Source: Aminomonas paucivorans DSM 12260 (GTDB taxonomy: Bacteria > Synergistota > Synergistia > Synergistales > Synergistaceae). From it: DNA of 64,000 nucleotides. The stretch spans positions 744,001 to 808,000 of the forward strand of contig NZ_CM001022.1 in the NCBI RefSeq assembly GCF_000165795.1. The letters run 5' to 3'. This document shows, one piece after another, positions 1 through 64,000 of this stretch. A program made the translations under genes and the position numbers. Within the stretch, counting starts at the first letter, position 1. Every line of letters starts with the position of its first letter. The notes beneath the pieces were generated by a model. The model was not told the DNA's origin. It did no database searches and saw only the letters and a list, made by a program, of their open reading frames with translations.

Positions 1-1
1 G

Positions 2-433
2 GCCTTCGGGAGCACCCCCCTGGGGGCCTATACCCGCTCCTGGCCCATGATCCTGCTGGGGATGCTCTTCGCCCTCCTGGGCACTTTCTCCTGTCTGGTT
101 CCGGAGACCCTGGTGCCCTTCCTGACGCTGCTGGTGGGATGGCTCAACATCGGGGGAGGGGTGCTGGGATTGAGGCGACTGTGGTTGCCCCTGCTGCGAG
201 GTCCCAAGATCCCGAGGCCCGTGCCCCCGATCCTGCTGCATCTCTACGCGACCCAGACGACTCTGGACCTGCTCTCCCTGCTGTTCGGGACCTCCATGCT
301 GGTGGCCCGGTTCCTCCCCGGCCTGGCGGTGGGGGGGATCCTGGCGGCCAACGGAGGCGTCCTGCTCTACCTGGTGCACGTGTTGGTCCGGTTGGACCGG
401 GTCTTCCCCCCGGAAGGGGCGGCTTCGACTTAG
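2..433 (+). CDS. Integral membrane protein, C-terminal part (HdeD/DUF308-like?)
   Basis: The reading frame is open to the left edge, so the N-terminus lies outside the window; 143 residues remain. It is almost entirely hydrophobic, with about four membrane helices separated by short Arg/Pro-rich loops (for example the RGPKIPRPVPP loop near the middle) and a short acidic-polar tail. The helix pattern, with small residues and GG pairs, recalls HdeD/DUF308 proteins, but no diagnostic motif is visible, so the family name is a guess. It ends just before a bidirectional terminator shared with the convergent ilvE gene. Nothing ties it to the neighbouring biosynthetic operon. An internal Met at 47-49 could be mistaken for the start, but the frame is clearly coding before it. 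Confidence 0.6.
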   Translation, partial: AFGSTPLGAYTRSWPMILLGMLFALLGTFSCLVPETLVPFLTLLVGWLNIGGGVLGLRRLWLPLLRGPKIPRPVPPILLHLYATQTTLDLLSLLFGTSMLVARFLPGLAVGGILAANGGVLLYLVHVLVRLDRVFPPEGAAST

Positions 434-450
434 AACTCCCTGAGAGAAAC

Positions 451-483
451 AGGAGGCGGGGCCCGGTGCGGGCCCCGCCTCCT
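451..483. terminator. Bidirectional intrinsic terminator
   Basis: A 13-bp perfect stem (AGGAGGCGGGGCC pairing with GGCCCCGCCTCCT) with a 7-nt loop lies between the stop of the membrane protein (+) and the end of the long branched-chain operon (-). There is no long T-tract on either side, so termination strength is uncertain, but the position between convergent genes fits. Confidence 0.7.
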
Positions 484-517
484 GTCCGAGAGGGATGGCA
501 GCTCGTGCAGGGAGGGA

Positions 518-1414
518 TCAGATGGCCTGGGCCTCCTGGGGCTTCGGGATGGGGTACCCCTCGGTGCGCACCAGGCGGTGGAAGGCTTCCCGGAGGCGGC
601 GGGTCATGGGGCCCTGGACGCCGTTGCCGATGGTGCGGGCGTCCACGTTCGTCACGGGGACCAGCTCCGCGGCGGTCCCGGTGACGAAGATCTCGTCGGC
701 GGAGTACACGTCCCAACGGTTGAGGAAGGTCTCTTCCGTGGGGATCTCCAGCTCCGCGGCGATCTCCAGCACCGCCTTGCGGGTGATGCCCCGGAGGATC
801 CCCACCCCGTGGTGGGGGGTCTTGAGCACCCCGTCCTTGACGAGGAAGATGTTGTCCCCGGTGCACTCCGCCAGGTAGCCTTCCCGGCTCATGCAGATGG
901 CCTCGTGGGCCCCGGCGTTGCGGGCCTCCAGGCAGGCCATGATGTTGGGCAGGTAGTTGCAGCTCTTCACCTGGGGCGCCAGGACCTCCCCGTAGTTCCG
1001 CCTCGTGGCGGCGGTGACGAGGCGCAGTCCCTTCTCGATGAACTCCTCCGGGTACATCTGGATCTGCGAGGCGATGCACACCACGTTGGGTTCCTTCGCC
1101 AGGTTCGGATCCAACCCCAGGTTCCCTTCCCCCCGGGAGACCACCAGGCGGATGTAGCCGTCGTCGATGCCGTTACGGGCGCAGGTCTGGGCGCACACCT
1201 CCGCCATCTCCGGTTTGGTCATGGGCACGTTCAGGCAGATGGCCTGGGCGGAGTCGTAGAGCCGGTCGATGTGCTCCTCCAGCCGGAAGATGCGTCCCGC
1301 ATAGGCCCGGATTCCCTCGAAAACTCCGTCTCCGTACAGGTACCCATGGTCGAACACCGAAACCTTCGCCTGATCCTTGGGAACGAACGAACCGTTCAGG
1401 TACACCGTGCTCAT
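518..1414 (-). CDS. ilvE: Branched-chain amino-acid aminotransferase
   Basis: PLP-dependent fold-type IV transaminase that makes valine, leucine and isoleucine from their 2-oxo acids with glutamate. It has 298 residues, the usual length. The family N-terminus is clear (YLNGSFVPKDQAKVSVFDHG, then YGDGVFEGIRAY). The PLP-binding Lys lies in APQVKSCNYLPNIMA, followed by the substrate/cofactor loops ECTGDNIFLVKDG and GILRGITRK and the phosphate-binding FVTGTAAELVPV. The start at 1414 follows AAAGGAG at good distance; the frame stays open far upstream but that part is antisense noise. It is the last gene of the ilvN-ilvE operon, 5 nt after ilvD, and ends before the terminator at 451-483. Confidence 0.95.
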   Translation of the reverse strand: MSTVYLNGSFVPKDQAKVSVFDHGYLYGDGVFEGIRAYAGRIFRLEEHIDRLYDSAQAICLNVPMTKPEMAEVCAQTCARNGIDDGYIRLVVSRGEGNLGLDPNLAKEPNVVCIASQIQMYPEEFIEKGLRLVTAATRRNYGEVLAPQVKSCNYLPNIMACLEARNAGAHEAICMSREGYLAECTGDNIFLVKDGVLKTPHHGVGILRGITRKAVLEIAAELEIPTEETFLNRWDVYSADEIFVTGTAAELVPVTNVDARTIGNGVQGPMTRRLREAFHRLVRTEGYPIPKPQEAQAI

Positions 1415-1419
1415 GGCGA

Positions 1420-3129
1420 TCACTCCTTTCCCCCGAAGGGGGTCTTCCGGCAAACGTCCTCGCGGGGCGTTTCGTCCAGCACCGCTCCCTCCACTCCCGA
1501 CCGGACGAAGCGCCGGTACCGGTTGAGGAAGGGGCTTTCCACCGCCTGTTCCTTGGGGATCCGCTTGGCCTCTCTGGCCTGCCACTCTTCCGGGGAGATC
1601 CCCAGATCCAGCCGCCTTCCCGGGATGTCCACGGTGATGGAATCGCCCTCCTGCACCAGGGCGATGGGACCTCCCGAGGCGGCCTCCGGGGAGACGTGCC
1701 CCACCGCAGCTCCCCGGGTGGCCCCGGAGAAGCGCCCGTCCGTGAGGAGCGCCACCGTGCGGTCCTTTCCCTGTCCCGCCAAGGCGGCGGTGGGGGTGAG
1801 CATCTCCCGCATCCCCGGGCCTCCCTTGGGGCCCTCGTAGCGGATCACCACCACGTCCCCGTCCCGGATGCGTCCCGCCAGGATGGCCTCCGTGGCCGCC
1901 TCCTCCCCGTCGAAGACCCGGGCCGGACCGGTGTGGCAGAGCATCTCTTCCGCCACGGCGGACTGTTTCACCACCGATCCCAGGGGGGCCAGGTTGCCCT
2001 TCAGCACCGCCAGGCCTCCCTGGGCGTGGTAGGGCCGGTCCAGGGGGCGGATCACCTCGTCGTCCCGCACCTTCCGGGAGGCCACGTTCTCCGCCACGGA
2101 GCGTCCCGTGACGGTGAGGCATTCCCCCCGCGCCAGGCCTCCCGCCAGCAGGCGGGCCATCAGGGCGGGGATGCCCCCCGCCCGGTGGAGGTCCTGGATG
2201 TGGTAGGGGCCTCCGGGGCTCATGGAGCAGAGGTGGGGCACCGATCGGCCCAGCTCGTCGAACCGGTCCAGGGGCAGGTCCACCCCGGCGGCGTGGGCCA
2301 ATGCGGGCAGGTGGAGGGCCGAGTTGGTGGAGCCTCCCAGGGCCAGGTCCGCCGCCACGGCGTTGTGGAAGGCCTGGGGGGTGAGGATGTCCCGGGGGCG
2401 GATTCCGGCGCGTACCAGCTCCATGACCGCCACCCCCGCGTCCTTGGCCAGCCGGTCCCGGGCGGCGTCCACCGCCGGAATGGTGCCGTTTCCCGGCAGG
2501 GCCAGCCCCAGGGCCTCCATCATGCAGTTCATGGTGTTGGCGGTGAACATCCCCGCGCAGGAGCCGCAGCCGGGACAGCAGGCCTCTTCGATTTCCCTCA
2601 GCTCCTCGTCGGAGCAACGCCCTGCGGCGTGGCGTCCCACCGCCTCGAAGGCGGAGGAGAGGTCGATGTCCCGTCCCTCGAACCGTCCCGCCATCATGGG
2701 GCCGCCGCTGACCACCAGGGACGGGATGTTGAGCCGTGCGGCGGCCATGGCCATGCCGGGGATGATCTTGTCGCAGTTGGTCAGCAGGAGAAGTCCGTCC
2801 AGGGCGTGCCCCTGGGCCATGATCTCGATGGAGTCGGCGATGAGTTCCCGGCTGGGGAGGGAGAACTTCATCCCCAGGTGGTTCATGGCGATGCCGTCGC
2901 AGACCCCGATGACGGGGAACTCCAGGGGAAGGCCCCCGGCGGCGTAGATCCCCGCCTTGGCCGCCGCCGCCAGCCGGTTCAGGTGCACGTGTCCCGGGAT
3001 GAGGGCGTTGTAGGAGTTCACCAGCCCGATCCAGGGGCGCTCGATTTCCCAGTCCGTGTATCCCGCCGCCTTCAGAAGGGCCCGATGGGGGGCCCGGGCG
3101 GGGCCGCGTTTTGCCTGATCGCTTCGCAT
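1420..3129 (-). CDS. ilvD: Dihydroxy-acid dehydratase
   Basis: Fe-S enzyme of the IlvD/Edd family that converts 2,3-dihydroxy-isovalerate and 2,3-dihydroxy-3-methylvalerate to the 2-oxo acids used by IlvE. It is 569 residues, normal for the family. The cluster-binding signature is present: the [10 protein letters not shown] Cys, and [18 protein letters not shown] with further Cys ligands. The C-terminal half has the [20 protein letters not shown] and TDGRFSG blocks. The start at MRSDQAKRG follows an AAGGGA-type site, and the family core ([16 protein letters not shown]) begins about 30 residues in. It sits 20 nt after ilvB and 5 nt before ilvE, so the three are certainly co-transcribed. Confidence 0.96.
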
Positions 3130-3149
3130 GTTCGGTCCCTTCCTCTCTT

Positions 3150-4826
3150 TTATTCGAGGATCATTTCGTCGATGGCTCCCCCGGGGGGCACCATGGGAAG
3201 CACCTTTTCGTCCCGGGGGATCCGGAAGTCCACCACCACGGGGCCCGGGGTCGCAAGGGCCCGGTCCACCGCGGGGCGCACCTCCTCCGGCCGGTCCACG
3301 GAGAAGCCCGTTCCCCCCAGGGCCTCCGCCAGCTTGGGGAAATCCGGGTCCCGGGAGTAGAGGGTCTGGGAGTAGCGGTGGTCGTAGAACAGCTCCTGCC
3401 ACTGTCGCACCATCCCCAGGCAGCTGTTGTTCAGCAGCAGCACCTTCACGGGCAGGCCGTAGCGGGCGCAGGTGTCCAGCTCCTGGATGTTCATGAGCAG
3501 GCTGCCGTCCCCGGCCACGCAGAACACCGGGAGGTCCGGCCGGGCCACCGCCGCCCCCATGGCGGCGGGGAGGCCGTAGCCCATGGTGCCCAGCCCTCCG
3601 GAGGTGAGGAAGCGTCCCGGGTGGATGGCCGGGTAGTGCAGGGCCGCCCACATCTGGTTCTGTCCCACCTCGGTGGTCACCAGGGCCTCCCCGTCGGTGG
3701 CGTCGAAGGCCGCCTGGAGCACCTGCCAGGGATGCACCGCCCCGTCCCCCTGGGGGCGAGGGAGGGGGTACTGGGCCTTCCATCCCTGGATCTGCTTGAG
3801 CCAGCCCTTCCGGGGCAGGGGGCGAAGGGCCGACAGGGCCTCGGTGAGCCGGTCCAGGAGCGTCGTCGCCTCTCCCACCAGCCAGAGTTCCGGTTCGATG
3901 TTCTTGGAGATCTCCGCAGGGTCCCGGTCCAGGTGCACCACCTTCGCCAGGGGGGCGAACCGGTCCCGTTTTCCCGTGCTTCGGTCGCTGAACCGGGACC
4001 CCACCGCCAGGATCAGGTCCGCGGAGGTGAGGGCGTGGTTCGCCTCCGGACGGCCGTGCATCCCCGCCATTCCCAGGGAAAGGGGGTGGTTCTCCGGGAA
4101 GGCTCCCTTTCCCAGGAGGGAGGTGGCCACGGGGATCTGGAAGGCCTGGGCGAACCGGGCCAGGGCCTCCCAGGCCCGTCCCCGGATGATCCCTCCCCCG
4201 GCGAAGATCACCGGGCGTTCCGCCCCCCGCACCGCCGCCGCCGCCTCCTCCAGGAGAGAGAGGTCCTGCACCGCCTCGGGATGGTAGCCCGGAAACTCCA
4301 CCCGACCGGGCATGCGGTAGTCCCCCAGTTCCCGCTGCACGTCCAGGGGGATGTCCACCAGCACCGGGCCCGGGCGTCCCGTGGCGGCGATGTGGAAGGC
4401 CCCCTTGAGGATCTCCGGGATCCGCTCCGCCGAGCGGACCTGGACGCTGTGCTTCACCAGGGGCAGAGTCGCCCCCAGAATGTCCGCCTCCTGGAAGGCG
4501 TCGGAGCCGATGGCGAAGGTGGCCACCTGCCCCGTGAGGGCCACCAGGGGCACCGAGTCCAGGTTCGCCGTGGCGATGCCCGTCACCAGGTTGGTGGCCC
4601 CGGGCCCCGAGGTGGCCAGACAGACCCCCACCCGGCCGCTGGCCCGGGCGTATCCGTCCGCCCCGTGGGCCGCCCCCTGCTCGTGTCGCGCCAGGATGTG
4701 CCGGATCGGGCTGTCGTACAGGCTGTCGTACAGGGGGATCACCGTGCCCCCGGGGAGGCCGAACACCGTATCGACCCCCAGTTCCTCCAGGGACCGAACC
4801 ACCATCTGCGCTCCGCTCATCCTCAT
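3150..4826 (-). CDS. ilvB: Acetolactate synthase, catalytic (large) subunit
   Basis: ThDP- and FAD-dependent enzyme that condenses two pyruvates (or pyruvate plus 2-oxobutyrate), the first common step of the pathway. It has 558 residues. The catalytic Glu region is [13 protein letters not shown]...[19 protein letters not shown]; the ThDP/Mg motif is [12 protein letters not shown] ending in [13 protein letters not shown] longer frame starts at 4892, but the Met at 4826 ([10 protein letters not shown]) follows a GAGGGGGGAG site and matches the family N-terminus. Unusually its regulatory partner ilvN is not adjacent: it is the first gene of the same operon, with five genes (ilvC, leuA, leuC, leuD, leuB) in between. 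Confidence 0.95.
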
Positions 4827-4888
4827 GGGTTCTCCCCCCTCTCTCTTCTCTCTGCGGCGTCCCCGACCGGGGGACGCCGGATCGTCGG

Positions 4889-6025
4889 TCATCCCGCGAT
4901 TCGGGAGGCCACTTCGTCCCCCGAACGTTCCACCGGGGAGGTTCCCCCCAGCTCGAAGGGCAGCCCCTCGGGGTCGGATTCCTCCAGGTAGGCCGTCACG
5001 GCCCCTCCCACCGCGTCCGCCGCCTCGTGCTCCCCCAGGTGCCGCAGCAGCAGCTCTCCCGAGAGGATCGCCGCCAGGGGGTTGGCCCGGCCGGTCCCGG
5101 CGATGTCCGGGGCGGACCCGTGGACGGGCTCGAACATGGAGAGGCCGTCGCCGATGTTTCCCCCCGCCGCCATGCCCATGCCCCCGGAAAGCCCCGCCAG
5201 CAGGTCGCTCACGATGTCCCCGAAGAGGTTGGGGCAGAGGAGCACCCCGAAGGCGTCGGGGCGCCGCACCAGGTGGTAGCAGCAGGCGTCCACGTTCTCC
5301 TTCTCCAGCTTCAGGCCGGGGTACTGCGCCGCCACCCGGGCGGTCTCGTCCTCGAAGAAGCCGTAGAGGTGGGGCACCGCGTTGGCCTTGGTGACCAGGG
5401 TGACCCGGTCCTCCCCCCGCCGGACTGCCAGCTCGCAGGCGTACCGGGCGATGCGCTCCACCCCCGGGCGGGTGGACACGGCCACCTGGGCCGCCAGGGG
5501 GCAGGGCGGGGTGGTCCAGAGGGCCAGCTCCCCCTTGAGTTCGTAGGGGGCCCGTCGGGCATCCACGGAGAAGCTCAGGGAGCCCCCCTCGGCGCGGCCT
5601 CCCAGGCCCATGTACAGGTCCTCCGTGTTCTCCCTCACTACCACCGTGTCCAGCCTGCGTCCTTCCGGAAGGGGCACCGGCAGGGGCACCCGGGGAAAGC
5701 TCAGGGCGGGGCGTAGGTTCACGTATTGGTCGAAGCGGAAGCGAAGGGTCAGGAGGATGCCCCGTTCCAGCTCTCCGGGCTTGACCCGGGGGTCCCCGAT
5801 GGCCCCCAGGAGCAGGGCGTCGCAGCCCCCCATCTCCTCCAGGGCCGACTCGGGGAAGATCTCCCCGGTGCGGAGGTAGTGGGCCGCCCCGAAGGGGTAG
5901 TCCTGCCAGTCCAGGGAAAAGCCGAATCGGTTCGCGGCGACGTCCAGTGCCTTTCGGGCCTGGCGGGTCACCTCCGGCCCGATGCCGTCCCCGGGGATGC
6001 AGGCGATGCGATAGGTCTTGCTCAT
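4889..6025 (-). CDS. leuB: 3-isopropylmalate dehydrogenase (isocitrate/isopropylmalate dehydrogenase family)
   Basis: NAD-dependent beta-decarboxylating dehydrogenase, 378 residues. N-terminal [13 protein letters not shown] is the family signature; [10 protein letters not shown] supplies substrate-binding Arg, and the C-terminal half has [17 protein letters not shown] and [19 protein letters not shown]. The substrate loop reads [13 protein letters not shown] rather than the classical LeuB VVRELTGGIYFG, so by sequence alone it resembles the isocitrate/tartrate/homoisocitrate branch. The position between leuD and ilvB makes isopropylmalate the likely substrate. The start overlaps the leuD stop by ATGA, indicating translational coupling. 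It could have relaxed specificity. Confidence 0.88.
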
Positions 6026-6537
6026 GGCCGGACCTCCTTCTCGGCGAGGCGTCGCCGCACGTAGGGCACCAGGCCTCCCGCCTCCACCAGATCCGCCAGG
6101 AAAGGGGGGAAGGGGCGCACCGGGTAGGACTCCCCCCGGGTCTGGTTCTCGATGGTTCCCCCCTGGGGGTCCACCCGGAGGCGGTCTCCCTTGCGGATCC
6201 GGGCCGCCCCCTCCGGGCACTCCAGGATGGGCAGCCCCACGTTGAGGGCGTTGCGGAAGAAGATCCGGGCGAAGGAAGCCGCCACCACGCAGGAGACCTG
6301 GGTCCCCTGGATGGCCAGGGGGGCGTGCTCCCGGCTGGAGCCGCAGCCGAAGTTGGCTCCCCCCACGATCACGTCTCCCGGTCGGACGGACCCCGCGAAG
6401 GTGCTGTCCAGATCCTCCATGCAGTGGGGCGCCAGTGCCTCGGGGGTGCTGACGGTGAGATAGCGGGCGGGGATGATGACGTCCGTGTCCACGTGGTCCC
6501 CGTAGACCCAGGCGTTGCCCTCCAGGATCCGGCTCAT
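6022..6537 (-). CDS. leuD: 3-isopropylmalate dehydratase, small subunit
   Basis: Small subunit of isopropylmalate isomerase, 171 residues; it carries the swivelling domain of the aconitase superfamily and contributes substrate recognition. Diagnostic blocks are YGDHVDTDVIIPARYL near the N-terminus, GANFGCGSSREHAP in the middle and ARIFFRNALNVGLP after it. It starts 1 nt after the leuC stop and its TGA overlaps the leuB ATG, so leuC, leuD and leuB are translated as a coupled block. It must act as a heterodimer with LeuC. Confidence 0.95.
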   Translation of the reverse strand: MSRILEGNAWVYGDHVDTDVIIPARYLTVSTPEALAPHCMEDLDSTFAGSVRPGDVIVGGANFGCGSSREHAPLAIQGTQVSCVVAASFARIFFRNALNVGLPILECPEGAARIRKGDRLRVDPQGGTIENQTRGESYPVRPFPPFLADLVEAGGLVPYVRRRLAEKEVRP

Positions 6538-6538
6538 G

Positions 6539-7834
6539 TCAGCATCCCTCCTCGCGGCGCAGCGCCGCCGGATCGTCCCCCAGGACCTCCCGGGGGTCCG
6601 CCACCCGACCGAGCACGGCGGAGGCGGCGGCCACCAGGGGGCCCGCCAGAACCACTTCGCTCTTCGGGTGCCCCATGCGGCCCACGAAGTTCCGGTTGCT
6701 GGTGGCCACGCACCGTTCCCCCTCCGCCAGGATGCCCAGGTGTCCTCCCAGGCAGGGGCCGCAGCTGGGGGTGCACACCGCCGCCCCCGCGTCCAGGAAG
6801 GTCTGGAGCCAGCCCCGCTTCATGGCCTCCGAGAAGACGGGGTAGGAGGCGGGGATCACCACCAGGCGCACCCCCTCGTGGACCCGTCGTCCCTTCAGGA
6901 CCCGGGCCGCCGCCTCCAGGTCCCGCAGCCTGCCGTTGGTGCAGGAGCCGATGAAGACCTGATCCACCGTCAGGTGGGCGCACTCACCGGCGGGGCGCAC
7001 GTTCTCCGGCAGGTGGGGCAGGGCCACCAGAGGCTCCAGGGCAGAGGCGTCGAAGGTCTCGGCAGAGGCGTAGCGGGCGTCCCGGTCGGGCTGCACCGGT
7101 TTGAAGGGGCGCTTGGCCCGGGGGGCGACGTATTCCAGGGTGTCCCGGTCCGGGGGGAAGAGGCCGCACTTGCCGCCTGCCTCGATGGCCATGTTGGCCA
7201 TGGTGAACCGGTCGTCCAGGTCCAGAGAGGCCAGGGCCTCCCCGTGGAACTCCAGAGCCCGGTACCGGGCCCCCTCCACCCCGATGCGGCCGATGAGGGA
7301 GAGGATCAGGTCCTTGCCGCAGATCCAGGGAGAGGGGGTTCCCTCGTAGACCACCCGGGTGGTCTCGGGCACCCGCAGCCAGGCCTCTCCCAGAGCCCAG
7401 GCGGCGGCCAGGTCCGTGGACCCCACCCCGGTGGCGAAGGCCCCCAGGGTGCCGCCGGTGCAGCTGTGGCTGTCCGCCCCCAGGACCAGGTCTCCCGGGA
7501 GGATGTACCCCTCCTCGGGGAGGAAGGCGTGTTCCACCCCGCACTGTCCCGGCTCCCAGAAGAGAAGTCCCTGCTCCCGGGCGAAGGCCCGGCAGGTCTT
7601 CAGCTGCTCCGCCGAGGCGATGTCCTTGGGAGGGGTGAAGTGGTCCGGCACGATGGCGCAGCGGGCCCGGTCGAACACCTCCAGGGCCCCCATGCGGCGG
7701 AACTCCCGGATGGCCGGGGGCGCGGTGATGTCGTTGGCGAAGGCGAAGTCCACCCGCACCCGGCAGATGGAACCGGGGGCCACGGGGTCTTCGGTTCGGG
7801 AGGCGATGAGGGCCTCAGCGAGAGTCCGTCCCAT
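6539..7834 (-). CDS. leuC: 3-isopropylmalate dehydratase, large subunit
   Basis: Catalytic [4Fe-4S] subunit of isopropylmalate isomerase (2- to 3-isopropylmalate). It has 431 residues, the shorter LeuC/HacA type common in archaea and many anaerobes. Cluster ligands are the Cys in FIGSCTNGR and the pair in TPSCGPCLGGH. Other family blocks are GADSHSCTGGTLGAFATGVGSTD and SNRNFVGRMGHP. The start lies inside the 3' end of leuA (20-nt overlap), so translation is coupled. Confidence 0.95.
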   Translation of the reverse strand: MGRTLAEALIASRTEDPVAPGSICRVRVDFAFANDITAPPAIREFRRMGALEVFDRARCAIVPDHFTPPKDIASAEQLKTCRAFAREQGLLFWEPGQCGVEHAFLPEEGYILPGDLVLGADSHSCTGGTLGAFATGVGSTDLAAAWALGEAWLRVPETTRVVYEGTPSPWICGKDLILSLIGRIGVEGARYRALEFHGEALASLDLDDRFTMANMAIEAGGKCGLFPPDRDTLEYVAPRAKRPFKPVQPDRDARYASAETFDASALEPLVALPHLPENVRPAGECAHLTVDQVFIGSCTNGRLRDLEAAARVLKGRRVHEGVRLVVIPASYPVFSEAMKRGWLQTFLDAGAAVCTPSCGPCLGGHLGILAEGERCVATSNRNFVGRMGHPKSEVVLAGPLVAAASAVLGRVADPREVLGDDPAALRREEGC

Positions 7835-9368
7835 ACAGATTCACTTCCTTTGCTGCGGCCACCACGTGGAGCCGGTTGACCGCGCTGACGTAGGCCTTGA
7901 TGGCCGATTCGATGACGTCCGTGGAGGCTCCCCGCCCCTGGGCGTTCACCCCTTCGTGACGGAGCACCACCACCGTTTCCCCCACGGAGTCGGACTGCTC
8001 GCTGGTGGCGTGGATGCGGAACTCCCGAAGCTCCGGTTCCAGCCCCACGATGCGCTTGATGGCCTCGTAGGCCGCGTCCACCGGGCCGTTGCCCGCCGCG
8101 GCGTCGGTGATCTCCTGCCCGTCGCGCCGAAGGGTGATGCTGGCGGTGGCCCGTCCGGAGGAAACCTGCACCCCGAAGTCCACCAGGTCGTAACGCCGCT
8201 CCGGCAGGGCAGAGACCACCTCGTCCGCCACCAGGGCCTCGATGTCCCCGTCGGAGACGGTCTTCTTGCGGTCGCAGAGGTCCTTGAAGAGGCCGAAGGC
8301 CTTGTCGATCTGGTCCTCGTCCAGGTGGTAGCCCAGGGCCTCCAGGCGGTCCCGGAAGGCGTGTCGCCCCGAGTGTTTCCCCAGCACCAGGGCGGTTCCC
8401 GGGGCCCCCACGTCTTCGGGGCGCATGATCTCGTAGGTGGTCCGGTTGCAGAGCATCCCGTGCTGGTGGATCCCCGCCTCGTGGGCAAAGGCGTTGTCCC
8501 CCACGATGGCCTTGTTGGGGGGCACCCGAACCCCCGTGAGGCGGGAGACCAGCTTGCTGGTGCCGTAGAGCTTCGTGGTGTCCACCCGGGAGCGGGCGCC
8601 GTACCGGTCCGTGCGGGTCTGGAGGGCCATGACGATCTCCTCCATGGAGGCGTTTCCCGCCCGTTCCCCCAGACCGTTGACGGTGCATTCCACCTGCCGC
8701 ACCCCCATCCGCACCGCCGCCAGGGAGTTGGCCACCGCCATCCCCAGGTCGTTGTGGCAGTGCACGGACCAGGCCACGTTCTTCGGGGCGGCCACCTCCC
8801 GGATCAGGGCCTCCACGAAGGCGCCGAACTCCTCCGGGGTGGCGTAGCCCACCGTGTCGGGGATGTTGAGGGTCGTGGCCCCGTGTTCCACGGCGGTGCG
8901 GAACACCTCCGCCAGGAAGTCCGGCTCGGAGCGGCTGGCGTCCTCGGCGGAGAACTCCACGTCCTCCACCAGACTCCGGGCGTGTTCCACCCCGGTGCGC
9001 ACCTGCTCCAGGACCTCCTCTCGGCTCATCTTCAGCTTGAACTCCCGATGGATCGGACTCGTGGCGATGAAGGTGTGGATCCGGGGACGGCCTGCGTCCT
9101 TCAGGGCCTCGAAGGCCGCCTCGATGTCCCCCTTGCGGGTTCGTGCGAGGCCTGCCACGGTGAGCCCCGGGACCTCCCGGGCGATGGTCTGGACGGATTG
9201 GAAGTCCCCGGGGGACGCAGCGGGGAACCCCGCCTCGATGATGTCCACCCGCAGTCGGGCCAGTTGGTGCGCCACCTGGAGCTTCTCCGTCAGGTTCAGG
9301 TTGACCCCCGCCGCCTGTTCCCCGTCCCGCAGGGTCGTGTCGAAAATTCGTACGTCCTCCACCGTCAT
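7815..9368 (-). CDS. leuA: 2-isopropylmalate synthase
   Basis: Condenses acetyl-CoA with 2-oxoisovalerate, the committed step to leucine. It has 517 residues with an N-terminal TIM-barrel DRE-TIM domain ([16 protein letters not shown]; metal-binding [14 protein letters not shown]) and a C-terminal LeuA regulatory domain of about 120 residues (from about residue 390), which normally binds leucine for feedback inhibition. A GTG four codons upstream is possible, but GAGGAG has better spacing to the ATG at 9368. The 3' end overlaps leuC. It follows ilvC by 30 nt. Confidence 0.94.
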
Positions 9369-9398
9369 GAGCCCGTCCACTCCTCTCGTCTTGTCCCT

Positions 9399-10409
9399 CT
9401 AGCAGTCCGGAGCCTGTTTGGATTCCATCCAGGGCATCATGCCCCGAAGCTCCCGCCCCACCTTCTCGATGGGGTGCTCCTTCTCCGCCTTCATCCAGGC
9501 CCTCATGACCGGACGCCCCGCCTGGTTCTCCAGGATCCAGTCCTTGGCGAACTCGCCCTGCTGGATCCGGTCGAGGAGGGTTTTCATGGCCTCCCGGGTG
9601 TGGGCGTCCACTACCTTGCGTCCCGCCACGCAGTCCCCGTACTTGGCGGTGTCGCTGACGGAATAGCGCATCCAGCCCAGACCGCCCTCGAAGATCATGT
9701 CCACGATGAGCTTCAGCTCGTTGAGGCACTCGAAGTAAGCGATCTCCGGCTGGTAGCCCGCCGCCACCAGGGTGTCGAAGCCCGCCTTGACGAGTTCCGT
9801 CACGCCGCCGCAGAGCACCGCCTGCTCCCCGAAGAGGTCCGTCTCCGTCTCCTCCCGGAAGGTGGTCTCCAGGACCCCCGCCCGCCCCGCGCCGAGGCCG
9901 CAGGCGTAGGCCAGGGCCAGGTCCCGGCACGACCCGGAGGCGTCCTGGTACACCGCCAGCAGCGCCGGAACCCCCTTGCCCTCCTGGAACATGCGCCGCA
10001 CCAGGTGTCCCGGGCTCTTCGGCGCCACCATGAACACGTCCCGATCCTTGGAGGGGACCACGGTGCCGAAGTGGATGGCGAACCCGTGGGCGAAGGCCAG
10101 CGCCGCCCCGGGCTTCAGGTTCGGGGCCACTTCGTCCCGGTAGATTCCTGCCTGCAGGTGGTCGGGCATGAGGAACATCACCACGTCCGCCGCCTTGGTG
10201 GCCTCCGCCACGGAGAGAACCTGGAAGCCGTCCCGCTCCGCCACGGCCTTGGAACGGCTGCCCGCATGGAGACCCACCACCACCTTGTGGCCGCTGTCCT
10301 TCAGGTTCTGGGCGTGGGCGTGTCCCTGGCTGCCGTAGCCCAGGATCGCCACCGTCTTGCCCTTCAGGGTCTCCAGCTTCGCGTCCTTCTCGTAGTACAC
10401 CGTTGCCAT
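9399..10409 (-). CDS. ilvC: Ketol-acid reductoisomerase (class I)
   Basis: NADPH-dependent isomerisation and reduction of acetolactate or acetohydroxybutyrate. It has 336 residues, the short class I form. The Rossmann motif is [18 protein letters not shown], and the Mg-binding acidic residues lie in the C-terminal knotted domain ([32 protein letters not shown]). The start at [10 protein letters not shown] follows AGGAG. It is separated from ilvN by 96 nt with no clear terminator, and leads into leuA. Confidence 0.96.
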
Positions 10410-10505
10410 GGATTGCCATCTCCTCTCGAATGTGGGGCGGATTCGCGTCGCCTCGGATTGCCTCTTGTCTTCCCTCCCGGGTGGAAACGCCCGGGGGTGT
10501 CGCAT

Positions 10506-11045
10506 CTAGGAGATCCCTGCGCAGGAAAGCCGCAGGGGAATCTCTTCCGAGAAGGGGAGGGTGGCGGCGAAGCCCGTGCGCTGCATGCCCACGGCTCCCG
10601 AACCCGCCACCTCCAGGACCCCGTAGGGGCGGAAGGCCTCCATGCAGGCCTCCATCTTTCCCTGATCCCCCGTCACCTCCAGGGTCACCGCGTCGGTGCC
10701 CATGTCCACCACCCGGCACCGGAAGACCTCCGCGGTCTGGAGCACGTGGGGTCGAACCTCCAGGGGGGCCCGGACCTTGATGAGGGAGAGCCAGCGCTCC
10801 ACGTACTTGCTGCGGCTCAGCTCCTCCACCGTCACCACTTCCACCAGCCTCTCCAACTGCTTCGCCAGAAGGGACATGCCTCGCTCGTCCGCCTCCACCA
10901 CCACGGTGAACCGGGAAAAGCCGGTGGTGTCGGTGCGTCCGACGCTCAAGCTCTCGATGTTGTAGCCTCGTCGGTAGATGAGGCCGGCGATACGCATCAG
11001 AACGCCCGGATGGTCCTCTGTCAAAACGCTCAACGTGCACTTCAT
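10506..11045 (-). CDS. ilvN: Acetolactate synthase, regulatory (small) subunit
   Basis: Valine-binding regulatory subunit of acetolactate synthase, 179 residues. An N-terminal ACT domain (VLTEDHPGVLMRIAGLIYRR, then GYNIESLSVGRTD) is followed by the ALS small-subunit C-terminal domain (LIKVRAPLEVRPHVLQTAEVFRCRVVDMG). It is the first structural gene after the attenuator and follows an AAAGGAGGG site. Placing the regulatory subunit first and the catalytic subunit seventh is uncommon; ilvB and ilvN are usually adjacent. Confidence 0.94.
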   Translation of the reverse strand: MKCTLSVLTEDHPGVLMRIAGLIYRRGYNIESLSVGRTDTTGFSRFTVVVEADERGMSLLAKQLERLVEVVTVEELSRSKYVERWLSLIKVRAPLEVRPHVLQTAEVFRCRVVDMGTDAVTLEVTGDQGKMEACMEAFRPYGVLEVAGSGAVGMQRTGFAATLPFSEEIPLRLSCAGIS

Positions 11046-11083
11046 CGCGTTGTCCCTCCTTTGCTCTCTTGGTGGACTCGGGG

Positions 11084-11121
11084 ATATAAAAAAGGGCCGG
11101 GACCCGTACGGGTCCCGGCCC
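11084..11121 (-). terminator. Attenuator terminator ahead of ilvN
   Basis: A perfect 28-nt palindrome (11094-11121; half-site GGGCCGGGACCCGT) is followed on the minus strand by six U residues (11088-11093) and UAUA. It lies between the leader-peptide stop and the ilvN ribosome site, exactly where an attenuation terminator should be. Part of its 5' arm and loop is complementary to the leader coding region (see 11102-11180). Confidence 0.9.
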
Positions 11122-11180
11122 TGGAGAGCGCTGCCGTGGCGCGACTACGCGCCGGCCGCCCCAGGGGGGGACCCACGGGT
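11102..11180 (-). promoter_or_regulatory. Alternative antiterminator pairing and pause hairpin
   Basis: Read on the minus strand, ACCCGTGGGTCCC (11168-11180, the Thr-Arg-Gly-Ser codons right after the Leu/Val run) can pair with GGGACCC-gt-ACGGGT (11102-11116) inside the terminator: 13 bp with a 2-nt bulge. That pairing would destroy the terminator. Between them lies a 6-bp hairpin, GGCGCG-TAGT-CGCGCC (11138-11153), with the leader stop codon in its loop. This is the classic arrangement in which a ribosome stalled on Leu/Val codons allows antitermination; folding is inferred by eye. Confidence 0.75.
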
Positions 11181-11267
11181 AATCAGTACCAGTACCAGCG
11201 CCAGCACCAGCGACAGAACGGAAGAGCAGAAGAAGCCTTCGGAAGCGGTCATGGCCTGTCGGTTCAC
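11145..11267 (-). CDS. Branched-chain operon leader peptide (ilv/leu attenuator peptide)
   Basis: A 40-codon reading frame starts with GTG at 11267, six nt after AAAGGAGGGG, and stops with TAG at 11145-11147. Residues 17-29 read VLSLVLALVLVLI: six Leu, four Val and one Ile in thirteen codons. The tail TRGSPPGAAGA resembles the Pro-Gly-Ala tail of enterobacterial ilv leaders. An in-frame ATG at 11252 is an alternative start. It sits between a good promoter and a perfect terminator directly ahead of ilvN, so its job is almost surely to sense charged Leu/Val/Ile tRNA through ribosome stalling. It is too short for ordinary gene calling. Confidence 0.88.
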   Translation of the reverse strand: MNRQAMTASEGFFCSSVLSLVLALVLVLITRGSPPGAAGA

Positions 11268-11329
11268 GGGTATCCCCTCCTTTGCGGTGGAATGCGGTTC
11301 GGACCGACCGAACCGGGAAATTGCGTGAC

Positions 11330-11358
11330 ATTCTAGGGACTCTCGGGAGAATCGTCAA
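11330..11358 (-). promoter_or_regulatory. Promoter of the ilv-leu operon
   Basis: On the minus strand TTGACG (11353-11358) and TAGAAT (11330-11335) are separated by exactly 17 nt, a near-consensus housekeeping-sigma promoter. The start site would fall near 11323, about 55 nt before the leader-peptide GTG. Confidence 0.8.
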
Positions 11359-11397
11359 GGGTTTCCTCGGCGAATCCCCGCGAATCCTCGGGGGGGC

Positions 11398-11426
11398 TGC
11401 AAAGGTTTTCTCCGGTGGGGTACAAT
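11398..11426 (+). promoter_or_regulatory. Possible promoter of the response-regulator gene
   Basis: TACAAT at 11421-11426 is a fair -10 box, with a weak TGCAAA 17 nt upstream. It is divergent from the ilv promoter. The rest of the 288-nt intergenic region holds the ilv promoter, the leader ribosome site and nothing else recognisable. Confidence 0.4.
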
Positions 11427-11555
11427 AAGACGAAGTATTCCCTAATCCATCCTCCGAGCTGCGGTGCCTAAAGACGTGAGGTCCAGGGTTCGCAGCCGTC
11501 TAGGGTGTCCCTGGAAACGGGGGTGCCTCCCTTCCGGAAAGGAGGACGGCAATCC

Positions 11556-12266
11556 ATGCCTGTGCTGGAAGCGCTCATCGCCGAGGCGGACCCGATGCTT
11601 CGTTCCCTCTACGCCGAATACCTGTCCCGGACCCGGGGCTACTGCCTCGGCGGCTACGCCACCTCGGGGCCGGAGCTGTTTCGCTGTCTCCAGAATCGGC
11701 GTCCCGCCCTGGTCCTCCTGGATCTGTTCCTTCCCGAGTTCGGAGGCCAGGAGGGGCTTAGGCGTTCCCGGACGGAATTCTCCCGGGTGGACCATATCAT
11801 CCTCTCCGAGGGGGACGACCCGGACACGGTCCGGGGGGCCCTGTGTCTCGGGGCCTTCGACTACCTCATCAAACCCTTCACCTTCGACCGTTTCCACGCC
11901 GCCCTGGACGCCTACGGCAACTACTACTGGGGGCTGACGGGGCGCAAGACCCCCTGGAGGCAGGCGGACCTGGACAAGATCCTCCACGGCAGGACCGTCG
12001 GTCGAGGGGGAGAGGTGGGGATTCCCAAGGGCCTTCAGGAACCGGTGCTCCGTCAGGTGGTCCGGGTCCTGCAGGTGGCGGAGTGTCCCCTCGCTGCGGC
12101 GGAGATGGGGGAGCGTCTGGGCCTGTCCCGCTCCACCGCCCGGCGCTACCTGGAGTTCCTCGTGGAGACCGAACTGGTCCGGGTGGAACACGCCTACAAG
12201 GAGATCGGCCGTCCCCTGAAGCAGTACGTCCTGAAACGCACCGCCTCCCCCCTGGCGTCTTTCTGA
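11556..12266 (+). CDS. Response regulator, CitB/DcuR type (orphan)
   Basis: Two-domain transcription regulator, 236 residues. The receiver domain (about 1-125) has the acidic pair near the N-terminus, the phospho-acceptor Asp56 in VLLDLFLPE, and the conserved Lys in FDYLIKPFTFDRF. The C-terminal region carries a winged helix typical of the CitB/DcuR/MalR family (LGLSRSTARRYLEFLVETELVRVEH, then GRPLKQYVL). Such regulators usually sit beside a PAS-containing citrate/C4-dicarboxylate sensor kinase; none is here. The start follows AAAGGAGG; a longer upstream frame lacks such a site. Its neighbours suggest control of the two downstream aldehyde dehydrogenases, but this is inference. Confidence 0.88.
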   Translation: MPVLEALIAEADPMLRSLYAEYLSRTRGYCLGGYATSGPELFRCLQNRRPALVLLDLFLPEFGGQEGLRRSRTEFSRVDHIILSEGDDPDTVRGALCLGAFDYLIKPFTFDRFHAALDAYGNYYWGLTGRKTPWRQADLDKILHGRTVGRGGEVGIPKGLQEPVLRQVVRVLQVAECPLAAAEMGERLGLSRSTARRYLEFLVETELVRVEHAYKEIGRPLKQYVLKRTASPLASF

Positions 12267-12346
12267 AGGAACCCAAGCCGGACGAAAACGAAAAGGAGAG
12301 ATAACGGACAAAAAGGAGTAATGGTCCGAATTTCATCTCCATAAAA

Positions 12347-12361
12347 TGCAACATAGTTGCA
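12347..12361 (+). promoter_or_regulatory. Operator-like palindrome upstream of the P5C dehydrogenase gene
   Basis: TGCAAC-ATA-GTTGCA is a perfect 6+6 inverted repeat in an unusually AT-rich stretch between the response regulator and the dehydrogenase. It may be a binding site or part of the transcript start region. No protein can be assigned from sequence alone. Confidence 0.45.
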
Positions 12362-12376
12362 ATATGTTCTACCCTT

Positions 12377-12398
12377 CCTCCGTGAACACTCACGGAGG
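12377..12398 (+). promoter_or_regulatory. Hairpin covering the ribosome site of the P5C dehydrogenase gene
   Basis: CCTCCGTGA (12377-12385), loop ACAC, TCACGGAGG (12390-12398): a perfect 9-bp stem with a tetraloop. Its 3' arm contains the GGAGG that begins the GGAGGAGG ribosome site, which ends 8 nt before the ATG at 12409. It could limit translation initiation or act as a switch. Confidence 0.55.
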
Positions 12399-12408
12399 AG
12401 GTCAGGAA

Positions 12409-14037
12409 ATGAACAACGCTCTGTACAGTTTCTCTCAGCCCTGCAACGAGCCGGTCCTGGGATATCTGCCCGGGTCTCCGGAACGGGCGGCCCTGGAGGC
12501 GGAGCTGGAGCGCCAGAGCTCCCTGCAGCCGGAGATCCCCCTGATCATCGGGGGGCGTCCGGTGCGCACCGGACGCCTGGGCAAGGTCACCATGCCCTGC
12601 GACCATGGACACCTGCTCGCCACGGTCCACCGGGCGGGGGCGACGGAAGTGCGGCAGGCCATCGACGCGGCGTTGGCCGCTCGGGAGGATTGGCTGAACC
12701 TCTCCTACCACGAGAGGGGAGCCATCTTCCTCAAGGCGGCGGAGCTGATCTCCAAGCGCTACCGCGCTCTCCTGAACGCCGCCACCATGTTGGGGCAGGG
12801 GAAGAACGCCTTCCAGGCGGAGATCGATGCGGCCTGCGAGGTGATCGACTACCTCCGGTTCAACGTGCACTTTGCCTCCCGGATCTACGCGGACCAGCCC
12901 CTCATGGGGTCGGACAGCATCAACCGCATGGAGTACCGTCCCCTGGAGGGGTTCGTCTTTGCCGTCACCCCCTTCAACTTCACCGCCATCGCCCTGAACC
13001 TCAACCTGGCCCCTGTGCTCATGGGCAACGTGACGATCTGGAAGCCCGCCTCCACGGCGGTGCTGTCCTCGTACTACCTCATGAAGGTCCTCCAGGAGGC
13101 GGGGCTCCCCGACGGGGTGATCAACTTCCTCCCCGCCTCGGGAGCGGAACTCACCGAGACGGTCCTGGACGATCCGAACTTGGCGGGGATCCACTTCACC
13201 GGGTCCAACGGGGTTTTCAACGCCCTATGGCGGGGGGTGGCGAACCGACTGGACCGCTACCGCAGCTATCCTCGTCTGGTGGGAGAGACGGGGGGCAAGG
13301 ATTTCGTCTTCGCCCACGCCTCCGCGGACATCGCGGCCTTGTCCACGGGGATTCTCCGGGGAGCCTTCGAGTACCAGGGTCAGAAGTGTTCCGCCGCTTC
13401 CCGGGCCTACATCCCCCGTTCTCTGTGGCCGGAGGTGCGCCAACGGCTGGTGGAGGGGATCCAATCCATGAAGATGGGGGACGTCCGGGACCTGGACTGT
13501 TTCGTCAACGCAGTCATCGACCGCAAGTCCTTCGAGAGCATCCAGGGGTACGTGGAGAAGGCCAAGGCTTCCCCGGACGCGAAGATCCTGGCGGGAGGGG
13601 AAGGGGATGCCTCCACGGGCTACTTCTTCCGACCCACGCTGATCGAGGCCCTGGATCCGCGCTTCGTCACCATGGAGGAGGAGATCTTCGGCCCCGTGAT
13701 GACGGTGTACGTCTACGAGGACGAGCGCTTCGAGGAGACCCTGCACCTCTGCGACCGCACCTCCCCCTACGCCCTCACCGGGGCGGTGTTTGCCCAGGAT
13801 CGGTACGCCTTCGTCCAGGCCTGCCGGACCCTCCGGTACGCCGCGGGGAATTTTTACCTCAACGACAAGCCCACGGGGGCCATGGTGGGGCTGCAGCCCT
13901 TCGGGGGAGCCCGGGGCTCCGGGACCAATGACAAGGCGGGAAGCGGCCTGAACCTGCTCCGGTGGGTGAGCCCCCGCACCGTCAAGGAAACCCTGCTGCC
14001 CGCCACGGATTGGCGTTATCCCTACATGACCCGCTGA
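12409..14037 (+). CDS. pruA: L-glutamate gamma-semialdehyde (1-pyrroline-5-carboxylate) dehydrogenase
   Basis: NAD-dependent oxidation of glutamate semialdehyde to glutamate, the last step of proline and ornithine breakdown. It has 542 residues, the length of the ALDH4 branch. The catalytic Cys is in FEYQGQKCSAASRAYIP and the general-base Glu in LVGETGGKDFVF; AVTPFNFTAIALNL and the C-terminal FGGARGSGTNDKAG are characteristic of P5C dehydrogenases. The start MNNALYSFS follows GGAGGAGG; in-frame Met codons further up lack a site. No proline dehydrogenase is adjacent. Translation may be modulated by the hairpin at 12377-12398. Confidence 0.93.
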   Translation: MNNALYSFSQPCNEPVLGYLPGSPERAALEAELERQSSLQPEIPLIIGGRPVRTGRLGKVTMPCDHGHLLATVHRAGATEVRQAIDAALAAREDWLNLSYHERGAIFLKAAELISKRYRALLNAATMLGQGKNAFQAEIDAACEVIDYLRFNVHFASRIYADQPLMGSDSINRMEYRPLEGFVFAVTPFNFTAIALNLNLAPVLMGNVTIWKPASTAVLSSYYLMKVLQEAGLPDGVINFLPASGAELTETVLDDPNLAGIHFTGSNGVFNALWRGVANRLDRYRSYPRLVGETGGKDFVFAHASADIAALSTGILRGAFEYQGQKCSAASRAYIPRSLWPEVRQRLVEGIQSMKMGDVRDLDCFVNAVIDRKSFESIQGYVEKAKASPDAKILAGGEGDASTGYFFRPTLIEALDPRFVTMEEEIFGPVMTVYVYEDERFEETLHLCDRTSPYALTGAVFAQDRYAFVQACRTLRYAAGNFYLNDKPTGAMVGLQPFGGARGSGTNDKAGSGLNLLRWVSPRTVKETLLPATDWRYPYMTR

Positions 14038-14156
14038 CGCAGGAAGCCGTTCCCTTCCGTGGGGACGGCCTCTCGTTTTGTCCGAGCCGCTTCGCGGGAG
14101 AGGGCTGCTCTGCTCTCTTCAGTTGGTATGCAGAGATCGAGGGGGAGGATCGTACG

Positions 14157-15731
14157 ATGGGTACCACGACCATGACGAGCGTGCTGAGGGATTCCATCCT
14201 TGCGGAGGTGGGGTTGGAAGAGGTTCCTTCCGGGGCGACCTTGGGCGGGAGCGGCGGGTGGCTGGACGTGCACGGGCCGGAGCTGGTCTCCCGCTCCCCA
14301 ACGGATGGACAGGAGATCGCTCGGATCCGGCAGGCCGACGGATCCGACCTGGCTCGGGTCCTCGACGGGGCCAGGGAAGGGTTCAGGACCTGGTCCGCCA
14401 TGCCCGCCCCCCGGCGCGGGGAGGTGGTGCGGCGCATCGGGACGCAGCTACGCCGGTACAAGGAGCCCCTGGCCCGGCTCATCACCCTGGAGATGGGGAA
14501 GATCCTCCCGGAGGCTCGGGGAGAGGTCCAGGAGATGATCGACATCGCCGACTTCGCCGTGGGACTCAGCAGGCAGCTGTACGGCATGACCACCCACAGC
14601 GAGCGGCCCGGTCATCGGTTGTACGAACAGTGGCACTCCCTGGGGCCGGTGGGGGTCGTCACGGCCTTCAACTTCCCCAGCGCGGTCTGGAGTTGGAACG
14701 CCATGCTCGCGGGGGTCTGCGGGGACACGGTTGTCTGGAAGCCCAGTTCCCAGACCCCCCTGGTGACCTTGGCGGTGCAGCGGATCCTGGAGCCCGTCCT
14801 GGACGAGTTCGACCTTCGGGGTGTGTTTACCGCCGTCGTCGGTCCGGGGCGCAGCGTGGGAGAGGAGCTGCTTCGGTCGCCCCACATCCCCCTGCTCAGC
14901 GTCACCGGCAGCGGTTCCGTGGGAGCCCACGTGGCTCAGGTGGTGGGGGCGCGCATGGGACGCACCATCCTGGAGCTGGGGGGCAACAACGCCGTGATCG
15001 TCCGGGAGGACGCCTGCCTGGACGACGCGCTTCAGGCGGTCTTCTTCGGGGCGGTGGGGACGGCGGGACAGCGCTGCACCAGTACCCGCAGGGTGATCCT
15101 GCACCCTCGGATCGCCAAGCCGTTCCTGGACCGTCTCTGCTCGGCCTACCGCCATCTGAAGGTCGACCATCCCCTGTGGACGGACCCCCACGTGGGTCCC
15201 GTGACCACCCCCGAGGCCATGGAGGACATGGAGTCGGCCATCCGGGAGGCCCGAGACGCCGGGGGGACCCTGCTGGCGGGGGGAGACCGCGTTCCTGTGG
15301 AGGGAGCGCCGGAGGGATACTACATCCGCCCGGCCATCATGAGGGCGGAGAACCACTGGCCGGTGGTGCAGAGGGAGACCTTCGCTCCCCTCCTCTACGT
15401 CATGGAGGCGGAGAGCATGGAGGAGGCCCTGGCTCTGCAGAACGGCGTGCCTCAGGGCTTGAGCTCCTCTTGCTTCACCAATTCCCTGCGGGACGCGGAG
15501 CGGTTCCTCTCGGTCCGGGGGTCGGACTGCGGCATCGCCAACATCAACCTGGGGACGTCGGGAGCTGAAATCGGCGGGGCCTTCGGGGGCGAAAAGGAGA
15601 CCGGCGGCGGCCGGGAATCGGGGTCCGACGCCTGGAAAGCCTACATGCGCCGCCAGACCGTCACCATCCACTGGGAGGATGGTTTGGAACTGGCACAGGG
15701 CGTGGTCTTCAAGCTGCCCGGGGAGGCATGA
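14157..15731 (+). CDS. Aldehyde dehydrogenase, ALDH7 type (aminoadipate/piperideine-6-carboxylate dehydrogenase-like)
   Basis: NAD-dependent aldehyde dehydrogenase, 524 residues. The catalytic Cys lies in FFGAVGTAGQRCTSTRRV and the Glu in ILELGGNNAVIV, and the C-terminal GAEIGGAFGGEKETGGGRESGSDAWKAYMRR-type block (15567-15654) is typical of the ALDH7 (antiquitin/AmaB) branch, which oxidises aminoadipate semialdehyde in lysine breakdown. The start at 14157 follows GGGGGAGG. It lies 119 nt after pruA with no obvious terminator, so the two may be one transcript for amino-acid-derived aldehydes. Substrate is inferred from branch resemblance only. Confidence 0.85.
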   Translation: MGTTTMTSVLRDSILAEVGLEEVPSGATLGGSGGWLDVHGPELVSRSPTDGQEIARIRQADGSDLARVLDGAREGFRTWSAMPAPRRGEVVRRIGTQLRRYKEPLARLITLEMGKILPEARGEVQEMIDIADFAVGLSRQLYGMTTHSERPGHRLYEQWHSLGPVGVVTAFNFPSAVWSWNAMLAGVCGDTVVWKPSSQTPLVTLAVQRILEPVLDEFDLRGVFTAVVGPGRSVGEELLRSPHIPLLSVTGSGSVGAHVAQVVGARMGRTILELGGNNAVIVREDACLDDALQAVFFGAVGTAGQRCTSTRRVILHPRIAKPFLDRLCSAYRHLKVDHPLWTDPHVGPVTTPEAMEDMESAIREARDAGGTLLAGGDRVPVEGAPEGYYIRPAIMRAENHWPVVQRETFAPLLYVMEAESMEEALALQNGVPQGLSSSCFTNSLRDAERFLSVRGSDCGIANINLGTSGAEIGGAFGGEKETGGGRESGSDAWKAYMRRQTVTIHWEDGLELAQGVVFKLPGEA

Positions 15732-15750
15732 TGCGTCCGTAGTTCGGGAT

Positions 15751-15797
15751 GGCCGGCTGCGCCGACGACGATCCGGATCGAATCGGCGCGGTCGGCC
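15751..15797 (+). terminator. Hairpin after the ALDH7 gene, probable terminator
   Basis: GGCCGGCTGCGCCGA (15751-15765) pairs, with G-U wobbles, with TCGGCGCGGTCGGCC (15783-15797), and the loop contains the palindrome GATCCGGATC. A T-run (CTTTTTCTC) follows only about 20 nt later, so it is a strong structure but not a textbook terminator. Confidence 0.5.
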
Positions 15798-15978
15798 CTT
15801 CAGGTTCCCGAATCGGCTTTTTCTCTTCTGAAAGGTGGCGGCGGGCGTGCGGCGTGTGAGCCGGACGTCTATGGGGGATTGTCCGCCCAAAAACAATCAA
15901 AAAGATTCAAAAAGGGACGATTTCTTGTTCCCCCCCGCTCCTTCCCGTAGCATTCCAGCTAATCAGATCCCGCAACAC

Positions 15979-16140
15979 GCCTCCGAGCCCGGACGCCTAA
16001 GGGGCAACGCCCTACGGTGCCGGGCCAACGGGTCCTCCCGGAAACGGAAGGACCTCCCGCGTTTGGAAAGGGGGCACCGGAAGCACCACCTTCCCTCGGG
16101 GGTTTCGGCGGTCGAGGGCCCGCCGGTATCCTCCGAGCCC
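15979..16140 (+). ncRNA. Candidate structured 5' leader (possible Moco-type riboswitch) of the molybdoenzyme gene
   Basis: The 551-nt gap 15732-16282 contains no gene, an A-rich patch (about 15886-15920) and then a compact structured stretch. Visible pairings: CGGTGCC (16015-16021) with GGCACCG (16073-16079), enclosing GGTCCT (16031-16036) with AGGACC (16049-16054); a small AGGG/CCCT hairpin (15999-16012); CGGCGG (16106-16111) with CCGCCG (16120-16125). An 11-nt direct repeat, CCTCCGAGCCC, occurs at 15980 and again at 16130. A structured leader ahead of a molybdenum enzyme suggests the Moco/Tuco RNA family, but I cannot confirm the consensus by eye. Confidence 0.4.
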
Positions 16141-16282
16141 CTGTCCCTGCGCGACCGAAAGCGTGAAGCGGCGTTTCGATGCGGTGCGTCCTGGGGGCGT
16201 GCCGGCGCGGAGACGGCCTGCGGAGGTTCCGCCACGGAGGGGAACCAGGGTGAACCAAACGGGAGGGGAAGGGGAAGAAGAG

Positions 16283-19072
16283 ATGAAGCAGTACCATGTG
16301 AAGTCCATCCGGCTCAACGGCATCCCGCGCAAGGTGGTGGCGGATCCGGAGCAGCGCCTCATCCGGATCATCCGGGAACAGCTCGGCTTCACCGGCACCA
16401 AGCTGGGCTGCGGCGTGGGGCAGTGCGGGGTCTGCAACGTCCTGCTGGACGGCAAGGTGACCCGCTCCTGCATCACCCCCTGGAGCAAGGTTCCCGAGGG
16501 TGCGGACATCGTCACCATCGAAGGCATCGGGACCCCGGATCACCTCCACGCCCTTCAGTATGCGTTCATCATCAAGGGCGCCATCCAGTGTGGCTTCTGC
16601 ACCCCCGGCTTCATCGTGGCCGCCAAGGGGCTGCTGGAGGTCAATCCCTCCCCCACTCGCGATGAGGTTCGGGACTGGTTCCAGAAGCACTGGACCGCCT
16701 GCCGCTGCACCGGCTACGTGCAGGTGGTGGATGCGGTCATGGAGGCCGCCGCGATCCTGCGGGGCGAGAAGACCATGACCTGCCTCGACGAGCTCTACAA
16801 GGACGGGGACACCATCTGGGGCAGCCGCTACCCTCGCCCCAGCGCCATCTACAAGGCCACCGGCACCATGGACTACGGCGACGACCTCTATGGGAAGATG
16901 CCCCAGGAGACCCTCTTCGCCGTTCCCGTGTGCCCCGAGACCCACCATGCCCGGGTCCTGAAGATCGACTACACCGAAGCTCTGAAGATGCCTGGGGTGG
17001 TCAAGGTGGTCACCGCCGAGGACATCAAGGCCAACAAGGGGACCAACCGCATCCGGGGCCAGCAGGGTTCCGGCTCCATGTCCGGCGACGGCTGGGAGCG
17101 GCGCATGATCGTGCCCGAGGGCGACAAGATCCGCCAGTGGGGCGAGTGCGTGGCCATCGTCTGCGCCGACACGGAGCAGAACGCCCGGGCTGCCGCCGCC
17201 GCGGTGGTGGTGGAGCTGGAGCAGCTTCCGGAGCTTCTCCACGTGAAGGACGCCATGGCTCAGGGGGCCGTGAAGGTCTACGACGAAATCCCCGACTTGG
17301 CGGACATCCCCAACTGCTTCAACGTCCGTCCCATCATCAAGGGCGAGGACACGAAGCCCCTCATCGATAAGGCCAAGTACGTGGTGGACGACGAGTTCTA
17401 CAGCTCCCGGCAGCCCCACCTGACTCTGGAGACGGACTGCGGCTTCGGCTACTTCGACGAAGAGGGCCGGATCACCATCCAGTCCAAGAGCATCTGCGTG
17501 TACCGTCACCAGCTCATGATCGCCCGGGGTATCGGCATGGCGCCGTCGAAGATCCGCATCATCATGAACCCAATGGGCGCCACTTTCGGCTACAAGGTCG
17601 CCCCCACCAACGAGTTCCTCATCGCCATCTGCGTCATCGCCACGGGGCGGCCGGTGTACATGCGTCTGGACATGAAGGAGCACATCACCCGCACCCCGAA
17701 GCGGTCCCCCTTCCTCATGAAGATCCGCCTGGGGGCCGACGAGAAGGGCATGCTGGTGGGCGGCGAGCACTACTGGTATGTGGACCACGGCCCCTACTCC
17801 GAGTCCAGCCAGGACCTCACCAACAAGGGAAGCCAGTTCTTCATGGCCCCCTACCACCTGGACAGCGTCCGGGGCTGCGGCTACACGATCTTCACCAACC
17901 ACCGGTGGAGCGCCGCCTTCCGGGCCTACGGCTCTCCCCAGACCTATTGGGGCGGCGAGACGGCCATGGATATGCTGGCCCACGAGTGCGGCATGGATCC
18001 CTTCGAGTTCCGGGTCCAGAACGTCATCCGTCCGGGAGATTCCTTCGCCCACGGGCAGAAGCCTGAGGTCTATCCCTTCCAGGAGCTGATCGAGAAGGTC
18101 CGCCCGCTCTACGAGGAGGCCAAGAAGCGGGCCGCCGCAGGCAGCACCGAGGAGATCAAGAAGGGCGTGGGCATCTCCTTCGGCATCTACAACTCCAACG
18201 ACGACGGCGCCGACGACGCCAGCAGCAACATCGAGCTTACCAAGGACGGCGTGATCCTCTACAACACCTGGGAGGACCACGGCCAGGGCGCCGATGCGGG
18301 CTGCGTGGGCACCGCCCACGAGGCCCTCAAGCCCCTGGGCCTGCGGCCCGAGCAGATCCGGCTGGAGTGCAACGACACCGCCAAGGCCCCCAACAGCGGA
18401 GCTGCCGCGGCGAGCCGCTGCCAGGTCATGGTGGGCAACGCCATCGTGGACTCCTGCAACAAGCTTCTGGAGGCCATGAAGAAGCCCGACGGCACCTATC
18501 GCACCTACGACGAGATGGTGGCGGAGGGGATCCCCACGTTCTACGAGGGGTACTGGCAGGCCAAGACCCGTGACAACAGCGGAGAGGTCATCACCTGCAC
18601 CGGCATGGATGATACCACCGGGGAAGGCTATCCTTTCTCCAACCACATGTTCGGGATCTTCCTGGCGGAAGTGTCCGTGAACACGAAGACCGGAAAGACC
18701 ACGGTGGATCGCTTCACCCTGGCGAGCGACGTGGGGGCCATCTGCAACCTGGACGTGGTGGACGGCCAGCAGTACGGCGGTCTGGCACAGGGCATCGGTC
18801 TGGCCCTTTCCGAGGATTTCATTGACATGCACAAGCACAACAACCTGGTGGCCTGCGGGCTGCCCTACGTGAAGGACGTGCCGGACGAGCTGAAGCTGAT
18901 CCACCAGATGATGCCCCGGGAGTTCGGCCCCTTCGGTGCCTCCGGCACCGGCGAGATGCCCCTCTCCGCTCCCCATCCCGCCATCGGCAACGCCATCTTC
19001 AACGCCACGGGGGTGCGCATCAAGGAGCTTCCCTGTTCCCCCGACAAAGTCCTGGCGGGTCTCAAGAAGTAA
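16283..19072 (+). CDS. Molybdenum hydroxylase, MOP-type aldehyde oxidoreductase (single chain, no FAD domain)
   Basis: A 929-residue xanthine-oxidase-family enzyme with the order of Desulfovibrio gigas MOP. It has a plant-type [2Fe-2S] domain (Cys43, Cys48, Cys51 in GCGVGQCGVC and a fourth in TRSC), a helical [2Fe-2S] domain (QCGFCTPGF and CRCTGY), then directly the large Mo-cofactor domain with no FAD module. The putative catalytic Glu is in GASGTGEMPLSAPHPA near residue 891; FRAYGSPQTYWGGE is a substrate/cofactor loop. It probably oxidises aldehydes with a ferredoxin-like acceptor. ATG at 16283 follows a long GGAGGGGAAGGGG run. XdhC, Mo transport and a molybdopterin-binding protein follow, consistent with Mo use; substrate unknown. 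Confidence 0.92.
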   Translation: MKQYHVKSIRLNGIPRKVVADPEQRLIRIIREQLGFTGTKLGCGVGQCGVCNVLLDGKVTRSCITPWSKVPEGADIVTIEGIGTPDHLHALQYAFIIKGAIQCGFCTPGFIVAAKGLLEVNPSPTRDEVRDWFQKHWTACRCTGYVQVVDAVMEAAAILRGEKTMTCLDELYKDGDTIWGSRYPRPSAIYKATGTMDYGDDLYGKMPQETLFAVPVCPETHHARVLKIDYTEALKMPGVVKVVTAEDIKANKGTNRIRGQQGSGSMSGDGWERRMIVPEGDKIRQWGECVAIVCADTEQNARAAAAAVVVELEQLPELLHVKDAMAQGAVKVYDEIPDLADIPNCFNVRPIIKGEDTKPLIDKAKYVVDDEFYSSRQPHLTLETDCGFGYFDEEGRITIQSKSICVYRHQLMIARGIGMAPSKIRIIMNPMGATFGYKVAPTNEFLIAICVIATGRPVYMRLDMKEHITRTPKRSPFLMKIRLGADEKGMLVGGEHYWYVDHGPYSESSQDLTNKGSQFFMAPYHLDSVRGCGYTIFTNHRWSAAFRAYGSPQTYWGGETAMDMLAHECGMDPFEFRVQNVIRPGDSFAHGQKPEVYPFQELIEKVRPLYEEAKKRAAAGSTEEIKKGVGISFGIYNSNDDGADDASSNIELTKDGVILYNTWEDHGQGADAGCVGTAHEALKPLGLRPEQIRLECNDTAKAPNSGAAAASRCQVMVGNAIVDSCNKLLEAMKKPDGTYRTYDEMVAEGIPTFYEGYWQAKTRDNSGEVITCTGMDDTTGEGYPFSNHMFGIFLAEVSVNTKTGKTTVDRFTLASDVGAICNLDVVDGQQYGGLAQGIGLALSEDFIDMHKHNNLVACGLPYVKDVPDELKLIHQMMPREFGPFGASGTGEMPLSAPHPAIGNAIFNATGVRIKELPCSPDKVLAGLKK

Positions 19073-19100
19073 GGCCCCCAAGGGGGTTCCGCGACACCTC

Positions 19101-19133
19101 GGGGGGGCCGGACTCGTTCCGGCTCCCCCTTTT
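19101..19133 (+). terminator. Intrinsic terminator after the molybdoenzyme gene
   Basis: GGGGG-G-GCCGGA and TCCGGC-T-CCCCC pair (about 12 bp including one wobble) around loop CTCGT, followed by TTTT. It probably reduces transcription into the cupin gene. Confidence 0.7.
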
Positions 19134-19170
19134 CGCAACCGAAAAGAGCGAAGGAGAGGAGGGTTCGATC

Positions 19171-19590
19171 ATGGCGGAGATTCAGGGAGCGTCGGGCAGG
19201 CTGGAGGATCTTCCCCTGCACAACGCCTCGGCCCTGGCGCCGGGGGTGATCAAGCGCATCGTCTTCGGTCCCGGGCAGCATTGGGACGACTACGTAGTCC
19301 GGTATTTCATCCTGCCTCCCGGGGAGTCCATCCCTCCCCATACCCACGAGTGGGACCACTTCGTGGTGGCGGTGAAGGGGCACGGTCAGGTGACGGTGGA
19401 AGGAGTGCCCCACGACCTGCCGGAACTGTCCTGGGGACACGTCCCCCCGGGGGTGGAGCACGTGTTCGCCAACGTGGGGGATACGGACTTCGCCTTCTTC
19501 TGCATCGTCCCCACCCATGGAGACCCCCACGCAAAGAAGACCCGGATGCGGCAGGATCGGGCGGATCGGAAGGAGCGGGAATCCTCGTGA
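19171..19590 (+). CDS. Small cupin-domain protein
   Basis: A 139-residue single-domain cupin. Motif 1 is visible as PPHTHEWDHFVVAVKGHG (metal-ligand-type His, His, Glu/His) and motif 2 as WGHVPPGVEHVFAN, so it can probably bind a metal ion. Function is not predictable; such cupins often bind small molecules or metals beside amino-acid or aldehyde metabolism genes. It follows a GGAGAGGAGG site. Its TGA overlaps the GTG of the following aminotransferase, so the two are coupled and may act on related substrates. Confidence 0.8.
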   Translation: MAEIQGASGRLEDLPLHNASALAPGVIKRIVFGPGQHWDDYVVRYFILPPGESIPPHTHEWDHFVVAVKGHGQVTVEGVPHDLPELSWGHVPPGVEHVFANVGDTDFAFFCIVPTHGDPHAKKTRMRQDRADRKERESS

Positions 19591-20762
19591 GGAGCAAGGT
19601 GGTCTCACGGTTCCGCTGCCTGGAACCCTCGTCCATGATGAAGATGTTCAAGGAGGCGTCGAAGCGCTCCGGGCTCATCAACCTGAGTCTGGGAGAACCC
19701 GACGTGCCCACGGACCCCTCCATCGTGGAGGCCCTGCGGCAGGCGGGGCTGGAGGGGCACACCCACTACGCCCCCAGCTCGGGCATCCCGGAGCTTCGGG
19801 GGGCCATCCGGGGCTACTGGAGCCGGACCTACGGTCTGGAGGTTCCCCTGGAGCAGGTGCTGGTGACCAACGGGGGGTCCCAGGCCTGCCACCTGGCCTT
19901 TCAGGTGCTCCTGGAGCCGGGAGACGAAGTGGTGCTCCTGGAGCCCTACTTCACCTTCTACGCCCAGCAGGTGTGCTACCACGGGGGCGTGGCGGTCCCG
20001 GTGGTTTGCCGGGAGGAGAACGGCTTCGTTCCCCGGGTGGAGGACATCGAGCGGGTCCTGACCCCCCGCACGAAGATGCTGGTGCTCAACTCCCCCTGCA
20101 ACCCCTCCGGGGCGGTGTTCGACCGGGCCACCCTTCAGGGGATCGCGGACCTGGCGGAACGGCACGATCTGATCGTCCTCTCCGACGAGCTTTACGAGTC
20201 CTTCGTCTACGAGGGGGAGCACGTCCCCTTCGCCACGCTTCCGGGGATGAGACGCCGCACCCTCACGGTGGGCGGGTTCTCCAAGAGCTTCGCCATGTGC
20301 GGCTGGCGCATCGGCTACGTCCTGGGGCCCGAGGAGATCCTGCGTCCCATGGATCTGCTGGCCATCGTGCAGACCCTCTGTGTGAACTCCCTGGTGCAGC
20401 GGGCGGCCCTGTACGCCCTGGAGAACGGGGCTCCCTTCACCCGGCGGCTCCACGACCTGTTCCGGGATCGGGTGCGCTGCGCCTCGGAGGGGCTGAACGG
20501 CCTGCCGGGGCTCTCCTGCGGGGTGCCCAAGGGCAGCTTCTACGTCTTCTTCGACGTCTCCCGCACGGGCCTTTCGGGGGAGGACTTCGCCTGGCGCATG
20601 CTGGAGGAGGCGGGGGTGGTGATGGTTCCGGGGGGGGCCTTCGGGACCTCCTTCCCCCACCATGTGCGTCTCGCCGCCACGGTTCCGGAAGAGCGGCTCC
20701 GGGAGGCCTTCGGTCGCATGAAGCCGGTGCTGGAGGGGCTGGTTCGGGATGGAGCGGCATAG
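19587..20762 (+). CDS. Class I/II PLP-dependent aminotransferase
   Basis: Fold-type I aminotransferase of 391 residues in the aspartate/aromatic branch. It has LSLGEPDVPTD and YAPSSGIPELRGAI in the N-terminal arm, NSPCNPSGAVF (substrate and PLP Asn), VLSDELYESFVYEG (Asp for the PLP nitrogen), the PLP-Lys in VGGFSKSFAMCGWRIGY, and the C-terminal Arg in HHVRLAATVPEERL. The GTG start at 19587 overlaps the cupin TGA and has AAGGAG upstream; a Met 16 codons later is less likely. It may feed keto-acids or aldehydes to the neighbouring oxidoreductase (inference). Substrate specificity cannot be read from sequence. Confidence 0.87.
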   Translation: MRSKVVSRFRCLEPSSMMKMFKEASKRSGLINLSLGEPDVPTDPSIVEALRQAGLEGHTHYAPSSGIPELRGAIRGYWSRTYGLEVPLEQVLVTNGGSQACHLAFQVLLEPGDEVVLLEPYFTFYAQQVCYHGGVAVPVVCREENGFVPRVEDIERVLTPRTKMLVLNSPCNPSGAVFDRATLQGIADLAERHDLIVLSDELYESFVYEGEHVPFATLPGMRRRTLTVGGFSKSFAMCGWRIGYVLGPEEILRPMDLLAIVQTLCVNSLVQRAALYALENGAPFTRRLHDLFRDRVRCASEGLNGLPGLSCGVPKGSFYVFFDVSRTGLSGEDFAWRMLEEAGVVMVPGGAFGTSFPHHVRLAATVPEERLREAFGRMKPVLEGLVRDGAA

Positions 20763-20822
20763 GGGAACGGCGGAAGGAGGCCCTGTGCCTCCGGGGACGG
20801 CAAAGAGGGGACGGGACAAGGC

Positions 20823-21668
20823 ATGAATCGCGTCATGATGGACCTGATTCGGGAGGAACTGGAGGCGGGAGCGGCGGGGGTGCTTTGCACGGTGGTGGAG
20901 GAGGTGGGATCCACCCCCCGAAGCCTCGGGGCTTGCATGTGGGTGCGCCCTGACGGCAGCATCTTGGGCACCGTGGGGGGCGGGGTGCTGGAGTACCACG
21001 TCATCCAGGAGGCCCTGGACATGCTGGCAAAGGGGCCGGAATACCGACATTTCAGGGAGGCCCTGCACTGCAACGGCGTGGCGGAGGGGGAGGCGGCCTG
21101 CGGCGGCGAGCTGGCGGTGTTCCTGGAGGTGATGGGACGGGAGCGGGAGCTGGTGGTCTTCGGGGCGGGGCACGTGGGCAAGGCGGTGGCCCACATCGCC
21201 GCGGCGGCGGGTTTCCGGGTCACCGTGTGGGACGAGCGGGAGGAATTCGCCAACCCCGAGAACATCCCCTGGGGGCGCACCGTGGCCTGTCCCCTGGACC
21301 GCATCGCAGAGGAAGGGATCCGCTTCCACGACCGGACCTTCGTGGTGGTGGCCACCCGGGGGCACGCCCTGGACGCGGCGGTGGTGAAGGCCCTGGAGGG
21401 AACTGTCACGGCCTACAAGGGCCTCATCGGATCCCGCAAGAAGATCGATGTGGTGCGCTGTAACCTGATCCGGGAAGGGGTGGCGGCGGCGTACCTGGAC
21501 GGCATTTTTCAGCCCGTGGGCCTGCCCATCCGGGCGGAGACTCCGGAGGAGATCGGCGTCTCCGTGGTGGCGGAGCTGATCGCGGTGAGCCGCCGGGGGG
21601 ACCTGAAGAACCTGCGCCGGGCCCTCTCGGAGGACGGGGGATTCCCGATCTATCCGCGATTTGAATAG
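20823..21668 (+). CDS. xdhC: XdhC/CoxI-family molybdoenzyme maturation factor
   Basis: A 281-residue protein. The N-terminal XdhC_CoxI segment has VEEVGSTPRSLGACMWV and GTVGGGVLEYHVIQ, and a C-terminal Rossmann-like domain has VVFGAGHVGKAVAHIAAAAGF and YKGLIGSRKKIDVV. XdhC proteins bind molybdenum cofactor, protect its sulfurated form and insert it into xanthine-oxidase-family enzymes. The MOP-type enzyme upstream is the obvious client. It lies 60 nt after the aminotransferase, probably in the same transcript, and is followed by a strong hairpin. Confidence 0.92.
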   Translation: MNRVMMDLIREELEAGAAGVLCTVVEEVGSTPRSLGACMWVRPDGSILGTVGGGVLEYHVIQEALDMLAKGPEYRHFREALHCNGVAEGEAACGGELAVFLEVMGRERELVVFGAGHVGKAVAHIAAAAGFRVTVWDEREEFANPENIPWGRTVACPLDRIAEEGIRFHDRTFVVVATRGHALDAAVVKALEGTVTAYKGLIGSRKKIDVVRCNLIREGVAAAYLDGIFQPVGLPIRAETPEEIGVSVVAELIAVSRRGDLKNLRRALSEDGGFPIYPRFE

Positions 21669-21682
21669 TTTCCGGGGGCGAA

Positions 21683-21730
21683 GCGAGCCGCCCTCCCGTC
21701 TTCTTCCGGGGAGACGGGAGGGCGGCTCGC
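21683..21730 (+). terminator. Long stem-loop after xdhC
   Basis: GCGAGCCGCCCTCCCGTC (21683-21700) pairs perfectly over 18 bp with the segment 21713-21730; the loop is 12 nt. Only a short C/T-rich tail follows (CCCTTTT about 20 nt on). It ends the enzyme-maturation transcript. Confidence 0.72.
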
Positions 21731-21814
21731 CGTTGTCTGGCCCTTTTGATGAGCCCCTGGTCTTTCCGATTCGTCCCCTCGGTTCGCACGGGCGTAGACA
21801 AAAGTGCGCAATTT

Positions 21815-21852
21815 CGTTGCAAATGAGGAGTCCTAGGGGGGATAATGCAACG
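21815..21852 (+). promoter_or_regulatory. Promoter with flanking inverted repeat upstream of the ModA-like gene
   Basis: TTGCAA (21817-21822), 18-nt spacer, GATAAT (21841-21846) form a reasonable promoter. The same boxes lie within a 7-nt inverted repeat, CGTTGCA (21815-21821) and TGCAACG (21846-21852), so a repressor bound there would block RNA polymerase. The Fur-family gene in this operon or a Mo/W sensor are candidate regulators; this is inference. Confidence 0.5.
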
Positions 21853-21879
21853 GAATTGTGACGAAGGGGAGGTCGTGGA

Positions 21880-22605
21880 ATGAGGCTCAGGGGAATGCTG
21901 TGGGGCATGGTGGCGCTGTTGGTGGGATGCTCCGGCCCCGCCTACGCGGAGGAGGGCATCGTGGCGGTTTCGGCGGGGATTGCGTCCTGTGTGGAGAACC
22001 TGATCCAGGCCTATGCGGTTCAGGGGGGCAAGCCCTTGACCCTGGTGCGGGAGTCCACCGGAACCATCGCCCGGCAGATGGACCAGGGAGCGCCCTACGA
22101 CGTGCTGGTGGCGGCGGATCCGGAGTGGCCCCAGTGGCTTGCGGGGCGGGGCAAGCTGAAGGCCGCCGCTCCCTGCGCCCGGGGGCAGATGGTGGTCTGG
22201 GTGGCGTCGGGAGAACCCCCTCGCCTGGAGGACCTGGGGAAGATCGTCCTGGCCTGCCCCGACCCGGAGTCCACCTCCCACGGGAAACTGGCTCGGAAGT
22301 TCCTCCAGGACCGCAAGCTTTGGGATGCGGGCAAGCGAAACGGCAGGATCCTGGTGGTGGCCAACGCGGTCCAGGGAGTCATGACCGTCAAGGGAGGCAC
22401 GGCCAAGGCTGCCCTGATGCCCCTGGCCCTCGCCCTGGGGAGCAAGGGGGCCTACCGGGAGCTTCCGGGGACGGAAATCCCCACGGTGGCGGGGTTGGGG
22501 GCGAATTCCACGAACCCCAACGCCAAGGCCTTCCTGGCCTTCCTCCGTTCCGACGGCGCCGCTCCCATCTGGCGGCAGTGGGGATTCTCCGTGGCAAAGC
22601 CATGA
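21880..22605 (+). CDS. Periplasmic ModA-like (molybdate/tungstate-type) binding protein without its own permease
   Basis: A 241-residue class II solute-binding protein. The N-terminus has a hydrophobic leader with a possible lipobox (LLVGC) but also an AYA-type signal-peptidase site. ModA features: AVSAGIASCVENLIQAYA, the second ligand loop ESTGTIARQMDQGAPYDVLVAAD, and ACPDPESTSHGKLARKFL. It resembles the ModA at 23854 in layout but is diverged, and no permease or ATPase follows directly; the next gene, overlapping by ATGA, is a Fur-family regulator. It could be an alternative receptor for ModBC or a metal/oxyanion sensor. Start follows GGGGAGG. Confidence 0.82.
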   Translation: MRLRGMLWGMVALLVGCSGPAYAEEGIVAVSAGIASCVENLIQAYAVQGGKPLTLVRESTGTIARQMDQGAPYDVLVAADPEWPQWLAGRGKLKAAAPCARGQMVVWVASGEPPRLEDLGKIVLACPDPESTSHGKLARKFLQDRKLWDAGKRNGRILVVANAVQGVMTVKGGTAKAALMPLALALGSKGAYRELPGTEIPTVAGLGANSTNPNAKAFLAFLRSDGAAPIWRQWGFSVAKP

Positions 22606-23042
22606 CCATCTCCGAAGACCTTCAGGGTCGGGGGCTTCGGGCCACTCCCTTTCGGGAGGAGCTTCTCTCCCTTCTCCGGGCAGAGGGGCTGCCCCTTTCC
22701 CATCAGGAAATCCAAGGGCGCTTTCGCGAAAAGGTGGACCGGGTGACCCTGTACCGCAATCTGGAACTGCTTCGCACCCATGGTCTGGTGCACCAGGTGC
22801 AGGGGCTGGACGGGGCGTGGCGCTTCTGCGCCCACGACGTCTCCGGCCCCGGATGTCCGGGAAACCACGTCCACCTGCTCTGCGTGGTCTGCGGACGCAT
22901 GGAGTGTCTGGTGGACCAGCCTCTTCCCCGGGTCGCCGTTCACGAAGGCTTCGAGGTGGAGGGCAAGCAGCTGGTGGTGTACGGCTGCTGCTCCGGATGC
23001 CGAGAAAAGAAAACGTCCCAAGGGGAGGATGGCACATGCTGA
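22602..23042 (+). CDS. Fur-family metal-responsive repressor (Zur/Fur-like)
   Basis: A 146-residue winged-helix regulator. The N-terminal HTH contains RATPFREELLSLLR, LSHQEIQGRFREKVDRVTLYRNLELLRTHGLV (22695-22796), with the family VTLYRNLE signature. The dimerisation half has NHVHLLCVVCGRMECL and a second CxxC in CCSGC, the structural-zinc motif. The regulatory metal cannot be told. The start overlaps the preceding stop (ATGA), and the following gene overlaps its 3' end, so it is embedded in an operon with a ModA-like protein and a DUF364-like protein, an unusual setting for a Fur protein. Confidence 0.87.
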   Translation: MTISEDLQGRGLRATPFREELLSLLRAEGLPLSHQEIQGRFREKVDRVTLYRNLELLRTHGLVHQVQGLDGAWRFCAHDVSGPGCPGNHVHLLCVVCGRMECLVDQPLPRVAVHEGFEVEGKQLVVYGCCSGCREKKTSQGEDGTC

Positions 23043-23791
23043 GGGCTGCGAAGCGTCGCATGGAGGAGATCCTCCGGGACCACCCGGAGATTCGGGAGGG
23101 TTCGGCCCCCTTGGAGATTCGGACGCTTTCCCCCCAGGAAGCCTTGGGGGACCCGGAGGGCCGGGACGAATTCCCCCTGATCCGGGGCAAGGAAAAACTG
23201 GTGGAGGCCACCTACGAAGGACAGGTGGGGCAGGCCTTCACCGCCTGTCCCTCCTCCTGGAGCGGAACGGTGGGGGAATGGTTGCGCCTGGATCCGGAGG
23301 ATCTGGCGGAATGCCCCCTGGTGCTGTCGGGCCTCAACGCGCTGGCTCGCCACCTGGGGTTGGTGACGGAGGCCACCCGGCACTGTCGGGACGAAGGCCC
23401 CGCACAATGCGCCAAGACCATGGAAGGGCGCATCCGGGAGCGCCTGGGGGAGGAAGGCTGTCTCCTGCAGGTGGGGCTTCAGCCTGCCATCCTGAAGGCG
23501 GCGGTGCGGGCCTTGGGGCCTGCCCGGGTTCGGGTGCTGGACCTCCAGCCGGAAAACGTGGGGCGGAAGGTGGAGGGCGTCCTGATTCGGGACGGGGAGC
23601 ACGATTTTGAGGAATCCCTGTGGGGGGTCCGTCTCGTTCTGGTCACCGGTTCCACCTGGGCCAACGGGACCTTCGGGGAGATCGCCCGGCGGGTGAAACG
23701 GGAGGGGGCGGACCTAGTGCTCTACGGCACCACCGCCGCCGGTCCCGCCGCCCTCATGGGACTGGAGCGCTGGTGCTTCGAGGCGGAATGA
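23036..23791 (+). CDS. DUF364/DUF4213-like protein (putative heavy-metal chelation family)
   Basis: A 251-residue cytoplasmic protein. The C-terminal half has the Rossmann-like pattern of the DUF364 family: LLQVGLQPAILKAAV, VRVLDLQPENVGR, LVLVTGSTWANGTFGEI and LVLYGTTAAGPAALMGL. This family is found beside metal and molybdenum genes and has been suggested to bind heavy metals, but its function is not established. ATG at 23036 lies in the end of the Fur-like gene and follows GGGGAGG. It precedes the modABC set by about 60 nt. Together with the Fur-like gene it suggests metal-dependent control of this module. Confidence 0.7.
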   Translation: MLRAAKRRMEEILRDHPEIREGSAPLEIRTLSPQEALGDPEGRDEFPLIRGKEKLVEATYEGQVGQAFTACPSSWSGTVGEWLRLDPEDLAECPLVLSGLNALARHLGLVTEATRHCRDEGPAQCAKTMEGRIRERLGEEGCLLQVGLQPAILKAAVRALGPARVRVLDLQPENVGRKVEGVLIRDGEHDFEESLWGVRLVLVTGSTWANGTFGEIARRVKREGADLVLYGTTAAGPAALMGLERWCFEAE

Positions 23792-23853
23792 CCGCCGGTT
23801 TTCGGGGACCCGACGGCTGCGCCGGGATGACTACGACCAAGGGAGGTCCTGTC

Positions 23854-24606
23854 TTGAAACGTTCGGGGATGCGCAGGGGCGGTTGGGGATTCGTTCTGGT
23901 TTTGGCGGCGACATTGGGATGGGGTTTGGGCTCCGTTTCCCCTGCGGCGGCGGAGACCGTGGCGGCGGCGGCGAGCCTGCAGCCGGTGATGGAGAAGCTG
24001 CTTCCCCAGTTTGAAAAGGACAAGAACATGAAGTTGGAGGCGGTCTTCGACGCCTCGGGCAACCTGGCCCGGCAGATCGAAATGGGGGCTCCCTTCGACG
24101 TGTTCCTCTCCGCCGACGAGAAGTGGGCCCGGTACCTGGAGGAGAAGGGCAAGCTGGAGAAGGTCCGGGCCTTCGCGGAGTGTCCCCTGGTGCTCTGGTG
24201 GGCCAAGAAGGAGGCTCCCCGGATGGAGCTGATGACCGACAAGGCCTACCGGGTGGCCATCGCGGACCCCGAGACGGCCCCCTTCGGCAAGCTGGCCAAG
24301 AAGTACCTGGTGTCCAAGGGATGGTTCGATCCGATCCAAAAGCAGGGACGGCTCATCCTGGGGGGAGACGTGCTGAAGGCGGGGTTGGCCGCCAAGAGCG
24401 GCGGCGCGGATCTGGCCCTTTTGCCCCTGAGCATCGCCCAGAAGCTGGGAGGGACCTGGACCAAGGTCCCCGTGGCGCCTCAGACCCTCTTCGGGGGGCT
24501 GGTGGCCGGGCGTTCCGTCCTGGCGGGGCGGGCCTTCTTCGACTACCTCCGGAGCGACCGGGCGGAACCCTGCTTCCGCGAGGCGGGCTTCGAACTGATC
24601 CGGTAA
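23854..24606 (+). CDS. modA: Molybdate ABC transporter, periplasmic binding protein
   Basis: A 250-residue solute-binding protein with a signal peptide (basic N-terminus, hydrophobic core, cleavage after SPAAA). ModA signature regions: TVAAAASLQPVMEKLLPQFE, DASGNLARQIEMGAPFDVFLSAD, IADPETAPFGKLAKKYL, and the C-terminal LAGRAFFDYLRSD. It binds MoO4 or WO4; the two cannot be told apart here. The start is TTG at 23854 with GGGAGG seven nt upstream; the next Met would shorten the signal peptide. modB begins 10 nt after its stop. Confidence 0.9.
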   Translation: MKRSGMRRGGWGFVLVLAATLGWGLGSVSPAAAETVAAAASLQPVMEKLLPQFEKDKNMKLEAVFDASGNLARQIEMGAPFDVFLSADEKWARYLEEKGKLEKVRAFAECPLVLWWAKKEAPRMELMTDKAYRVAIADPETAPFGKLAKKYLVSKGWFDPIQKQGRLILGGDVLKAGLAAKSGGADLALLPLSIAQKLGGTWTKVPVAPQTLFGGLVAGRSVLAGRAFFDYLRSDRAEPCFREAGFELIR

Positions 24607-24616
24607 GCGGCCCCAC

Positions 24617-25261
24617 GTGTTTGCCGCCCTTCTCATCAGCCTGAAGGTGCTGGCCTTCACGGTCCCCCTCCTGGTGGTTTTCGGGGGGGGGATCGGTTGG
24701 CTTCTGGCGAAACGGAGCTTTCGGGGGCGGGACGCCCTCAGCCTGGTGCTTCAGCTTCCCGTGGTGCTGCCCCCCTCGGTGCTGGGGTTTTACCTCCTCT
24801 TCGGTCTGGCCAAGTGTCCCTTCCTGCGGGACTCCCATATCCTCTTCGCCTTTCCCGCGGCGGTGCTGGGGGCCCTGGTCCCCTCGCTGCCCATCATGAT
24901 CCAGGCGGCTCGCGCGGGGTTCTCCGGGGTGGACCCCCAACTGGAAGATGCCGCGCGCACCCTGGGGCGCACGGAGTTCCAGGTGTTCTCCCGGATCACC
25001 CTTCCCCTGGCGCGTCGTACCCTCCTGGTGGGGCTGGCCCTGGCCTCCGCCCGCGCCCTGGGGGATTTCGGCGTCACCCTCATGGTGGCGGGAAACATCC
25101 CCCTGCGCACCCAGACCTTGCCCCTGTACATCTACTGCCGGGTGGAGAGCCTGGATTTTCTGGGGGCCCACGTGGCGGCGGCGCTGCTTACCGCCGTGGG
25201 CCTGGGCAGCCTCTACCTGGTGCACCGGATGGAAGGAGCCTCTCATGAGCGCCTGGCTTGA
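24617..25261 (+). CDS. modB: Molybdate ABC transporter, permease
   Basis: A 214-residue inner-membrane permease with five to six helices. The ABC-coupling EAA loop is present: EDAARTLGRTEFQVFSRITLP, followed by ALASARALGDFGVTLMVAGNIP, which is strongly ModB-like. It starts with GTG at 24617, 10 nt after modA, with little ribosome site of its own, suggesting coupling. Its 3' end overlaps modC by 17 nt. Confidence 0.92.
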   Translation: MFAALLISLKVLAFTVPLLVVFGGGIGWLLAKRSFRGRDALSLVLQLPVVLPPSVLGFYLLFGLAKCPFLRDSHILFAFPAAVLGALVPSLPIMIQAARAGFSGVDPQLEDAARTLGRTEFQVFSRITLPLARRTLLVGLALASARALGDFGVTLMVAGNIPLRTQTLPLYIYCRVESLDFLGAHVAAALLTAVGLGSLYLVHRMEGASHERLA

Positions 25262-26408
25262 GGCGTCCCTTCAGGATCGCCTGGGGGACTTCACCCTGGA
25301 CGTGTCCCTGGAGCTGGGCCGGGAGGTGGGGGTCCTCTTCGGCCCCAGCGGGGCGGGGAAGTCCGCCTCCCTCCGGAGCCTGGCGGGGCTGCGTCGGCCC
25401 CGCAGCGGGTTCATCCGACTGGGGGGGCGGACCCTCTTCGACGCCCGAGAGGGGATCTTTCTGCCTCCCCGAGAAAGAAGGGTGGGGCTGTGTTTTCAGA
25501 ACCTGGCCCTCTTCCCCCACCTCACCGCCCTGGAGAACGTGGCCTTCGGGGTCGCCGGCGCGGGCAGACGGAAGCGGCTCCGGGCGGAGGAGTGGCTGGA
25601 CAAGGTACATCTGGAGGGACTGGCGGAACGTTACCCCGGACAGCTCTCCGGGGGGCAGCGGCAGCGGGTTGCCCTGGCCCGGGCCCTGGCGGCGGAGCCG
25701 GATCTCCTGCTGCTGGACGAACCCTTCAGCGCCCTGGACGGGCCTCTCCGCCGAAGCCTTCGCCGGGAGCTGCGGCGGCTCCACGAGGAGACCTCCGTGC
25801 CGTTGCTCTACGTGACCCACCAGGTGGAGGACCTCTGCGCCCTGGGAAGCCGGGTCTTCGTGGTGCGGGACGGTTCCCTGGCGGGGACCTTCCCGGTGGA
25901 CCGGCTCTTCGAGGCCGACGCGGGGGGGGAGGCGTGGAATGCCCTGGGCTGGGGGAACCTCCTGCGAGGGGACCTGGAATCCACCCGGGAGGAGGGCTGG
26001 ATCCTCAACGCTTCCTGGGGCGCCCTGCGCCTCGGGGCTCGGGACGGCCTGACGGAGGGGCCCGCCACGATCTTCGTCCCCTCCGACGGGGTGAAGGTGC
26101 TCTACCCGAACCTGCCCGTGGACGAGGAACTGCTGGACAACGTGCTGGAAGAGGGCATGGTGGAGGAGCTGATCCCCCTGGCGGGGGTGGTGCGCCTGGA
26201 GGTGGCCTCGGGAGGCAGGCTCTGGCAGGTGGAGCACCCCCGCTCCTCCCTCCAGCGGCTGGACCTGCGCCCGGGGCACCCGGTGCGCTTGGCGGTCCCC
26301 CCTCGAAGGATCGAGGTGCTTCGGTGCGGAGGGGCAACGGACGAATCGGGGGAGCCCGCAGGGCTCCCCATGGCCGAAGGGGCGTTTTGCTCCTCCGTGG
26401 GTCGTTAG
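25245..26408 (+). CDS. modC: Molybdate ABC transporter, ATP-binding protein
   Basis: A 387-residue ATPase. Walker A is FGPSGAGKSASLRSL, Q-loop CFQNLALFPHL, signature LSGGQRQRVALARAL, Walker B LLLLDEPFSALD, H-loop YVTHQVEDL. The C-terminal 130 residues after about 250 form a TOBE-like extension (VEELIPLAGVVRLEVASGG), as in ModC/CysA transporters, where it can bind oxyanion or regulate transport. Start ATG at 25245 follows GGAAGGAG inside the end of modB. Confidence 0.93.
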   Translation: MSAWLEASLQDRLGDFTLDVSLELGREVGVLFGPSGAGKSASLRSLAGLRRPRSGFIRLGGRTLFDAREGIFLPPRERRVGLCFQNLALFPHLTALENVAFGVAGAGRRKRLRAEEWLDKVHLEGLAERYPGQLSGGQRQRVALARALAAEPDLLLLDEPFSALDGPLRRSLRRELRRLHEETSVPLLYVTHQVEDLCALGSRVFVVRDGSLAGTFPVDRLFEADAGGEAWNALGWGNLLRGDLESTREEGWILNASWGALRLGARDGLTEGPATIFVPSDGVKVLYPNLPVDEELLDNVLEEGMVEELIPLAGVVRLEVASGGRLWQVEHPRSSLQRLDLRPGHPVRLAVPPRRIEVLRCGGATDESGEPAGLPMAEGAFCSSVGR

Positions 26409-26426
26409 AAGGAGAGGAATGGGAGC

Positions 26427-27443
26427 GTGAAGATCACCGTACTGCCCGTGGAGGAGGCCCTGGGGAAACCCCTGGCCCACGACCTGACCCAGGTGGACAT
26501 CGCCCGGGGCACCAAGGGGGCCCGTTTCAAGAAGGGCCAGATCATCGGACCGGAGGATCTGCCGGTCCTTCGGTCCATGGGCCGGGAGCACCTTCAGATC
26601 CTGGAGCTGGAGCCCGACGAGGTGCACGAGGACGACGCGGCCCTGGAGATGGCCCGGGTCCTCCAGGGGGAGAACCTTTCCCTGAAGGGCCCTGACGAGG
26701 GGCGCTGCACCCTGGTGGCGGACGTCTCCGGCCTTTTGCTCTTCCGCGAGGCGTCCGTCCATGGGGTGAACGAGGACCCGGACTGGGTTCTTTCCACCCT
26801 GCTTCCCCGGAGGTCCGTCCAGGCGGGGCAGCCCGTGGCGGCCTTCCGCATCCGCCCCCTTTCCGTCCGCCGTACGGTGGTGGATCGAGCCCTGGCGGCC
26901 GCCTCTCCCCTTCGGGTGGTCCCCTTCCGTCCCCTGAAGGTGGGACTGGTGACTACGGGGTCGGAGATCCGCAGTGGCAAGATCGCCGACGCCTTCCGAC
27001 CCAAGCTGGAGCGCAAGCTGGTGCCCTACGGGGGCACCCTGTTGGATCAGTGGATCGTCTCCGACGGGGTGGAGGAGATCGCCGGGGCCATCCGATCCGC
27101 CCTGGATCGGGGGGCGGACCTGGTGCTCTGCACCGGAGGCATGAGCGTGGACGCGGACGACCGAACCCCCGGGGGCATCCGCGCCGTGGCGGACCGGGTG
27201 GCCTTCCAGGGGGTGCCTTCCCTGCCCGGAAGCATGCTGATGCTGGCCTGGGCGGGGGATCGGGCCCTGATGGGAGCCCCGGCCTGCGTGATCCATGACG
27301 AGACCACCACCCTGGACCGGCTGCTTCCCTTCCTCTTCGCCGGAGTCCCGGTGGAGCAGGAGGTGCGTCGCTGGGGCGTGGGGGGGCTCTGTGCCCGCTG
27401 CCCTGCCTGTGTCTTCCCCAACTGCGCCTTCGGGGGGGCCTGA
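26427..27443 (+). CDS. Molybdopterin-binding (MoaB/MogA-domain) protein, MoeA-like
   Basis: A 338-residue protein. Residues about 165-315 form a MogA/MoeA-type molybdopterin-binding domain: LVTTGSEIRSGKIADAF, IVSDGVEEIAGAI, DLVLCTGGMSVDADDRTPGG, then PGSMLMLAW and GAPACVIHDETTTLDRLLP. The N-terminal part resembles MoeA domain III-like sequence (GKPLAHDLTQVD). It likely takes part in cofactor synthesis, Mo insertion or Moco-dependent control. Oddly, it ends with a Cys cluster, CARCPACVFPNCAFG, suggesting a metal site. GTG start follows AAGGAGAGG; 18 nt after modC, so same operon. Confidence 0.82.
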   Translation: MKITVLPVEEALGKPLAHDLTQVDIARGTKGARFKKGQIIGPEDLPVLRSMGREHLQILELEPDEVHEDDAALEMARVLQGENLSLKGPDEGRCTLVADVSGLLLFREASVHGVNEDPDWVLSTLLPRRSVQAGQPVAAFRIRPLSVRRTVVDRALAAASPLRVVPFRPLKVGLVTTGSEIRSGKIADAFRPKLERKLVPYGGTLLDQWIVSDGVEEIAGAIRSALDRGADLVLCTGGMSVDADDRTPGGIRAVADRVAFQGVPSLPGSMLMLAWAGDRALMGAPACVIHDETTTLDRLLPFLFAGVPVEQEVRRWGVGGLCARCPACVFPNCAFGGA

Positions 27444-27483
27444 GTTCGAGAGCGACGTATCCTGTCGGGTCCAGGGAGTATAA

Positions 27484-27514
27484 GGAGGGTGTCCCGAACA
27501 TCGGGGCACCCTCC
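27484..27514 (+). terminator. Terminator of the molybdenum operon
   Basis: GGAGGGTG-t-CCCGA with loop ACA pairs with TCGGG-g-CACCCTCC: 13 bp with one mismatch. The tail is only moderately T-rich. It separates the molybdopterin-binding gene from the small unknown genes. Confidence 0.65.
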
Positions 27515-27557
27515 GCCTTCTTTCGAGAACAGGAGGGAGATCCCCCGGGGAGGTGCG

Positions 27558-27803
27558 GTGTTGGAGGATGGGCTGCAGTACCTCTATTGCTTCCTTGCGG
27601 GCATGATCCTGGGTCCCGTGGTGGTCCAGTTCCTTGCGGTCCTCTTCGAGGGGCTTTCCCTGTCCTTCGGGATCCTGTGGGGCTTCGTCCGCCTCCTGCG
27701 GTTTCTCCTGGCTGGCCTGCGAAATGGCCTGAGGCAGTCGGCGGAGGAGATCCGCCGACGGGAGCGAAGCCGAAGGGGCGTGGAAAAACATGGATCGTCC
27801 TGA
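27558..27803 (+). CDS. Small membrane protein, unknown
   Basis: An 81-residue protein. It starts with a short amphipathic segment (LEDGLQYLYCFLAGMILGPVV), continues as one or two membrane helices (VQFLAVLFEGLSLSFGILWG), and ends in a strongly basic tail (EEIRRRERSRRG). GTG at 27558 follows GGGGAGG; a TTG directly after it is an alternative. Its 3' end overlaps the next gene by 14 nt. It could be a membrane partner of that protein; no family recognised. Confidence 0.55.
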   Translation: MLEDGLQYLYCFLAGMILGPVVVQFLAVLFEGLSLSFGILWGFVRLLRFLLAGLRNGLRQSAEEIRRRERSRRGVEKHGSS

Positions 27804-28350
27804 GATGCCCCGACGATTTGCCCTCTTCCTGGGGGGATACACAGGTCCTTGCTGGCAGGTGGTGTCTCCCCGTCGTTTCCCTGGGGAGCTTCGCTACGAG
27901 ATGCGTCAAGAGGAAGAAGTGACCCGACGGGTGGTCCCTTCGACAGAAGAATGGCACGCATTCTGGGCCGATCTGGATCGGCTGGGTGTCTGGAAGTGGC
28001 GTCGGGAGTATTTCTTGCCCCTTCTGGACGGTACCCAATGGAGCGTGAAGCTGCGTACCCAGGATGGTCGCTGGTGCCACAGTTTTGGTTCCAACGCCTT
28101 CCCTCCCCATGGAGAGGGACCGGAGCCCTGCGGGGCCTTTCCGTCTTTCTGCGGATCCGTACGCCGCCTGCTGGGAGGGCTCCCTTTCGGTTTCCGGGAC
28201 GTTGCCGAGGATCTGGCGGATTCGGCTCGGCGCTTCATTCCGGAGAAAGAACGACATCCCAGGGGGAACGAGGGGGCGCTCTATGTGTACGAAGACGAGG
28301 AATGGGACGCTGGGTCTTTGAGGCTCCTCTGGAACCGGAGGAACCGATGA
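27790..28350 (+). CDS. Conserved-looking hypothetical protein (GTQWS motif)
   Basis: A 186-residue cytoplasmic protein rich in Trp and aromatic residues. The core (EWHAFWADLDRLGVWKW, LLDGTQWSVKL, CHSFGSNAFPP) has the look of small globular hypothetical proteins with a 'W-x-W ... DGTQWS ... GSNxYP' pattern, seen in many bacteria with no assigned function. Start ATG lies within the preceding gene; the stop overlaps the ATG of a 38-codon frame. Base composition is a little lower in GC than the molybdenum genes. Confidence 0.6.
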   Translation: MDRPEMPRRFALFLGGYTGPCWQVVSPRRFPGELRYEMRQEEEVTRRVVPSTEEWHAFWADLDRLGVWKWRREYFLPLLDGTQWSVKLRTQDGRWCHSFGSNAFPPHGEGPEPCGAFPSFCGSVRRLLGGLPFGFRDVAEDLADSARRFIPEKERHPRGNEGALYVYEDEEWDAGSLRLLWNRRNR

Positions 28351-28463
28351 ACCACGATTTGGGCGCTTTGCGCCTCCCGCTGGTCCTGGTCAAGGACCTG
28401 CTGTCAGGGATCACATCTTGGGGGGCGGCGCTCACCCGCTTCGGCCTGCGAGGTAAGGAGTGA
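28347..28463 (+). CDS. 38-residue small ORF coupled to the upstream gene
   Basis: ATG at 28347 overlaps the TGA of the preceding gene (ATGA). It encodes a 38-residue mixed amphipathic/hydrophobic peptide (LRLPLVLVKDLLSGITSWG core, basic end). It has no ribosome site of its own, so it would depend on coupled re-initiation. It may be a real small protein of the same operon or chance; no homolog is recognised. Confidence 0.4.
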   Translation: MNHDLGALRLPLVLVKDLLSGITSWGAALTRFGLRGKE

Positions 28464-28492
28464 CGGCGTCGAGATTCCGAATCGCCCACCTC

Positions 28493-28521
28493 TTAACGGG
28501 GGGAAACCTCCGTGGTAGGAT
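28493..28521 (+). promoter_or_regulatory. Promoter of the FMN-binding-domain gene
   Basis: TTAACG (28493-28498), 17-nt spacer, TAGGAT (28516-28521). The start site near 28528 leaves a leader of about 60 nt to the chosen ATG. Confidence 0.55.
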
Positions 28522-28587
28522 GACGCAGGTTATCCTTTTCTCATGAATCGACGTCTCGGAGGAAAAGGTGAGGGGCGGGGCTGGAAG

Positions 28588-28998
28588 ATGAGGTCGAAGA
28601 GAAGAATCCTTGGAGCCGTCCTGGGGGGGCTCTGCCTCCTGGGGGCTATGGGGGGCGTGTGGTTTCACGGGATCCTGCAGCGCTACCGGGCCGCCGTGGA
28701 GGCCCTGCGGGTTCAGGACGTGGACCTCGCCACGGTCCCCGACGGAGCCTACGTGGGCTCCCAGGACGCGGTGCTGGTGGCGGCGGAGGTGCGGGTCACC
28801 GTGGCGGACGGGGCGATCCGGCGCATCGAGATCCTGCGCCACGAGAACGGCCGGGGCAAACCCGCGGAGGCCGTGCTGGACCGGGTGATCGCGGCCCAGT
28901 CCCTCCGGGTAGACGCCGTTTCCGGGGCCACCAGCAGCAGCAAGGTCCTCCTCAAAGCGGTGGAGAACGCCCTACGGGGGGCGAGGGAAGGACTCTAA
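28588..28998 (+). CDS. Membrane-anchored FMN-binding-domain protein
   Basis: A 136-residue protein with a basic N-terminus, one membrane helix (LGAVLGGLCLLGAMGGVWF) and a single FMN_bind domain: DGAYVGSQDA, then IEILRHENGRGKPAE, and the flavinylation motif VSGATSSS, in which the Thr can carry covalent FMN in RnfG/NqrC-type proteins. It probably works in extracytoplasmic electron transfer. An upstream ATG at 28543 lacks a ribosome site; I prefer 28588. It stands alone, just before the restriction-modification island. No ApbE flavin transferase is nearby. Confidence 0.78.
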   Translation: MRSKRRILGAVLGGLCLLGAMGGVWFHGILQRYRAAVEALRVQDVDLATVPDGAYVGSQDAVLVAAEVRVTVADGAIRRIEILRHENGRGKPAEAVLDRVIAAQSLRVDAVSGATSSSKVLLKAVENALRGAREGL

Positions 28999-29063
28999 CG
29001 GTCCCCATGTCCTCTGGTTGCGACCCGAACGAAAACCAGGGCGGAGAGGATGAACGAGACGGC

Positions 29064-30584
29064 ATGAACGCACAGGTTGGAGGGAACCAGTCCGTCGATC
29101 TGGATACGGGAACTCTTTTCGGGTATCTCTGGGATGCCGCCAACATTCTGCGTGGTTCTGTCGACGCGGCCGACTTCAAGACCTACATTTTTCCACTGCT
29201 GTTCTTCAAGCGGCTCTCCGACGTTTATGACGAAGAGTATGCCGTGGCCTTGGATGAGTCCGACGGAGACGTGGAATTTGCCCAGTTCGCAGAGAACCAC
29301 CGGTTTCAGGTTCCGGAGGATTGCCACTGGAAAGATGTTCGGGCCACGATTGCCCATATCGGGCATGCGCTCCAGAAGGCCATGCGCTGCATCGAGCAGG
29401 CGAACCCGGACACCCTGCACGGCATCTTCGGCGATGCCCAATGGACGAATAAGGACCGCCTTTCGGACGTGCTGCTCAAGGACCTGATCGAACACTTTTC
29501 GTCGCTCAACTTGAGCAATGAGCACTGCAAAGCGGATATTCTCGGCCAAGCCTACGAATACCTGATCAAGAAATTTGCCGACCTCACCAACAAGAAGGCC
29601 GGTGAATTCTATACTCCCCGCTCCGTGGTGGCCTTGCTGGTCCGCATCCTTGCGCCCAAGGCCGGGGAAACCATCTATGACCCGGCCTGCGGAACCGGTG
29701 GCATGCTCCTCGAGGCGCTGCACCATGTCAAAGAGCAGGGCGGCGATGAGAACCTCATGCTGGGCAAGCTCTACGGCCAGGAAAAGAACCTGACCACCTC
29801 CGCCATCGCCCGAATGAACCTCTTTCTCCACGGCGCGGAGGATTTTCATGTCCAGCGGGGCGACACCCTGCGCGTACCTGCCTTCTATTCCGGCGACAAC
29901 CTTGCCACCTTCGACTGCGTCATCGCCAATCCGCCCTTCTCCCTCAAAAAATGGGGAGATGACGTCTGGATCAACGACCCCTACGGCCGGAACTTTGCCG
30001 GGTTGCCGCCGGCCAAATCCGGCGATTTCGCCTGGGTTCAACACATGGTCAAGTCCATGGCCCGCAGGACCGGCCGCATGGCCGTGGTGGTTCCCCAAGG
30101 CGTGCTGTTCCGCATGTCCAAGGAGGGCGAGATCCGACGCAAACTGCTGGAGATGGACATCCTCGAAGCGGTGATCGGCCTCGGCCAGAACATTTTCTAC
30201 GGCACGGGACTCGCGCCCTGTGTGCTGGTCTTCCGGGACAGAAAACCCGAGGCCCATCGCTGGAAAGTATTGTTCATCGACGCCTCGAAGGAGTTCAAGA
30301 CCGGTCGTGCCCAGAACGAGCTCCTGCCGGAACACGTGGACCGCATCCATCGCTGGTACGAGGGCTATCAGGATGTGGAAGGGATCTGCCGGGTGGTCAC
30401 GCAGGGCGAGATCCGCGAGAATGATTTCAACCTGAACATCCCTCGCTACGTGGAGCCGGTGATCGAGGAGGAATCTATGACCATTCATCAGGCCACCGCC
30501 AACCTTAAGGAATCGCTGCAGGCGGCGTATGCAGCCGAGGATCGGCTGAAGGCGCTGCTCGAAAAAGAGGGGTTGATGGGATGA
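29064..30584 (+). CDS. hsdM: Type I restriction-modification, methyltransferase subunit (first copy)
   Basis: A 506-residue HsdM. The N-terminal helical HsdM_N domain (about 1-130: TLFGYLWDAANILRGSVDAAD, FPLLFFKRLSDVYDEEY) is followed by the N6-adenine methyltransferase: SAM motif DPACGTGGMLLEAL and catalytic NPPF in CVIANPPFSLKKWG. Length is normal. ATG at 29064 follows GGAGAGGA at a rather long distance; an ATG at 29007 lacks a site. It opens the restriction island, where GC content drops visibly. The stop overlaps the next small gene (ATGA). A second, different hsdM follows, which is unusual. Confidence 0.93.
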   Translation: MNAQVGGNQSVDLDTGTLFGYLWDAANILRGSVDAADFKTYIFPLLFFKRLSDVYDEEYAVALDESDGDVEFAQFAENHRFQVPEDCHWKDVRATIAHIGHALQKAMRCIEQANPDTLHGIFGDAQWTNKDRLSDVLLKDLIEHFSSLNLSNEHCKADILGQAYEYLIKKFADLTNKKAGEFYTPRSVVALLVRILAPKAGETIYDPACGTGGMLLEALHHVKEQGGDENLMLGKLYGQEKNLTTSAIARMNLFLHGAEDFHVQRGDTLRVPAFYSGDNLATFDCVIANPPFSLKKWGDDVWINDPYGRNFAGLPPAKSGDFAWVQHMVKSMARRTGRMAVVVPQGVLFRMSKEGEIRRKLLEMDILEAVIGLGQNIFYGTGLAPCVLVFRDRKPEAHRWKVLFIDASKEFKTGRAQNELLPEHVDRIHRWYEGYQDVEGICRVVTQGEIRENDFNLNIPRYVEPVIEEESMTIHQATANLKESLQAAYAAEDRLKALLEKEGLMG

Positions 30585-30814
30585 GCGACCCATCAACCCG
30601 AGTCGAACGTGCGCAGAAACCACGCAAATGCCCCCAATGCAGGCAGGCTCCTCTGGCCAGCGTCCTCTATGGGATGCCCGCTTTCGATGAGGAGTTAGAA
30701 CGAAAAATGAATGAAGGCCAGATCACGCTTGGTGGCTGCTGTGTCAGCGATGACGATCCAGCGTGGGAATGCACCCACTGCGGGCTCAAGATTTTCCGGA
30801 GGCAGGTGCAATGA
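30581..30814 (+). CDS. Small zinc-ribbon protein within the restriction-modification operon
   Basis: A 77-residue protein with two CxxC pairs (KCPQCRQA near the N-terminus and ECTHCGLKIF at the end) and a central LGGCCVSDDDPAW. It belongs to a widespread family of small zinc-ribbon proteins of unknown role. Start and stop both overlap its neighbours by ATGA, so it is translationally locked between the two hsdM genes. It could simply be a passenger, or a cofactor of the methylation complex. Confidence 0.75.
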   Translation: MSDPSTRVERAQKPRKCPQCRQAPLASVLYGMPAFDEELERKMNEGQITLGGCCVSDDDPAWECTHCGLKIFRRQVQ

Positions 30815-32334
30815 TTTCCCAATCCCAACTTGAAGCCTACCTCTGGGGTGCGGCCACCTTGCTGCGCGGCACCATCGACGCAGGGGACTACAAACAGTTC
30901 ATCTTCCCGCTGCTGTTCTACAAGCGTCTGTGCGACGTGTACGATGAGGAGTTGGCCGATGCGCTGGAGGAATCCGGCGGCGATCGGGAGTACGCCGCGC
31001 TTCCCGAGCAGCACCGATTCCAGATCCCCGAGGACGCCCACTGGAAGGCCACCCGCACCCAGGTCAAGAACGTCGGCAAGGCCATCCAGGACGCCCTCCG
31101 GGCCATTGAGACGGCCAACCCCGACACCCTGTACGGGGTTTTTGGTGACGCCCAGTGGACCAACAAGGACCGCCTGCCGGACCGCATGCTGCGCGAGCTG
31201 ATCGAGCACTTCAGCTCCCAGACGCTTTCGCTTGCCCACTGCCCGGAGGATGAGCTGGGTGTGGGCTACGAGTTCCTGATCAAGCAGTTCGCCGACGATT
31301 CCGGTCACACCGCTGCGGAGTTCTATACCAACCGCACTGTGGTTCATCTGATGACCGAGATGCTCGAACCCAAACCGGGCGAGTCGATCTATGACCCCAC
31401 CTGTGGTTCGGCGGGTATGCTGCTCTCCGCCGTCGCCCATCTGAAGCGACAGAACAAGGAGTGGCGGAACCTGCGCCTCTACGGCCAGGAGCGCAACCTG
31501 CTCACCTCCGCCATCGGCCGGATGAACCTGTTCCTGCATGGCATCGAGGACTTCCGCCTCGTCCGGGGCGATACCCTGGCAGGTCCTGCCTTTGTGGAAG
31601 GGGACCGGCTCATGCAGTTCGATGTGGTCCTGGCCAACCCGCCGTACTCCATCAAGCAGTGGGACCGCGATGCCTGGTCCGCCGATCCGTGGGGGCGGAA
31701 CATCTACGGCACCCCGCCCCAGGGCCGCGCCGACTATGCCTTCTGGCAGCACATCATCAAGAGCATGAAGGAAGACACCGGCCGCTGCGCCATCCTGTTC
31801 CCCCATGGCGTTCTCTTCCGCAACGAAGAGCTGGCCATGCGCGAGAAGCTCGTGGGCCACGACGTGGTGGAGTGTGTGCTGGGCCTCGGTCCCAACCTCT
31901 TTTACAACTCCCCCATGGAAGCTTGCGTCGTCATCTGCCGGATGAACAAACCCAAGGAGCGCAGGGGCAAGGTGCTCTTCCTCAACGCGGTGAACGAGGT
32001 GACCCGCGAGCGGGCGCAGAGCTTCCTCACCGAAGAGCACATCCTGCGTATCGTTGCCGCGTACCGGTCTTTTACCGACGAGGATAGCTTTGCCCGGGTG
32101 GTCTCCACGGAAGAAATTGCCGCAAAAGGCAGCAACCTCAGCATCCCGCTCTACGTTCGGGTAGATCACGGCCATGGCAATGGAAACGGAGCGGCTGAAA
32201 CGATCAGCCTCAAGGAGACTATTGTCCATTGGCAGGAAAGCTCCATGGTGCTGAGAGAGTCGATGGACGGCCTTTTCTCGGTTCTTGAAAACGACTACCC
32301 GCAGTCGCCGCAGGATTCCACAGATGCAAAGTGA
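30811..32334 (+). CDS. hsdM: Type I restriction-modification, methyltransferase subunit (second copy)
   Basis: A 507-residue HsdM. It has the same architecture as the first copy: LEAYLWGAATLLRGTIDAGDY and FPLLFYKRLCDVYDEEL at the N-terminus, a SAM motif DPTCGSAGMLLSAV and catalytic NPPY in VVLANPPYSIKQW. Both copies keep the catalytic motif, so both may be active. The sequences are clearly related but differ throughout, so this is not a recent duplication. Only one hsdS and one hsdR follow. It overlaps the zinc-ribbon stop by ATGA. Confidence 0.93.
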   Translation: MISQSQLEAYLWGAATLLRGTIDAGDYKQFIFPLLFYKRLCDVYDEELADALEESGGDREYAALPEQHRFQIPEDAHWKATRTQVKNVGKAIQDALRAIETANPDTLYGVFGDAQWTNKDRLPDRMLRELIEHFSSQTLSLAHCPEDELGVGYEFLIKQFADDSGHTAAEFYTNRTVVHLMTEMLEPKPGESIYDPTCGSAGMLLSAVAHLKRQNKEWRNLRLYGQERNLLTSAIGRMNLFLHGIEDFRLVRGDTLAGPAFVEGDRLMQFDVVLANPPYSIKQWDRDAWSADPWGRNIYGTPPQGRADYAFWQHIIKSMKEDTGRCAILFPHGVLFRNEELAMREKLVGHDVVECVLGLGPNLFYNSPMEACVVICRMNKPKERRGKVLFLNAVNEVTRERAQSFLTEEHILRIVAAYRSFTDEDSFARVVSTEEIAAKGSNLSIPLYVRVDHGHGNGNGAAETISLKETIVHWQESSMVLRESMDGLFSVLENDYPQSPQDSTDAK

Positions 32335-32636
32335 GCAACGTGGGGGAGGACGGATTGAAAGGGTACTCCTCTTTCACGCATCGACATGAAAAGGCAAGGG
32401 GGGCCCTGGCGTGACCGGGACGATGGTTCGCCGCAACCCCAGGTTGTGTCAATCCGGCACGCAGGTGGAGCCTTTGCAGGACCCAACCCAGAGCCCTGTG
32501 TTGCACGTGATCTAGCCGGTATGCGTTGAGCGAGTTCTGCCGATAGGGTCTATCGGGTGACTTCGAGAAGTTCTGCACAGGTCTCTGGACGCTCTTTTCC
32601 CGGAACCGGGATCATGGTCAGAGGAGGGGAAAGTCG
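32335..32636 (+). other. 302-nt intergenic region between hsdM and dinD
   Basis: No recognisable gene. It contains a perfect inverted repeat CCGATAG-GGT-CTATCGG at 32540-32556, about 80 nt before dinD, which could be an operator or a weak attenuator hairpin. A 47-codon frame at 32386-32529 shows no ribosome site or protein character. This is the only real gap in the otherwise overlapping island, so dinD-hsdS-hsdR may have their own promoter here. Confidence 0.5.
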
Positions 32637-33497
32637 ATGAAATCGGAAACAGTTCAGCAACTCCAAAGCCGGTTTGATGCTTTGAGTCGGGCCATTCCCG
32701 ACGAAGGCATTGAATTCTGGTTTGCCCGAGATCTGATGGAGCCCCTTGGCTATGTCCGTTGGGAGAACTTCCTGACCGCCATCAACCGCGCCATAGAGTC
32801 TTGCGTCACAACGGGTTACAAGGCGGACGATCATTTTCGTGGCGTCACGAAAATGATCGAGATCGGCAGGGGGGGGCAGCGGCCGGTGGAGGATTTCATG
32901 CTCACCCGCTACGCCTGCTATCTGATTGCCCAGAACGGTGATCCCCGCAAGGAACCCATCGCTTTTGCCCAGAGTTACTTTGCCATGCAGACCCGAAGAC
33001 AAGAACTGATCGAAGATCGGATGCGCTTGCAGGCCCGGCTGGATGCCCGGGAGCGGCTGCGGGAATCGGAAAAGACGCTGTCCCAGAACATCTACGAGCG
33101 GGGCGTCGATGACGCCGGTTTCGGCCGGATTCGATCCAAGGGGGATGCGGCGCTCTTTGGCGGCCATACCACCCAGGCCATGAAGGACCGATACGGCATC
33201 ACCCAAACACGCCCACTGGCCGATTTTCTGCCGACTCTGACCATCGCGGCGAAAAACCTGGCCACCGAGATGACCAACCATAATGTCCAGCAGGAGGACC
33301 TGCGGGGTGAAGTCGCCATAACCAGCGAACATGTGCAGAACAACGAAAGCGTGCGCCACATGCTCGGCCAGCGAGGCATCAAACCGGAAACCCTTCCTCC
33401 GGAAGAGGATATCAAGAAGCTGGAGCGAAGGGTGAAGGCTGATGAGAAACGCCTGGAACGAAAGTCGGGGAAACTGCCCGGGGGAACGGGGGAATGA
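32637..33497 (+). CDS. dinD: DinD-like protein (DNA-damage-inducible protein D)
   Basis: A 286-residue protein. It has an N-terminal BRO-N-like region (IEFWFARDLMEPLGYVRWENFLTAINRAI), then the conserved DinD body (FMLTRYACYLIAQNGDPRKEPIAFAQSYFA, 32896-32985; RIRSKGDAALFGGHTTQAMKDRYG-type block at 33124-33195) and an arginine/lysine-rich tail. DinD is LexA-controlled in E. coli and inhibits RecA-type strand exchange in vitro; here it is coupled (ATGA) to hsdS, a recurrent association with restriction loci. It may tie restriction to DNA damage state. Ribosome site AGGAGGGG is good. Confidence 0.88.
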   Translation: MKSETVQQLQSRFDALSRAIPDEGIEFWFARDLMEPLGYVRWENFLTAINRAIESCVTTGYKADDHFRGVTKMIEIGRGGQRPVEDFMLTRYACYLIAQNGDPRKEPIAFAQSYFAMQTRRQELIEDRMRLQARLDARERLRESEKTLSQNIYERGVDDAGFGRIRSKGDAALFGGHTTQAMKDRYGITQTRPLADFLPTLTIAAKNLATEMTNHNVQQEDLRGEVAITSEHVQNNESVRHMLGQRGIKPETLPPEEDIKKLERRVKADEKRLERKSGKLPGGTGE

Positions 33498-34672
33498 GGG
33501 ATCTATCCCTGAAAGCCGGCTGGAAGATGGTGAAGTTCGGCGAAGTGGTGAAGAACGCCAACCTCGCGGAGCGTGATCCCGAGGCTCATGGCATTGAACG
33601 AATCGTCGGGCTGGAACACTTGGACCCGGAGAATCTGCATATCCGGCGATGGGACCCTGTCTCGGAGGGGACCTCGTTCACCCGAAGGTTCGTCCCGGGG
33701 CAGACGCTCTTCGGCAAGCGCCGGGCCTATCAACGCAAGGTCGCCTACGCCGAGTTTGAGGGCATTTGCTCCGGGGACATCCTGACGTTTGAGCCGAAAG
33801 ACCGCAAGGTGCTGCTGCCGGAACTGCTGCCATGGATCTGCCAGAGCAATGCCTTCTTCGATCATGCGCTTGGCACTTCGGCCGGTTCGCTGTCTCCGAG
33901 GACCAGTTGGACGGCATTGAAGAATTTTGAATTCCCCCTGCCGCCGCTTGAGGAACAGAAGCGCATTGCCGAGATCCTGTGGGCGGCGGATGAGGCGGTA
34001 TCAGCCTACCAGGAAGCCCTTACCCTTATTCATATCACTGCCCAAACTCGTCTTGAACACACTCTCAACACTCTGAATTGTTCTGAATTGTCGCTACTAG
34101 ATGTTCTTTCCGGCAGCCCGGAAAGCGGTTGCTCAGCCCCGCCATCATCCAATGAAACCGGCCATTGGGTATTGTCCTTAGCCGCTCTTTCCGCCAACGG
34201 GTATGTCCGAGGAAATCTAAAGCCGGTCGCGAAAACCAACAAAATGGTTGCATGTACTCTGTCCAAAGGTGACTTGCTCATTTCACGGTCCAATACGATC
34301 GATTTGGTTGGATTCGCGGGGATTTTTAACGAAGATCGCCCGGATGTTTCTTTCCCTGATACTATAATACGATTGCCAGTAAATACGCAGAAAGCACTTC
34401 CTGATTATCTTGAGCTGGTGCTTCTTTCCAATCGGGGTAGACGCCACATGATGAAGACGGCATCGGGCACCAGTAGCAGCATGAAAAAGATCAATAGAAA
34501 GATCCTTTTTGAATTCAAATTCCCTGTCCCAGGCCTTGATACCCAGGAACGGATTGTGACGGAATTCAATGAACAGAAGAGGCTTCGAGATGCGATAGCA
34601 AATCACGTTTCTAAGACCCGAAGGATGCTCTCGTTGTTCAGTAATGAAGCGATAGGAGCTGCCCATGTTTAA
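33494..34672 (+). CDS. hsdS: Type I restriction-modification, specificity subunit
   Basis: A 392-residue HsdS with two target-recognition domains. TRD1 (about 1-150) ends at LPPLEEQKRIAEILWAADEAV, the first conserved coiled-coil spacer; TRD2 (about 195-345) ends at PVPGLDTQERIVTEFNEQKRL, the second. GTSAGSLSPRTSW and GTSSSMKKINRK are the usual Thr-Ser loops ending each TRD. The second half is distinctly AT-richer than the first and than its neighbours, suggesting that TRD2 was exchanged by recombination. Start overlaps dinD by ATGA; 3' end overlaps hsdR by 8 nt. Confidence 0.92.
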   Translation: MRDLSLKAGWKMVKFGEVVKNANLAERDPEAHGIERIVGLEHLDPENLHIRRWDPVSEGTSFTRRFVPGQTLFGKRRAYQRKVAYAEFEGICSGDILTFEPKDRKVLLPELLPWICQSNAFFDHALGTSAGSLSPRTSWTALKNFEFPLPPLEEQKRIAEILWAADEAVSAYQEALTLIHITAQTRLEHTLNTLNCSELSLLDVLSGSPESGCSAPPSSNETGHWVLSLAALSANGYVRGNLKPVAKTNKMVACTLSKGDLLISRSNTIDLVGFAGIFNEDRPDVSFPDTIIRLPVNTQKALPDYLELVLLSNRGRRHMMKTASGTSSSMKKINRKILFEFKFPVPGLDTQERIVTEFNEQKRLRDAIANHVSKTRRMLSLFSNEAIGAAHV

Positions 34673-37613
34673 CGAAGAAAACACCGTTGAACGTTTGGTC
34701 CTCGACACGCTCTGCGCAAGCGGGGTTTCCTTCCGGGTGGCCTCGCCTCACTCCTCCGGCGAACGCCTCGGCTGGCGCTTCATGGCCGCCGAAGAGCTGC
34801 CTCGCCAGCACTCCGACGTGCTGGTGGAGTCGATGGTGCGGGACGCCCTCATCCGCCTGAATCCGGAAATCAAGGTCCAGCCCGACCGAGCCGACGAGGT
34901 GCTCTATCGTCTGCGGACCATCCCGCTGTCGGTGCAGAACGAAGGCCTCGTGCGGTCCAACGAGCTGTTCGCCGAATGGCTGCGGGGGGAGAAGTCCATG
35001 CCCTTCGGGGAGCGGGGCGAACACACGCCGGTGCGCCTCATCGACTTCGAGAACTTGCGCAACAACGAGTACGTGGTCACCAGCCAGTGGGTTTACCCGG
35101 TCAGGGAGGGCGGCCGCCGTTTCGACATCGTCCTGCTGGTCAACGGCATCCCGCTGGTGATCGGCGAGGCCAAGACGCCGGTGCGACCGGCGGTGACCTG
35201 GATGGACGGGGCCAGCGATATCCACGACGGCTACGAACAGACCGTGCCGCAGATGTTTGTGCCGGGGGTCTTTTCCTTTGCCACCGAGGGCAAACGCTAT
35301 CGCTACGGTTCGGTGCGCATGCCTCTCGAACTCTGGGGGCCTTGGCACGAAGGGGACAACAAGGCGGAGGGGACGTTAGCGGACGTGCAGCGTTCCCTCC
35401 GCTCCATGTTGCATCCTCGCGTGGTGCTGGACATCCTGCAACATTTCACCCTGTTTGCCACCGGCAAGAAGCACCGGCGCATCAAAATCATCTGTCGTTA
35501 CCAGCAGTACGAAGGCGCCAACCTGATGGTGGCCCGGGTTGTCAGGGGCTACCCCAAGAAGGGCCTGATCTGGCATTTCCAGGGCTCGGGCAAGTCGCTG
35601 CTGATGGTGTTTGCGGCGCAGAAGCTGCGGATGCACGCGGGCCTCGGCAACCCCACGGTGGTGGTCGTGGTGGACCGTATCGACCTGGACACCCAGATCA
35701 CCGCCACCTTCAACGCCGCCGATATCCCGAACATGATCGGAGCTGCCACCCGGCAGGAGCTGCAGAGCCTGCTGGCGGCGGACATGCGCAAAATCCTCAT
35801 CACCACCATCCACAAGTTCGGCGAGGCGGAGGGTCGCCTGAACGAGCGGCAGAACATCATCGTGATGGTGGACGAGGCGCACCGCACCCAGGAAGGCGAC
35901 TTGGGACGCAAGATGCGCGACGCGCTGCCCAACGCCTTTCTCTTTGGCCTGACCGGCACGCCGATCAACAAGCGGGATCACAACACCTTCTGGGCCTTCG
36001 GAGCGAAGGAGGATGAACAGGGGTACATGAGCCGCTACTCCTTCCAGGATTCGATCCGAGACAAGGCCACGTTGCCGCTTCATTTCGAGGCGGTGGACGT
36101 GAAGCTGCACATCAACAAGGACGCCATCGACGAAGCCTACTCCCGGATGACCGAGAGCTTGAGCGAGCTGGATCGGGACGACCTGGCCAAACGAGCCGCC
36201 AAGATGGCGATGCTGATCAAAGCTCCGGAGCGGGTGAACGCCATCTGCCGGCACATCGTGGGGCATTTTCGGGAGAAGGTGGAGCCGAACGGCTTCAAGG
36301 CCCAGGTAGTGACTTTCGACCGGGAGTGCTGCGTGCTTTACAAGAAGGCCATGGACGAGTTGGTCGGCCCGGAGGCCAGCGCCATCGTCATGCACACCCA
36401 AGGAGGCAAATCCGACGAGTACGAGGAATGGAAGCTGGCCAAGGACGAAGAGGAAAAGCTCCTCGACCGTTTCCGCGATCCGAACGACCCGCTCCAGTTC
36501 CTGATCGTCACTTCCAAGCTCCTGACCGGCTTCGATGCGCCCATTCTGCAGGTGATGTACCTCGACAAGCCGATGAAGGATCACAACCTGCTGCAGGCCA
36601 TCTGCCGCACCAACCGGGTCTATCCCGGCAAGACCCACGGTCTGATCGTGGATTACCTGGGTATCTTCGATGACGTAGCCGCAGCCCTGGATTTCGACGA
36701 GAAGTCGGTGCAGAAGGTCATCACCAATCTGGACGAGCTCAAGAAGGAACTGCCCGGCGTGGTGGCGAAGTGCCTGGCATTCTTCCCCGAGGTGGACCGC
36801 ACCGTCGGCGGCTACGAGGGGCTGATCGCGGCCCAGGACTGCCTGCCGGATAACGAGACTCGAGATGCGTTCGCGGCGGCATACTCGGTGCTTACCCGTC
36901 TGTGGGAGGCCCTGTCTCCCGATCCCTGTCTCGGTCCCTATGAAAAGGACTACAAGTGGCTGACCCAGGTGTATGAATCGGTGAAGCCGCCGAGCGGCAA
37001 CGGCAAGCTGCTCTGGCATGCCCTGGGGGCCAAAACCATCGAATTGGCGCATGAGAACGTGCATCTCGAGATGGTGCGCGACGATCTGGAGACCCTGGTA
37101 ATGGACGCGGAGGTCCTTGAGGGGCTGTTGGATTCCGAGGATCCGGAAAGAAAATCCAGGGAAATCGAGGTCAATCTCGTCGCCCGCCTGTGCAGGCATC
37201 AAAGCAACCCGATCTTCGTCGCCCTGGGCGAACGCCTCGAAAAGCTCAAAGAGCGACATGAACAGGGCCTGCTCCACAGTCTCGATTTTCTGAAGGAGCT
37301 GTTGACCCTGGCCAGAGAGGTCGTCCAGGCCGAGAAGCAGGTGGACCCGGTGGACGAACAGGCCAAGGCCAAAGCGGCCCTGACCGAACTGTTCGCCGAG
37401 GTGAAGAGCGGTAAGACGCCGGTGGTGGTCGAGCGGGTTGTCAAGGACATCGACGAGATCGTGCGTTTGGTCCGGTTCCCCGGCTGGCAAAACACCAAGG
37501 CTGGAGAGCGCGAGGTTCAAAAGGCCCTGCGCAAAGTGATTTACGTGAAGTACCAGGTGAAGGACCAGGATCTGTTCGACAGGGCCTACGGGTATATTCG
37601 CCAGTATTACTGA
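34665..37613 (+). CDS. hsdR: Type I restriction-modification, restriction/translocation subunit
   Basis: A 982-residue HsdR. The PD-(D/E)xK nuclease is in the N-terminal part (GGRRFDIVLLVNGIPLVIGEAKTP, about residues 147-172). The SF2 translocase follows: Walker A FQGSGKSLLM (about 305), DEAH box VDEAHRTQEG (about 402), motif III LTGTPINKRD, later LLTGFDAPILQVMYLD and AICRTNRVYPGKTHGLIVDY. The C-terminal helical region contacts the methylase core. Length is normal and no frameshift is seen, so restriction should be active. It is the last gene of the island; GC content rises again at rsgA. Confidence 0.95.
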   Translation: MFNEENTVERLVLDTLCASGVSFRVASPHSSGERLGWRFMAAEELPRQHSDVLVESMVRDALIRLNPEIKVQPDRADEVLYRLRTIPLSVQNEGLVRSNELFAEWLRGEKSMPFGERGEHTPVRLIDFENLRNNEYVVTSQWVYPVREGGRRFDIVLLVNGIPLVIGEAKTPVRPAVTWMDGASDIHDGYEQTVPQMFVPGVFSFATEGKRYRYGSVRMPLELWGPWHEGDNKAEGTLADVQRSLRSMLHPRVVLDILQHFTLFATGKKHRRIKIICRYQQYEGANLMVARVVRGYPKKGLIWHFQGSGKSLLMVFAAQKLRMHAGLGNPTVVVVVDRIDLDTQITATFNAADIPNMIGAATRQELQSLLAADMRKILITTIHKFGEAEGRLNERQNIIVMVDEAHRTQEGDLGRKMRDALPNAFLFGLTGTPINKRDHNTFWAFGAKEDEQGYMSRYSFQDSIRDKATLPLHFEAVDVKLHINKDAIDEAYSRMTESLSELDRDDLAKRAAKMAMLIKAPERVNAICRHIVGHFREKVEPNGFKAQVVTFDRECCVLYKKAMDELVGPEASAIVMHTQGGKSDEYEEWKLAKDEEEKLLDRFRDPNDPLQFLIVTSKLLTGFDAPILQVMYLDKPMKDHNLLQAICRTNRVYPGKTHGLIVDYLGIFDDVAAALDFDEKSVQKVITNLDELKKELPGVVAKCLAFFPEVDRTVGGYEGLIAAQDCLPDNETRDAFAAAYSVLTRLWEALSPDPCLGPYEKDYKWLTQVYESVKPPSGNGKLLWHALGAKTIELAHENVHLEMVRDDLETLVMDAEVLEGLLDSEDPERKSREIEVNLVARLCRHQSNPIFVALGERLEKLKERHEQGLLHSLDFLKELLTLAREVVQAEKQVDPVDEQAKAKAALTELFAEVKSGKTPVVVERVVKDIDEIVRLVRFPGWQNTKAGEREVQKALRKVIYVKYQVKDQDLFDRAYGYIRQYY

Positions 37614-37676
37614 CCTTGCCTCTGCCGTTTGGAGGAACAGTTACGGTGAAGGTCGCAGGCAGGGAGGGAGGTTCCC

Positions 37677-38753
37677 ATGGCATACGAACACCTGAGGCGC
37701 TACGGGCTTCAGCCGTCCTTCGAGGAGGCGGCGGGGCAGGGTGGCCTGTGCCTTGCCCGGATCACGGAACAGCATCGGGATCGCTACAAGGTCATGAGCG
37801 AGGACGGGGAGCTGTGGGGGGAGGTCTCGGGAAAGCTGGCGTACCTCGCCGGGGACGAGACAGCCTTTCCCGCAGTGGGGGACTGGGTCCTCATGGACCT
37901 CCCGGAGGGCTCCGGGAGCAGCGGGGTGATCCGCCGCGTGCTTCCCCGAAAGAGCGCTTTCGAGCGTCGTGCGGCGGGGACGGCCCACGCCGTGCAGGTG
38001 GTGGCGGCCAACGTGGACGTGGTGTTCCTCTGCATGGCCCTGGTGGGGGATTTCAACCTGCGTCGCCTGGAGCGCTACCTCTCCGTGGCCTGGGGGAGCG
38101 GGGCCGTGCCGGTCATCGTCCTGACCAAGGCGGATCTGTGCGATGACCTGCCCGCCCACCTCGAAGAGGTGACCTCGGTGTGTGCCGGTGCCCGGGTCCT
38201 GTCCTGTTCCTCCCTGGAAGAGGAGGGCTTCCGCCACGTCCTGGAGGGCATCCCTCCGGGTTCCACTGTGGCTTTCCTCGGGTCGTCGGGGGTGGGCAAG
38301 TCCACCCTGATCAACCGGCTGCTGGGGGAGGACGTGCTCGCCACGGGGGAGGTTCGGGAGGACGACGGCCGGGGGCGACACACCACCACCCACCGGCAGC
38401 TGATCCTTCTTCCCGGAGGGGTCCTGGTCATCGACACCCCGGGGATGCGGGAACTCCAGCTCGATTCGGGGGACCTATCCCGGTCCTTCGACGACATCGG
38501 AGAGCTTGCGGCCCGGTGCCGGTTCCCGGACTGCACCCACGAAACGGAGCCGGGCTGCGCCGTGCGGGAGGCCGTCGCCCGGGGGGAGCTTTCGCCCAGG
38601 CGCCTCGACAGCTTCCGGAAGCTCCGCAGGGAGATGGACTACGCGGCGCTGGACTCGCGGCAGCGGGAGCGGGAGAAGATCCGCCACATGTTCGGGAGTA
38701 TGGGGGAGATGAAGCAGCTGGTCCGCGAGGCGAAGCGCAAGAACCGACGCTAG
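37677..38753 (+). CDS. rsgA: Ribosome small-subunit GTPase RsgA (YjeQ)
   Basis: A 358-residue circularly permuted GTPase for late 30S maturation. An N-terminal OB fold (about 20-95) precedes G4 LTKADLCDD, then G1 FLGSSGVGKSTLIN, switch region RGRHTTTHRQL and G3 DTPGMRELQ, and the C-terminal zinc-binding motif RCRFPDCTHETEPGCAV with the usual Cys-His arrangement. The start follows GGGAGG. It is a core gene at the right border of the restriction island. Confidence 0.95.
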   Translation: MAYEHLRRYGLQPSFEEAAGQGGLCLARITEQHRDRYKVMSEDGELWGEVSGKLAYLAGDETAFPAVGDWVLMDLPEGSGSSGVIRRVLPRKSAFERRAAGTAHAVQVVAANVDVVFLCMALVGDFNLRRLERYLSVAWGSGAVPVIVLTKADLCDDLPAHLEEVTSVCAGARVLSCSSLEEEGFRHVLEGIPPGSTVAFLGSSGVGKSTLINRLLGEDVLATGEVREDDGRGRHTTTHRQLILLPGGVLVIDTPGMRELQLDSGDLSRSFDDIGELAARCRFPDCTHETEPGCAVREAVARGELSPRRLDSFRKLRREMDYAALDSRQREREKIRHMFGSMGEMKQLVREAKRKNRR

Positions 38754-38794
38754 TTTTCCTGAAGGGGTTCCTGGGGCGATCCTCCGGTCGGATG

Positions 38795-38824
38795 GGCGGG
38801 GCTTTCTCAGCCGGGAGCCCCGCC
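38795..38824. terminator. Bidirectional terminator after rsgA
   Basis: GGCGGGGCT (38795-38803) and AGCCCCGCC (38816-38824) form a 9-bp stem. It lies between rsgA and the convergent interrupted gene, whose stop codon (38807-38809) falls in its loop. Confidence 0.6.
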
Positions 38825-39814
38825 TTCGCCTTTCAGGTGTGCCCCCAGGGAGGGGCAGAGGGCTTCCGCCGCCTCCGCCGCCTCCTGGGGCAGGGGGAGG
38901 CCGGATCGGTGGAGACAAAGCAGTTCGTCCCCTCCCGGGGTGCCCGGGAGGACCCCCACCAGGACGTAGCCCTGCTGGCGCGCCGCCTCCGCCTCGAAGG
39001 CCGTGGCGGGAAGCTCCAGGGGCAGGTGCAGCAGCAGGTGGCGGTAGCCTCGTTCCAGCAGGTGGGCGGTCAGCTCCCGCAGACGCAGCGGGAAATCCGC
39101 GCCGTAGGCGTGGACCCGCAGGTTGGTCCGCCCCTTCGGGGTCTGGGAGGTGACGGAAAGGATGCTTCGGGGAGCGAGGCCCTCCCGCCCTCCCTCCTGC
39201 GGCGGGGCGAGGTTTTCTCCCCACCGGGCGTAGAGTCCCGCAAGGAGCCCCCGAGCCGTCGGGGGGACCCCCAGAGGCCCCAGGACCCCGGAGGGGCCCA
39301 GGGGGTGGAAGAAGAGGGCACAGGGGCCTTCGGTTTCGGGGGAGAAGGGCGTGGCGGGGGTGTAGGGGAGCAGGGCGCAGGGGGCGAAGCCCTCGGGGGG
39401 AAGGGATCGGGCCTCCCCAAGGGGGTACGTCGCCAGGAGCCCCCCTTGGCCTTCCCGGATCGCCTGCTCCTTCACCGCCCGGAGCAGCCGTCTGCGACAG
39501 GGCTCCTCGGGGACCCCGGGGAGGATGTGGCAGGGGCCCATCAGTCCCAGGGTCGGTCGGGCGTCGTGGCGTCCCCATCCCTGGAGGGCCAGGTTCCTTC
39601 CCCCGGCGTTCCGTGCGGCGAAGAGGGCCTGGGTCGGGTCCGTCAGCAGTTCCGCCCAGGGAAGGGAGGGGAAGCCTCCCTCTTGGGCCAGGGCGTCCTT
39701 CTGGGCGGGAAGGACTCGGTCCGCAGAGGCGGGAGCGCGGTCCTCGCCCTCTTCGGGAGGGGGCGGACAGGTTCCTGCCTCCGGGGGCGTCCCGGCCCCT
39801 TCGGGCAGGCGTTT
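38807..39814 (-). pseudogene. 5'-truncated gene remnant next to the insertion sequence
   Basis: The minus-strand frame codes for 335 residues up to the edge of the IS element. Coding character is strong throughout (third positions G/C, globular stretches such as LPWAELLTDPTQALFAARNAGG and LRELTAHLLERGYRHLLLHL), but the only in-frame Met is at 39541 and no ATG, GTG or TTG lies further up before the IS. So the natural N-terminus is missing. The C-terminal part looks like a GNAT-like alpha/beta domain, by impression only. It may once have been the C-terminal half of, or a partner to, the RsbW-like gene on the other side of the IS. A shortened protein from 39541 is possible. Confidence 0.6.
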
Positions 39815-39816
39815 AT
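39814..39816. repeat. Target-site duplication, left copy (TAT)
   Basis: TAT directly flanks the left IS end and is repeated at 41075-41077. A 3-bp duplication is usual for IS3-family insertions. Confidence 0.65.
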
Positions 39817-39863
39817 GGTGGACCCCAATGTCAAGACCACGGGAGCGGCAAGGTTTGTTAAGG

Positions 39864-40745
39864 TCAGACCGCCATGGAACCCGGGGTGGTGAAGTGCACT
39901 TCCTGTGGAGTCCGGTAGCGCAGCGATGAATGAAGCCGTTGCTCGTTGTAGAACTTCATATACTCTCTAAGTCCCAACTTGAGCTCTCGAACCTCCTGGT
40001 AGTCGTTCAGGTAGAGCCATTCGTACTTCAAGGTCCTCCAGAAACGTTCCACGAAGATGTTGTCCAACGCTCGCCCTCGGCCATCCATGCTGATGCGGAT
40101 CTCCCGGTCCTTCAGTGGCCCCAGGAAGGCCTTGCTGGTGAACTGGCTGCCCTGGTCGGTATTGAATATCTCCGGTGTCCCCTGGGACAGGGCCTCTTCC
40201 AGAGCTTCGATGCAGAAGGTCGCGTCCAGGGTGTTGGACAGTCCCCAGGACAGGACGTACCGGCTGTGCCAGTCGATCACCGCCACAAGGTACAGGAAGC
40301 CGCTGTTCATGGGAAGGTAGGTGATGTCCGTGCTCCATACCTGGTTCGGCCTGTCAATGGAGACACTGCGAAGCAGGTAGGGGTAGATCTCGTGCTCCGG
40401 GTGAGACTTGCACTTGCCCGGCTTGGGGGCCAAGCCTTCGAGACCCATGAGCTGCATCAGACGCTGGATGCGTTTTCGATTCACGTCGTAGCCCTCCCGA
40501 CGTAACCAGGCGGTCATCCGACGGCTCCCGTAGGTGGGCACGGCGGTGTACTGACGGTCGAGGCGCTCCATGATTTCAAGGTTCTCCTGCGTCTGCATGC
40601 CCCAGGAATCTCCGACGTAGTAGCTGGAACGATTCAGGCCCAGGAGGTCGCACTGGCGACGGATGCTGATCCGGGGGTGATGGGGATCCACGGAGGCTCG
40701 TTTGGCCTCAAGCGTCAACTCCAGCTTTTTTTTTGAGCCAGTCAA
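39864..40745 (-). CDS. IS3-family transposase OrfB (DDE integrase domain)
   Basis: A 293-residue transposase part. The rve-type catalytic core has Asp in VWSTDITYLPM, Asp in IFNTDQGSQFTS and Glu in NIFVERFWRTLKYE, followed by the conserved YNEQRLHSSLRYRTPQE. Ahead of it is the helical HTH_21-like region (YGSRRMTAWLRREGYDVNRKR). It is normally made as an OrfAB fusion by -1 frameshifting on the A run at 40726-40734; the first residues before it overlap orfA. Confidence 0.92.
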   Translation of the reverse strand: MTGSKKKLELTLEAKRASVDPHHPRISIRRQCDLLGLNRSSYYVGDSWGMQTQENLEIMERLDRQYTAVPTYGSRRMTAWLRREGYDVNRKRIQRLMQLMGLEGLAPKPGKCKSHPEHEIYPYLLRSVSIDRPNQVWSTDITYLPMNSGFLYLVAVIDWHSRYVLSWGLSNTLDATFCIEALEEALSQGTPEIFNTDQGSQFTSKAFLGPLKDREIRISMDGRGRALDNIFVERFWRTLKYEWLYLNDYQEVRELKLGLREYMKFYNEQRLHSSLRYRTPQEVHFTTPGSMAV

Positions 40746-40992
40746 GCTCCATCTTGAGCCGACCGATCTCCTGGTACAACGGGGCTGTCAGGGTCTCCGC
40801 CCTCACCGGTCGCTCCTGGTGCTGGAAGGCGTTCGGGAGCTGCTGCAGGAGCTGGGCCTTCCATTGGCTGATCTGGACGGAACAGACGCCGAACTCGCTG
40901 GATAGCTGGGCCAGGGTCTTGTCCCCTTTGAGCGCCGCCAGGGCCACCTTGCTCTTGAACTCCGGTGATCGTCGTTGCCGTTTGACCGTCAT
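40708..40992 (-). CDS. IS3-family OrfA (DNA-binding, HTH)
   Basis: A 94-residue protein with a helix-turn-helix of the transposase-8 type (SPEFKSKVALAALKGDKTLA, then LSSEFGVCSVQISQWK) and a leucine-zipper-like end (IGRLKMELDWLKKK). The Lys-Lys-Lys near the end is encoded by the nine-A slippery run (40726-40734), followed by G, a typical -1 frameshift heptamer context giving OrfAB. Confidence 0.9.
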   Translation of the reverse strand: MTVKRQRRSPEFKSKVALAALKGDKTLAQLSSEFGVCSVQISQWKAQLLQQLPNAFQHQERPVRAETLTAPLYQEIGRLKMELDWLKKKAGVDA

Positions 40993-41073
40993 CGTGTCCC
41001 CTCTCTTTCGGGGGCCCAGGGCTCGGACCGACTCCGCACTTAGCTTAGCTCCTGGTCCATTTTTCGGGGTCCA

Positions 41074-41517
41074 CTATAGTTTGAAGAAGTGAAGCTCCTG
41101 ACGGTTTGCGGTCCCCTCCGTCAGGGTCACCTGGTCCATCAGGTGGAGGAGCATGTAGAGCCCCAGACCCGCCTCTCCGTCCCGCTCCGAGGCCTTGTCG
41201 GGGGTGTAGGCGGTCAGGTCCTGTCGGGAAAGGGGGCGTCGGTGTCCCGCCAGGGAGATGCGCAGCCCCAGGGGTACTCGCCGAAACCGGACCTCCACCG
41301 CCTCGTCCCCCGTCGATTCGCCGAGGGGGACCGCCAGGGCGGAGAAGGCCTCCTCCAGGGCCAGCTCCAGCTTGCACCCGTCCTCCTGGGAAAAGCCCAG
41401 CCGGGAGGACAGCTCCCGAAGCGTCGCCAGCAGGAGGGGCAGGAAGGCCGGTTCGGGGGGCAGGTGGACGCTCAGCGTCCCGTGCATGGGGATCCCGGAA
41501 GGGCAGCGGACGGGCAT
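41074..41517 (-). CDS. RsbW-like HATPase-domain protein (anti-sigma-factor family)
   Basis: A 147-residue GHKL ATPase-fold protein. The G-box-like GEAGLGLYMLLHLMDQV is clear near the C-terminus. In the N-box the usual E-x-x-x-N of RsbW is LEEAFSAL here, with Ala where the Mg-binding Asn should be, so ATP hydrolysis or kinase activity is doubtful. The IS sits at its 3' end: the present stop TAG (41074-41076) borrows its last base from the IS, while the reconstructed uninterrupted sequence would read CTA TAA, so the protein is unchanged. ATG follows AGGAGG. No sigma factor or anti-anti-sigma gene is near. Confidence 0.75.
   Translation of the reverse strand: MPVRCPSGIPMHGTLSVHLPPEPAFLPLLLATLRELSSRLGFSQEDGCKLELALEEAFSALAVPLGESTGDEAVEVRFRRVPLGLRISLAGHRRPLSRQDLTAYTPDKASERDGEAGLGLYMLLHLMDQVTLTEGTANRQELHFFKL
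41075..41077. repeat. Target-site duplication, right copy (TAT)
   Basis: Matches TAT at 39814-39816 on the other side of the IS. Confidence 0.65.
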
Positions 41518-41782
41518 GGGCGAAGCCTCCTGGCGGCGCGGGATGGGGTTTGGGGGGACGGCGGTTCGATACGGGTTCTTCAGTGTGGTAACATCCCCTG
41601 GAACTCATGATAACACGGCCGTGGGAAGGGGGTTCGACCCCGACCCCGTTGTCTTCCGGTGTTATCGGGTGGGGTTTCTCAAAGGACCTTCGGTTCCCGC
41701 TGGAGACGGCGGCGGGGTGGTGCCCTTCGGGTTTCGGGACGGAGGGCTGGACGGCTTCACGGAGAGGGGAAGGAACCGGATC

Positions 41783-42337
41783 ATGAGAACCGCTTGGAGA
41801 AACGCGGTGTTGTTTGCCCTGGTCCTGTGCGGGGTCTGGACGGGGACGGCCTTCGCCTTTTCGGCGGCCCGGGTGGAACAGGATGCCCGGGAGGCCCTGC
41901 GGGGGCTCTACGAGACCACCCCGGAGGCGGGGGATCTGGCGAAAGAGGCCAAGGGAATCCTGGTGTTTCCCCAGGTGGTGAAGGCGGGGTTCGTGGTGGG
42001 GGCGCAGCACGGCATCGGGGTGCTGTTCCAGCAGGACGCGGTGACGGGATATTACGAGACCGACGCGGCCTCCTACGGCATCCAGGCGGGGGTGCAGAAG
42101 TTCGGCTACGCCCTCTTCCTCCTGTCCGACTCGGCCATGGAGAACCTGCGCACCAGCGACGGGTGGGAGGTGGGGTCCTGCCCGAGCCTGGTGATCGTGG
42201 ACAAGGGTTGGGCCCGGTCCCACACCACCACCACCGCCCGCAAGGACGTGTACGCCTTCTTCTTCGGCCAGCACGGGCTGATGCTGGGCATGGGCTTCCA
42301 GGGGTCCAAGGTCACCCGGGTGACCCCGGACAGCTGA
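41783..42337 (+). CDS. Secreted SYLF-domain (YSC84-like) protein
   Basis: A 184-residue protein with a clear signal peptide (MRTAWRNAVLFALVLCGVW, cleavage after TAFA). The mature part is a SYLF domain: AKGILVFPQVVKAGFVVGAQHG-like block at 41950-42012, then GVQKFGYALFLLSDSAMENL, SLVIVDKGWARSHTTTT and KDVYAFFFGQHGLMLGMGFQGSKVTRV-type end. SYLF domains bind phosphoinositides in eukaryotes; the bacterial periplasmic forms have no settled role. It has a good GGAGAGGGGAAGG site and is divergent from the RsbW-like gene, with a 265-nt spacer in which I see no clear operator. Confidence 0.85.
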   Translation: MRTAWRNAVLFALVLCGVWTGTAFAFSAARVEQDAREALRGLYETTPEAGDLAKEAKGILVFPQVVKAGFVVGAQHGIGVLFQQDAVTGYYETDAASYGIQAGVQKFGYALFLLSDSAMENLRTSDGWEVGSCPSLVIVDKGWARSHTTTTARKDVYAFFFGQHGLMLGMGFQGSKVTRVTPDS

Positions 42338-42485
42338 GGGATCCGGGGCATCCCGAGGTCGTACCGAAGGGGTGTCGATGGAGTCTCCCGCCCGGAGTCA
42401 CGGGGCGCATCTTCGCTGTGATGTATGGTGTTTTATGGTGCATTGGGCATGGCGTTTCTCATCTTGCGGCAAAGGAGAGGACGGC

Positions 42486-43178
42486 ATGGCGGAAAACTAC
42501 TATGCGGAAAAGCTCAACGCGGCGAAGCTGTTCCAGGTGTACGAGACGGCGATCCCTCGGGTCCGGCAGTACTTCGAGGAGGAGATCCGCTTCGTGCGCC
42601 AGGACCTGACCGGAACGGAGCGGGTCCTGGAGGTGGGGGCCGGGTACGGACGCATCCTTCGGGAGTTGGCTCCCCACGCGGCATCCCTGGTGGGGATCGA
42701 CATTTCCGAGGACTCCGTCGTCCTGGGACGGGAGTACCTGGCGGACTGTCCCCGCTGCCGCATGGAGACGATGGACGTTTACCGGCTCCCCTACGAAGAG
42801 GCTTTCGACGTGGTCCTCTGTCTGCAGAACGGCCTCTCCGCCATGCGGGGGCAGGCCTCGGACCTGGTGGCCCGGTGCCTGCGCGCCCTGGTCCCGGGGG
42901 GGAGGGCCTACTTCAGCAGCTACAGCTCCCGGTTCTGGGAGACCCGCCTGACCTGGTTCCGGGAGCAGGCACAGAAGGGGCTCCTGGGGGAGATCGACGA
43001 GGAGAAGACCCGGGATGGGGTCATCGTCTGCGTGGATGGTTTTCGGGCCACCACCTACTCCCCCGAGGACCTGGACCGGCTGGGAAGGGAGACGGGGTGT
43101 CCCTACCGAGTGCAGGAGGTGGACGAGTCCAGCGTGTGGCTGGTTCTGGACAAGCCGGTGGGGCATCGCCCCGCCTGA
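42486..43178 (+). CDS. SAM-dependent methyltransferase (class I, small molecule type)
   Basis: A 230-residue class I methyltransferase. Motif I is VLEVGAGYGRILRELAP, followed by LVGIDISEDSVVLGREYL, DVVLCLQNGLSAMRG (motif IV region) and LRALVPGGRAYFSSY (motif V/VI). There is no nucleic-acid-specific NPPY, so a small molecule or lipid is likely. ATG at 42486 follows AAAGGAGAGG. It stands alone between the SYLF gene and a terminator. Confidence 0.82.
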   Translation: MAENYYAEKLNAAKLFQVYETAIPRVRQYFEEEIRFVRQDLTGTERVLEVGAGYGRILRELAPHAASLVGIDISEDSVVLGREYLADCPRCRMETMDVYRLPYEEAFDVVLCLQNGLSAMRGQASDLVARCLRALVPGGRAYFSSYSSRFWETRLTWFREQAQKGLLGEIDEEKTRDGVIVCVDGFRATTYSPEDLDRLGRETGCPYRVQEVDESSVWLVLDKPVGHRPA

Positions 43179-43195
43179 CGGCTCGGTTCAGAGAA

Positions 43196-43239
43196 GAAGG
43201 CAGCGGGGGACCTCCGGTCGGGGGTCCCCCGCTGCCTTC
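43196..43239 (+). terminator. Strong intrinsic terminator after the methyltransferase gene
   Basis: A 17-bp perfect stem (GAAGGCAGCGGGGGACC with its complement at 43223-43239) and a 10-nt loop, with a short pyrimidine tail. Confidence 0.75.
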
Positions 43240-43320
43240 GTGCGTTTCTCCCCGAAACGGACCCCCTGGGGATTGTGTGGTGCTTCATCGGGTTAGTAGA
43301 ATGGAGGAGCCCGGAAGGGG

Positions 43321-45759
43321 GTGAAGGGGTTGGAGGAGGAGCGTCCTTCCTACGGGGAGCTGGAGCAGCGTTGTCGTCGGGCGGAATCCCTCCTGGAGGT
43401 CCTTCTCTTGGGATCCGTCGTCCCTGGGGACGACGGAGTGGAGACGCCGTTGAGTGCCGCTTGGTGGGACGCCTCCGGGGTCTCCGCCGCGAGGTCCCTC
43501 CAGGGGGCGCTGTTGGATGCGATCCCCGCCCCCGTGTTCTATAAGGACCTTTCGGGACGCTACCTGGGGGTCAATCGGGCCTTCGCGGAGTTCCAAGGTT
43601 GCCCGGCGGGGGCGTTTGTGGGCAAGACGGTCTACGACGTCGCCCCGCCGGAACTGGCGGAGCAGTACCACGCCAAGGACCTGGAACTCTTCCGGGACGG
43701 GGAGATGCAGGTCTACGCCTCCCAGATGCGGAACGCCCAGGGAGAGCTGCGGGACGTGGTGTTCCACAAAGCCCCTCTCCGGGGGGCCGACGGGGCCGTC
43801 CGGGGGCTCATCGGGGTGATCCAGGACGTGACGGAGCGCAACCGGGCAGAGGAGGCCCTGGCCCGTTCCCAAGGGTTCCTGCGGACCCTGGTGGACACCA
43901 TCCCGGACCTGATCTGGCTCAAGGATCCCCAGGGGGTCTTCCTGAGCTGCAACCCCCCCTTCGAGCGCTTCTTAGGCGCCCAGGAGGAGGAGATCCTCGG
44001 GCGAAGGGACGAGGATTTTCTGGACCGGGACCAGGCAGCGTTCTTCCGGGAACACGACCGGTTGGCGGCGGAGGCCGGGGGGCCCCGGGTCAACGAGGAG
44101 TGGTTGGTCTTCCGGGACGGGAGCTACCAAGGGCTTTTCGAGACCATCAAGACCCCCATGTGGGACCTGGAGGGGAATCTGGTGGGGGTTCTGGGGATCT
44201 CTCGGGACATCACGGCGCACAAGCGGACGGAGGAAGCCCTTCGGGCGGGGGAGGAACTGTGGCGAAGCTACGTGGAGAACGCCCCCTACGGGATCTTCGT
44301 CACCGACGGAAAGAGGCGTATCCTCCAGGCCAACGCCGAGGCCTGCAGGATGTCGGGATACTCGGAGGAGGAACTGCTTGCCCGGAGCCTCCCGGATCTC
44401 CTCGTCCCGGATAGCCTTCCCGAGGCTCTTTCCGCCTTCCAGGAGGTTCTTGAGACCGGTCGCTCCTACCGCGAGCTGGGTTTCGCGACGAGGGCGGGGG
44501 AGCCGCGCCGGTGGTCTCTGGCGGAGGTAAGGCTTTCGCCTACCCGGTTTCTGGGGTATGCCCGGGACATCACCGCACGGCTTCGGGCGCAGAGAGAGCG
44601 GGAGCAGCTTCGGGAGCAGCTGCTCCATTCGCAGAAGATGGAATCCGTGGGGCGTCTGGCCGGGGGGGTGGCCCACGATTTCAACAACATGCTGGGGGTC
44701 ATCCTGGGGCAGGCGGAGATCGCCCTGGCCCGGACGGAGCCGAGCAACCCCCTGCACGGAGCCCTGAAGGAGATCCGGAAGGCCGCCGCTCGGTCCGCGG
44801 ACCTCACCCGTCAGCTTCTCGCCTTCGCCCGCAAGCAGGCCTCGGCCCCCCAGGTGCTGGACCTGAACGAAACGGTGGAGGGCCTTCTGGGGATCCTGCA
44901 TCGCCTTCTGGGCGAAGACATCCGTCTGGACTGGATCCCCGGGGAGGGAGGGACCGTCCGGATGGATCCCGCCCAGGTGGACCAGATTCTGGCGAACCTC
45001 TGCGTGAACGCCCGGGACGCCATCGACGGGGTGGGGCGCATCGTCATCGCCACGGCACGGACCACCCTTCGGGAGGCGCCGAAGGAGCCTGTCTACGGCG
45101 TCGCCGTCCCGGGGGAGTACGCGGTCCTCTCTGTGGGGGACGACGGGTTCGGCATGGACGAAGAAACCCGATCCCACCTCTTCGAGCCCTTCTTCACCAC
45201 CAAGGTTCCGGGACAGGGGACGGGGTTGGGGCTGGCCACGGTCTACGGCCTGGTCACCCAGAACCGGGGGTTCCTCCAGGTGGACAGCGCACCAGGAAAG
45301 GGATCCACGTTCCGGGTCTATCTCCCCTGGTTCGACGAGGCTCCGTCGGTTGCCCCGGACGGGGAAGGGGGGGAGGTGTCCGCTCGCTCCCAGGGGGAAA
45401 CCCTCCTCCTGGTGGAGGACGAACCGGCGATCCTCCGGGTGGTGAAGATCCTGCTGGAGGGGTTGGGCTACCGGGTCCTGGCGGCGGGAACGCCCCGGGA
45501 GGCCCTGGAGCTGGCGCGACGCCACCGGGACGATATCCGGCTCCTGGTGACCGACGTGGTGATGCCGGAGATGAACGGTCGGGAGCTGGCGGAGGCCGTC
45601 CAGAGTGTTTCTTCCAGGATTCGCTGTCTCTTCATGTCCGGGTACGCCGCCAACGTGCTGGCCGAACGGGGGATCCCGGCGGGAGCCCGGCTTCTCCAGA
45701 AGCCCTTTTCCTCCTCCGAACTGGCCGCCAAGGTCCGGGAGGTTCTGGATCTCCCGTAG
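43321..45759 (+). CDS. Hybrid sensor histidine kinase with three PAS domains
   Basis: An 812-residue soluble kinase; no membrane helix seen. PAS1 about 58-175 (IPAPVFYKDLSGRYLGVNRAF), PAS2 about 185-305 (IPDLIWLKDPQGVFLSCN), PAS3 about 312-425 (APYGIFVTDGKRRILQAN). HisKA has His452 in GGVAHDFNNMLGVI; HATPase has NLCVNARDAI (N-box) and GQGTGLGLATVYGLV (G-box). The C-terminal receiver has Asp745 in LLVTDVVMPEMNG and Lys in LLQKPFSSSEL. It is of the HPK4 type with AHDFNNML. GTG at 43321 is the likely start. No partner response regulator with an output domain is adjacent. Confidence 0.9.
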   Translation: MKGLEEERPSYGELEQRCRRAESLLEVLLLGSVVPGDDGVETPLSAAWWDASGVSAARSLQGALLDAIPAPVFYKDLSGRYLGVNRAFAEFQGCPAGAFVGKTVYDVAPPELAEQYHAKDLELFRDGEMQVYASQMRNAQGELRDVVFHKAPLRGADGAVRGLIGVIQDVTERNRAEEALARSQGFLRTLVDTIPDLIWLKDPQGVFLSCNPPFERFLGAQEEEILGRRDEDFLDRDQAAFFREHDRLAAEAGGPRVNEEWLVFRDGSYQGLFETIKTPMWDLEGNLVGVLGISRDITAHKRTEEALRAGEELWRSYVENAPYGIFVTDGKRRILQANAEACRMSGYSEEELLARSLPDLLVPDSLPEALSAFQEVLETGRSYRELGFATRAGEPRRWSLAEVRLSPTRFLGYARDITARLRAQREREQLREQLLHSQKMESVGRLAGGVAHDFNNMLGVILGQAEIALARTEPSNPLHGALKEIRKAAARSADLTRQLLAFARKQASAPQVLDLNETVEGLLGILHRLLGEDIRLDWIPGEGGTVRMDPAQVDQILANLCVNARDAIDGVGRIVIATARTTLREAPKEPVYGVAVPGEYAVLSVGDDGFGMDEETRSHLFEPFFTTKVPGQGTGLGLATVYGLVTQNRGFLQVDSAPGKGSTFRVYLPWFDEAPSVAPDGEGGEVSARSQGETLLLVEDEPAILRVVKILLEGLGYRVLAAGTPREALELARRHRDDIRLLVTDVVMPEMNGRELAEAVQSVSSRIRCLFMSGYAANVLAERGIPAGARLLQKPFSSSELAAKVREVLDLP

Positions 45760-45842
45760 TTTCCCGCGCCCTTGGGGGCGGGAGCTTCTGCCCTGGGGGG
45801 CCTCCCCTCGGGATGTTCCAACGCCAAGGAGGGTGTCCTTTC

Positions 45843-46514
45843 ATGAAAAGAGCGATTTGGATGGGTCTGGTCCTTCTCCTCTCCCTGGTGGCGTTCTCCC
45901 CCGCATGGGGGCTGACCGACGAGGAATACCGCCAGCTGCTCGCTCAGTCCCAAGAGTTCCGGGAGGCGGACGAGGGTCTTCGGGGAGCCTGGGAAGAGGC
46001 GAAGGAGAAGCTGACTCCCGGAGAGTTCCGACGGCTTGGGGAGGTGCAGCGGGCCTGGCTGCGAGAGGGACGGGATGTCGGGGCGGGGCGGCGGATTCGC
46101 GAAGGAGTTCCGAAGGCCAAAGCCTATGCCGACGCCACCATGGACCAGGTGGTCCTCATCAACGGGGAGATCTCCCGATCCTTCCTGAGGAAGAACCCCA
46201 AGGGGGCTCAGGGGCTCTATGTCCTTTCCCGCAAAGGCGTTTCGGGGGTCCTGGAGGTGTATGGCACCGACGACAAAGGGCGGGAACTCTTCGTGGCCTT
46301 GGAAGCGACGGTTCGGGACGGAAAGGGCGCGGCGAGGACGGTGTCCTTCCAAGGCAGGGGCGTCCTGGCCAACGGCCGGGCGTCGGTGGTCTCCGACTCC
46401 GTCCCGAAGCGGGAGCTGACCCTGCTCTTCTCGGGGAGAGAGGTCACGGTGGTCACCGGACCGGCCTTCCGGGACGGGGGCGGGGTCGTCCCCGATGGGG
46501 TGTACGTCCGCTAG
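45843..46514 (+). CDS. Secreted protein with LprI/DUF1311-like domain
   Basis: A 223-residue protein with a signal peptide (MKRAIWMGLVLLLSLVAFS, cleavage after PAWG). The first 70 mature residues (YRQLLAQSQEFREADEGLRG, then LTPGEFRRLGEVQRAWLREGRD) match the helical DUF1311/LprI pattern of Cys-less lysozyme-inhibitor-like proteins. The second half is beta-rich and unassigned. AAGGAGGG site. It lies 83 nt after the hybrid kinase and before the second one; a periplasmic role near a sensory system is plausible but not shown. Confidence 0.65.
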   Translation: MKRAIWMGLVLLLSLVAFSPAWGLTDEEYRQLLAQSQEFREADEGLRGAWEEAKEKLTPGEFRRLGEVQRAWLREGRDVGAGRRIREGVPKAKAYADATMDQVVLINGEISRSFLRKNPKGAQGLYVLSRKGVSGVLEVYGTDDKGRELFVALEATVRDGKGAARTVSFQGRGVLANGRASVVSDSVPKRELTLLFSGREVTVVTGPAFRDGGGVVPDGVYVR

Positions 46515-46681
46515 GTCGGATCCGCCCCCAGGTCCGGCGGGCCGAAGCGGGGTCACTTCCGGGAAGGGGCGGGAAAAACAGCTCGCGGGGCAGACCGTTG
46601 GGGCGGTTCCCGCCTTCCCGGCGGGGTTGGGAGAAAAGGGCGTCGCCCTGCCGCGTCGCGGGGTGATTCGAGGAGGGGGAC

Positions 46682-49639
46682 ATGCCTTTGGTCTTCGCCG
46701 GTCTGATCCAAAACCTCTCTTTTCTGGTGGCCCTCTCGGTGGTCTCCGGGTTCGTGGAGCGCCGCTGGCGGGGGACCTTGGGGGCGGCGGTGCTTCAGGG
46801 GACGATCTTCGGCACCGCTTCGGTGATCGGAATGCTGACCCCCCTGGTGCTGGGGCCGGGGCTCATCTTCGACGGCCGCTCCGTGATGGTGAGCCTCGGA
46901 GGGCTGTTCTTCGGACCCTGGGCTGCGGCGGTGTCCGCGGTCATGGCGGCGGTCTGCCGGGCCCTCCAGGGAGGGGTGGGCACCTACACGGGCATCTTGG
47001 TGATCCTCTCCTCCGCCCTGTGGGGGGTGGTGTTCCATAGGCGTTGGACCCTGCGGGGCGTGCCCGCCTCCTACGGGATGCTCTGGGGGTTCGGGGTGGG
47101 GGTGCACGTCGCCATGCTCCTTCTCATGTTCACCCTCCCAGGAGGAGCCGCGTGGCTGGTGCTGCGCCGCATCGGCCTGCCGGTGATGCTGGCCTACCCC
47201 CTCACCACGGTGCTCATCGGTGCCATCCTCTCGGACCAGCGAGGCCGGATCCGTCTCCTGGGAGAGATGCGGGAGAACGAGGAACGCCTGCGCCTGGCCC
47301 TGCACGCCACCAACCAGGGGCTCTTCGACCTGAACTGCCAGACCGGCGAAACGCTGGTGAACCCGGAGTATGCCCGCATGCTGGGGTACGATCCGGGGTC
47401 GTTTCGGGAGAGCCATGAGGAATGGGTGCAGCGGCTCCATCCCGAGGACCGGGAGGCGGCGGTGGGGGCCTACGAAGGCTACGTTGCCGGGCTTCTGCCG
47501 GAGTACCGGGCGGAATACCGGATGCGGTCCGTCTCCGGGGATTGGCGGTGGGTTCTTTCCCTGGGAAAGGTGATGGAATGGGATGACCGGGGGCGTCCCC
47601 TGCGCATGCTGGGGACCCACACGGACATCACCCCCCTCAAGAAGGCGGAGGAGGCCCTTCGGCTCATAGCCGAGGCGGACGTCCCCCCGGGGGAGGACAT
47701 CTTCCGCTTCCTGGTCCGCCACATGGCCCTGTCCCTGGACATGAGCCATGCCTTCATTGCCCGCCTCGACCCGGGGGAGCCGGGGTGGGGGCACTGCGTC
47801 GCGGGCTGGGGGCCCCAGGGTTTCCGGGAAAGCGGGTTTTCCTTTCCCCTGGAGGGATTGGCGGGGGAGGTGGTTTCCCGGGGCAGCTGCCTGGTCCCCT
47901 CGGGCATCCGGGGCGTCTTCCCCCGGGACGCAAGGCTGGAGGAACTGGGGGCGCAAAGCGGCTGGGGGACCCTCCTGCGGGGAGGGGACGGGAAAGCCTT
48001 GGGCCTGGTGGTTCTCCTGGATCGTCGCCCCCTGGAGGTGGACCCCAGCGCTCGGTCCCTCTTCCGCAGCTTCGCCTCCCGTTTGACCGGGGAGATGGAG
48101 CGCCAGCGGACGGAGGAGAAGTACCAGACCCTCTTCCGGGAGATGCTCGATGGGTTCGCGGTCCACGAGATCCTCTGCGACGAGACGGGTAAGCCCACGG
48201 ATTACCGGTTTGTGGCGGTGAACCCAGCCTTCGAGAAGATGACGGGGCTTCGGGGGGAGGAGATCCTCGGGCGCCGGGTGAAGGAGGTTCTCCCCGGAAC
48301 GGAGGAGAGCTGGATCGAGACCTACGGACGGGTGGCCCTGACGGGGGAGCCGGTGCATTTCGAGAGCTACTCCCAGTCCTTGGAAAAGCACTTCGAGGTC
48401 ACCGCTTACTGTCCCCAGAAAGGGCAGTTCGCCTGCCTCTTTGCCGACGTGACGGCCCGGAAGAAGGCGGAGCAGGAACGGAATCGCCTGGAGGATCAGG
48501 TGCGCCAGGCCCAGAAAATGGACTCCATCGGCAGGCTCGCGGGGGGCGTGGCCCACGACCTGAACAACCTTCTCACCCCCATCCTGGGGTACGGGGAGAT
48601 CCTGCAGGCGGAGTTTCGGGGGGACGAGGAAAAGCGGGAGTGTGTGGAGGAGATCCTCCGGGCGGGCCAGCGGGCCCGGGACCTGGTGGCCCAGCTGCTG
48701 GCCTTCGGGCGCAAGCAGGTTCTGGAGTTTCGGACCCTGGACCTCAACGAGGTCGTCCGGGGGTTCGAGAAACTGCTGCGTCGGACCATCCGGGAGGACA
48801 TCAAGCTCCGGTTCTTTCTGCAGGACCCCCTGCCTCCCATCCGGGGAGACGCGGGGCAGCTGGAACAGGTCCTCCTGAACCTGGCCGTGAACGCCCAGGA
48901 CGCCATGCCCCAGGGCGGGGTCCTCTCCGTCGAGACGGGGGCGGCGGACCTGGACGAGGCCTACGCCGCTTCCCACCAGGGGATGACGGTGGGGCGCCAC
49001 GTCCTCCTGGTGGTGAGCGATTCCGGGAAGGGGATGGACGAGGAGATGCGGGCCCACCTCTTCGAGCCCTTCTACACCACCAAGGAGAAGGGAAAGGGCA
49101 CGGGACTGGGCCTGGCCACGGTGTACGGCATCGTCAGGCAGCACGGAGGGTGCATCTGGGCCTACGGGGAGTCGGGGCAGGGCATGACCTTCAAGCTCTT
49201 CTTCCCCCAGGGGGAAGGAGGCGAAGGGGCCCCGCCTTCCCCAGAGGCTTCGTCCCGGGACCTCCGAGGGCAGGAGACGATCCTCCTGGTGGAGGACAAC
49301 GACATGGTCCGGTCCCTGGCCTGCATCCTGCTCCGTCGACAGGGGTACACGGTCCTGCCGGCGGCAGACGGCAAAGAGGCCCTCTCGGTCCTGGAGTCCC
49401 ACGGAGGGGCGGTGCACCTCCTGCTGACCGATGTGGTGATGCCGGAGATGAACGGCCGGGTTCTCTACGACGCGATGAAGGTCAGGGTCCCGGACATCCG
49501 GGTCCTCTTCATGTCCGGCTACACGGAGAACGTCATCGCCCACCAGGGGGTTCTGGACCCGGGAGTCCACTTCCTCCCCAAACCCTTTTCCGCCGAGACC
49601 CTGGCGGCGAAGGTTCGGGAGGCCCTGGAACAGCCCTAG
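46682..49639 (+). CDS. Membrane hybrid histidine kinase with LytS-type 5TM sensor, PAS and GAF domains
   Basis: A 985-residue kinase. The N-terminal 190 residues hold about six membrane helices with the 5TMR-LYT pattern (NLSFLVALSVVSGFVERRW, DGRSVMVSLGGLFFGPWAAAV, PLTTVLIGAILSDQ). Then PAS about 205-325 (HATNQGLFDLNCQTGETLVNP), GAF-like about 335-475, PAS about 480-605, HisKA with His625 in GGVAHDLNNLLTPI, HATPase (NLAVNAQDAMPQGG; GKGTGLGLATVYGIV), and a receiver with Asp917 in LLLTDVVMPEMNG. The last part closely resembles the kinase at 43321, so they share an origin. ATG follows GAGGAGGGGG. The cognate output is unknown. Confidence 0.9.
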   Translation: MPLVFAGLIQNLSFLVALSVVSGFVERRWRGTLGAAVLQGTIFGTASVIGMLTPLVLGPGLIFDGRSVMVSLGGLFFGPWAAAVSAVMAAVCRALQGGVGTYTGILVILSSALWGVVFHRRWTLRGVPASYGMLWGFGVGVHVAMLLLMFTLPGGAAWLVLRRIGLPVMLAYPLTTVLIGAILSDQRGRIRLLGEMRENEERLRLALHATNQGLFDLNCQTGETLVNPEYARMLGYDPGSFRESHEEWVQRLHPEDREAAVGAYEGYVAGLLPEYRAEYRMRSVSGDWRWVLSLGKVMEWDDRGRPLRMLGTHTDITPLKKAEEALRLIAEADVPPGEDIFRFLVRHMALSLDMSHAFIARLDPGEPGWGHCVAGWGPQGFRESGFSFPLEGLAGEVVSRGSCLVPSGIRGVFPRDARLEELGAQSGWGTLLRGGDGKALGLVVLLDRRPLEVDPSARSLFRSFASRLTGEMERQRTEEKYQTLFREMLDGFAVHEILCDETGKPTDYRFVAVNPAFEKMTGLRGEEILGRRVKEVLPGTEESWIETYGRVALTGEPVHFESYSQSLEKHFEVTAYCPQKGQFACLFADVTARKKAEQERNRLEDQVRQAQKMDSIGRLAGGVAHDLNNLLTPILGYGEILQAEFRGDEEKRECVEEILRAGQRARDLVAQLLAFGRKQVLEFRTLDLNEVVRGFEKLLRRTIREDIKLRFFLQDPLPPIRGDAGQLEQVLLNLAVNAQDAMPQGGVLSVETGAADLDEAYAASHQGMTVGRHVLLVVSDSGKGMDEEMRAHLFEPFYTTKEKGKGTGLGLATVYGIVRQHGGCIWAYGESGQGMTFKLFFPQGEGGEGAPPSPEASSRDLRGQETILLVEDNDMVRSLACILLRRQGYTVLPAADGKEALSVLESHGGAVHLLLTDVVMPEMNGRVLYDAMKVRVPDIRVLFMSGYTENVIAHQGVLDPGVHFLPKPFSAETLAAKVREALEQP

Positions 49640-49670
49640 GGTTTCCCTTCAGGAGATCCGGCAGAAGAGA

Positions 49671-49710
49671 GGAGCGGGGGGAACCCGGTCACCCGGGTTC
49701 CCCCCGCTCC
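49671..49710. terminator. Bidirectional terminator between convergent genes
   Basis: GGAGCGGGGGGAACCCGG pairs over about 18 bp with 49693-49710 around a 4- to 5-nt loop. It serves both the kinase (+) and the CLCA-like gene (-). Confidence 0.8.
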
Positions 49711-49747
49711 TGGTTGGGGCCGGGGTCAAGGGACCCCGCGGTTTCGT

Positions 49748-52189
49748 CTAGCCTTTTCTGCGGCGAATCAGAGAGAGCGCGGGGATCAGGAGAAGCGCCA
49801 CCAGGGGCAGGAGCCCCAGAGCCTCGCACCCGCCGCCTCCTCCTCCTCCCCCGCCGCCGGTGGGCGCCACCGTGGGGGCAGCCCCTCCGCTGGTGGTGAA
49901 CTGGAAGGAGGAGGACCGCTCGAAGTTCTCCGCCACCACCGCCCCGTAGGGGTTGAACGCCGCCGCGGGGTCGTCGGGGTTCTGCACCGACGGGCTTTGT
50001 CCACAGTAGGACTCCTGGGCGGTTCCGCCGGGGTTGCTGGCGGTCACGTCCACCTTGTAGGTGCCTCCCGTGTAGCCGGAGACCACGGCGGAGTAGATCC
50101 CGTCGCTTGCCGTCGCGTCCCCTCCGGTCCCGTCGTCCCGGAAGGTCAGGGGCGAAACGGCCCCTGCGGGATCCGTGAGGGTTCCCACCACCGTGGCGCC
50201 CTTCAGGGCCACGCCGTTTCGGTTCACCCGGGCCAGGAGCAGCGCGGGGCGGGAGCTGGCGACGGTGCTTCCCCCGTCCGCCAGGCCCAGGGTGACGGAG
50301 TACCCCGTGCCGGTCCCGGGTTCCCCGGTGGCGGAGCAGGAGACGTCCAGGGACGCCGCGGTGACGTTGGTGAGCTGGAGGCTCCAGGTGCCCGCCGCAG
50401 GACCGCTGATCCGCTTGGAGAAGCTGATGGCCCCTCCCTGATCCTGCACGTCCCCGGAGACGATGCCCACCGCCCCTCCCGGGCCGGTCAGGGTGAGAGT
50501 CACCCCGGCTGCGGTGCCCTTCCAGCCCGCGAAGAAGGTGGCCGTCCCCAAGGTGCTGTCCACCCGGAAGGTCTTGGTGGTGGAGGCCCCCGCCGCCAGG
50601 GTTTCCTTGAAGGTGCCCAGGCTCACGGCGTCGGAGGTCTTGCCCAGGGCGGCGAAGAAGACCTGCTGGAGCGCCGCCTGATCCACCGGGGAGGCGAAGT
50701 ACTGTCCCCCCGTGCCGTCGGCCAGCTGCGTCAGGGCGAAAGAGCCTGCCTGACCTCCGGCGCCGTATCCCACGGTGATGAGGGGCACCTTCTGGGCCTG
50801 GTACTCCCCGATCACCTCCCCCACGGATTTGGACGAACTGTTGTCCTCCCCGTCGGTGAGCAGGTAGGTCACCCCCAGCAGGTCCGCGCTCAGGGCGGTT
50901 TTCTGGGCCACGAACTGGCTCAGGGCGTAGGAAGCGGCATCGTAGATGGCGGTGCTCCCCCCGGAGGTGAGCCCGTTGATGGCCGCCTTGGCTGCTGCCC
51001 TCGTGGCTGCCGCGGCTGCGTCGTTCGACGCGATCAGGGTGATGGGGTAGACCTGGGAGGTGGAGTCGTCGAACTGGACGATCCCCACGTAGACGTTCTT
51101 GGGCAGGGAGTCCACCAGGTTGCAGGCTGCGGTCTTGGCGTAGGAAAGGGGCGTGGGATCGTCGGGTTTGTCCGGGTTGGTTCCCATGCTTCCCGACCGG
51201 TCCAGCACGATCTGGTAGACCATGGTGGCCTCGGCGAGCCAAAGGATCTTTAGGTTCGCCTGGGCCGCCGCCAGGTGGGTCCCGGGGGTCACGGCGTTGA
51301 GATAATCCCCGGAGGTGGTGACGGGCTTGGAGAAGCTGTACTGCACCCGGCTGGGCTTCACCGTGGTGTCCCCGCTCACCCCGTCCTGGGAGGGAGCCTG
51401 CAGCAGCACCTGCCAGCAGCTCTTGCCGTACATGCGCTTCTGCGCCGTGTCGGTGCTGGTCACGTAGAAGGCGGCGATGGAGTGGTTGAGCCACCCCCCG
51501 TCGTTGTTCTTCATGGCGTTCCACTGGCTGTTCATGATGGCGGCCCCGGAGGGGGACACGTCGCTGGACCAGGGCCAGGACCGGGGCGGGTTGGTGTAGG
51601 TGGCCACGTATTCATCGTAGAGGGCGTAGACGTAGTGTCCCGTCTCGTGCCCCAGGGTGTAGCCGCCGTTGGCCTGGCTGGTGGCGGTGGAGGCGGCTCC
51701 CACGAAGGTGGTGGAGTTGAACACGTCCCCGAAGGTGATCACCTGTCCGGGTTTGCCGTAGCCCGCGATGGCCCCGGTGGGCCAGGCGTTGGCCTTCCAG
51801 AGCACCGAGGCCTTGTCCCCGAACTTGCCGCCCTGGTAGATGTACACCGTCCCCAGGGTGTGCTGGCCGTTGGACTGCTGATAGAGGGCGTCGGCCCAGT
51901 ACTTGATGACCGACTCCACCTCCAGGGCCCGGGCACGTTTCGGGTCCCCCGCAGGGACGCTGTCCGCCGAGAGGGTGTCGTGGTAGCTGATGGTCATGTC
52001 GAAGGTGGTCTTGGAGACCGCTCCCCTGGAGGCCTCCGGAAGGCCCGGGGTGTACCGGAGCCACTTCCCGCTGATCTGGACGCGGGGGGTGGAGAGGAAG
52101 GAGTTGTCCGCCAGGGCGATGGGCACCTGCACCACCGCCAGGAGAAAGGCCAGAAGGGCCAAGAGTTTTCCTGTCCTTGTGGTTCTCAT
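49748..52189 (-). CDS. Secreted CLCA-like metalloprotease/VWA protein with C-terminal sorting signal
   Basis: An 813-residue surface protein. Signal peptide (LLALLAFLLAVVQVPIALA). Residues about 25-300 resemble the catalytic domain of CLCA proteins, with the zinc motif HETGH (181-185) in GHETGHYVYALYDEY, where the trailing DEY is CLCA-typical. A VWA domain follows with MIDAS residues Asp330-x-Ser-x-Ser in VLDRSGSMG and LLTDGEDNSS. Then come beta-sandwich regions (about 515-770) like the CLCA C-terminal part. The end is ten Gly, Cys, a hydrophobic helix and RRRKG, a Synergist-CTERM-like signal for processing and anchoring. AAGGAGG site; own promoter at 52395-52424; terminator downstream. Confidence 0.85.
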   Translation of the reverse strand: MRTTRTGKLLALLAFLLAVVQVPIALADNSFLSTPRVQISGKWLRYTPGLPEASRGAVSKTTFDMTISYHDTLSADSVPAGDPKRARALEVESVIKYWADALYQQSNGQHTLGTVYIYQGGKFGDKASVLWKANAWPTGAIAGYGKPGQVITFGDVFNSTTFVGAASTATSQANGGYTLGHETGHYVYALYDEYVATYTNPPRSWPWSSDVSPSGAAIMNSQWNAMKNNDGGWLNHSIAAFYVTSTDTAQKRMYGKSCWQVLLQAPSQDGVSGDTTVKPSRVQYSFSKPVTTSGDYLNAVTPGTHLAAAQANLKILWLAEATMVYQIVLDRSGSMGTNPDKPDDPTPLSYAKTAACNLVDSLPKNVYVGIVQFDDSTSQVYPITLIASNDAAAAATRAAAKAAINGLTSGGSTAIYDAASYALSQFVAQKTALSADLLGVTYLLTDGEDNSSSKSVGEVIGEYQAQKVPLITVGYGAGGQAGSFALTQLADGTGGQYFASPVDQAALQQVFFAALGKTSDAVSLGTFKETLAAGASTTKTFRVDSTLGTATFFAGWKGTAAGVTLTLTGPGGAVGIVSGDVQDQGGAISFSKRISGPAAGTWSLQLTNVTAASLDVSCSATGEPGTGTGYSVTLGLADGGSTVASSRPALLLARVNRNGVALKGATVVGTLTDPAGAVSPLTFRDDGTGGDATASDGIYSAVVSGYTGGTYKVDVTASNPGGTAQESYCGQSPSVQNPDDPAAAFNPYGAVVAENFERSSSFQFTTSGGAAPTVAPTGGGGGGGGGGCEALGLLPLVALLLIPALSLIRRRKG

Positions 52190-52394
52190 GCGTTCCACCT
52201 CCTTCGGGGCCGGTCCCGGGAGGGCCCGGCTCCACGGCAGCGCGCCCTCCTGCCGCCCTTCTGCGGCCGGGGCGCCCCGTTTCCTGGGTTTGCCCGTGCG
52301 GACGGAACCTGTGTTTTCCCGACGAAGACCCCCCTCCGGAAGGATGGCAAGCGGCGCGAACACATGCAAGGCCGAGCCGGAATCATGTCTGTTT
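52190..52394 (-). other. About 200-nt 5' leader of the CLCA-like gene
   Basis: From the promoter at 52395-52424 to the ATG at 52189 the transcript would carry a GC-rich, stem-prone leader. It includes CGCACGGGCAAACC, superficially like a GEMM-I core, but the rest of that riboswitch is not there. No ORF with protein character is seen. The remaining stretch 52425-52623 toward the divergent gene shows no feature I can name. Confidence 0.4.
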
Positions 52395-52424
52395 ATCTTA
52401 GTGATATCCTGCGACGGCAGTCAA
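52395..52424 (-). promoter_or_regulatory. Promoter of the CLCA-like gene
   Basis: On the minus strand TTGACT (52419-52424), 18-nt spacer, TAAGAT (52395-52400). The region just upstream is AT-rich. Confidence 0.7.
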
Positions 52425-52623
52425 CTGTATTGTTATTTATGAGAAAATGCGTAGGGATAAGAAAGCAGGGGATGCATCCCCGAGGGGACATGGTGGGGGA
52501 AACGTGGTAGGGTAACCGAACCTGGGTTCCTCCAGGTCTTCGAAGCCGGAGGGAGAGGGGCGACGCTGTCGGGGGGGCTCCGGGAAGAACCTCCCTCCGA
52601 GATCTCCCCACGGGAGGTGCACC

Positions 52624-53211
52624 GTGTATCGAGTCTTCAGCTATGCCATGGCTCTTTTCTGGGTGCTGGTGCAGCAGACCTGCCTGGGCTGCGCCCGCTG
52701 GGCCTGCGACGACCTGGAGGGGACGAAACGCCCCCTGAAGCCGTTTCTCCGGGGACAGGGGGCGTTCTTCCTGCTCCTGGCCCTTCTGGCGGCGGCGGAC
52801 CTGGCGGGGCTGGTCCCCCGGCTGCACCACCACACCAACAACTCCCCCTCCCTGGTCTGGCAGTTCCTCTGCACCGCCATGTTGGTTCTCGACGGGGGCC
52901 TTCTGGCCTACGAGTGGCGTTTCTACCGCCTCCACGCTTCCGGGGCCTCCGGGGCGGGAACGGACCGGGCCTGGGAGGTCTTCCTGCTGTGGGGAGGGCT
53001 TTGCCTGGCCCTGTACGGGGTCTACTTCGCCGGGGCGGTTTCCGTGGCCTGGCGGCACTCCCTGGATTTGCGGGAATGGGGGCACCTGTGCCTCTTCTAC
53101 TTCCGCATCGTCAACACCCTGTATCTGATCCTGGAGGGAAGCATGGGACTGGTGGCCTTCCTGCTGTGGAGAAACCTGCGAAGGGAGGCGGTGGGGCGTG
53201 CCCTTTCCTGA
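52624..53211 (+). CDS. Integral membrane protein, unknown
   Basis: A 195-residue protein with about five membrane helices (for example ALFWVLVQQTCLGCA, GAFFLLLALLAAADLAGLV, FLLWGGLCLALYGVYFAGAV, LILEGSMGLVAFLLW). A His-His-His-Thr-Asn-Asn loop after helix 2 and many Trp/Arg between helices stand out. GTG at 52624 follows GGGAGG. Its end overlaps the next membrane gene by 14 nt, so the two likely form one membrane complex. No family recognised; divergent from the CLCA-like gene. Confidence 0.72.
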   Translation: MYRVFSYAMALFWVLVQQTCLGCARWACDDLEGTKRPLKPFLRGQGAFFLLLALLAAADLAGLVPRLHHHTNNSPSLVWQFLCTAMLVLDGGLLAYEWRFYRLHASGASGAGTDRAWEVFLLWGGLCLALYGVYFAGAVSVAWRHSLDLREWGHLCLFYFRIVNTLYLILEGSMGLVAFLLWRNLRREAVGRALS

Positions 53212-53572
53212 GGGGTTCTACCTGTGGGTCGCCCGCTGGGAGGGCATCGAAGGCTTCCTGGCCACCCTGGAGGTGGGGGCCAACATGCTCTGCAGCGCCG
53301 CGGACATCATCTTCGTCTTCTGGTTTCTGCGCATCGCCGACCTTGCCCGAGGAGAAGAAGGGCTTCCCCCCATCCGGTGGCGCTACGCCGTGCTGGCGGT
53401 CTGCCTGGTCCTGACCCCGGCGCTCCTGTTCTTCCAGGGCCCCCCCCTGATGGTTTGGACCTCCCTGATCCTGGGGGTGCCCTATCTGGTGCTGGCGGGC
53501 AGCGTGGTGACGGACATCCGGGGCATCGTCCGGCTGGTGCGCCGTCGGATCGAGGCGCGGAAAGCTGCCTAG
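53198..53572 (+). CDS. Small integral membrane protein, partner of the preceding gene
   Basis: A 124-residue protein with three to four membrane helices (LCSAADIIFVFWFLRIADLA, YAVLAVCLVLTPALLFF, MVWTSLILGVPYLVLAGSVV) and a basic tail (VRRRIEARKAA). The GTG start is inside the preceding gene. It ends in the palindrome CTAG (53569-53572), which gives both its own TAG and the TAG of the convergent DUF3795 gene. Function unknown. Confidence 0.65.
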   Translation: MPFPEGFYLWVARWEGIEGFLATLEVGANMLCSAADIIFVFWFLRIADLARGEEGLPPIRWRYAVLAVCLVLTPALLFFQGPPLMVWTSLILGVPYLVLAGSVVTDIRGIVRLVRRRIEARKAA

Positions 53573-54147
53573 ACGCTCTCGGATCCGGAGGAGCGGGGCG
53601 TCCCCCGGGATGCCAAGTATCCCGCCACGGCTTCCCGGTGTTCCTCCACGTAGGGACAGCTCGGATCGCGTCCGCAGCCCCGACAGGCAAGGTCGTAGGC
53701 GGAATTCCGGGTCCCGCAGGCGGGGCAGCGGTACCGTATCGCCTGCTCCTCCTCCCAAGCCTCCGGGCCGATCTGGGCGATGCGCTCCTGGTCCTTCCAG
53801 AGATCCCGGCGGTGGGGTTTCTCCGCCTGGAAAGCCTTCAGATCCTCGCAGGGATAGTCGGCGCAGGCGCCGCAGAAGGCCACGCCCCGGGATTGGGCGC
53901 AGTCCCGGAAGGAACAGGAGGCACAGGGGGCGAAGAGCACGGCGCTTCGGCACCCCTCGCATCGGACCTGCTCGGGGGACAGGCCCATCAGGCCCGCCAG
54001 GTGCTGGAGCCGTTCGGGGTCTTCCGTGCTCCCGATGAAGACCGAACAACTGCGGCAGAACAGGCCGCAGACCGAGGCGGTTGGGGGTATCGCCACGGTT
54101 TCCCATCCTTCTCCCGAATCCAGAGGCCTTTCTTCCTTTGCCGCCAC
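53569..54147 (-). CDS. DUF3795-type cysteine-rich protein
   Basis: A 192-residue cytoplasmic protein with about 17 Cys. The N-terminal CGLFCRSCSVFIG, then CEGCRSA, CASCSFRDCAQSRGV and FCGACADYPCEDLKAFQ follow the DUF3795 pattern. A C-terminal zinc-ribbon (RYRCPACGTRNSAYDLACRGCG) is an addition to the basic domain. It may bind metal or a cluster; role unknown. GTG at 54147 follows GAGGAGGG. The gene is followed directly by the convergent membrane gene sharing the CTAG stop. Confidence 0.8.
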   Translation of the reverse strand: MAAKEERPLDSGEGWETVAIPPTASVCGLFCRSCSVFIGSTEDPERLQHLAGLMGLSPEQVRCEGCRSAVLFAPCASCSFRDCAQSRGVAFCGACADYPCEDLKAFQAEKPHRRDLWKDQERIAQIGPEAWEEEQAIRYRCPACGTRNSAYDLACRGCGRDPSCPYVEEHREAVAGYLASRGTPRSSGSESV

Positions 54148-54233
54148 GATCGTCCCTCCTCTTTGGGGTGAAGCAGAGAGCGCAAGGGGAGCCCGGCTCT
54201 TTCTCCGGTCCCCGTCCGATTCCTCCGGGGCGC

Positions 54234-54593
54234 TCAGAACACCTTGGATCCGATCTTCGCCTCCCGGGCGGGAGTGAGGAAGGTGGCCTCCCCGCTTTCT
54301 GCCCCCGGGACCTGTACCCCCAGGATCAGCACCTCCGAGGTGACCTCCCCCACCTGCCGGGGTCCGAAGTTCAACACCCCCAGGACGAGGCTGCCCACCA
54401 ACTCCTCCGGGCCGTGCTGGGTGAAGCGCCCCACGCTGGTGCGGCGTCCGAACTTTCCGAAATCCACCACCATCCGATAGGCCGGTTTCGGGGCGGAGGG
54501 CTCCCTTTCTGCGGAGAGCACTCTCCCCAGGCGGATGTCCAACCGGTCGAAGGTTTCCTCCTTCGACGTCGTTGGCTTGGTCTCCTGTGCCAT
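54234..54593 (-). CDS. csaA: CsaA-like tRNA-binding-domain protein
   Basis: A 119-residue protein made of one EMAP-II/OB tRNA-binding fold: FDRLDIRLGRVLSAE, YRMVVDFGKFGRRTS, ELVGSLVLGVLNFGPRQVGEVTSEVLILGV-type core at 54316-54405 and LTPAREAKIGSKV. CsaA has been described as a secretion-related chaperone and binds tRNA in vitro. The start MAQETKPTT follows AAGGAGG. It probably shares a transcript with the DUF3795 gene 86 nt downstream. Confidence 0.85.
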   Translation of the reverse strand: MAQETKPTTSKEETFDRLDIRLGRVLSAEREPSAPKPAYRMVVDFGKFGRRTSVGRFTQHGPEELVGSLVLGVLNFGPRQVGEVTSEVLILGVQVPGAESGEATFLTPAREAKIGSKVF

Positions 54594-54784
54594 GGTTTTT
54601 TCCTCCTTCACGTGGGATGCCGGCCCCGGGTGTCGGCGACGCTGCGCGACCCCGGGGAGGGGGTTTGCCCTTTGCCCCGCAAGCGGGCCCGACGCATCCA
54701 GGATCCTCCCGAAGCGGAGTCGGGTCAACGGAGGGAGCGAAGGGGAGGGAAGGTTCTGATTTGCGCGAAATTGACGGAATCGGC

Positions 54785-54812
54785 TTGACGATGGATTCTA
54801 TTCGCGTATACT
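54785..54812 (+). promoter_or_regulatory. Strong promoter of the 40-codon mini-gene
   Basis: TTGACG (54785-54790), 16-nt spacer, TATACT (54807-54812). It is among the best promoter matches in the window and reads toward the small frame at 54857. Confidence 0.7.
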
Positions 54813-54856
54813 GCATGCTGTACCGGGGCATTGCCCCCCGAGGGAGGGAAAAGGAC

Positions 54857-54979
54857 ATGGAAAGGAATCAGGCGGAAAAGGCTCTCGCCGAGGCGCTGGG
54901 CGCCGTGGCGGTCTCCGCGGGCTCCATCACCGCAGCCACGTACGGCATCGCCAAGGCCTGCCTGCAGTTTCTGGGCTAG
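54857..54979 (+). CDS. 40-residue small protein, unknown
   Basis: A short frame with its own promoter (54785-54812), an AGGGAGGG-rich ribosome site, ATG at 54857 and a strong terminator at 55008-55031. The peptide starts MERNQAEKALAEALGAVAV and continues with a mildly hydrophobic, Ala/Gly/Ser-rich helix ending in LQFLG. It could be a membrane-active or regulatory peptide; no homolog recognised. Alternatively the transcript acts as a small RNA. Confidence 0.6.
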   Translation: MERNQAEKALAEALGAVAVSAGSITAATYGIAKACLQFLG

Positions 54980-55007
54980 GCGGCACACTTCGACTTCATC
55001 CCTTTCG

Positions 55008-55031
55008 GGCGGGGGCCTTCGGGCCCCCGCC
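55008..55031. terminator. Terminator of the mini-gene and the convergent LysR gene
   Basis: GGCGGGGGCC-TTCG-GGCCCCCGCC: a 10-bp perfect stem closed by a UUCG tetraloop. No clear T-run on the plus side. Confidence 0.75.
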
Positions 55032-55037
55032 TTCGCC

Positions 55038-55949
55038 TTATGGACCCTCCGCCCCCAAAGGCTCCCGGTCCCTTGCGGGGCGGGAGAACAACTCCCTTAG
55101 GGCCAGCCGCGTCAACCTCCCGGGGGTTTCGTCCTCTCGGACCAGGAGGCGAAACCACCGGAAAACCCGGAAGGGGGGCTTGGCGACGCCAAGATCTCCT
55201 CTCTCTAGCTCGCGGGCGACCGCCCTCTCGGAGATCCACCCCAGCCCCATGCCTGCTGCAACCAGCCCCTTGATGGTTTCGGTGTGGCCGATTTCCATCA
55301 CCGAGGCCAGGACGATCCCTTCCTGAAGGAGGGCTTCCTCCAGGGTACTTCGTGTGCCCGAGCCTGCCTCGCGCAGAATCCAGCGTTGTCCCTCCAGATC
55401 CGTCCAGTCCAAAAGCTCTGCCCCTGCCAGGGGGTGTTTCGGGGGAGTCACCACCACCAGTTCGTCCCGAAGCCAGGGTGTTTCCCTGAGTCCCGTCGTG
55501 TCCGTGGTCCCCTCCACCGCTCCCAGGTCCGCTTCGCCGCTTTGGACCCGTTTTGCCGCGTCGGTGGTGTTCCCCACCCAAAGCCGCAGGTCCACCCCCG
55601 GGTATCGGCGATGGAAGGCGGTGATGCGCTCCGGAAGGGCATAGACGGCCACGGTGGTGCTGCACGCCAGGTTCAGGATGCCCGAAGGCTCCCGGTCTCC
55701 CCGGGCCTCCCGGGTGAACCGATCCGCCGCACCCAGCACCGCCTCCCCGTATTCCTGGAGGTTGCGTCCCCGTTCGTTGAGGACCAGGCCCCGGCCGACG
55801 CGGTGAAAGAGGGGCCCTCCCAAGGTCCGTTCCAGCTCCCCCAGGGCCATGCTGGCTCCGGACTGGCCGATCCCCAGGTGTTCCGCCGCCCGGGTCAGGT
55901 TCCCCCTCCGGGCGATCTCCACGAATACCTCCAGCTGTCTCAGGCTCAC
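55038..55949 (-). CDS. LysR-family transcription regulator (YeiE-like)
   Basis: A 303-residue LysR regulator. N-terminal HTH (LRQLEVFVEIARRGNLTRAAEHLG, 55877-55949; SGASMALGELERTLG) and effector domain with ILNLACSTTVAVYALPERI, LRLWVGNTTDAAKRV and a GLGWISE-type loop. It is divergent from the yeiH-type gene, as YeiE is in enterobacteria, and likely controls it. YeiE responds to sulfite in some bacteria. The intergenic region is AT-rich with an inverted repeat (55983-55997). Confidence 0.9.
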   Translation of the reverse strand: MSLRQLEVFVEIARRGNLTRAAEHLGIGQSGASMALGELERTLGGPLFHRVGRGLVLNERGRNLQEYGEAVLGAADRFTREARGDREPSGILNLACSTTVAVYALPERITAFHRRYPGVDLRLWVGNTTDAAKRVQSGEADLGAVEGTTDTTGLRETPWLRDELVVVTPPKHPLAGAELLDWTDLEGQRWILREAGSGTRSTLEEALLQEGIVLASVMEIGHTETIKGLVAAGMGLGWISERAVARELERGDLGVAKPPFRVFRWFRLLVREDETPGRLTRLALRELFSRPARDREPLGAEGP

Positions 55950-55982
55950 GTCCAGGGCCGTCCTCCCCCTTTCGGCATAAGT

Positions 55983-55997
55983 ATCATTTTTTATGAT
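55983..55997. promoter_or_regulatory. Probable LysR operator in the lysR/yeiH divergent region
   Basis: ATCAT-TTTTT-ATGAT, embedded in a longer AT-rich, T-N11-A-like stretch. It is the only strongly AT-rich sequence for kilobases around and sits between the two divergent starts. Confidence 0.6.
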
Positions 55998-56110
55998 TAT
56001 ACATTTGGAATTTATCGTTTGGACTCAGGACTATGGGGGGGATAGCTTGGTTTGGACACGAGCCTCCCTTTCGGGGGAGGAGTCTGCGTGGAAGAAGGGA
56101 AGGATGAAGC

Positions 56111-57124
56111 ATGGGGGGACGGATCCCCGGACTGGCGGCAGCGGCGTGCCTGGGGTTGGGAGCGTGGGGGCTCGGGCACTTGGACGGGGTGAGGGGGTGG
56201 GGGTTTTCTTCCCTGACCCTGGCCATCCTGGGGGGGATGCTTCTGGGGAACACGGTCTATCCCCGGTGGGAGGACCGATGCGGTCCGGGGGTTCAATTTG
56301 CCCAGAAAACCCTGCTTCGGTGGGGAGTGGTGCTCTTCGGGTTCCGCCTGACCCTGGGGGACGTGGCCACGGTGGGGTGGCGGGGAGCGGTGACGGATCT
56401 CCTGGTGGTGGCCTCCACCCTTCTGCTTGCCCGGGTCGTGGGCAGCGCGCTGGGGATGGACCGGCGAACGACTCTTCTGGTGGGGACGGGGAGTTCCGTC
56501 TGCGGAGCCGCGGCGGTGATGGCGGCGGAAGAGGTGGTGCAGGGCGGCCCCGATCGGGTGGTCGTGGCGGTCTCCACCGTGGTGGTCTTCGGGACCTTGG
56601 CTCTGTTCCTCTACCCCCTGCTCTATCCTTGGGGGGTGGCCTGGGGCCTGTGGGAAAGCGACGGCCTGGGGTACGGCCTGTACGTGGGGTCCACGGTGCA
56701 CGAGGTGGCTCAGGTGGTGGCGGCGGGGCGGGCGGTGGGTCCCGAGGCGGCGGGCTTTGCGGTGATCGTCAAGATGATTCGGGTGATGTTTCTGGTCCCG
56801 CTGCTGCCGGTGCTTTCCCTGATTCTGCCTCCCCTGGAGGGGGAGAAGGGGAAGCGGGTGGTGGTTCCCTGGTTCGTCCTGGGGTTTGCCGCGGCGGTAG
56901 GGCTGCATTCCCTGGGGTGGGTCCCCGAGGGGGTCGTCCGGGGGCTGTTGCTTGCGGGGGATCTCTTTCTGGCTGCCGCCATGGCGGCGCTGGGGTTGTC
57001 CTCCCGCGTCACGGCGGTGCGAAGGGCGGGATGCAAGCCCCTGATCCTGGCGGGGGTTCTGTTTCTCTGGCTCCTTGTGGGAGGGGGGGTCTTCAACTGG
57101 ACCGGAAAAGTCTGGATGGGATGA
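56111..57124 (+). CDS. yeiH: YeiH-family (UPF0324) putative sulfate/sulfite-type exporter
   Basis: A 337-residue membrane protein with about ten helices. Family landmarks: SLTLAILGGMLLGN, QFAQKTLLRWGVVLFGFRLTLGDV-type block at 56297-56368, VGTGSSVCGAAAVMAA, YVGSTVHEVAQVVAAG and VIVKMIRVMFLVP, all typical of YeiH/UPF0324. It may export sulfite, sulfur-containing amino acids or related anions. It is divergent from its presumed LysR regulator. The start is chosen at the first ATG after the AT-rich operator region. Confidence 0.88.
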   Translation: MGGRIPGLAAAACLGLGAWGLGHLDGVRGWGFSSLTLAILGGMLLGNTVYPRWEDRCGPGVQFAQKTLLRWGVVLFGFRLTLGDVATVGWRGAVTDLLVVASTLLLARVVGSALGMDRRTTLLVGTGSSVCGAAAVMAAEEVVQGGPDRVVVAVSTVVVFGTLALFLYPLLYPWGVAWGLWESDGLGYGLYVGSTVHEVAQVVAAGRAVGPEAAGFAVIVKMIRVMFLVPLLPVLSLILPPLEGEKGKRVVVPWFVLGFAAAVGLHSLGWVPEGVVRGLLLAGDLFLAAAMAALGLSSRVTAVRRAGCKPLILAGVLFLWLLVGGGVFNWTGKVWMG

Positions 57125-57142
57125 ACCTTCGAACTCCAAGGG

Positions 57143-57171
57143 TTGTCATGGGGGAATGAAGGAGCTATACT
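57143..57171 (+). promoter_or_regulatory. Near-consensus promoter of the tandem ZinT gene
   Basis: TTGTCA (57143-57148), 17-nt spacer, TATACT (57166-57171). One of the strongest promoter matches here; the start site would be near 57178. Confidence 0.75.
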
Positions 57172-57177
57172 CCCCGT

Positions 57178-57197
57178 TAGTTTGGGACCTCAAACTA
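57178..57197 (+). promoter_or_regulatory. Inverted repeat at the transcription start of the tandem ZinT gene
   Basis: TAGTTTG-GGACCT-CAAACTA, a perfect 7+7 repeat starting at the predicted +1. It is either an operator for a metal repressor or a 5'-end hairpin of the mRNA. Confidence 0.6.
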
Positions 57198-57224
57198 GAG
57201 ACCGTTCCTTTGGAGGGATGTGCT

Positions 57225-58391
57225 GTGTGGCGTTACGGCAAACACCCGGTGGGGTGGCTGTTGTTGGTTTTGGTTTCGATCCTGGCCCTGGGCGGGTGCG
57301 GCGGCGGCAGCGACAAACAGGCTGCCCTGGCCCCCTGGGAGGGGACCTGGAAGAGCCTTTCCGTGTATCTGGACGATCCTGCCCTGACGCCTTCCTGCGA
57401 GGCTGTGGCGGCCCACAACGCGGCCTACACGCCCCAGGGGGTCTTGGGTTTCCTGAAGAAGATGTACCGGTGCGATTTTGCCGGGATGGTGGTGAAGGGG
57501 GATTCCGTGACCTTCCGCAAGGTGGACGGTTCCGTGCTGGGGACCGTTTCGTACCGATCCGCGGGCACGGCCCCCATCCTCGGGCACGACAAGCCCTGGC
57601 ACCTTTTCGAGGCCGTGGGGAACCCGGGGGAGGCGTATCGTTACCTCGCCCTGGTGGAGGTCCATTCCGACGGCCCCGACGCGATGAAGCACTGGCACCT
57701 GCGCTACGGCAACACGAGCCTGGAGGCTCTGGTGGGCAGCGGGGCGGACGCCACCTGGTGGCCCACCATGGCGGCGGAGGACACCACGGCGGCGGCGGTG
57801 GCGGCGGATCTGGGGAGCGAGGCGGAGGCATTTGCCCAGTTCCTGGGAAACCCCTGGACTCCTTGGCTGGGGACCTGGGTTTCCGTGTCTTCCTATTTGG
57901 ATGACCCCGCCATGGAGGCGGCCTACGCCGCCGTCGTCGCAGAGGCGACGAAGCTGGGCAAGTCCTACGACACTGCCTCGGTGAAGGCCTTCTTCAAGGG
58001 GATGCTTCATACCCCCTTCGCCTTGGTGCGGATCTCTGCGGACGCCACGGTGTTCCTGACGGCCGACGGCACCGAGCTGGGGCGGGGCGGCTACGTGTAC
58101 CAGGGCGTGGTCCCCATGCCGGGATTCGAGGGATCCCTGTGGGACCACTGGACGGCCACCGGATCCTCCCCTGCCGGATACGGGCGGATCCTGACCACGG
58201 CGGTGCATTCCGACGGTCCCGAGGCGATGAAGCACTGGCACATGCGTTTTGGAGACGCCTCGCTGCAGGACCTGGTGAACCCCAGCAATCCCATGTGGTT
58301 CCCCACCTGCGTGAAGCCCGAGACCACCGCTGCGGTGTTTGCGGAGGACGTAAAGGGAGAGGCGGCGGCCTACGCGGCCTTCCTCCCCTGA
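57225..58391 (+). CDS. Lipoprotein with two tandem ZinT (metal-binding) domains
   Basis: A 388-residue lipoprotein: lipobox LALGGC, then domain 1 (about 35-205) and domain 2 (about 210-388). Each shows the ZinT layout: WEGTWKSLSVYLDDP / WLGTWVSVSSYLDDP at the start, a GFLKKMY / AFFKGML helix, and a C-terminal HSDGPDAMKHWHLRYGN / HSDGPEAMKHWHMRFGD with the metal-binding His. ZinT proteins bind zinc or cadmium in the periplasm; a duplicated form is unusual. GTG at 57225 follows GGAGGG. It is a single-gene transcript with a strong promoter, an inverted repeat at the start and a terminator. Confidence 0.85.
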   Translation: MWRYGKHPVGWLLLVLVSILALGGCGGGSDKQAALAPWEGTWKSLSVYLDDPALTPSCEAVAAHNAAYTPQGVLGFLKKMYRCDFAGMVVKGDSVTFRKVDGSVLGTVSYRSAGTAPILGHDKPWHLFEAVGNPGEAYRYLALVEVHSDGPDAMKHWHLRYGNTSLEALVGSGADATWWPTMAAEDTTAAAVAADLGSEAEAFAQFLGNPWTPWLGTWVSVSSYLDDPAMEAAYAAVVAEATKLGKSYDTASVKAFFKGMLHTPFALVRISADATVFLTADGTELGRGGYVYQGVVPMPGFEGSLWDHWTATGSSPAGYGRILTTAVHSDGPEAMKHWHMRFGDASLQDLVNPSNPMWFPTCVKPETTAAVFAEDVKGEAAAYAAFLP

Positions 58392-58427
58392 GGATAAGGG
58401 AAGCAGACGTTTCTTCAAGGGACATCG

Positions 58428-58465
58428 GCGCCGAGTCGGGGCATTGCCCCCGTCTCGGCGCTGTT
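58428..58465 (+). terminator. Intrinsic terminator of the tandem ZinT gene
   Basis: GCGCCGAG...CTCGGCGC (58428-58435 with 58454-58461), inner CGGGG/CCCCG pairing, followed by TGTTTT. Confidence 0.85.
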
Positions 58466-58547
58466 TTGTGGCGGGGGAGGAGGGGAAGGAGTATCCTCGC
58501 GCCAGAACGGGCAGGGAAGCTGCCCTTGACCGGGGGGAGGGTTGGCC

Positions 58548-58823
58548 GTGCTGTTTCTGGTGGTGAGCAGCCCGACGCCGGACCTGAACGAGGAGGTCCG
58601 GCGTCGGCGTCGGGAGTTCCGCGACTGGATCCGAGAGCTTCAGGAAAAGGGGAAGGTCCTGCACTACTACCCCCGCATCGCCCGGGGATCCGTGGTGGTG
58701 TTCGACGTGGTCTCCAACGAGGAGCTTCACGCCCTTCTCTCCCAGTGGCTGGAGTTCGTGGAGGTGCGGTTCGACCTCTACCCCCTGGTGGCGCCGGGGG
58801 AGGCAGAGCGCCCGGGGGACTGA
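58548..58823 (+). CDS. Muconolactone delta-isomerase-like small protein
   Basis: A 91-residue ferredoxin-like alpha/beta protein. It starts MLFLVVSSPTPDLNEEV and has VVVFDVVSNEELHALLSQWL and FDLYPLV, closely following the muconolactone-isomerase family (PF02426-like) layout. No other aromatic-degradation genes are here, so the catechol-pathway reaction is unlikely; such stand-alone homologs have unknown roles. GTG at 58548 follows GGGGAGGG; a TTG two codons earlier is too close to the ribosome site. Confidence 0.8.
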   Translation: MLFLVVSSPTPDLNEEVRRRRREFRDWIRELQEKGKVLHYYPRIARGSVVVFDVVSNEELHALLSQWLEFVEVRFDLYPLVAPGEAERPGD

Positions 58824-58844
58824 GGGTGCCGGGTCGGGAAGGGG

Positions 58845-58870
58845 CCGGAGGAGGGGAGCCCCTCCTCCGG
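58845..58870. terminator. Bidirectional terminator
   Basis: CCGGAGGAGGG and CCCTCCTCCGG form an 11-bp perfect stem with a 4-nt loop between the isomerase-like gene (+) and the triple-CheW gene (-). Confidence 0.75.
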
Positions 58871-58877
58871 CGTGGGT

Positions 58878-60323
58878 CTACAGGGCCTCCAGGTCCAGGA
58901 GCTGGAGGATGTGGCCGTTGTCCAGGGTCACCGCCCCGGTGACGAACCGCCGAGCCGGGGAGGGAAGCGCCTCTCCCTGCGACTCCGTTTCGGAGGGCTC
59001 CTGGGGTTCCTCCGCCAGGGCCCGGATCCGATCCGCCGGGATGCTCTCCACCCCCACCACCGCGTCCACCAGGTAGGCCAGGGTTCCTTCCGTCACCCCC
59101 GAGTCCGTCACCAGGAGGCGCTGGCTCGATGCCTCCCGGTCTCCCTCGGGCAGGCCGAAGCGCCGCCTCAGGCTCACCACCGTGAGGGCTTCGCCCCGGA
59201 GGCTCATGGTGCCCTCCACGTGGGGCGGCGTCCCGGGGACGGCGGCCACGGGGCCCAGACGGGTGATTTCCCGGACCCGCTCCAGGGGCAGGCCGAACCA
59301 GCGCCCGTCCACCTCGAAGACGATGCAGGTCTGTTCCTCCCGGGCAGCGCCTTCCCCCTCCCGTTCCCCCCCTTGGGTCCCCTCCCGTCCCTCCGGGGCG
59401 TACAGTTCCAGGTCCGCCCCGTCCACCAGGACCTCCTTGTCCAGCAGACCGATGAGTTTTCCCTGCACCTCCGCCACCCCCAGGACGGCGGCAACGCCGT
59501 CGGTGGTCCGGATCAGGGGAGGAGGGGGCTGGAGGTCCGACGCGGTGAACTCCAGGACCTCCCGGATGGCGTCCACCAGGAGCCCCGCCCGGGTGGCCCC
59601 GTACTCCACCAGGACGATCTTGGCCGATGGGGGGGGATCGGCCCGGGCGGGCATGCCCAGCTTTGCGGCGGGGTCCACCACGGGGACCACGCTGCCCCGG
59701 ACGCTTAGGACTCCCTTCACGTAGGGGGCCGTCTCGGGGATGCGGTAGGGTTCCGCGTAGTGGAGGATCTCCCGGACCGAGGCCAGGGGGAGGGCGTAAT
59801 CCGTCCCCTGGAGGTCGAAGACCACCACGGAATGCCAATCCTGCCGGTGTCCTCCCTCCCGGCCGGCGGTTTCCTGGCGGGTCCCGCAGATCCGGCGGAT
59901 CCGGGCCAGGTCCTCCCCCAAGAGGCTTCGGGGATCCAGGAGGGGCACCAGTCGGTCCCCCGAATGGAGCACCCGGCTTACCAACCCGCCGAAGCGGTTT
60001 CCGTCCTGCTCCTGCACCGTCCCCTCCAGGGTCGCCACCTGGGCGGCCTCTCCGATGAGGAGGCCGAAGCGGAACCCCTCCACCTCCACCACCAGGATCT
60101 CCTTCTCCTCCCCCGGAGTCCCGAGCCCCAGCCGATCCGCCAGGTCCAGCACGGGGATCAGGGTATCCCTCAGGTTCATGAGCCCCCGGATGGTGGGAGG
60201 GGAACCGGGCACCGAGGTGATGGGGGGACGCCGGACGATCTCCCTCACCATTTCCAGGGGAACGGCGAACCGTTCGTCCCGAAGGCGGATCTCCACGTAT
60301 CCCGTCCTGCAGCCGTCCTTCAT
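58878..60323 (-). CDS. Chemotaxis scaffold protein with three CheW domains in tandem
   Basis: A 481-residue protein with three CheW domains: about 8-150 (YVEIRLRDERFAVPLEMVRE ... IRGLMNLRDTLIPVLDLADR), about 165-310 (VVVFDLQGTDYALPLASVRE ... VKGVLSVRGSVVPVVD) and about 330-481 (CIVFEVDGRWFGLPLERVRE ... VEGTMSLRGEALTVVSLRRR). CheW normally is a single domain linking receptors and CheA. A three-unit chain could bridge several receptor trimers or CheA units. The linkers are acidic/Gly-rich. ATG at 60323 gives six-nt spacing from GAGGGG; the Met two codons earlier touches it. No cheA or receptor is adjacent. Confidence 0.9.
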   Translation of the reverse strand: MKDGCRTGYVEIRLRDERFAVPLEMVREIVRRPPITSVPGSPPTIRGLMNLRDTLIPVLDLADRLGLGTPGEEKEILVVEVEGFRFGLLIGEAAQVATLEGTVQEQDGNRFGGLVSRVLHSGDRLVPLLDPRSLLGEDLARIRRICGTRQETAGREGGHRQDWHSVVVFDLQGTDYALPLASVREILHYAEPYRIPETAPYVKGVLSVRGSVVPVVDPAAKLGMPARADPPPSAKIVLVEYGATRAGLLVDAIREVLEFTASDLQPPPPLIRTTDGVAAVLGVAEVQGKLIGLLDKEVLVDGADLELYAPEGREGTQGGEREGEGAAREEQTCIVFEVDGRWFGLPLERVREITRLGPVAAVPGTPPHVEGTMSLRGEALTVVSLRRRFGLPEGDREASSQRLLVTDSGVTEGTLAYLVDAVVGVESIPADRIRALAEEPQEPSETESQGEALPSPARRFVTGAVTLDNGHILQLLDLEAL

Positions 60324-60679
60324 GCGCATCCCCTCTCTTCTTCGGGTTCGGGGTCGTCTCGCATTCAGGACCCCTTTTAGTATAGCGCAACGGCGAAACG
60401 ACGGGACCTGCCCGACCCTTCGGGGTACCGGACTTCCCTTTTTCCCCGAGGAGTCGTACAATGCCTTCCAATCCCGGTCCCCCGATTCCATTCGTCGGGG
60501 AGAAGGGTGCCGTTACTGAAACGCCTTCCCCGGGGCTTTCTTCGCGGAGAAGCCCCACCCCCTCAGGGTTTCCGTGGATTCATCGTGGCAGGTTCGTCGC
60601 CTCCGGCGGCGGGCCGGTTCGTGCGTTCCCTTGGGACTTCCGAGGGGCGGCTGTCGTGGACGGGCGAGGAGCGGAAGGC
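60324..60679. other. 356-nt divergent intergenic region
   Basis: On the minus strand TATACT (about 60378-60383) is a good -10 for the CheW gene, with a weak -35. On the plus strand TTCCCT-17 nt-TACAAT (about 60435-60463) is a candidate metN promoter. A hairpin GGGGCTT (60532-60538) with AAGCCCC (60550-60556) lies in the metN leader. I see no SAM or SAH riboswitch consensus. No gene recognised. Confidence 0.4.
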
Positions 60680-61654
60680 ATGGAGACCATCATCGAAGTG
60701 CGGGGCTTGGGAAAACGCTACGGGGACCTGGAGGTCCTGCGGGGCGTGGACTTCGCCCTGGAACCGGGGGACGTGTTCGGCGTCGTGGGGCACTCCGGGG
60801 CGGGGAAGTCCACCCTCCTGCGGTGTCTCAACGGGCTGGAGGACTACCAGGAGGGCAGCGTCCGGGTGCTGGGCCGGGAGGTCCGGGAGCTGGACGAAGG
60901 AGGGTTGAAGGCCCTCCGGCGGGACATGGGGATGATCTTCCAGAACTTCAACCTCATGGAACGGCGCACCGTAGGGGAGAACGTGACCTTTCCCCTGGAG
61001 GTGTGGGGGACCCCGCCCCGGGAGCGGGAGGCCCGGGTGACGGAGCTGCTGGAGCTGGTGGGGCTGCCGGACAAGCGGGACCAGAAGCCCCGGGCCTTGA
61101 GCGGCGGCCAGAAGCAGCGGGTGGGCATCGCCCGAGCCCTGGCCCTGAACCCCCGGGTGCTCCTCTGCGACGAGGCCACCTCCGCCCTGGACCCCAAGAC
61201 CACCCTTTCCATCCTGGACCTGCTCATGGACGTGAACCGGCGCTTCGGCCTCACCCTGGTGGTGGTGACCCACCAGATGGAAGTGGTGAAGCGGATCTGC
61301 AACAAAGTGGTGCTCCTGGACGGGGGGGTGGTCCAGGGGGCGGGGGAGACGGAATCCCTCTTCCTCTCCCCGCCGGAGGGGCTGAAGAAGCTCGTCCAGG
61401 ACGACTACGCCTACATCCCCTCGGGGATCAACCTGCGCCTCCTCTTCCCTCGGGAGATCGCCAAGGAAAGCGTCATCACCGCCATGGCCCGGGAGCTGGA
61501 CATCGACTTCTCCGTGGTGGGGGGCAAGCTGGAGCGATACCGGGACGACGTGCTGGGCTACCTGATCGTCAATCTGCGCCGGGAGGACCTGCCCCGGGTG
61601 GAGGCCTACCTGGGGCGCAACGGCCTCTTCTGGGAGGTGATGGACCGTGATTGA
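60680..61654 (+). CDS. metN: Methionine ABC transporter, ATP-binding protein
   Basis: A 324-residue ATPase. Walker A VVGHSGAGKSTLLRCL, Q-loop IFQNFNLMERRTV, signature LSGGQKQRVGIARAL, Walker B VLLCDEATSALDP, H-loop VVTHQMEVVKRIC. A C-terminal NIL domain (about 250-324: FSVVGGKLERYRDDVLGYLIV) is the allosteric methionine-sensing module of MetN. The start METIIEVRG is 73 codons inside a longer open frame and has an AAGG/GAGGAG site. The 3' end overlaps metI by 8 nt. Confidence 0.92.
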   Translation: METIIEVRGLGKRYGDLEVLRGVDFALEPGDVFGVVGHSGAGKSTLLRCLNGLEDYQEGSVRVLGREVRELDEGGLKALRRDMGMIFQNFNLMERRTVGENVTFPLEVWGTPPREREARVTELLELVGLPDKRDQKPRALSGGQKQRVGIARALALNPRVLLCDEATSALDPKTTLSILDLLMDVNRRFGLTLVVVTHQMEVVKRICNKVVLLDGGVVQGAGETESLFLSPPEGLKKLVQDDYAYIPSGINLRLLFPREIAKESVITAMARELDIDFSVVGGKLERYRDDVLGYLIVNLRREDLPRVEAYLGRNGLFWEVMDRD

Positions 61655-62282
61655 GGAACTGCTTCGGGCGCTGGGGGAGACCCTCTACATGGTCTCCGTG
61701 TCCACGGTCCTCTCCGTGGCCTTCGGCTTCGCCCTGGCGGTGGTGCTGGTGCTCACCCGCAAGGGAGGGCTGGCACCCCATCGGGGGGTCTACGAGTCCC
61801 TGAGCTTCGCGGTGAACCTGCTCCGATCCTTCCCTTTCATCATCCTCCTGATCGCCCTCATCCCCCTCACCCGGGCGCTGGTGGGAACCTCCATCGGCAG
61901 CACCGCCTCCATCGTCCCCCTGACCCTGGCGGCGGTCCCCTTCGTGGCCCGGATCATGGAGGGAAGCCTCCTGGAGGTGGACCCGGGGGTGGTGGAGGCC
62001 GCCCGGTCCTTCGGGGCGGGGAACCGGTGCATCGTCTTCCGGGTCCTGGTGGCGGAGGCCCTGCCCGCCCTGGTGCTGGACGTGGCGGTGGTGGCCATCA
62101 ACCTCCTGGGCTACTCCGCCATGGCGGGGGTCGTGGGGGGCGGCGGCCTGGGGGACCTGGCCATCAAGTACGGCTACAACCGCTTCCAGACCGACGTGAT
62201 GATCCAGTCGGTGGTGCTGCTCATCCTGGTGGTGCAGGTCATGCAGAGCCTGGGGGATCGCATCCACCGGAGGCTGCGATGA
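61647..62282 (+). CDS. metI: Methionine ABC transporter, permease
   Basis: A 211-residue permease with five helices and the EAA loop VVEAARSFGAGNRCIVFRVLV-like block at 61990-62052. NLLGYSAMAGVVGGGGLGDLAIKYGY-like end at 62098-62178 is characteristic of MetI. GTG start inside metN. The neighbouring ATPase with a NIL domain and the NlpA-type binding protein support methionine as substrate. Confidence 0.92.
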   Translation: MIEELLRALGETLYMVSVSTVLSVAFGFALAVVLVLTRKGGLAPHRGVYESLSFAVNLLRSFPFIILLIALIPLTRALVGTSIGSTASIVPLTLAAVPFVARIMEGSLLEVDPGVVEAARSFGAGNRCIVFRVLVAEALPALVLDVAVVAINLLGYSAMAGVVGGGGLGDLAIKYGYNRFQTDVMIQSVVLLILVVQVMQSLGDRIHRRLR

Positions 62283-62413
62283 GTTCCTCTTCCCGAAAGG
62301 CAGGTGGTGCCGCCCCATGATGGACCCGGACATGCGATCCTGCCTGCGGATCCACTCCCGTCCCCTGCCCGCTTTCCTGCGGGCGTGATTCACCACAAGA
62401 GGAGGAAAAACTG

Positions 62414-63199
62414 TTGAAGAAGACCCTGTTCGCCCTGCTGTTCGCCCTGCTGCTGCCCGCTTTCGCCGCCTTCGGAGCGGATCGCCAGAAGATCGTCATG
62501 GGGGTCACCCCCTTTCCCCACAAGGACATCATGGAGATCGTGAAGACCCTCCTGGCCAAGCAGGGTTTCGACCTGGAGATCAAGGAGTTCACGGACTACG
62601 TGCAGCCCAACGTCGCCCTGGGGGAGAAGAGCCTGGACGCCAACTTCTTCCAGCACGTCCCCTACCTGGACAACATGAACAAGGAGAAGGGCCTGAACCT
62701 GACCTGGGTGGCGAAGGTGCACATCGAACCCCTGGGCCTGTACTCCAAGAAGATCAAGAAGATCGAGGAGCTGAAGAAGGGAGACACCATCGCCATCCCC
62801 AACGATCCCACCAACGGGGCCCGGGCGCTTCGGCTTCTGGCCAAGAACGGCCTCATCCAGGTGAAGGCGGGGGAGCTGGTCACCGCCAAGGACGTGACCG
62901 CCAACCCCAAGTCCCTGAAGATCGTGGAGCTGGACGCGGCGCAGCTGCCCCGGACCCTGCAGGACGTGACCGCCTCGGTGATCAACACCAACTTCGCCGT
63001 GGAGGGGGGGCTGGTGCCCTCCAAGGACGCCCTCATCCGGGAGGGCAAGGATTCCCCCTACGCCAACGTGGTGGCGGTGCGCAAGGCGGATGCGGACAAG
63101 CCCTGGGTGAAGGCCCTGGTGAAGGCCTGCAACTCCCCGGAGGTGAAGAAGTTCGTCCAGACCCAGCTGGTCCCCAAGGGCATCTTCCCGGCGTTCTAG
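62414..63199 (+). CDS. metQ: Methionine ABC transporter, substrate-binding protein (NlpA/MetQ family)
   Basis: A 261-residue binding protein. It has an N-terminal signal peptide ending in AFAAFGA and no lipobox Cys, unlike classical MetQ lipoproteins, so it is probably a soluble periplasmic protein. MetQ features: VMGVTPFPHKDIMEIVKTLL, DANFFQHVPYLDNMN, IPNDPTNGARALRLLAKNGL and VINTNFAVEGGL. The start is TTG at 62414 after GGAGGAAAAAC; no nearby ATG fits. It ends with a textbook terminator. Confidence 0.9.
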   Translation: MKKTLFALLFALLLPAFAAFGADRQKIVMGVTPFPHKDIMEIVKTLLAKQGFDLEIKEFTDYVQPNVALGEKSLDANFFQHVPYLDNMNKEKGLNLTWVAKVHIEPLGLYSKKIKKIEELKKGDTIAIPNDPTNGARALRLLAKNGLIQVKAGELVTAKDVTANPKSLKIVELDAAQLPRTLQDVTASVINTNFAVEGGLVPSKDALIREGKDSPYANVVAVRKADADKPWVKALVKACNSPEVKKFVQTQLVPKGIFPAF

Positions 63200-63221
63200 A
63201 ACCGGGGATTACAGGATCGGT

Positions 63222-63260
63222 GGGGCGGGTTCCCTCGGGGGCCCGCCCCTTTTGTTTTTT
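63222..63260 (+). terminator. Intrinsic terminator of metNIQ
   Basis: GGGGCGGG (63222-63229) pairs with CCCGCCCC (63242-63249) and is followed by a T-rich run, TTTGTTTTTT. Confidence 0.88.
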
Positions 63261-63272
63261 GGGGGAGCCCTC

Positions 63273-63317
63273 TTGACGGGAAATCCCAGAAGACCGAGAC
63301 TACCTACCGTTAGGTAG
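63273..63317 (+). promoter_or_regulatory. Promoter and TetR autoregulatory operator
   Basis: TTGACG (63273-63278), 17-nt spacer and a weak GAGACT -10 (63296-63301). It is overlapped and followed by a 7+7 inverted repeat CTACCTA-CCGT-TAGGTAG (63300-63317). The repeat covers the start-site region just ahead of the TetR gene, as expected of a self-repressing operator. Confidence 0.75.
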
Positions 63318-63326
63318 GTGGTGGAG

Positions 63327-63938
63327 ATGATGGTGGACCGACTCAAGGAAGCGGCCCTGGAACTGTTCGCGTGGAGGGGCTACGAAGGGACGTCCCTGAC
63401 GGGCGTGGCGGGGGCGGTGGGGATCAAGAAACCCTCCATCTACGCCCACTACGGGAGCAAGATGGACCTGTTCCTGTCTGTGGCGGGCTGGGTTTCCCGG
63501 GAGTACCGGCAGTTTTGGGATCGGTCCCTGAAAGAGGCCGAGGGAATGCGAGGAGACGAGGTGCCCCTGTTCCTCTTCCAGCGGGTCGTGGGTTTCTTCT
63601 CGCAGGACCCCGCACGGCTCGCCTTTTTTCTTCGCCTTTGGGTCTTCCCTCCCGACGACGACCCCGAATTGGAATCGGCCCTGGACATCCTGCGGGAGAA
63701 CAACCGGAGGATTGTGGAGACCGTAACGGGAATCGTTCGCCGGGGGGTGGAATCCCGGCTCTTCCGGGAGGTGGATCCGGAGGCCGCCACCCACTTGATC
63801 TTCTGCCTGTTGGACGGATACCTGCTGCGTACCCTCCGTCCCCTGGAATACGATTACACGGCGGAACTGCCCCGGCTTCTGGATTTGCTGATGGAAGGGC
63901 TTCGGGCGCCGGGGGAACGGGGGGGCGAGGCGCGATGA
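63327..63938 (+). CDS. TetR/AcrR-family repressor
   Basis: A 203-residue regulator. The HTH is classic: AALELFAWRGYEGTSLTGVAGAVGIKKPSIYAHYGSKMDLF (63354-63473), followed by an all-helical ligand domain of the TetR_C type. The start is uncertain: GTG at 63318/63321 or ATG at 63327/63330; ATG 63327 fits GGTGGTGGAG best. Its TGA overlaps the next gene by ATGA. By position it would control that secreted protein, probably part of an efflux system. Confidence 0.87.
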   Translation: MMVDRLKEAALELFAWRGYEGTSLTGVAGAVGIKKPSIYAHYGSKMDLFLSVAGWVSREYRQFWDRSLKEAEGMRGDEVPLFLFQRVVGFFSQDPARLAFFLRLWVFPPDDDPELESALDILRENNRRIVETVTGIVRRGVESRLFREVDPEAATHLIFCLLDGYLLRTLRPLEYDYTAELPRLLDLLMEGLRAPGERGGEAR

Positions 63939-64000
63939 GGGGACGTCCTTCCGGAAGGCCGGGGCTGCTGCTCCTGGCGGTGCTGGTGGCGGCGGCGGGA
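63935..64000 (+). CDS. Secreted protein, N-terminal fragment (cut by the window)
   Basis: ATG overlaps the TetR stop (ATGA). The 22 visible residues are a basic start (MRGRPSGRPG) followed by a hydrophobic Leu/Val/Ala run, a signal peptide or membrane anchor. Behind a TetR regulator the usual genes are efflux components (TolC-like or membrane-fusion proteins), but nothing specific can be read. Confidence 0.55.
   Translation, partial: MRGRPSGRPGLLLLAVLVAAAG

Follow-up and report, generated by a model that had tools for sequence, protein, structure and literature searches.

The leader ahead of ilvN in Aminomonas paucivorans is very likely a ribosome-mediated transcription attenuator (probability about 0.88, in the absence of expression data), and very likely also one member of a multi-specificity family of attenuators spread across Synergistota. 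Computation shows the parts of the element, their conservation, the covariation of segments 2 and 3, which form the antiterminator, the stop-codon hairpin, the genomic linkage, and the reuse of the same scaffold with other codons before cognate genes. The window analyzed here is a 64-kb stretch of DNA comprising bases 744001-808000 of a single 2.63-Mb contig; the ilv attenuator lies on its minus strand. An earlier note, made from sequence alone, had proposed this attenuator, and its place in a wider family is a refinement of that proposal.

The ilv-leu leader and its parts

The leader possesses several of the elements by which an attenuator is recognized: a control-codon leader ORF, an intervening intrinsic terminator, and a covarying antiterminator that pairs with the terminator 5' arm and is mutually exclusive with the terminator. 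Their positions are collected in Table 1.

Table 1. Features of the ilv-leu leader and operon (positions in the window) and tandem SAM-I/Met loci (positions in the contigs named)
Feature	Position	Strand	Basis
Sigma-70-like promoter, TTGACG-17-TAGAAT	11330..11358	-	Consensus scan, 10/12 matches
Shine-Dalgarno-like site of the leader ORF, AAAGGAGGGG	11274..11283	-	Sequence; SD-like sites precede the leader ORFs of most relatives
Leader ORF MNRQAMTASEGFFCSSVLSLVLALVLVLITRGSPPGAAGA; GTG start 11267, 40 codons, TAG stop 11147-11145	11145..11267	-	Sequence; comparable leaders in 39 genera
Control codons VLSLVLALVLVLI, 11/13 L/V/I	11181..11219	-	Sequence, codon counts
Segment 2, part of the peptide-tail coding sequence; GGGUCCC 11174-11168 is its conserved core	11168..11180	-	Covariation with terminator 5' arm
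Extended stop-codon hairpin, whose apical loop holds the stop codon; 11157-11133 is its inner part	11119..11166	-	Fold; topology shared by all genera tested
Segment 3, the terminator 5' arm with its loop; pairing partner of segment 2, core GGGACCC 11116-11110	11102..11116	-	Pairing, covariation, fold
Intrinsic terminator (segments 3:4) and U tract	11088..11122	-	Terminator scan; covarying stem in 52 aligned loci
Operon ilvN-ilvC-leuA-leuC-leuD-leuB-ilvB-ilvD-ilvE, control inferred	518..11045	-	NCBIfam, gene spacing
Tandem SAM-I/Met locus, metQ	G109 C1:1794524-1794848		
Tandem SAM-I/Met locus, metQ	G017 C2:1112600-1112969		
Tandem SAM-I/Met loci, metX and metY	G043 C64:35279-35629, C23:66476-66812		

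The earlier note had claimed the promoter, the 40-codon leader, and its 11 branched-chain codons in 13, all of which held at the minus-strand positions given there; the stop-codon hairpin and the arrangement of the parts in attenuator order ahead of ilvN held as well. The claimed 13-bp antiterminator held with a correction, as the 13 pairs of 11180-11168 with 11116-11102 include a 2-nt bulge and conservation is limited to a 7-bp core (11174-11168 with 11116-11110). The claim of a perfect 14-bp terminator with six U held only in part: the stem at 11122-11093 has 13 bp and a 4-nt loop (a 14th pair would close a 2-nt loop), followed by the U6 tract as claimed. The nine-gene Leu/Val/Ile operon was confirmed, with all intergenic gaps below 100 nt, and membership in Synergistota, which had been called probable, is supported by the nearest relatives.

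None of 20,000 random leaders of equal composition reached 11 L/V/I codons in 13 in any frame. The leader also folds more stably than its dinucleotide shuffles (z -2.8; for the 3' part, z -4.8). GTA and ATT are rare in the counted genes of A. paucivorans (0.9% of Val and 2.5% of Ile codons, respectively); the control run nonetheless ends in GTA CTG GTA CTG ATT. Across 39 genera, control runs are enriched 2.4-fold in GTA, 3.5-fold in ATT, and 2.6-fold in CTA relative to the operon genes, which served as the codon-usage background. According to theory, rare control codons raise sensitivity (PMC1183508), and by analogy this enrichment is what would be expected of sensitive control codons.

Two molybdenum-cofactor riboswitches (RF01055) are also present in the window. 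One, at 11440-11560 (+; 64.9 bits), is divergent from the ilv promoter and stands ahead of a response-regulator-like gene, while the other, at 15969-16089 (+; 71.7 bits), stands ahead of a molybdenum-hydroxylase-like gene.

Conservation and covariation before ilvN

A search of 188 Synergistota genomes detected IlvN in 132, and leaders were compared in DNA taken from upstream of 100 ilvN loci. A leader ORF rich in branched-chain codons, together with a terminator, precedes ilvN at 80 loci in 39 genera, including families f10 and f11. At these loci ilvN is always the first gene of the operon; no such leader was found ahead of operons starting with ilvB or another gene (genus g38 and a few others). 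Genus g38 comprises about 40 species without an ilv leader, and those that were read (e.g., L128, L136, and L152) have an ilvB-ilvN operon and a divergent ilvN. A leader from genus g22 (L100) is unusually long and contains two separate branched-chain runs. Tandem leader copies in one assembly (G122 C8) were rejected as a probable assembly repeat spanning an N gap.

The core GGGUCCC of the peptide-tail codons is paired with GGGACCC of the terminator in 67 of 67 aligned loci, an alignment that leaves out, uncounted, the genera with a deviating motif (g3, g7, g22, g29, g33, g36, and g46). Both-sided changes occur in five of the seven core pairs, for example AGGUCCC with GGGACCU, GGAUCCC with GGGAUCC, and GGGCUCC with GGAGCCC. 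The covariation score of the core was reached in 0 of 500 shuffles, and slid controls scored lower. Moreover, when the tail was recoded synonymously, its pairing with the terminator arm was poorer than that of the natural nucleotides (mean z -1.6; 17 of 39 genera at p<0.05). Lengthening the helix into the terminator loop did no better than between-genus shuffles (p 0.22), and this extension was therefore not used as further covariation. In every genus examined the stop codon lies within a predicted hairpin, of which the antiterminator is thus an outward extension.

Absence of conservation of the peptide codons or the alternative pairings in relatives was named in the earlier note as grounds for refutation. 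Both are conserved, and the claim of a transcription attenuator is not refuted but supported by phylum-wide conservation and covariation, although regulation itself, without an experiment, is inferred. It is very unlikely that the element is an ordinary terminator beside which a branched-chain-rich ORF occurs incidentally. The terminator alone is strong and any scan would pick it up; however, the uORF, its codons, and the covarying alternative helix are conserved in 39 genera, and the same scaffold is found elsewhere with matching codons.

The peptide tail of ilvN leaders is often conserved as (C/R)G-S-P-P-G-A, a conservation partly explained at the RNA level because the codons GGG-UCC constitute segment 2. 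Another explanation is nascent-chain arrest, in which the conserved tail (often S-P-P-G-A) would stall the ribosome, e.g., at Pro-Pro-Gly, as the main signal in place of codon starvation. Pro-Pro-Gly is a slow motif in translation, and among 179 tails, 80 contain PP and 60 contain PPG. However, PPG is absent in many members (e.g., SPEVAGA and SRPRPIGA), RNA pairing partly accounts for the GS and PP codons, and the part that varies is the control-codon run, which matches the downstream gene. Arrest as the main signal is thus very unlikely.

Predicted folding and comparison with known systems

Folded to just before the terminator 3' arm, the A. paucivorans leader forms one long hairpin with segments 2:3 at the base and the stop codon at the apex; when segment 2 is blocked, this fold loses 15 kcal/mol of stability and its base is set free. 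With a ribosome modeled halfway along the control run, formation of the antiterminator precedes segment 4 in 38 of 39 genera. Moving the ribosome to the last control codon weakens the antiterminator (at least six pairs in 18 of 39), and with the ribosome at the stop codon, in a model without sterics, it still forms in 28 of 39. In the absence of a ribosome, the model likewise predicts the antiterminator ahead of segment 4, in 36 of 39 genera. No clear protector (1:2) hairpin was seen in the leaders modeled. Once finished, the terminator surpasses the antiterminator in stability in most genera (median difference +9 kcal/mol for a mid-run ribosome; +16 for the A. paucivorans leader). Since the completed terminator wins thermodynamically, the switch must be kinetic, which we take to be as in known attenuators. 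In A. paucivorans the core and the stop codon are 20 nt apart, and part of segment 2 stays uncovered by a ribosome at the stop codon; thus, the block is inferred to be partly steric.

The proposed course of events, in which stalling, termination, and the order of folding are all inferred, is as follows. A shortage of charged Leu, Val, or Ile tRNAs would stall the ribosome in the control codons, leaving the peptide-tail codons free. Free segment 2 would then join the stop-codon hairpin in one long antiterminator that captures the terminator 5' arm, and transcription would continue. A ribosome finishing the leader would have to open the apical stem and would melt the antiterminator, upon which the terminator would form and transcription would stop. 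The placement of segment 2 within the ORF, and of the stop codon within the predicted antiterminator, refines the earlier note; in E. coli trp, by contrast, the antiterminator lies after the stop codon.

A DNA-binding regulator such as CodY could instead be the main branched-chain amino acid sensor, the leader being minor. CodY-like proteins and predicted ilv sites have been reported for Synergistetes (PMC9318921), and Staphylococcus aureus combines both kinds of control (PMC5794164). However, a scan for the Firmicutes CodY box with at most three mismatches gave no match in the window; genus-specific Synergistetes variants were outside that scan. Although CodY and a leader can coexist, we consider CodY as the main sensor very unlikely.

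Leader-peptide attenuation itself is a known kind of regulation. The ilv-leu attenuator shares with E. coli ilvGMEDA, ilvBN, leu, and trp the control-codon leader ORF, the alternative antiterminator and terminator, and ribosome-polymerase coupling, but differs in that the antiterminator 5' strand is within the ORF, the stop codon is at the apex, and a single scaffold serves many amino acids. In trp, the absence of translation favors termination, whereas the ribosome-free Synergistota leader is predicted to fold as the antiterminator. Corynebacterium ilvBNC, with its uORF and ilvB-II motif, and other actinobacterial leaders (PMC10272879, PMC11857589, PMC1262725) likewise have a branched-chain uORF before an ilv operon, in a different phylum. 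The S. aureus ilvD attenuator (PMC5794164) is similar in its Leu-rich leader, terminator, and branched-chain operon, but its predicted antiterminator retains the terminator stem and pairs the U tract. A 2010 survey (PMC2965389) added Firmicutes to the Proteobacteria and Actinobacteria from which attenuation was known; the His leaders of Firmicutes (PMC9413887, PMC2965389) resemble the present elements in extending leader-peptide attenuation beyond those two phyla but have a single specificity. PMC9413887 names Synergistetes for the HisR repressor. No description of leader-peptide attenuation in Synergistota was found in the open-access literature; the search did not extend to papers behind subscription, among them a 2010 comparative study that PMC4833913 cites. 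Rfam, at gathering score for the window and at permissive settings, assigned the leader to no known family.

Probable attenuators of other specificities and their downstream genes

A covariance model trained on ilvN leaders alone (R1) matched 143 of 188 genomes at E <= 0.01, often at multiple places per genome. The additional places have the same scaffold with different codons, and Leu, Met, Thr, and aromatic leaders score strongly. A scaffold model (R2) at E <= 1e-4 matched 126 of 188 genomes and 56 of 63 genera, with a maximum of 16 matches per genome, a few of which may stem from an assembly repeat. As R2 was built partly from members found by R1, its counts are not independent of R1. A model scan of one genome from outside Synergistota (Parendozoicomonas) gave a best E of 0.69 and no element.

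Downstream genes played no role in detecting R1 and R2 elements, and about 100 non-ilvN elements were read together with them. Met runs (MMMC) precede metX, metY, metQ, and metN; TTTT precedes homoserine dehydrogenase and AMTMT aspartokinase; LLL is found before leuA and leuC, IIII before a threonine-dehydratase-like gene, and VVVVV before panB; Phe/Tyr runs precede paaK, a PheC-like gene, and SSF transporters. Specificity was called for 31 of 50 elements before assignable genes, and all 31 were cognate (shuffled mean 11, maximum 22). The automated call missed short Leu and Ile runs (19 of 50 scored as none), so 31/31 refers to called cases only. Segment 2 changes along with the terminator in these elements too (GGGACCCC with GGGGUCCC; AGCGGAUCCC with GGGAUCCGCU), a helix of at least 7 bp is present in 84 of 102 elements but in roughly one of every two codon-shuffled controls, and all 102 elements have the stop codon within a predicted hairpin.

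Two further members are present in A. paucivorans, before paaK and trpE. The attenuator of paaK (phenylacetate-CoA ligase), at bases 867665-867784 (-) with E 2e-12, has Phe codons, MISTAAQNHLVSMTVFSFTSAGPPRRACA. The trpE-operon leader, at 1865200-1865420 (+), has WWW codons, MARQGFLGWWWRTCGLPPGA, a longer gap to the terminator, a tail (CGLPPGA) of the similar CG-PPGA type, and a partial model match (E 1.5e-6). Its inclusion in the family as a Trp-specific member is likely, with segment 2 unresolved. A genome-wide search of A. paucivorans for the tail pattern TGYGGNYNNCCNCCNGGNGC gave seven matches, of which the trpE leader alone resembles a leader ORF.

At four loci that were read (Table 1), a SAM-I riboswitch stands directly before a Met attenuator, within about 170 nt, each with its own terminator or, for SAM-I, terminator-like hairpin. 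A further such tandem (G018 C9:26196-26554) was seen by coordinates only. In the literature searched, we found no description of Met-specific leader attenuation, alone or in series with a SAM riboswitch.

Convergence, in which the need for one short pairing would have made independent attenuators resemble each other, concerns the family and not the element in the window. The shared core is short and GC-rich, and no element phylogeny was made; however, a model trained on ilvN leaders alone gives strong scores to Leu, Met, Thr, and aromatic leaders, and the coding tail positions (G-S/P-P-G-A) recur across specificities, including the Trp leader. Convergence is therefore unlikely, and descent of all members from one ancestor, an inference, is the likely reading, unproven because there is no element phylogeny and the scans covered only one genome from outside Synergistota.

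The family resembles the T-box in one respect, namely one RNA scaffold whose specificity is set by codons and which serves many amino-acid genes per genome, but the T-box binds tRNA directly, whereas the Synergistota element is a translated ORF read by the ribosome. Rfam found no T-box (RF00230) in the window, and none was present at eight family loci. The idea that the family replaces T-boxes or SAM riboswitches was rejected; both coexist with it in Synergistota, and it is thus an addition. A bolder reading, for which we would wager neither way, is that of a homologous, duplicating family with one scaffold and interchangeable codons (mixed branched-chain, Leu, Ile, Val, Met, Thr, Met+Thr, Phe/Tyr, Trp, and perhaps Ala). 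It would be a translation-read counterpart of the T-box, whose default antiterminator, with the stop codon at its tip, would be destroyed by the finishing ribosome, and some Met members would act as two-input gates behind SAM riboswitches.

The usual view is that each operon's leader-peptide attenuator is an invention of its own; in Synergistota, a single scaffold has apparently been copied and re-aimed by a change of its codons alone. Control codons would therefore reveal what the downstream gene responds to, offering, in a phylum that has been little studied, substrate proposals for unknown transporters and enzymes; the origin of a new specificity also becomes testable. In two genomes (L308 and L312; G104 C26 and G026 C27), an MMM leader precedes a protein with no match in Pfam (1e-10) or NCBIfam (0.01), a candidate for an unknown Met-pathway gene; one of these loci lies 4.7 kb from an aspartokinase that is itself under a predicted attenuator. 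Membrane-protein-like genes without family matches stand behind aromatic- or Ile-codon attenuators at five loci (L253, L279, L296, L258, and L264), where the leader suggests what they respond to. A leader with five or six Ile codons precedes the gamma subunit of 2-oxoacid:ferredoxin oxidoreductase (POR) at L302, L325, and L326. Finally, a single AAAA-containing leader before an aminotransferase (L272, G024 C3) is a possible Ala-specific member.

Follow-up and report, generated by a model that had tools for sequence, protein, structure and literature searches.

The analyzed window (the whole stretch of 64 kb) contains the gene of a molybdopterin-dependent aldehyde oxidoreductase (MOP), assigned by the NF045668 model and closely similar to the aldehyde oxidoreductase of PDB entry 1sij (E 6.2e-301). 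Upstream, two aldehyde dehydrogenase genes lie between the leader of this enzyme and a response regulator gene (Table 1). The second aldehyde dehydrogenase ORF, which ends at 15731, was assigned by blastp clustering with the first (cluster c28). For the regulator, the best NCBIfam model is NF007750 (DcuR) with 101.8 bits, below its cut-off of 262. Downstream of the MOP, a cupin protein, an XdhC/CoxI-family maturation factor and two ModA-type proteins are encoded, followed by transporter ORFs. The maturation factor is matched best by NF045664 (aldehyde-oxidoreductase maturation factor), also below the cut-off of the model. Between the upstream ORF end at 15731 and the ATG at 16283 lies a gene-free leader of 551 nt, as the preliminary description had stated.

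Table 1. Features of the aldehyde-oxidation locus (positions in the window)
Feature	Position	Strand	Basis
Second RF01055 aptamer, P3-less	11440..11560	+	cmscan, 64.9 bits, E 2.5e-13
Response regulator, DcuR/DpiA-like architecture	11556..12266	+	PF00072 (8e-15) and helix-turn-helix matches (searched from 11559)
Pair of aldehyde dehydrogenase genes downstream of the regulator	12346..15731	+	PF00171, 1.8e-98 for 12346-14037
Palindrome TGCAACATAGTTGCA, candidate operator	12347..12361	.	sole such site in own genome
RF01055 aptamer, P3-less, leader of Mo-aldehyde oxidoreductase	15969..16089	+	cmscan, 71.7 bits, complete model
P1: 15979-15984 with 16070-16075	15979..16075	+	covariance-model alignment
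P2 with tetraloop receptor (CCUAAG 15996-16001; UACGG 16013-16017)	15987..16025	+	covariance-model alignment, compensatory pair types in relatives
P4 with GAAA tetraloop 16041-16044	16030..16055	+	covariance-model alignment, relatives
P5 (two pairs), then conserved GGAAAGG	16056..16066	+	covariance-model alignment, relatives
Candidate switching region: pyrimidine tract 16086-16094; second 11-mer copy 16130-16140, extension to 16147	16085..16147	+	predicted alternative partners of P1 3' strand or purine tract 16261-16274
Shine-Dalgarno-like tracts for GTG 16250 (16235-16242) and ATG 16283 (16261-16274)	16235..16274	+	read from sequence
Molybdopterin-dependent aldehyde oxidoreductase (MOP), alternative start GTG 16250	16283..19072	+	NF045668, 1453.7 bits, cut-off 1100
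Cupin protein	19171..19590	+	PF07883
XdhC/CoxI-family maturation factor	20823..21668	+	PF13478 and PF02625 above cut-off
ModA-type molybdate-binding protein	21880..22605	+	TIGR01256, 72.5 bits, cut-off 62.5
Second ModA-type protein (block 23620..26408)	23620..24606	+	TIGR01256, 109.5 bits, cut-off 62.5
Permease ORF 24617-25261, then ABC-ATPase ORF to 26408	24617..26408	+	named from translations only

The Rfam cmscan of the whole window returned two matches above the gathering score, both to RF01055, the Moco/Tuco riboswitch. A Moco riboswitch had been suspected in the MOP leader and a covariance search against RF01055 suggested; this search is positive, the score of 71.7 bits being well above the gathering score of 36 bits (E 2.5e-15 for the 64-kb window). 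In the covariance-model alignment, the two copies cover the complete model (positions 1-135), and no core element is missing: P1, P2 and its tetraloop receptor (named after PMC2408646), P4 capped by GAAA, P5 and the conserved GGAAAGG are all present. The GNRA tetraloop and its receptor are thus both present in the leader, the latter as CCUAAG with UACGG. The P3 columns of the model are deleted in both copies, which are therefore of the P3-less form, as in the subtype proposed to sense Tuco, and do not carry the P3 of the Moco subtype. The gene context is that of the family as well, with the NF045668 enzyme and the XdhC-type and ModA-type proteins following downstream. The element at 15969-16089 is a P3-less RF01055 aptamer and a genuine member of a known riboswitch class, with Moco or Tuco as the putative ligand. 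The stretch from the aptamer end to 16282 constitutes the expression platform.

The real evidence for the riboswitch is not the outer stem and the repeat to which the preliminary description had pointed. The feature had been placed at 15979-16282; the structure is real, but the aptamer starts 10 nt further 5'. One of the stems drawn there (GGTCCT at 16031 with AGGACC at 16049) is indeed present and corresponds to the upper-middle part of P4. The stem said to enclose it (CGGTGCC at 16015 with GGCACCG at 16073) exists as a 7-nt complement, but is not an aptamer helix, since its formation would join the P2 3' arm to nucleotides in and past P1, a pairing absent from the covariance model. In that alignment, 16015-16021 are the receptor and the 3' arm of P2, and 16073-16079 the end of P1 and its flank. 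The 11-mer CCTCCGAGCCC does occur at 15980 and 16130, 150 nt apart, and covers the 5' strand of P1 and core sequence of the aptamer. As evidence by itself, however, the repeat is within chance: of 2000 dinucleotide shuffles made from 15979-16282, 148 contained an exact direct repeat of at least 11 nt, and the same held for 17 of the 210 304-nt tiles covering the window.

The copy of the 11-mer at 16130 could be the remnant of a second, tandem aptamer, a thought encouraged by the fifteen tandem pairs known from related tup leaders. We consider this very improbable. A permissive Rfam scan of 15600-16400, up to E = 10, yielded one RF01055 match and no second aptamer in the leader, the known pairs are 309-386 nt apart instead of 150, and the repeat is of the kind expected by chance. 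Sub-threshold Rfam matches near 15748 and 16143 in the same scan were taken as chance. The window leader contains a single aptamer and is not a tandem riboswitch.

The tandem RF01055 pairs themselves, with the spacing given above, precede TupA-type genes in 15 genomes (e.g. at L042, L046, L051 and L056). Their second aptamer has an altered core, with UGAA for CGAG and GUCUCCC for GCCUCCC, and a promoter-like TAGTGTACAATA is located between the two aptamers. The altered core was recognized by pattern in 17 of the 39 TupA-first matches and by eye in one (G005_C1_188126), and in no other class among 95 family or 47 order matches. It is possibly a variant with a different ligand preference.

For the covariation analysis, the family and order supplied 106 distinct P3-less aptamers (P3-plus, variant-core and short matches being excluded), which were aligned by sequence alone; the pairs of the window structure were then counted. 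Many compensatory pair types were found in P2 and P4, and the inner pairs of P1 are formed in 104-106 of the 106 relatives. The outermost P1 pair (15979-16075) is formed in only 58 of them, and two further pairs are likewise not conserved (15992-16020 in 45 of 106, 16001-16013 in 48 of 105). The covariation in these relatives supports P1, P2 and P4, and the RF01055 helices P1, P2, P4 and P5 are conserved with covariation. A lack of covariance support in homologous leaders had been named as an argument against a riboswitch; such support is present in the homologous aptamers.

The second aptamer of the window adjoins the response regulator. Here, a Shine-Dalgarno sequence (AGGAGG, 11540-11545) overlaps the 3' strand of P1, 10 nt before the ATG at 11556. 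Outside this family, the order has further riboswitch-led regulators of the same cluster (in G055, G063, G168, G176 and G179). The palindrome TGCAAC-N3-GTTGCA follows the regulator and in the own genome precedes the aldehyde dehydrogenase, not the MOP itself. Among 52 family genomes, the pattern TGCAACNNNGTTGCA was found in 26, versus 2 for the pattern read backwards. The site precedes the enzyme gene in 18 of the 52, usually together with a riboswitch-led regulator. A comparison of coordinates by hand showed it overlapping or directly adjoining the 5' end of the P3-plus aptamer of the MOP leader in 15 genomes, and in G046, G047 and G048 it is located 102-114 nt ahead of a MOP gene without RF01055 match. 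The palindrome is also present in 17 of 51 named loci, several of which belong to the same genomes as in the family count. In raw counts that ignore kinship, 19 of the 20 genomes with a riboswitch-led regulator contain it, compared to 7 of the 32 others; the one exception, G043, has no MOP-family match. The regulator may bind the palindrome, and the co-occurrence of the two suggests a two-tier circuit.

RF01055 has matches in 36 of 52 family genomes and 91 of 180 order genomes. The own genome (2.63 Mb, one contig) contains six. Besides the MOP enzyme and the regulator, these precede a FecB-type binding protein, a TupA-type gene, a TiaS-like gene followed by a molybdenum-storage-like protein, and the genes for a MoeA-like protein and a formate dehydrogenase (the latter named from its translation). 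The 95 family matches, own ones included, were read with their downstream ORFs, P3 being called by eye and length. The first downstream cluster is TupA in 39 cases, TupB in 2, the regulator in 20 and FecB in 2, all P3-less. MOP comes first in 18 (14 P3-plus and 4 P3-less, namely G000, G018, G028 and G039) and MoeA in 4, all P3-plus. Eight have other genes, one of these being P3-plus (G009, where MOP is the second ORF), and two P3-plus matches are directly followed by a contig end. None of the 47 order matches that were read, out of more than 150 listed, exceeds 135 nt, which is consistent with the absence of P3.

The genome contigs were also scanned for the enzyme, giving the 51 loci, of which 24 were run against Rfam. 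Directly ahead of the orthologous enzyme and on its strand, RF01055 was found at 8 of the 11 closest named Synergistota loci; L173 and L178 have none, and L181 ends at the contig edge. Outside Synergistota, only 1 of 13 MOP loci has it (L221, Peptococcaceae). A single change separates P3-plus from P3-less in the tree of 30 MOP proteins, where the P3-less leaders are represented by two full-length proteins (G000 and G018), the fragments G028 and G039 being left out and G007 labelled unknown. The window MOP sits on a long branch (0.34) and groups with the G018 clade (SH-aLRT 100).

Some of the other RF01055-led genes deserve mention. The FecB-type binding protein and a permease behind RF01055 (L007 6799-8048, i.e. 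C1:706799-708048 of the own genome, minus strand) may form a Mo/W importer belonging to a different transporter class; the same arrangement is also found in G018 and G063. Between two RF01055 aptamers, and adjoining the TupA-type gene, a protein is encoded (C1:729499-730326 of the own genome, L008 9499-10326) that is most similar to the beta subunit of the molybdenum storage protein (PDB 2ogx_B, E 3.9e-62; UMP kinase, 4e-07). Lastly, the moeA leaders L059, L084, L088 and L096 (G031, G038, G030 and G032) contain P3-plus RF01055 aptamers, 150-153 nt long and strongly divergent in the core, which precede MoeA- and AOR-cluster genes.

The suspected Moco riboswitch is indeed an RF01055 member, but of the P3-less form, so that its ligand may be either Moco or Tuco. 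Regulski et al. (2008; PMC2408646) proposed the tungsten cofactor as the ligand of P3-less RNAs; in that paper, the link between the P3 stem and the choice of cofactor is left as a correlation, and no later test of the role of P3 was found in the open-licence literature. Under this proposal, the P3-less RNAs of the window would shut off the Mo isozyme and the regulator once AOR-family enzymes, supplied with the tungsten cofactor, can take over the reaction. The tie to tungsten use made by these authors (PMC2408646) is joined here by the tup leaders, whose uniform lack of P3 agrees with it, and by the own genome, where an aptamer precedes the TupA-type gene (341 bits, below the cut-off of 400) and three AFOR_N genes are present. 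The window itself does not readily fit the rule, as its gene content looks to be of the molybdenum type: the NF045668 Mo-aldehyde oxidoreductase equivalog, the XdhC-family protein and two ModA-type proteins. Nor do the four P3-plus moeA leaders fit any better, each having an AOR-cluster gene behind it. Moreover, P3 is present in the leaders of the orthologous enzyme in one clade but absent in another, and P3 alone may therefore not decide between Mo and W. Tuco is a substantial possibility that falls somewhat short of an even chance, and Moco is slightly preferred as the putative ligand for the window operon. The presence of AOR was also tried as a predictor of the P3 type; AFOR_N occurs in 33 of 52 genomes and gave no separation by eye.

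With respect to function, the P3-less aptamer is in all likelihood an OFF switch of the Mo-aldehyde oxidoreductase leader, with a second copy on the neighboring regulator. At plentiful Mo (or W) cofactor, the aptamer would bind it and P1 would close. Segments that otherwise pair with the P1 3' strand would then be freed to block the ribosome-binding region at 16235-16274. The enzyme would be turned down at high cofactor, as would probably the maturation and molybdate-uptake genes behind it, presuming that the leader also controls the genes downstream of MOP. The 11440 copy would act on the adjoining regulator, with the Shine-Dalgarno sequence buried directly in P1. The OFF direction is suggested by relatives and by analogy to E. 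coli moaA. No terminator-like site was found in 15700-16400, and translational control is therefore inferred for the window leader. Upstream of the leader, no match to the sigma-70 promoter consensus could be identified, which counts against the model.

Folding predictions for the window leader lend weak support to such a switch. Without ligand, the model fold pairs 16137-16146 with the P1 3' strand; when the aptamer is enforced, the purine tract 16261-16274 is paired with 16086-16094 and 16138-16142. In unconstrained folding, P1 is not formed (probability 0.017). No statistically convincing switch model was obtained for this leader, as the model was matched by 11 of 120 shuffles and the P1-partner score by 78 of 500. 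Among 16 P3-less MOP leaders, the downstream partner of the P1 3' strand was matched by at most 46 of 500 mononucleotide shuffles in eight (G018, G028, G039, G066, G168, L177, L180 and L182). L174, L175, L176, L179, L217 and L221 are far from this threshold, the window stands at the value given above, and the P1 of G057 was mis-parsed (2 pairs). The comparison of minimum free energy folds gave no clear switching in most P3-less leaders.

Behind P1, terminator-like hairpins with T runs were found in eight P3-less MOP leaders of other families (L176, L177, L180, L182, L217, G057, G066 and G168; L182 is identical in sequence to G061). The 5' arms of these terminators resemble the P1 5' strand or complement the P1 3' strand, and in many P3-less relatives terminators appear to compete with P1. 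In L174, L175 and L179, a ribosome site rather than a terminator is found close behind the aptamer. Termination, either Rho-dependent or by a hairpin without T run, could likewise take the place of ribosome blocking in the window, given that most other P3-less MOP leaders read have terminators and that the leader between aptamer and start is long and GC-rich; the empty search of 15700-16400 argues against it, and we regard this as the less likely mechanism.

The predicted accessibility of the Shine-Dalgarno sequence was compared in leaders other than 11 that were left out, both window copies among them. In 12 regulator leaders, accessibility is lost when P1 is enforced (mean 0.114 versus 0.019 in shuffles, none below -0.1), so that the predicted direction is OFF or flat. 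In 13 MOP leaders, no consistent translational signal was seen (mean 0.014 versus 0.002), and a single translational rule for all MOP leaders is not supported. Two of the 13 fold in the opposite direction by more than 0.1, as an ON switch would, and raising the enzyme when its cofactor is available would be sensible for a cofactor-using enzyme. The terminators behind P1 in P3-less relatives, the Shine-Dalgarno sequence within P1 at 11440 and the OFF behavior of E. coli moaA (PMC2408646) all point the other way, making an ON switch improbable. In three P3-less MOP leaders (L093, G018_C94; L103, G028_C39; L078, G039_C18), a second TTGGAAAGG-like copy of the aptamer 3' strand lies at the Shine-Dalgarno sequence, the mirror image of the second 5'-strand copy of the window.

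Taking the OFF switch as the preferred reading, the window can be compared to known systems. It shares P1, P2 with receptor, P4 with GAAA and P5 with the E. coli moaA leader, as well as the context of Mo enzyme, uptake and maturation genes, and the 11440 copy also has the Shine-Dalgarno sequence inside P1 (PMC2408646). In contrast to moaA as described there, both window aptamers are without P3, and the 15969 leader has 194 nt from aptamer to ATG and no ribosome site in P1. The P3-less Tuco subtype of the same paper (PMC2408646) is resembled in the missing P3 and in an organism with a tungstate-type transporter and AOR-family genes. It differs in that the window copy stands before a Mo-aldehyde oxidoreductase equivalog with ModA-type proteins behind, and in that orthologous leaders have P3 in another clade. 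The related tup operons, with two RF01055 in a row in 15 pairs, are like the tandem Moco/Wco riboswitches described in PMC9481103, whereas the window leader has one aptamer and the second aptamer of the relatives has the altered core.

The riboswitch class is already known; it is the two copies, on a regulator and on its possible target, together with the variation of P3 on orthologous leaders, that go beyond routine. Tentatively, and with low confidence, these can be combined into a two-tier gate in Synergistota. One Moco/Tuco riboswitch would control the DcuR-like regulator. The aldehyde-oxidation operon would have the operator of this regulator (TGCAAC-N3-GTTGCA) at its promoter, and a further riboswitch copy would act on the Mo-aldehyde oxidoreductase transcript, with P3 not by itself deciding the specificity for Mo or W. 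If true, a single cofactor would be read twice along one pathway, and a cofactor riboswitch on a regulator would be paired with one on its probable target operon, which would be an uncommon circuit. In Synergistota, the leaders of the orthologous enzyme are of both kinds, P3-plus and P3-less, and the same genomes contain P3-less tup leaders as well, which provides a natural set for testing the role of P3.
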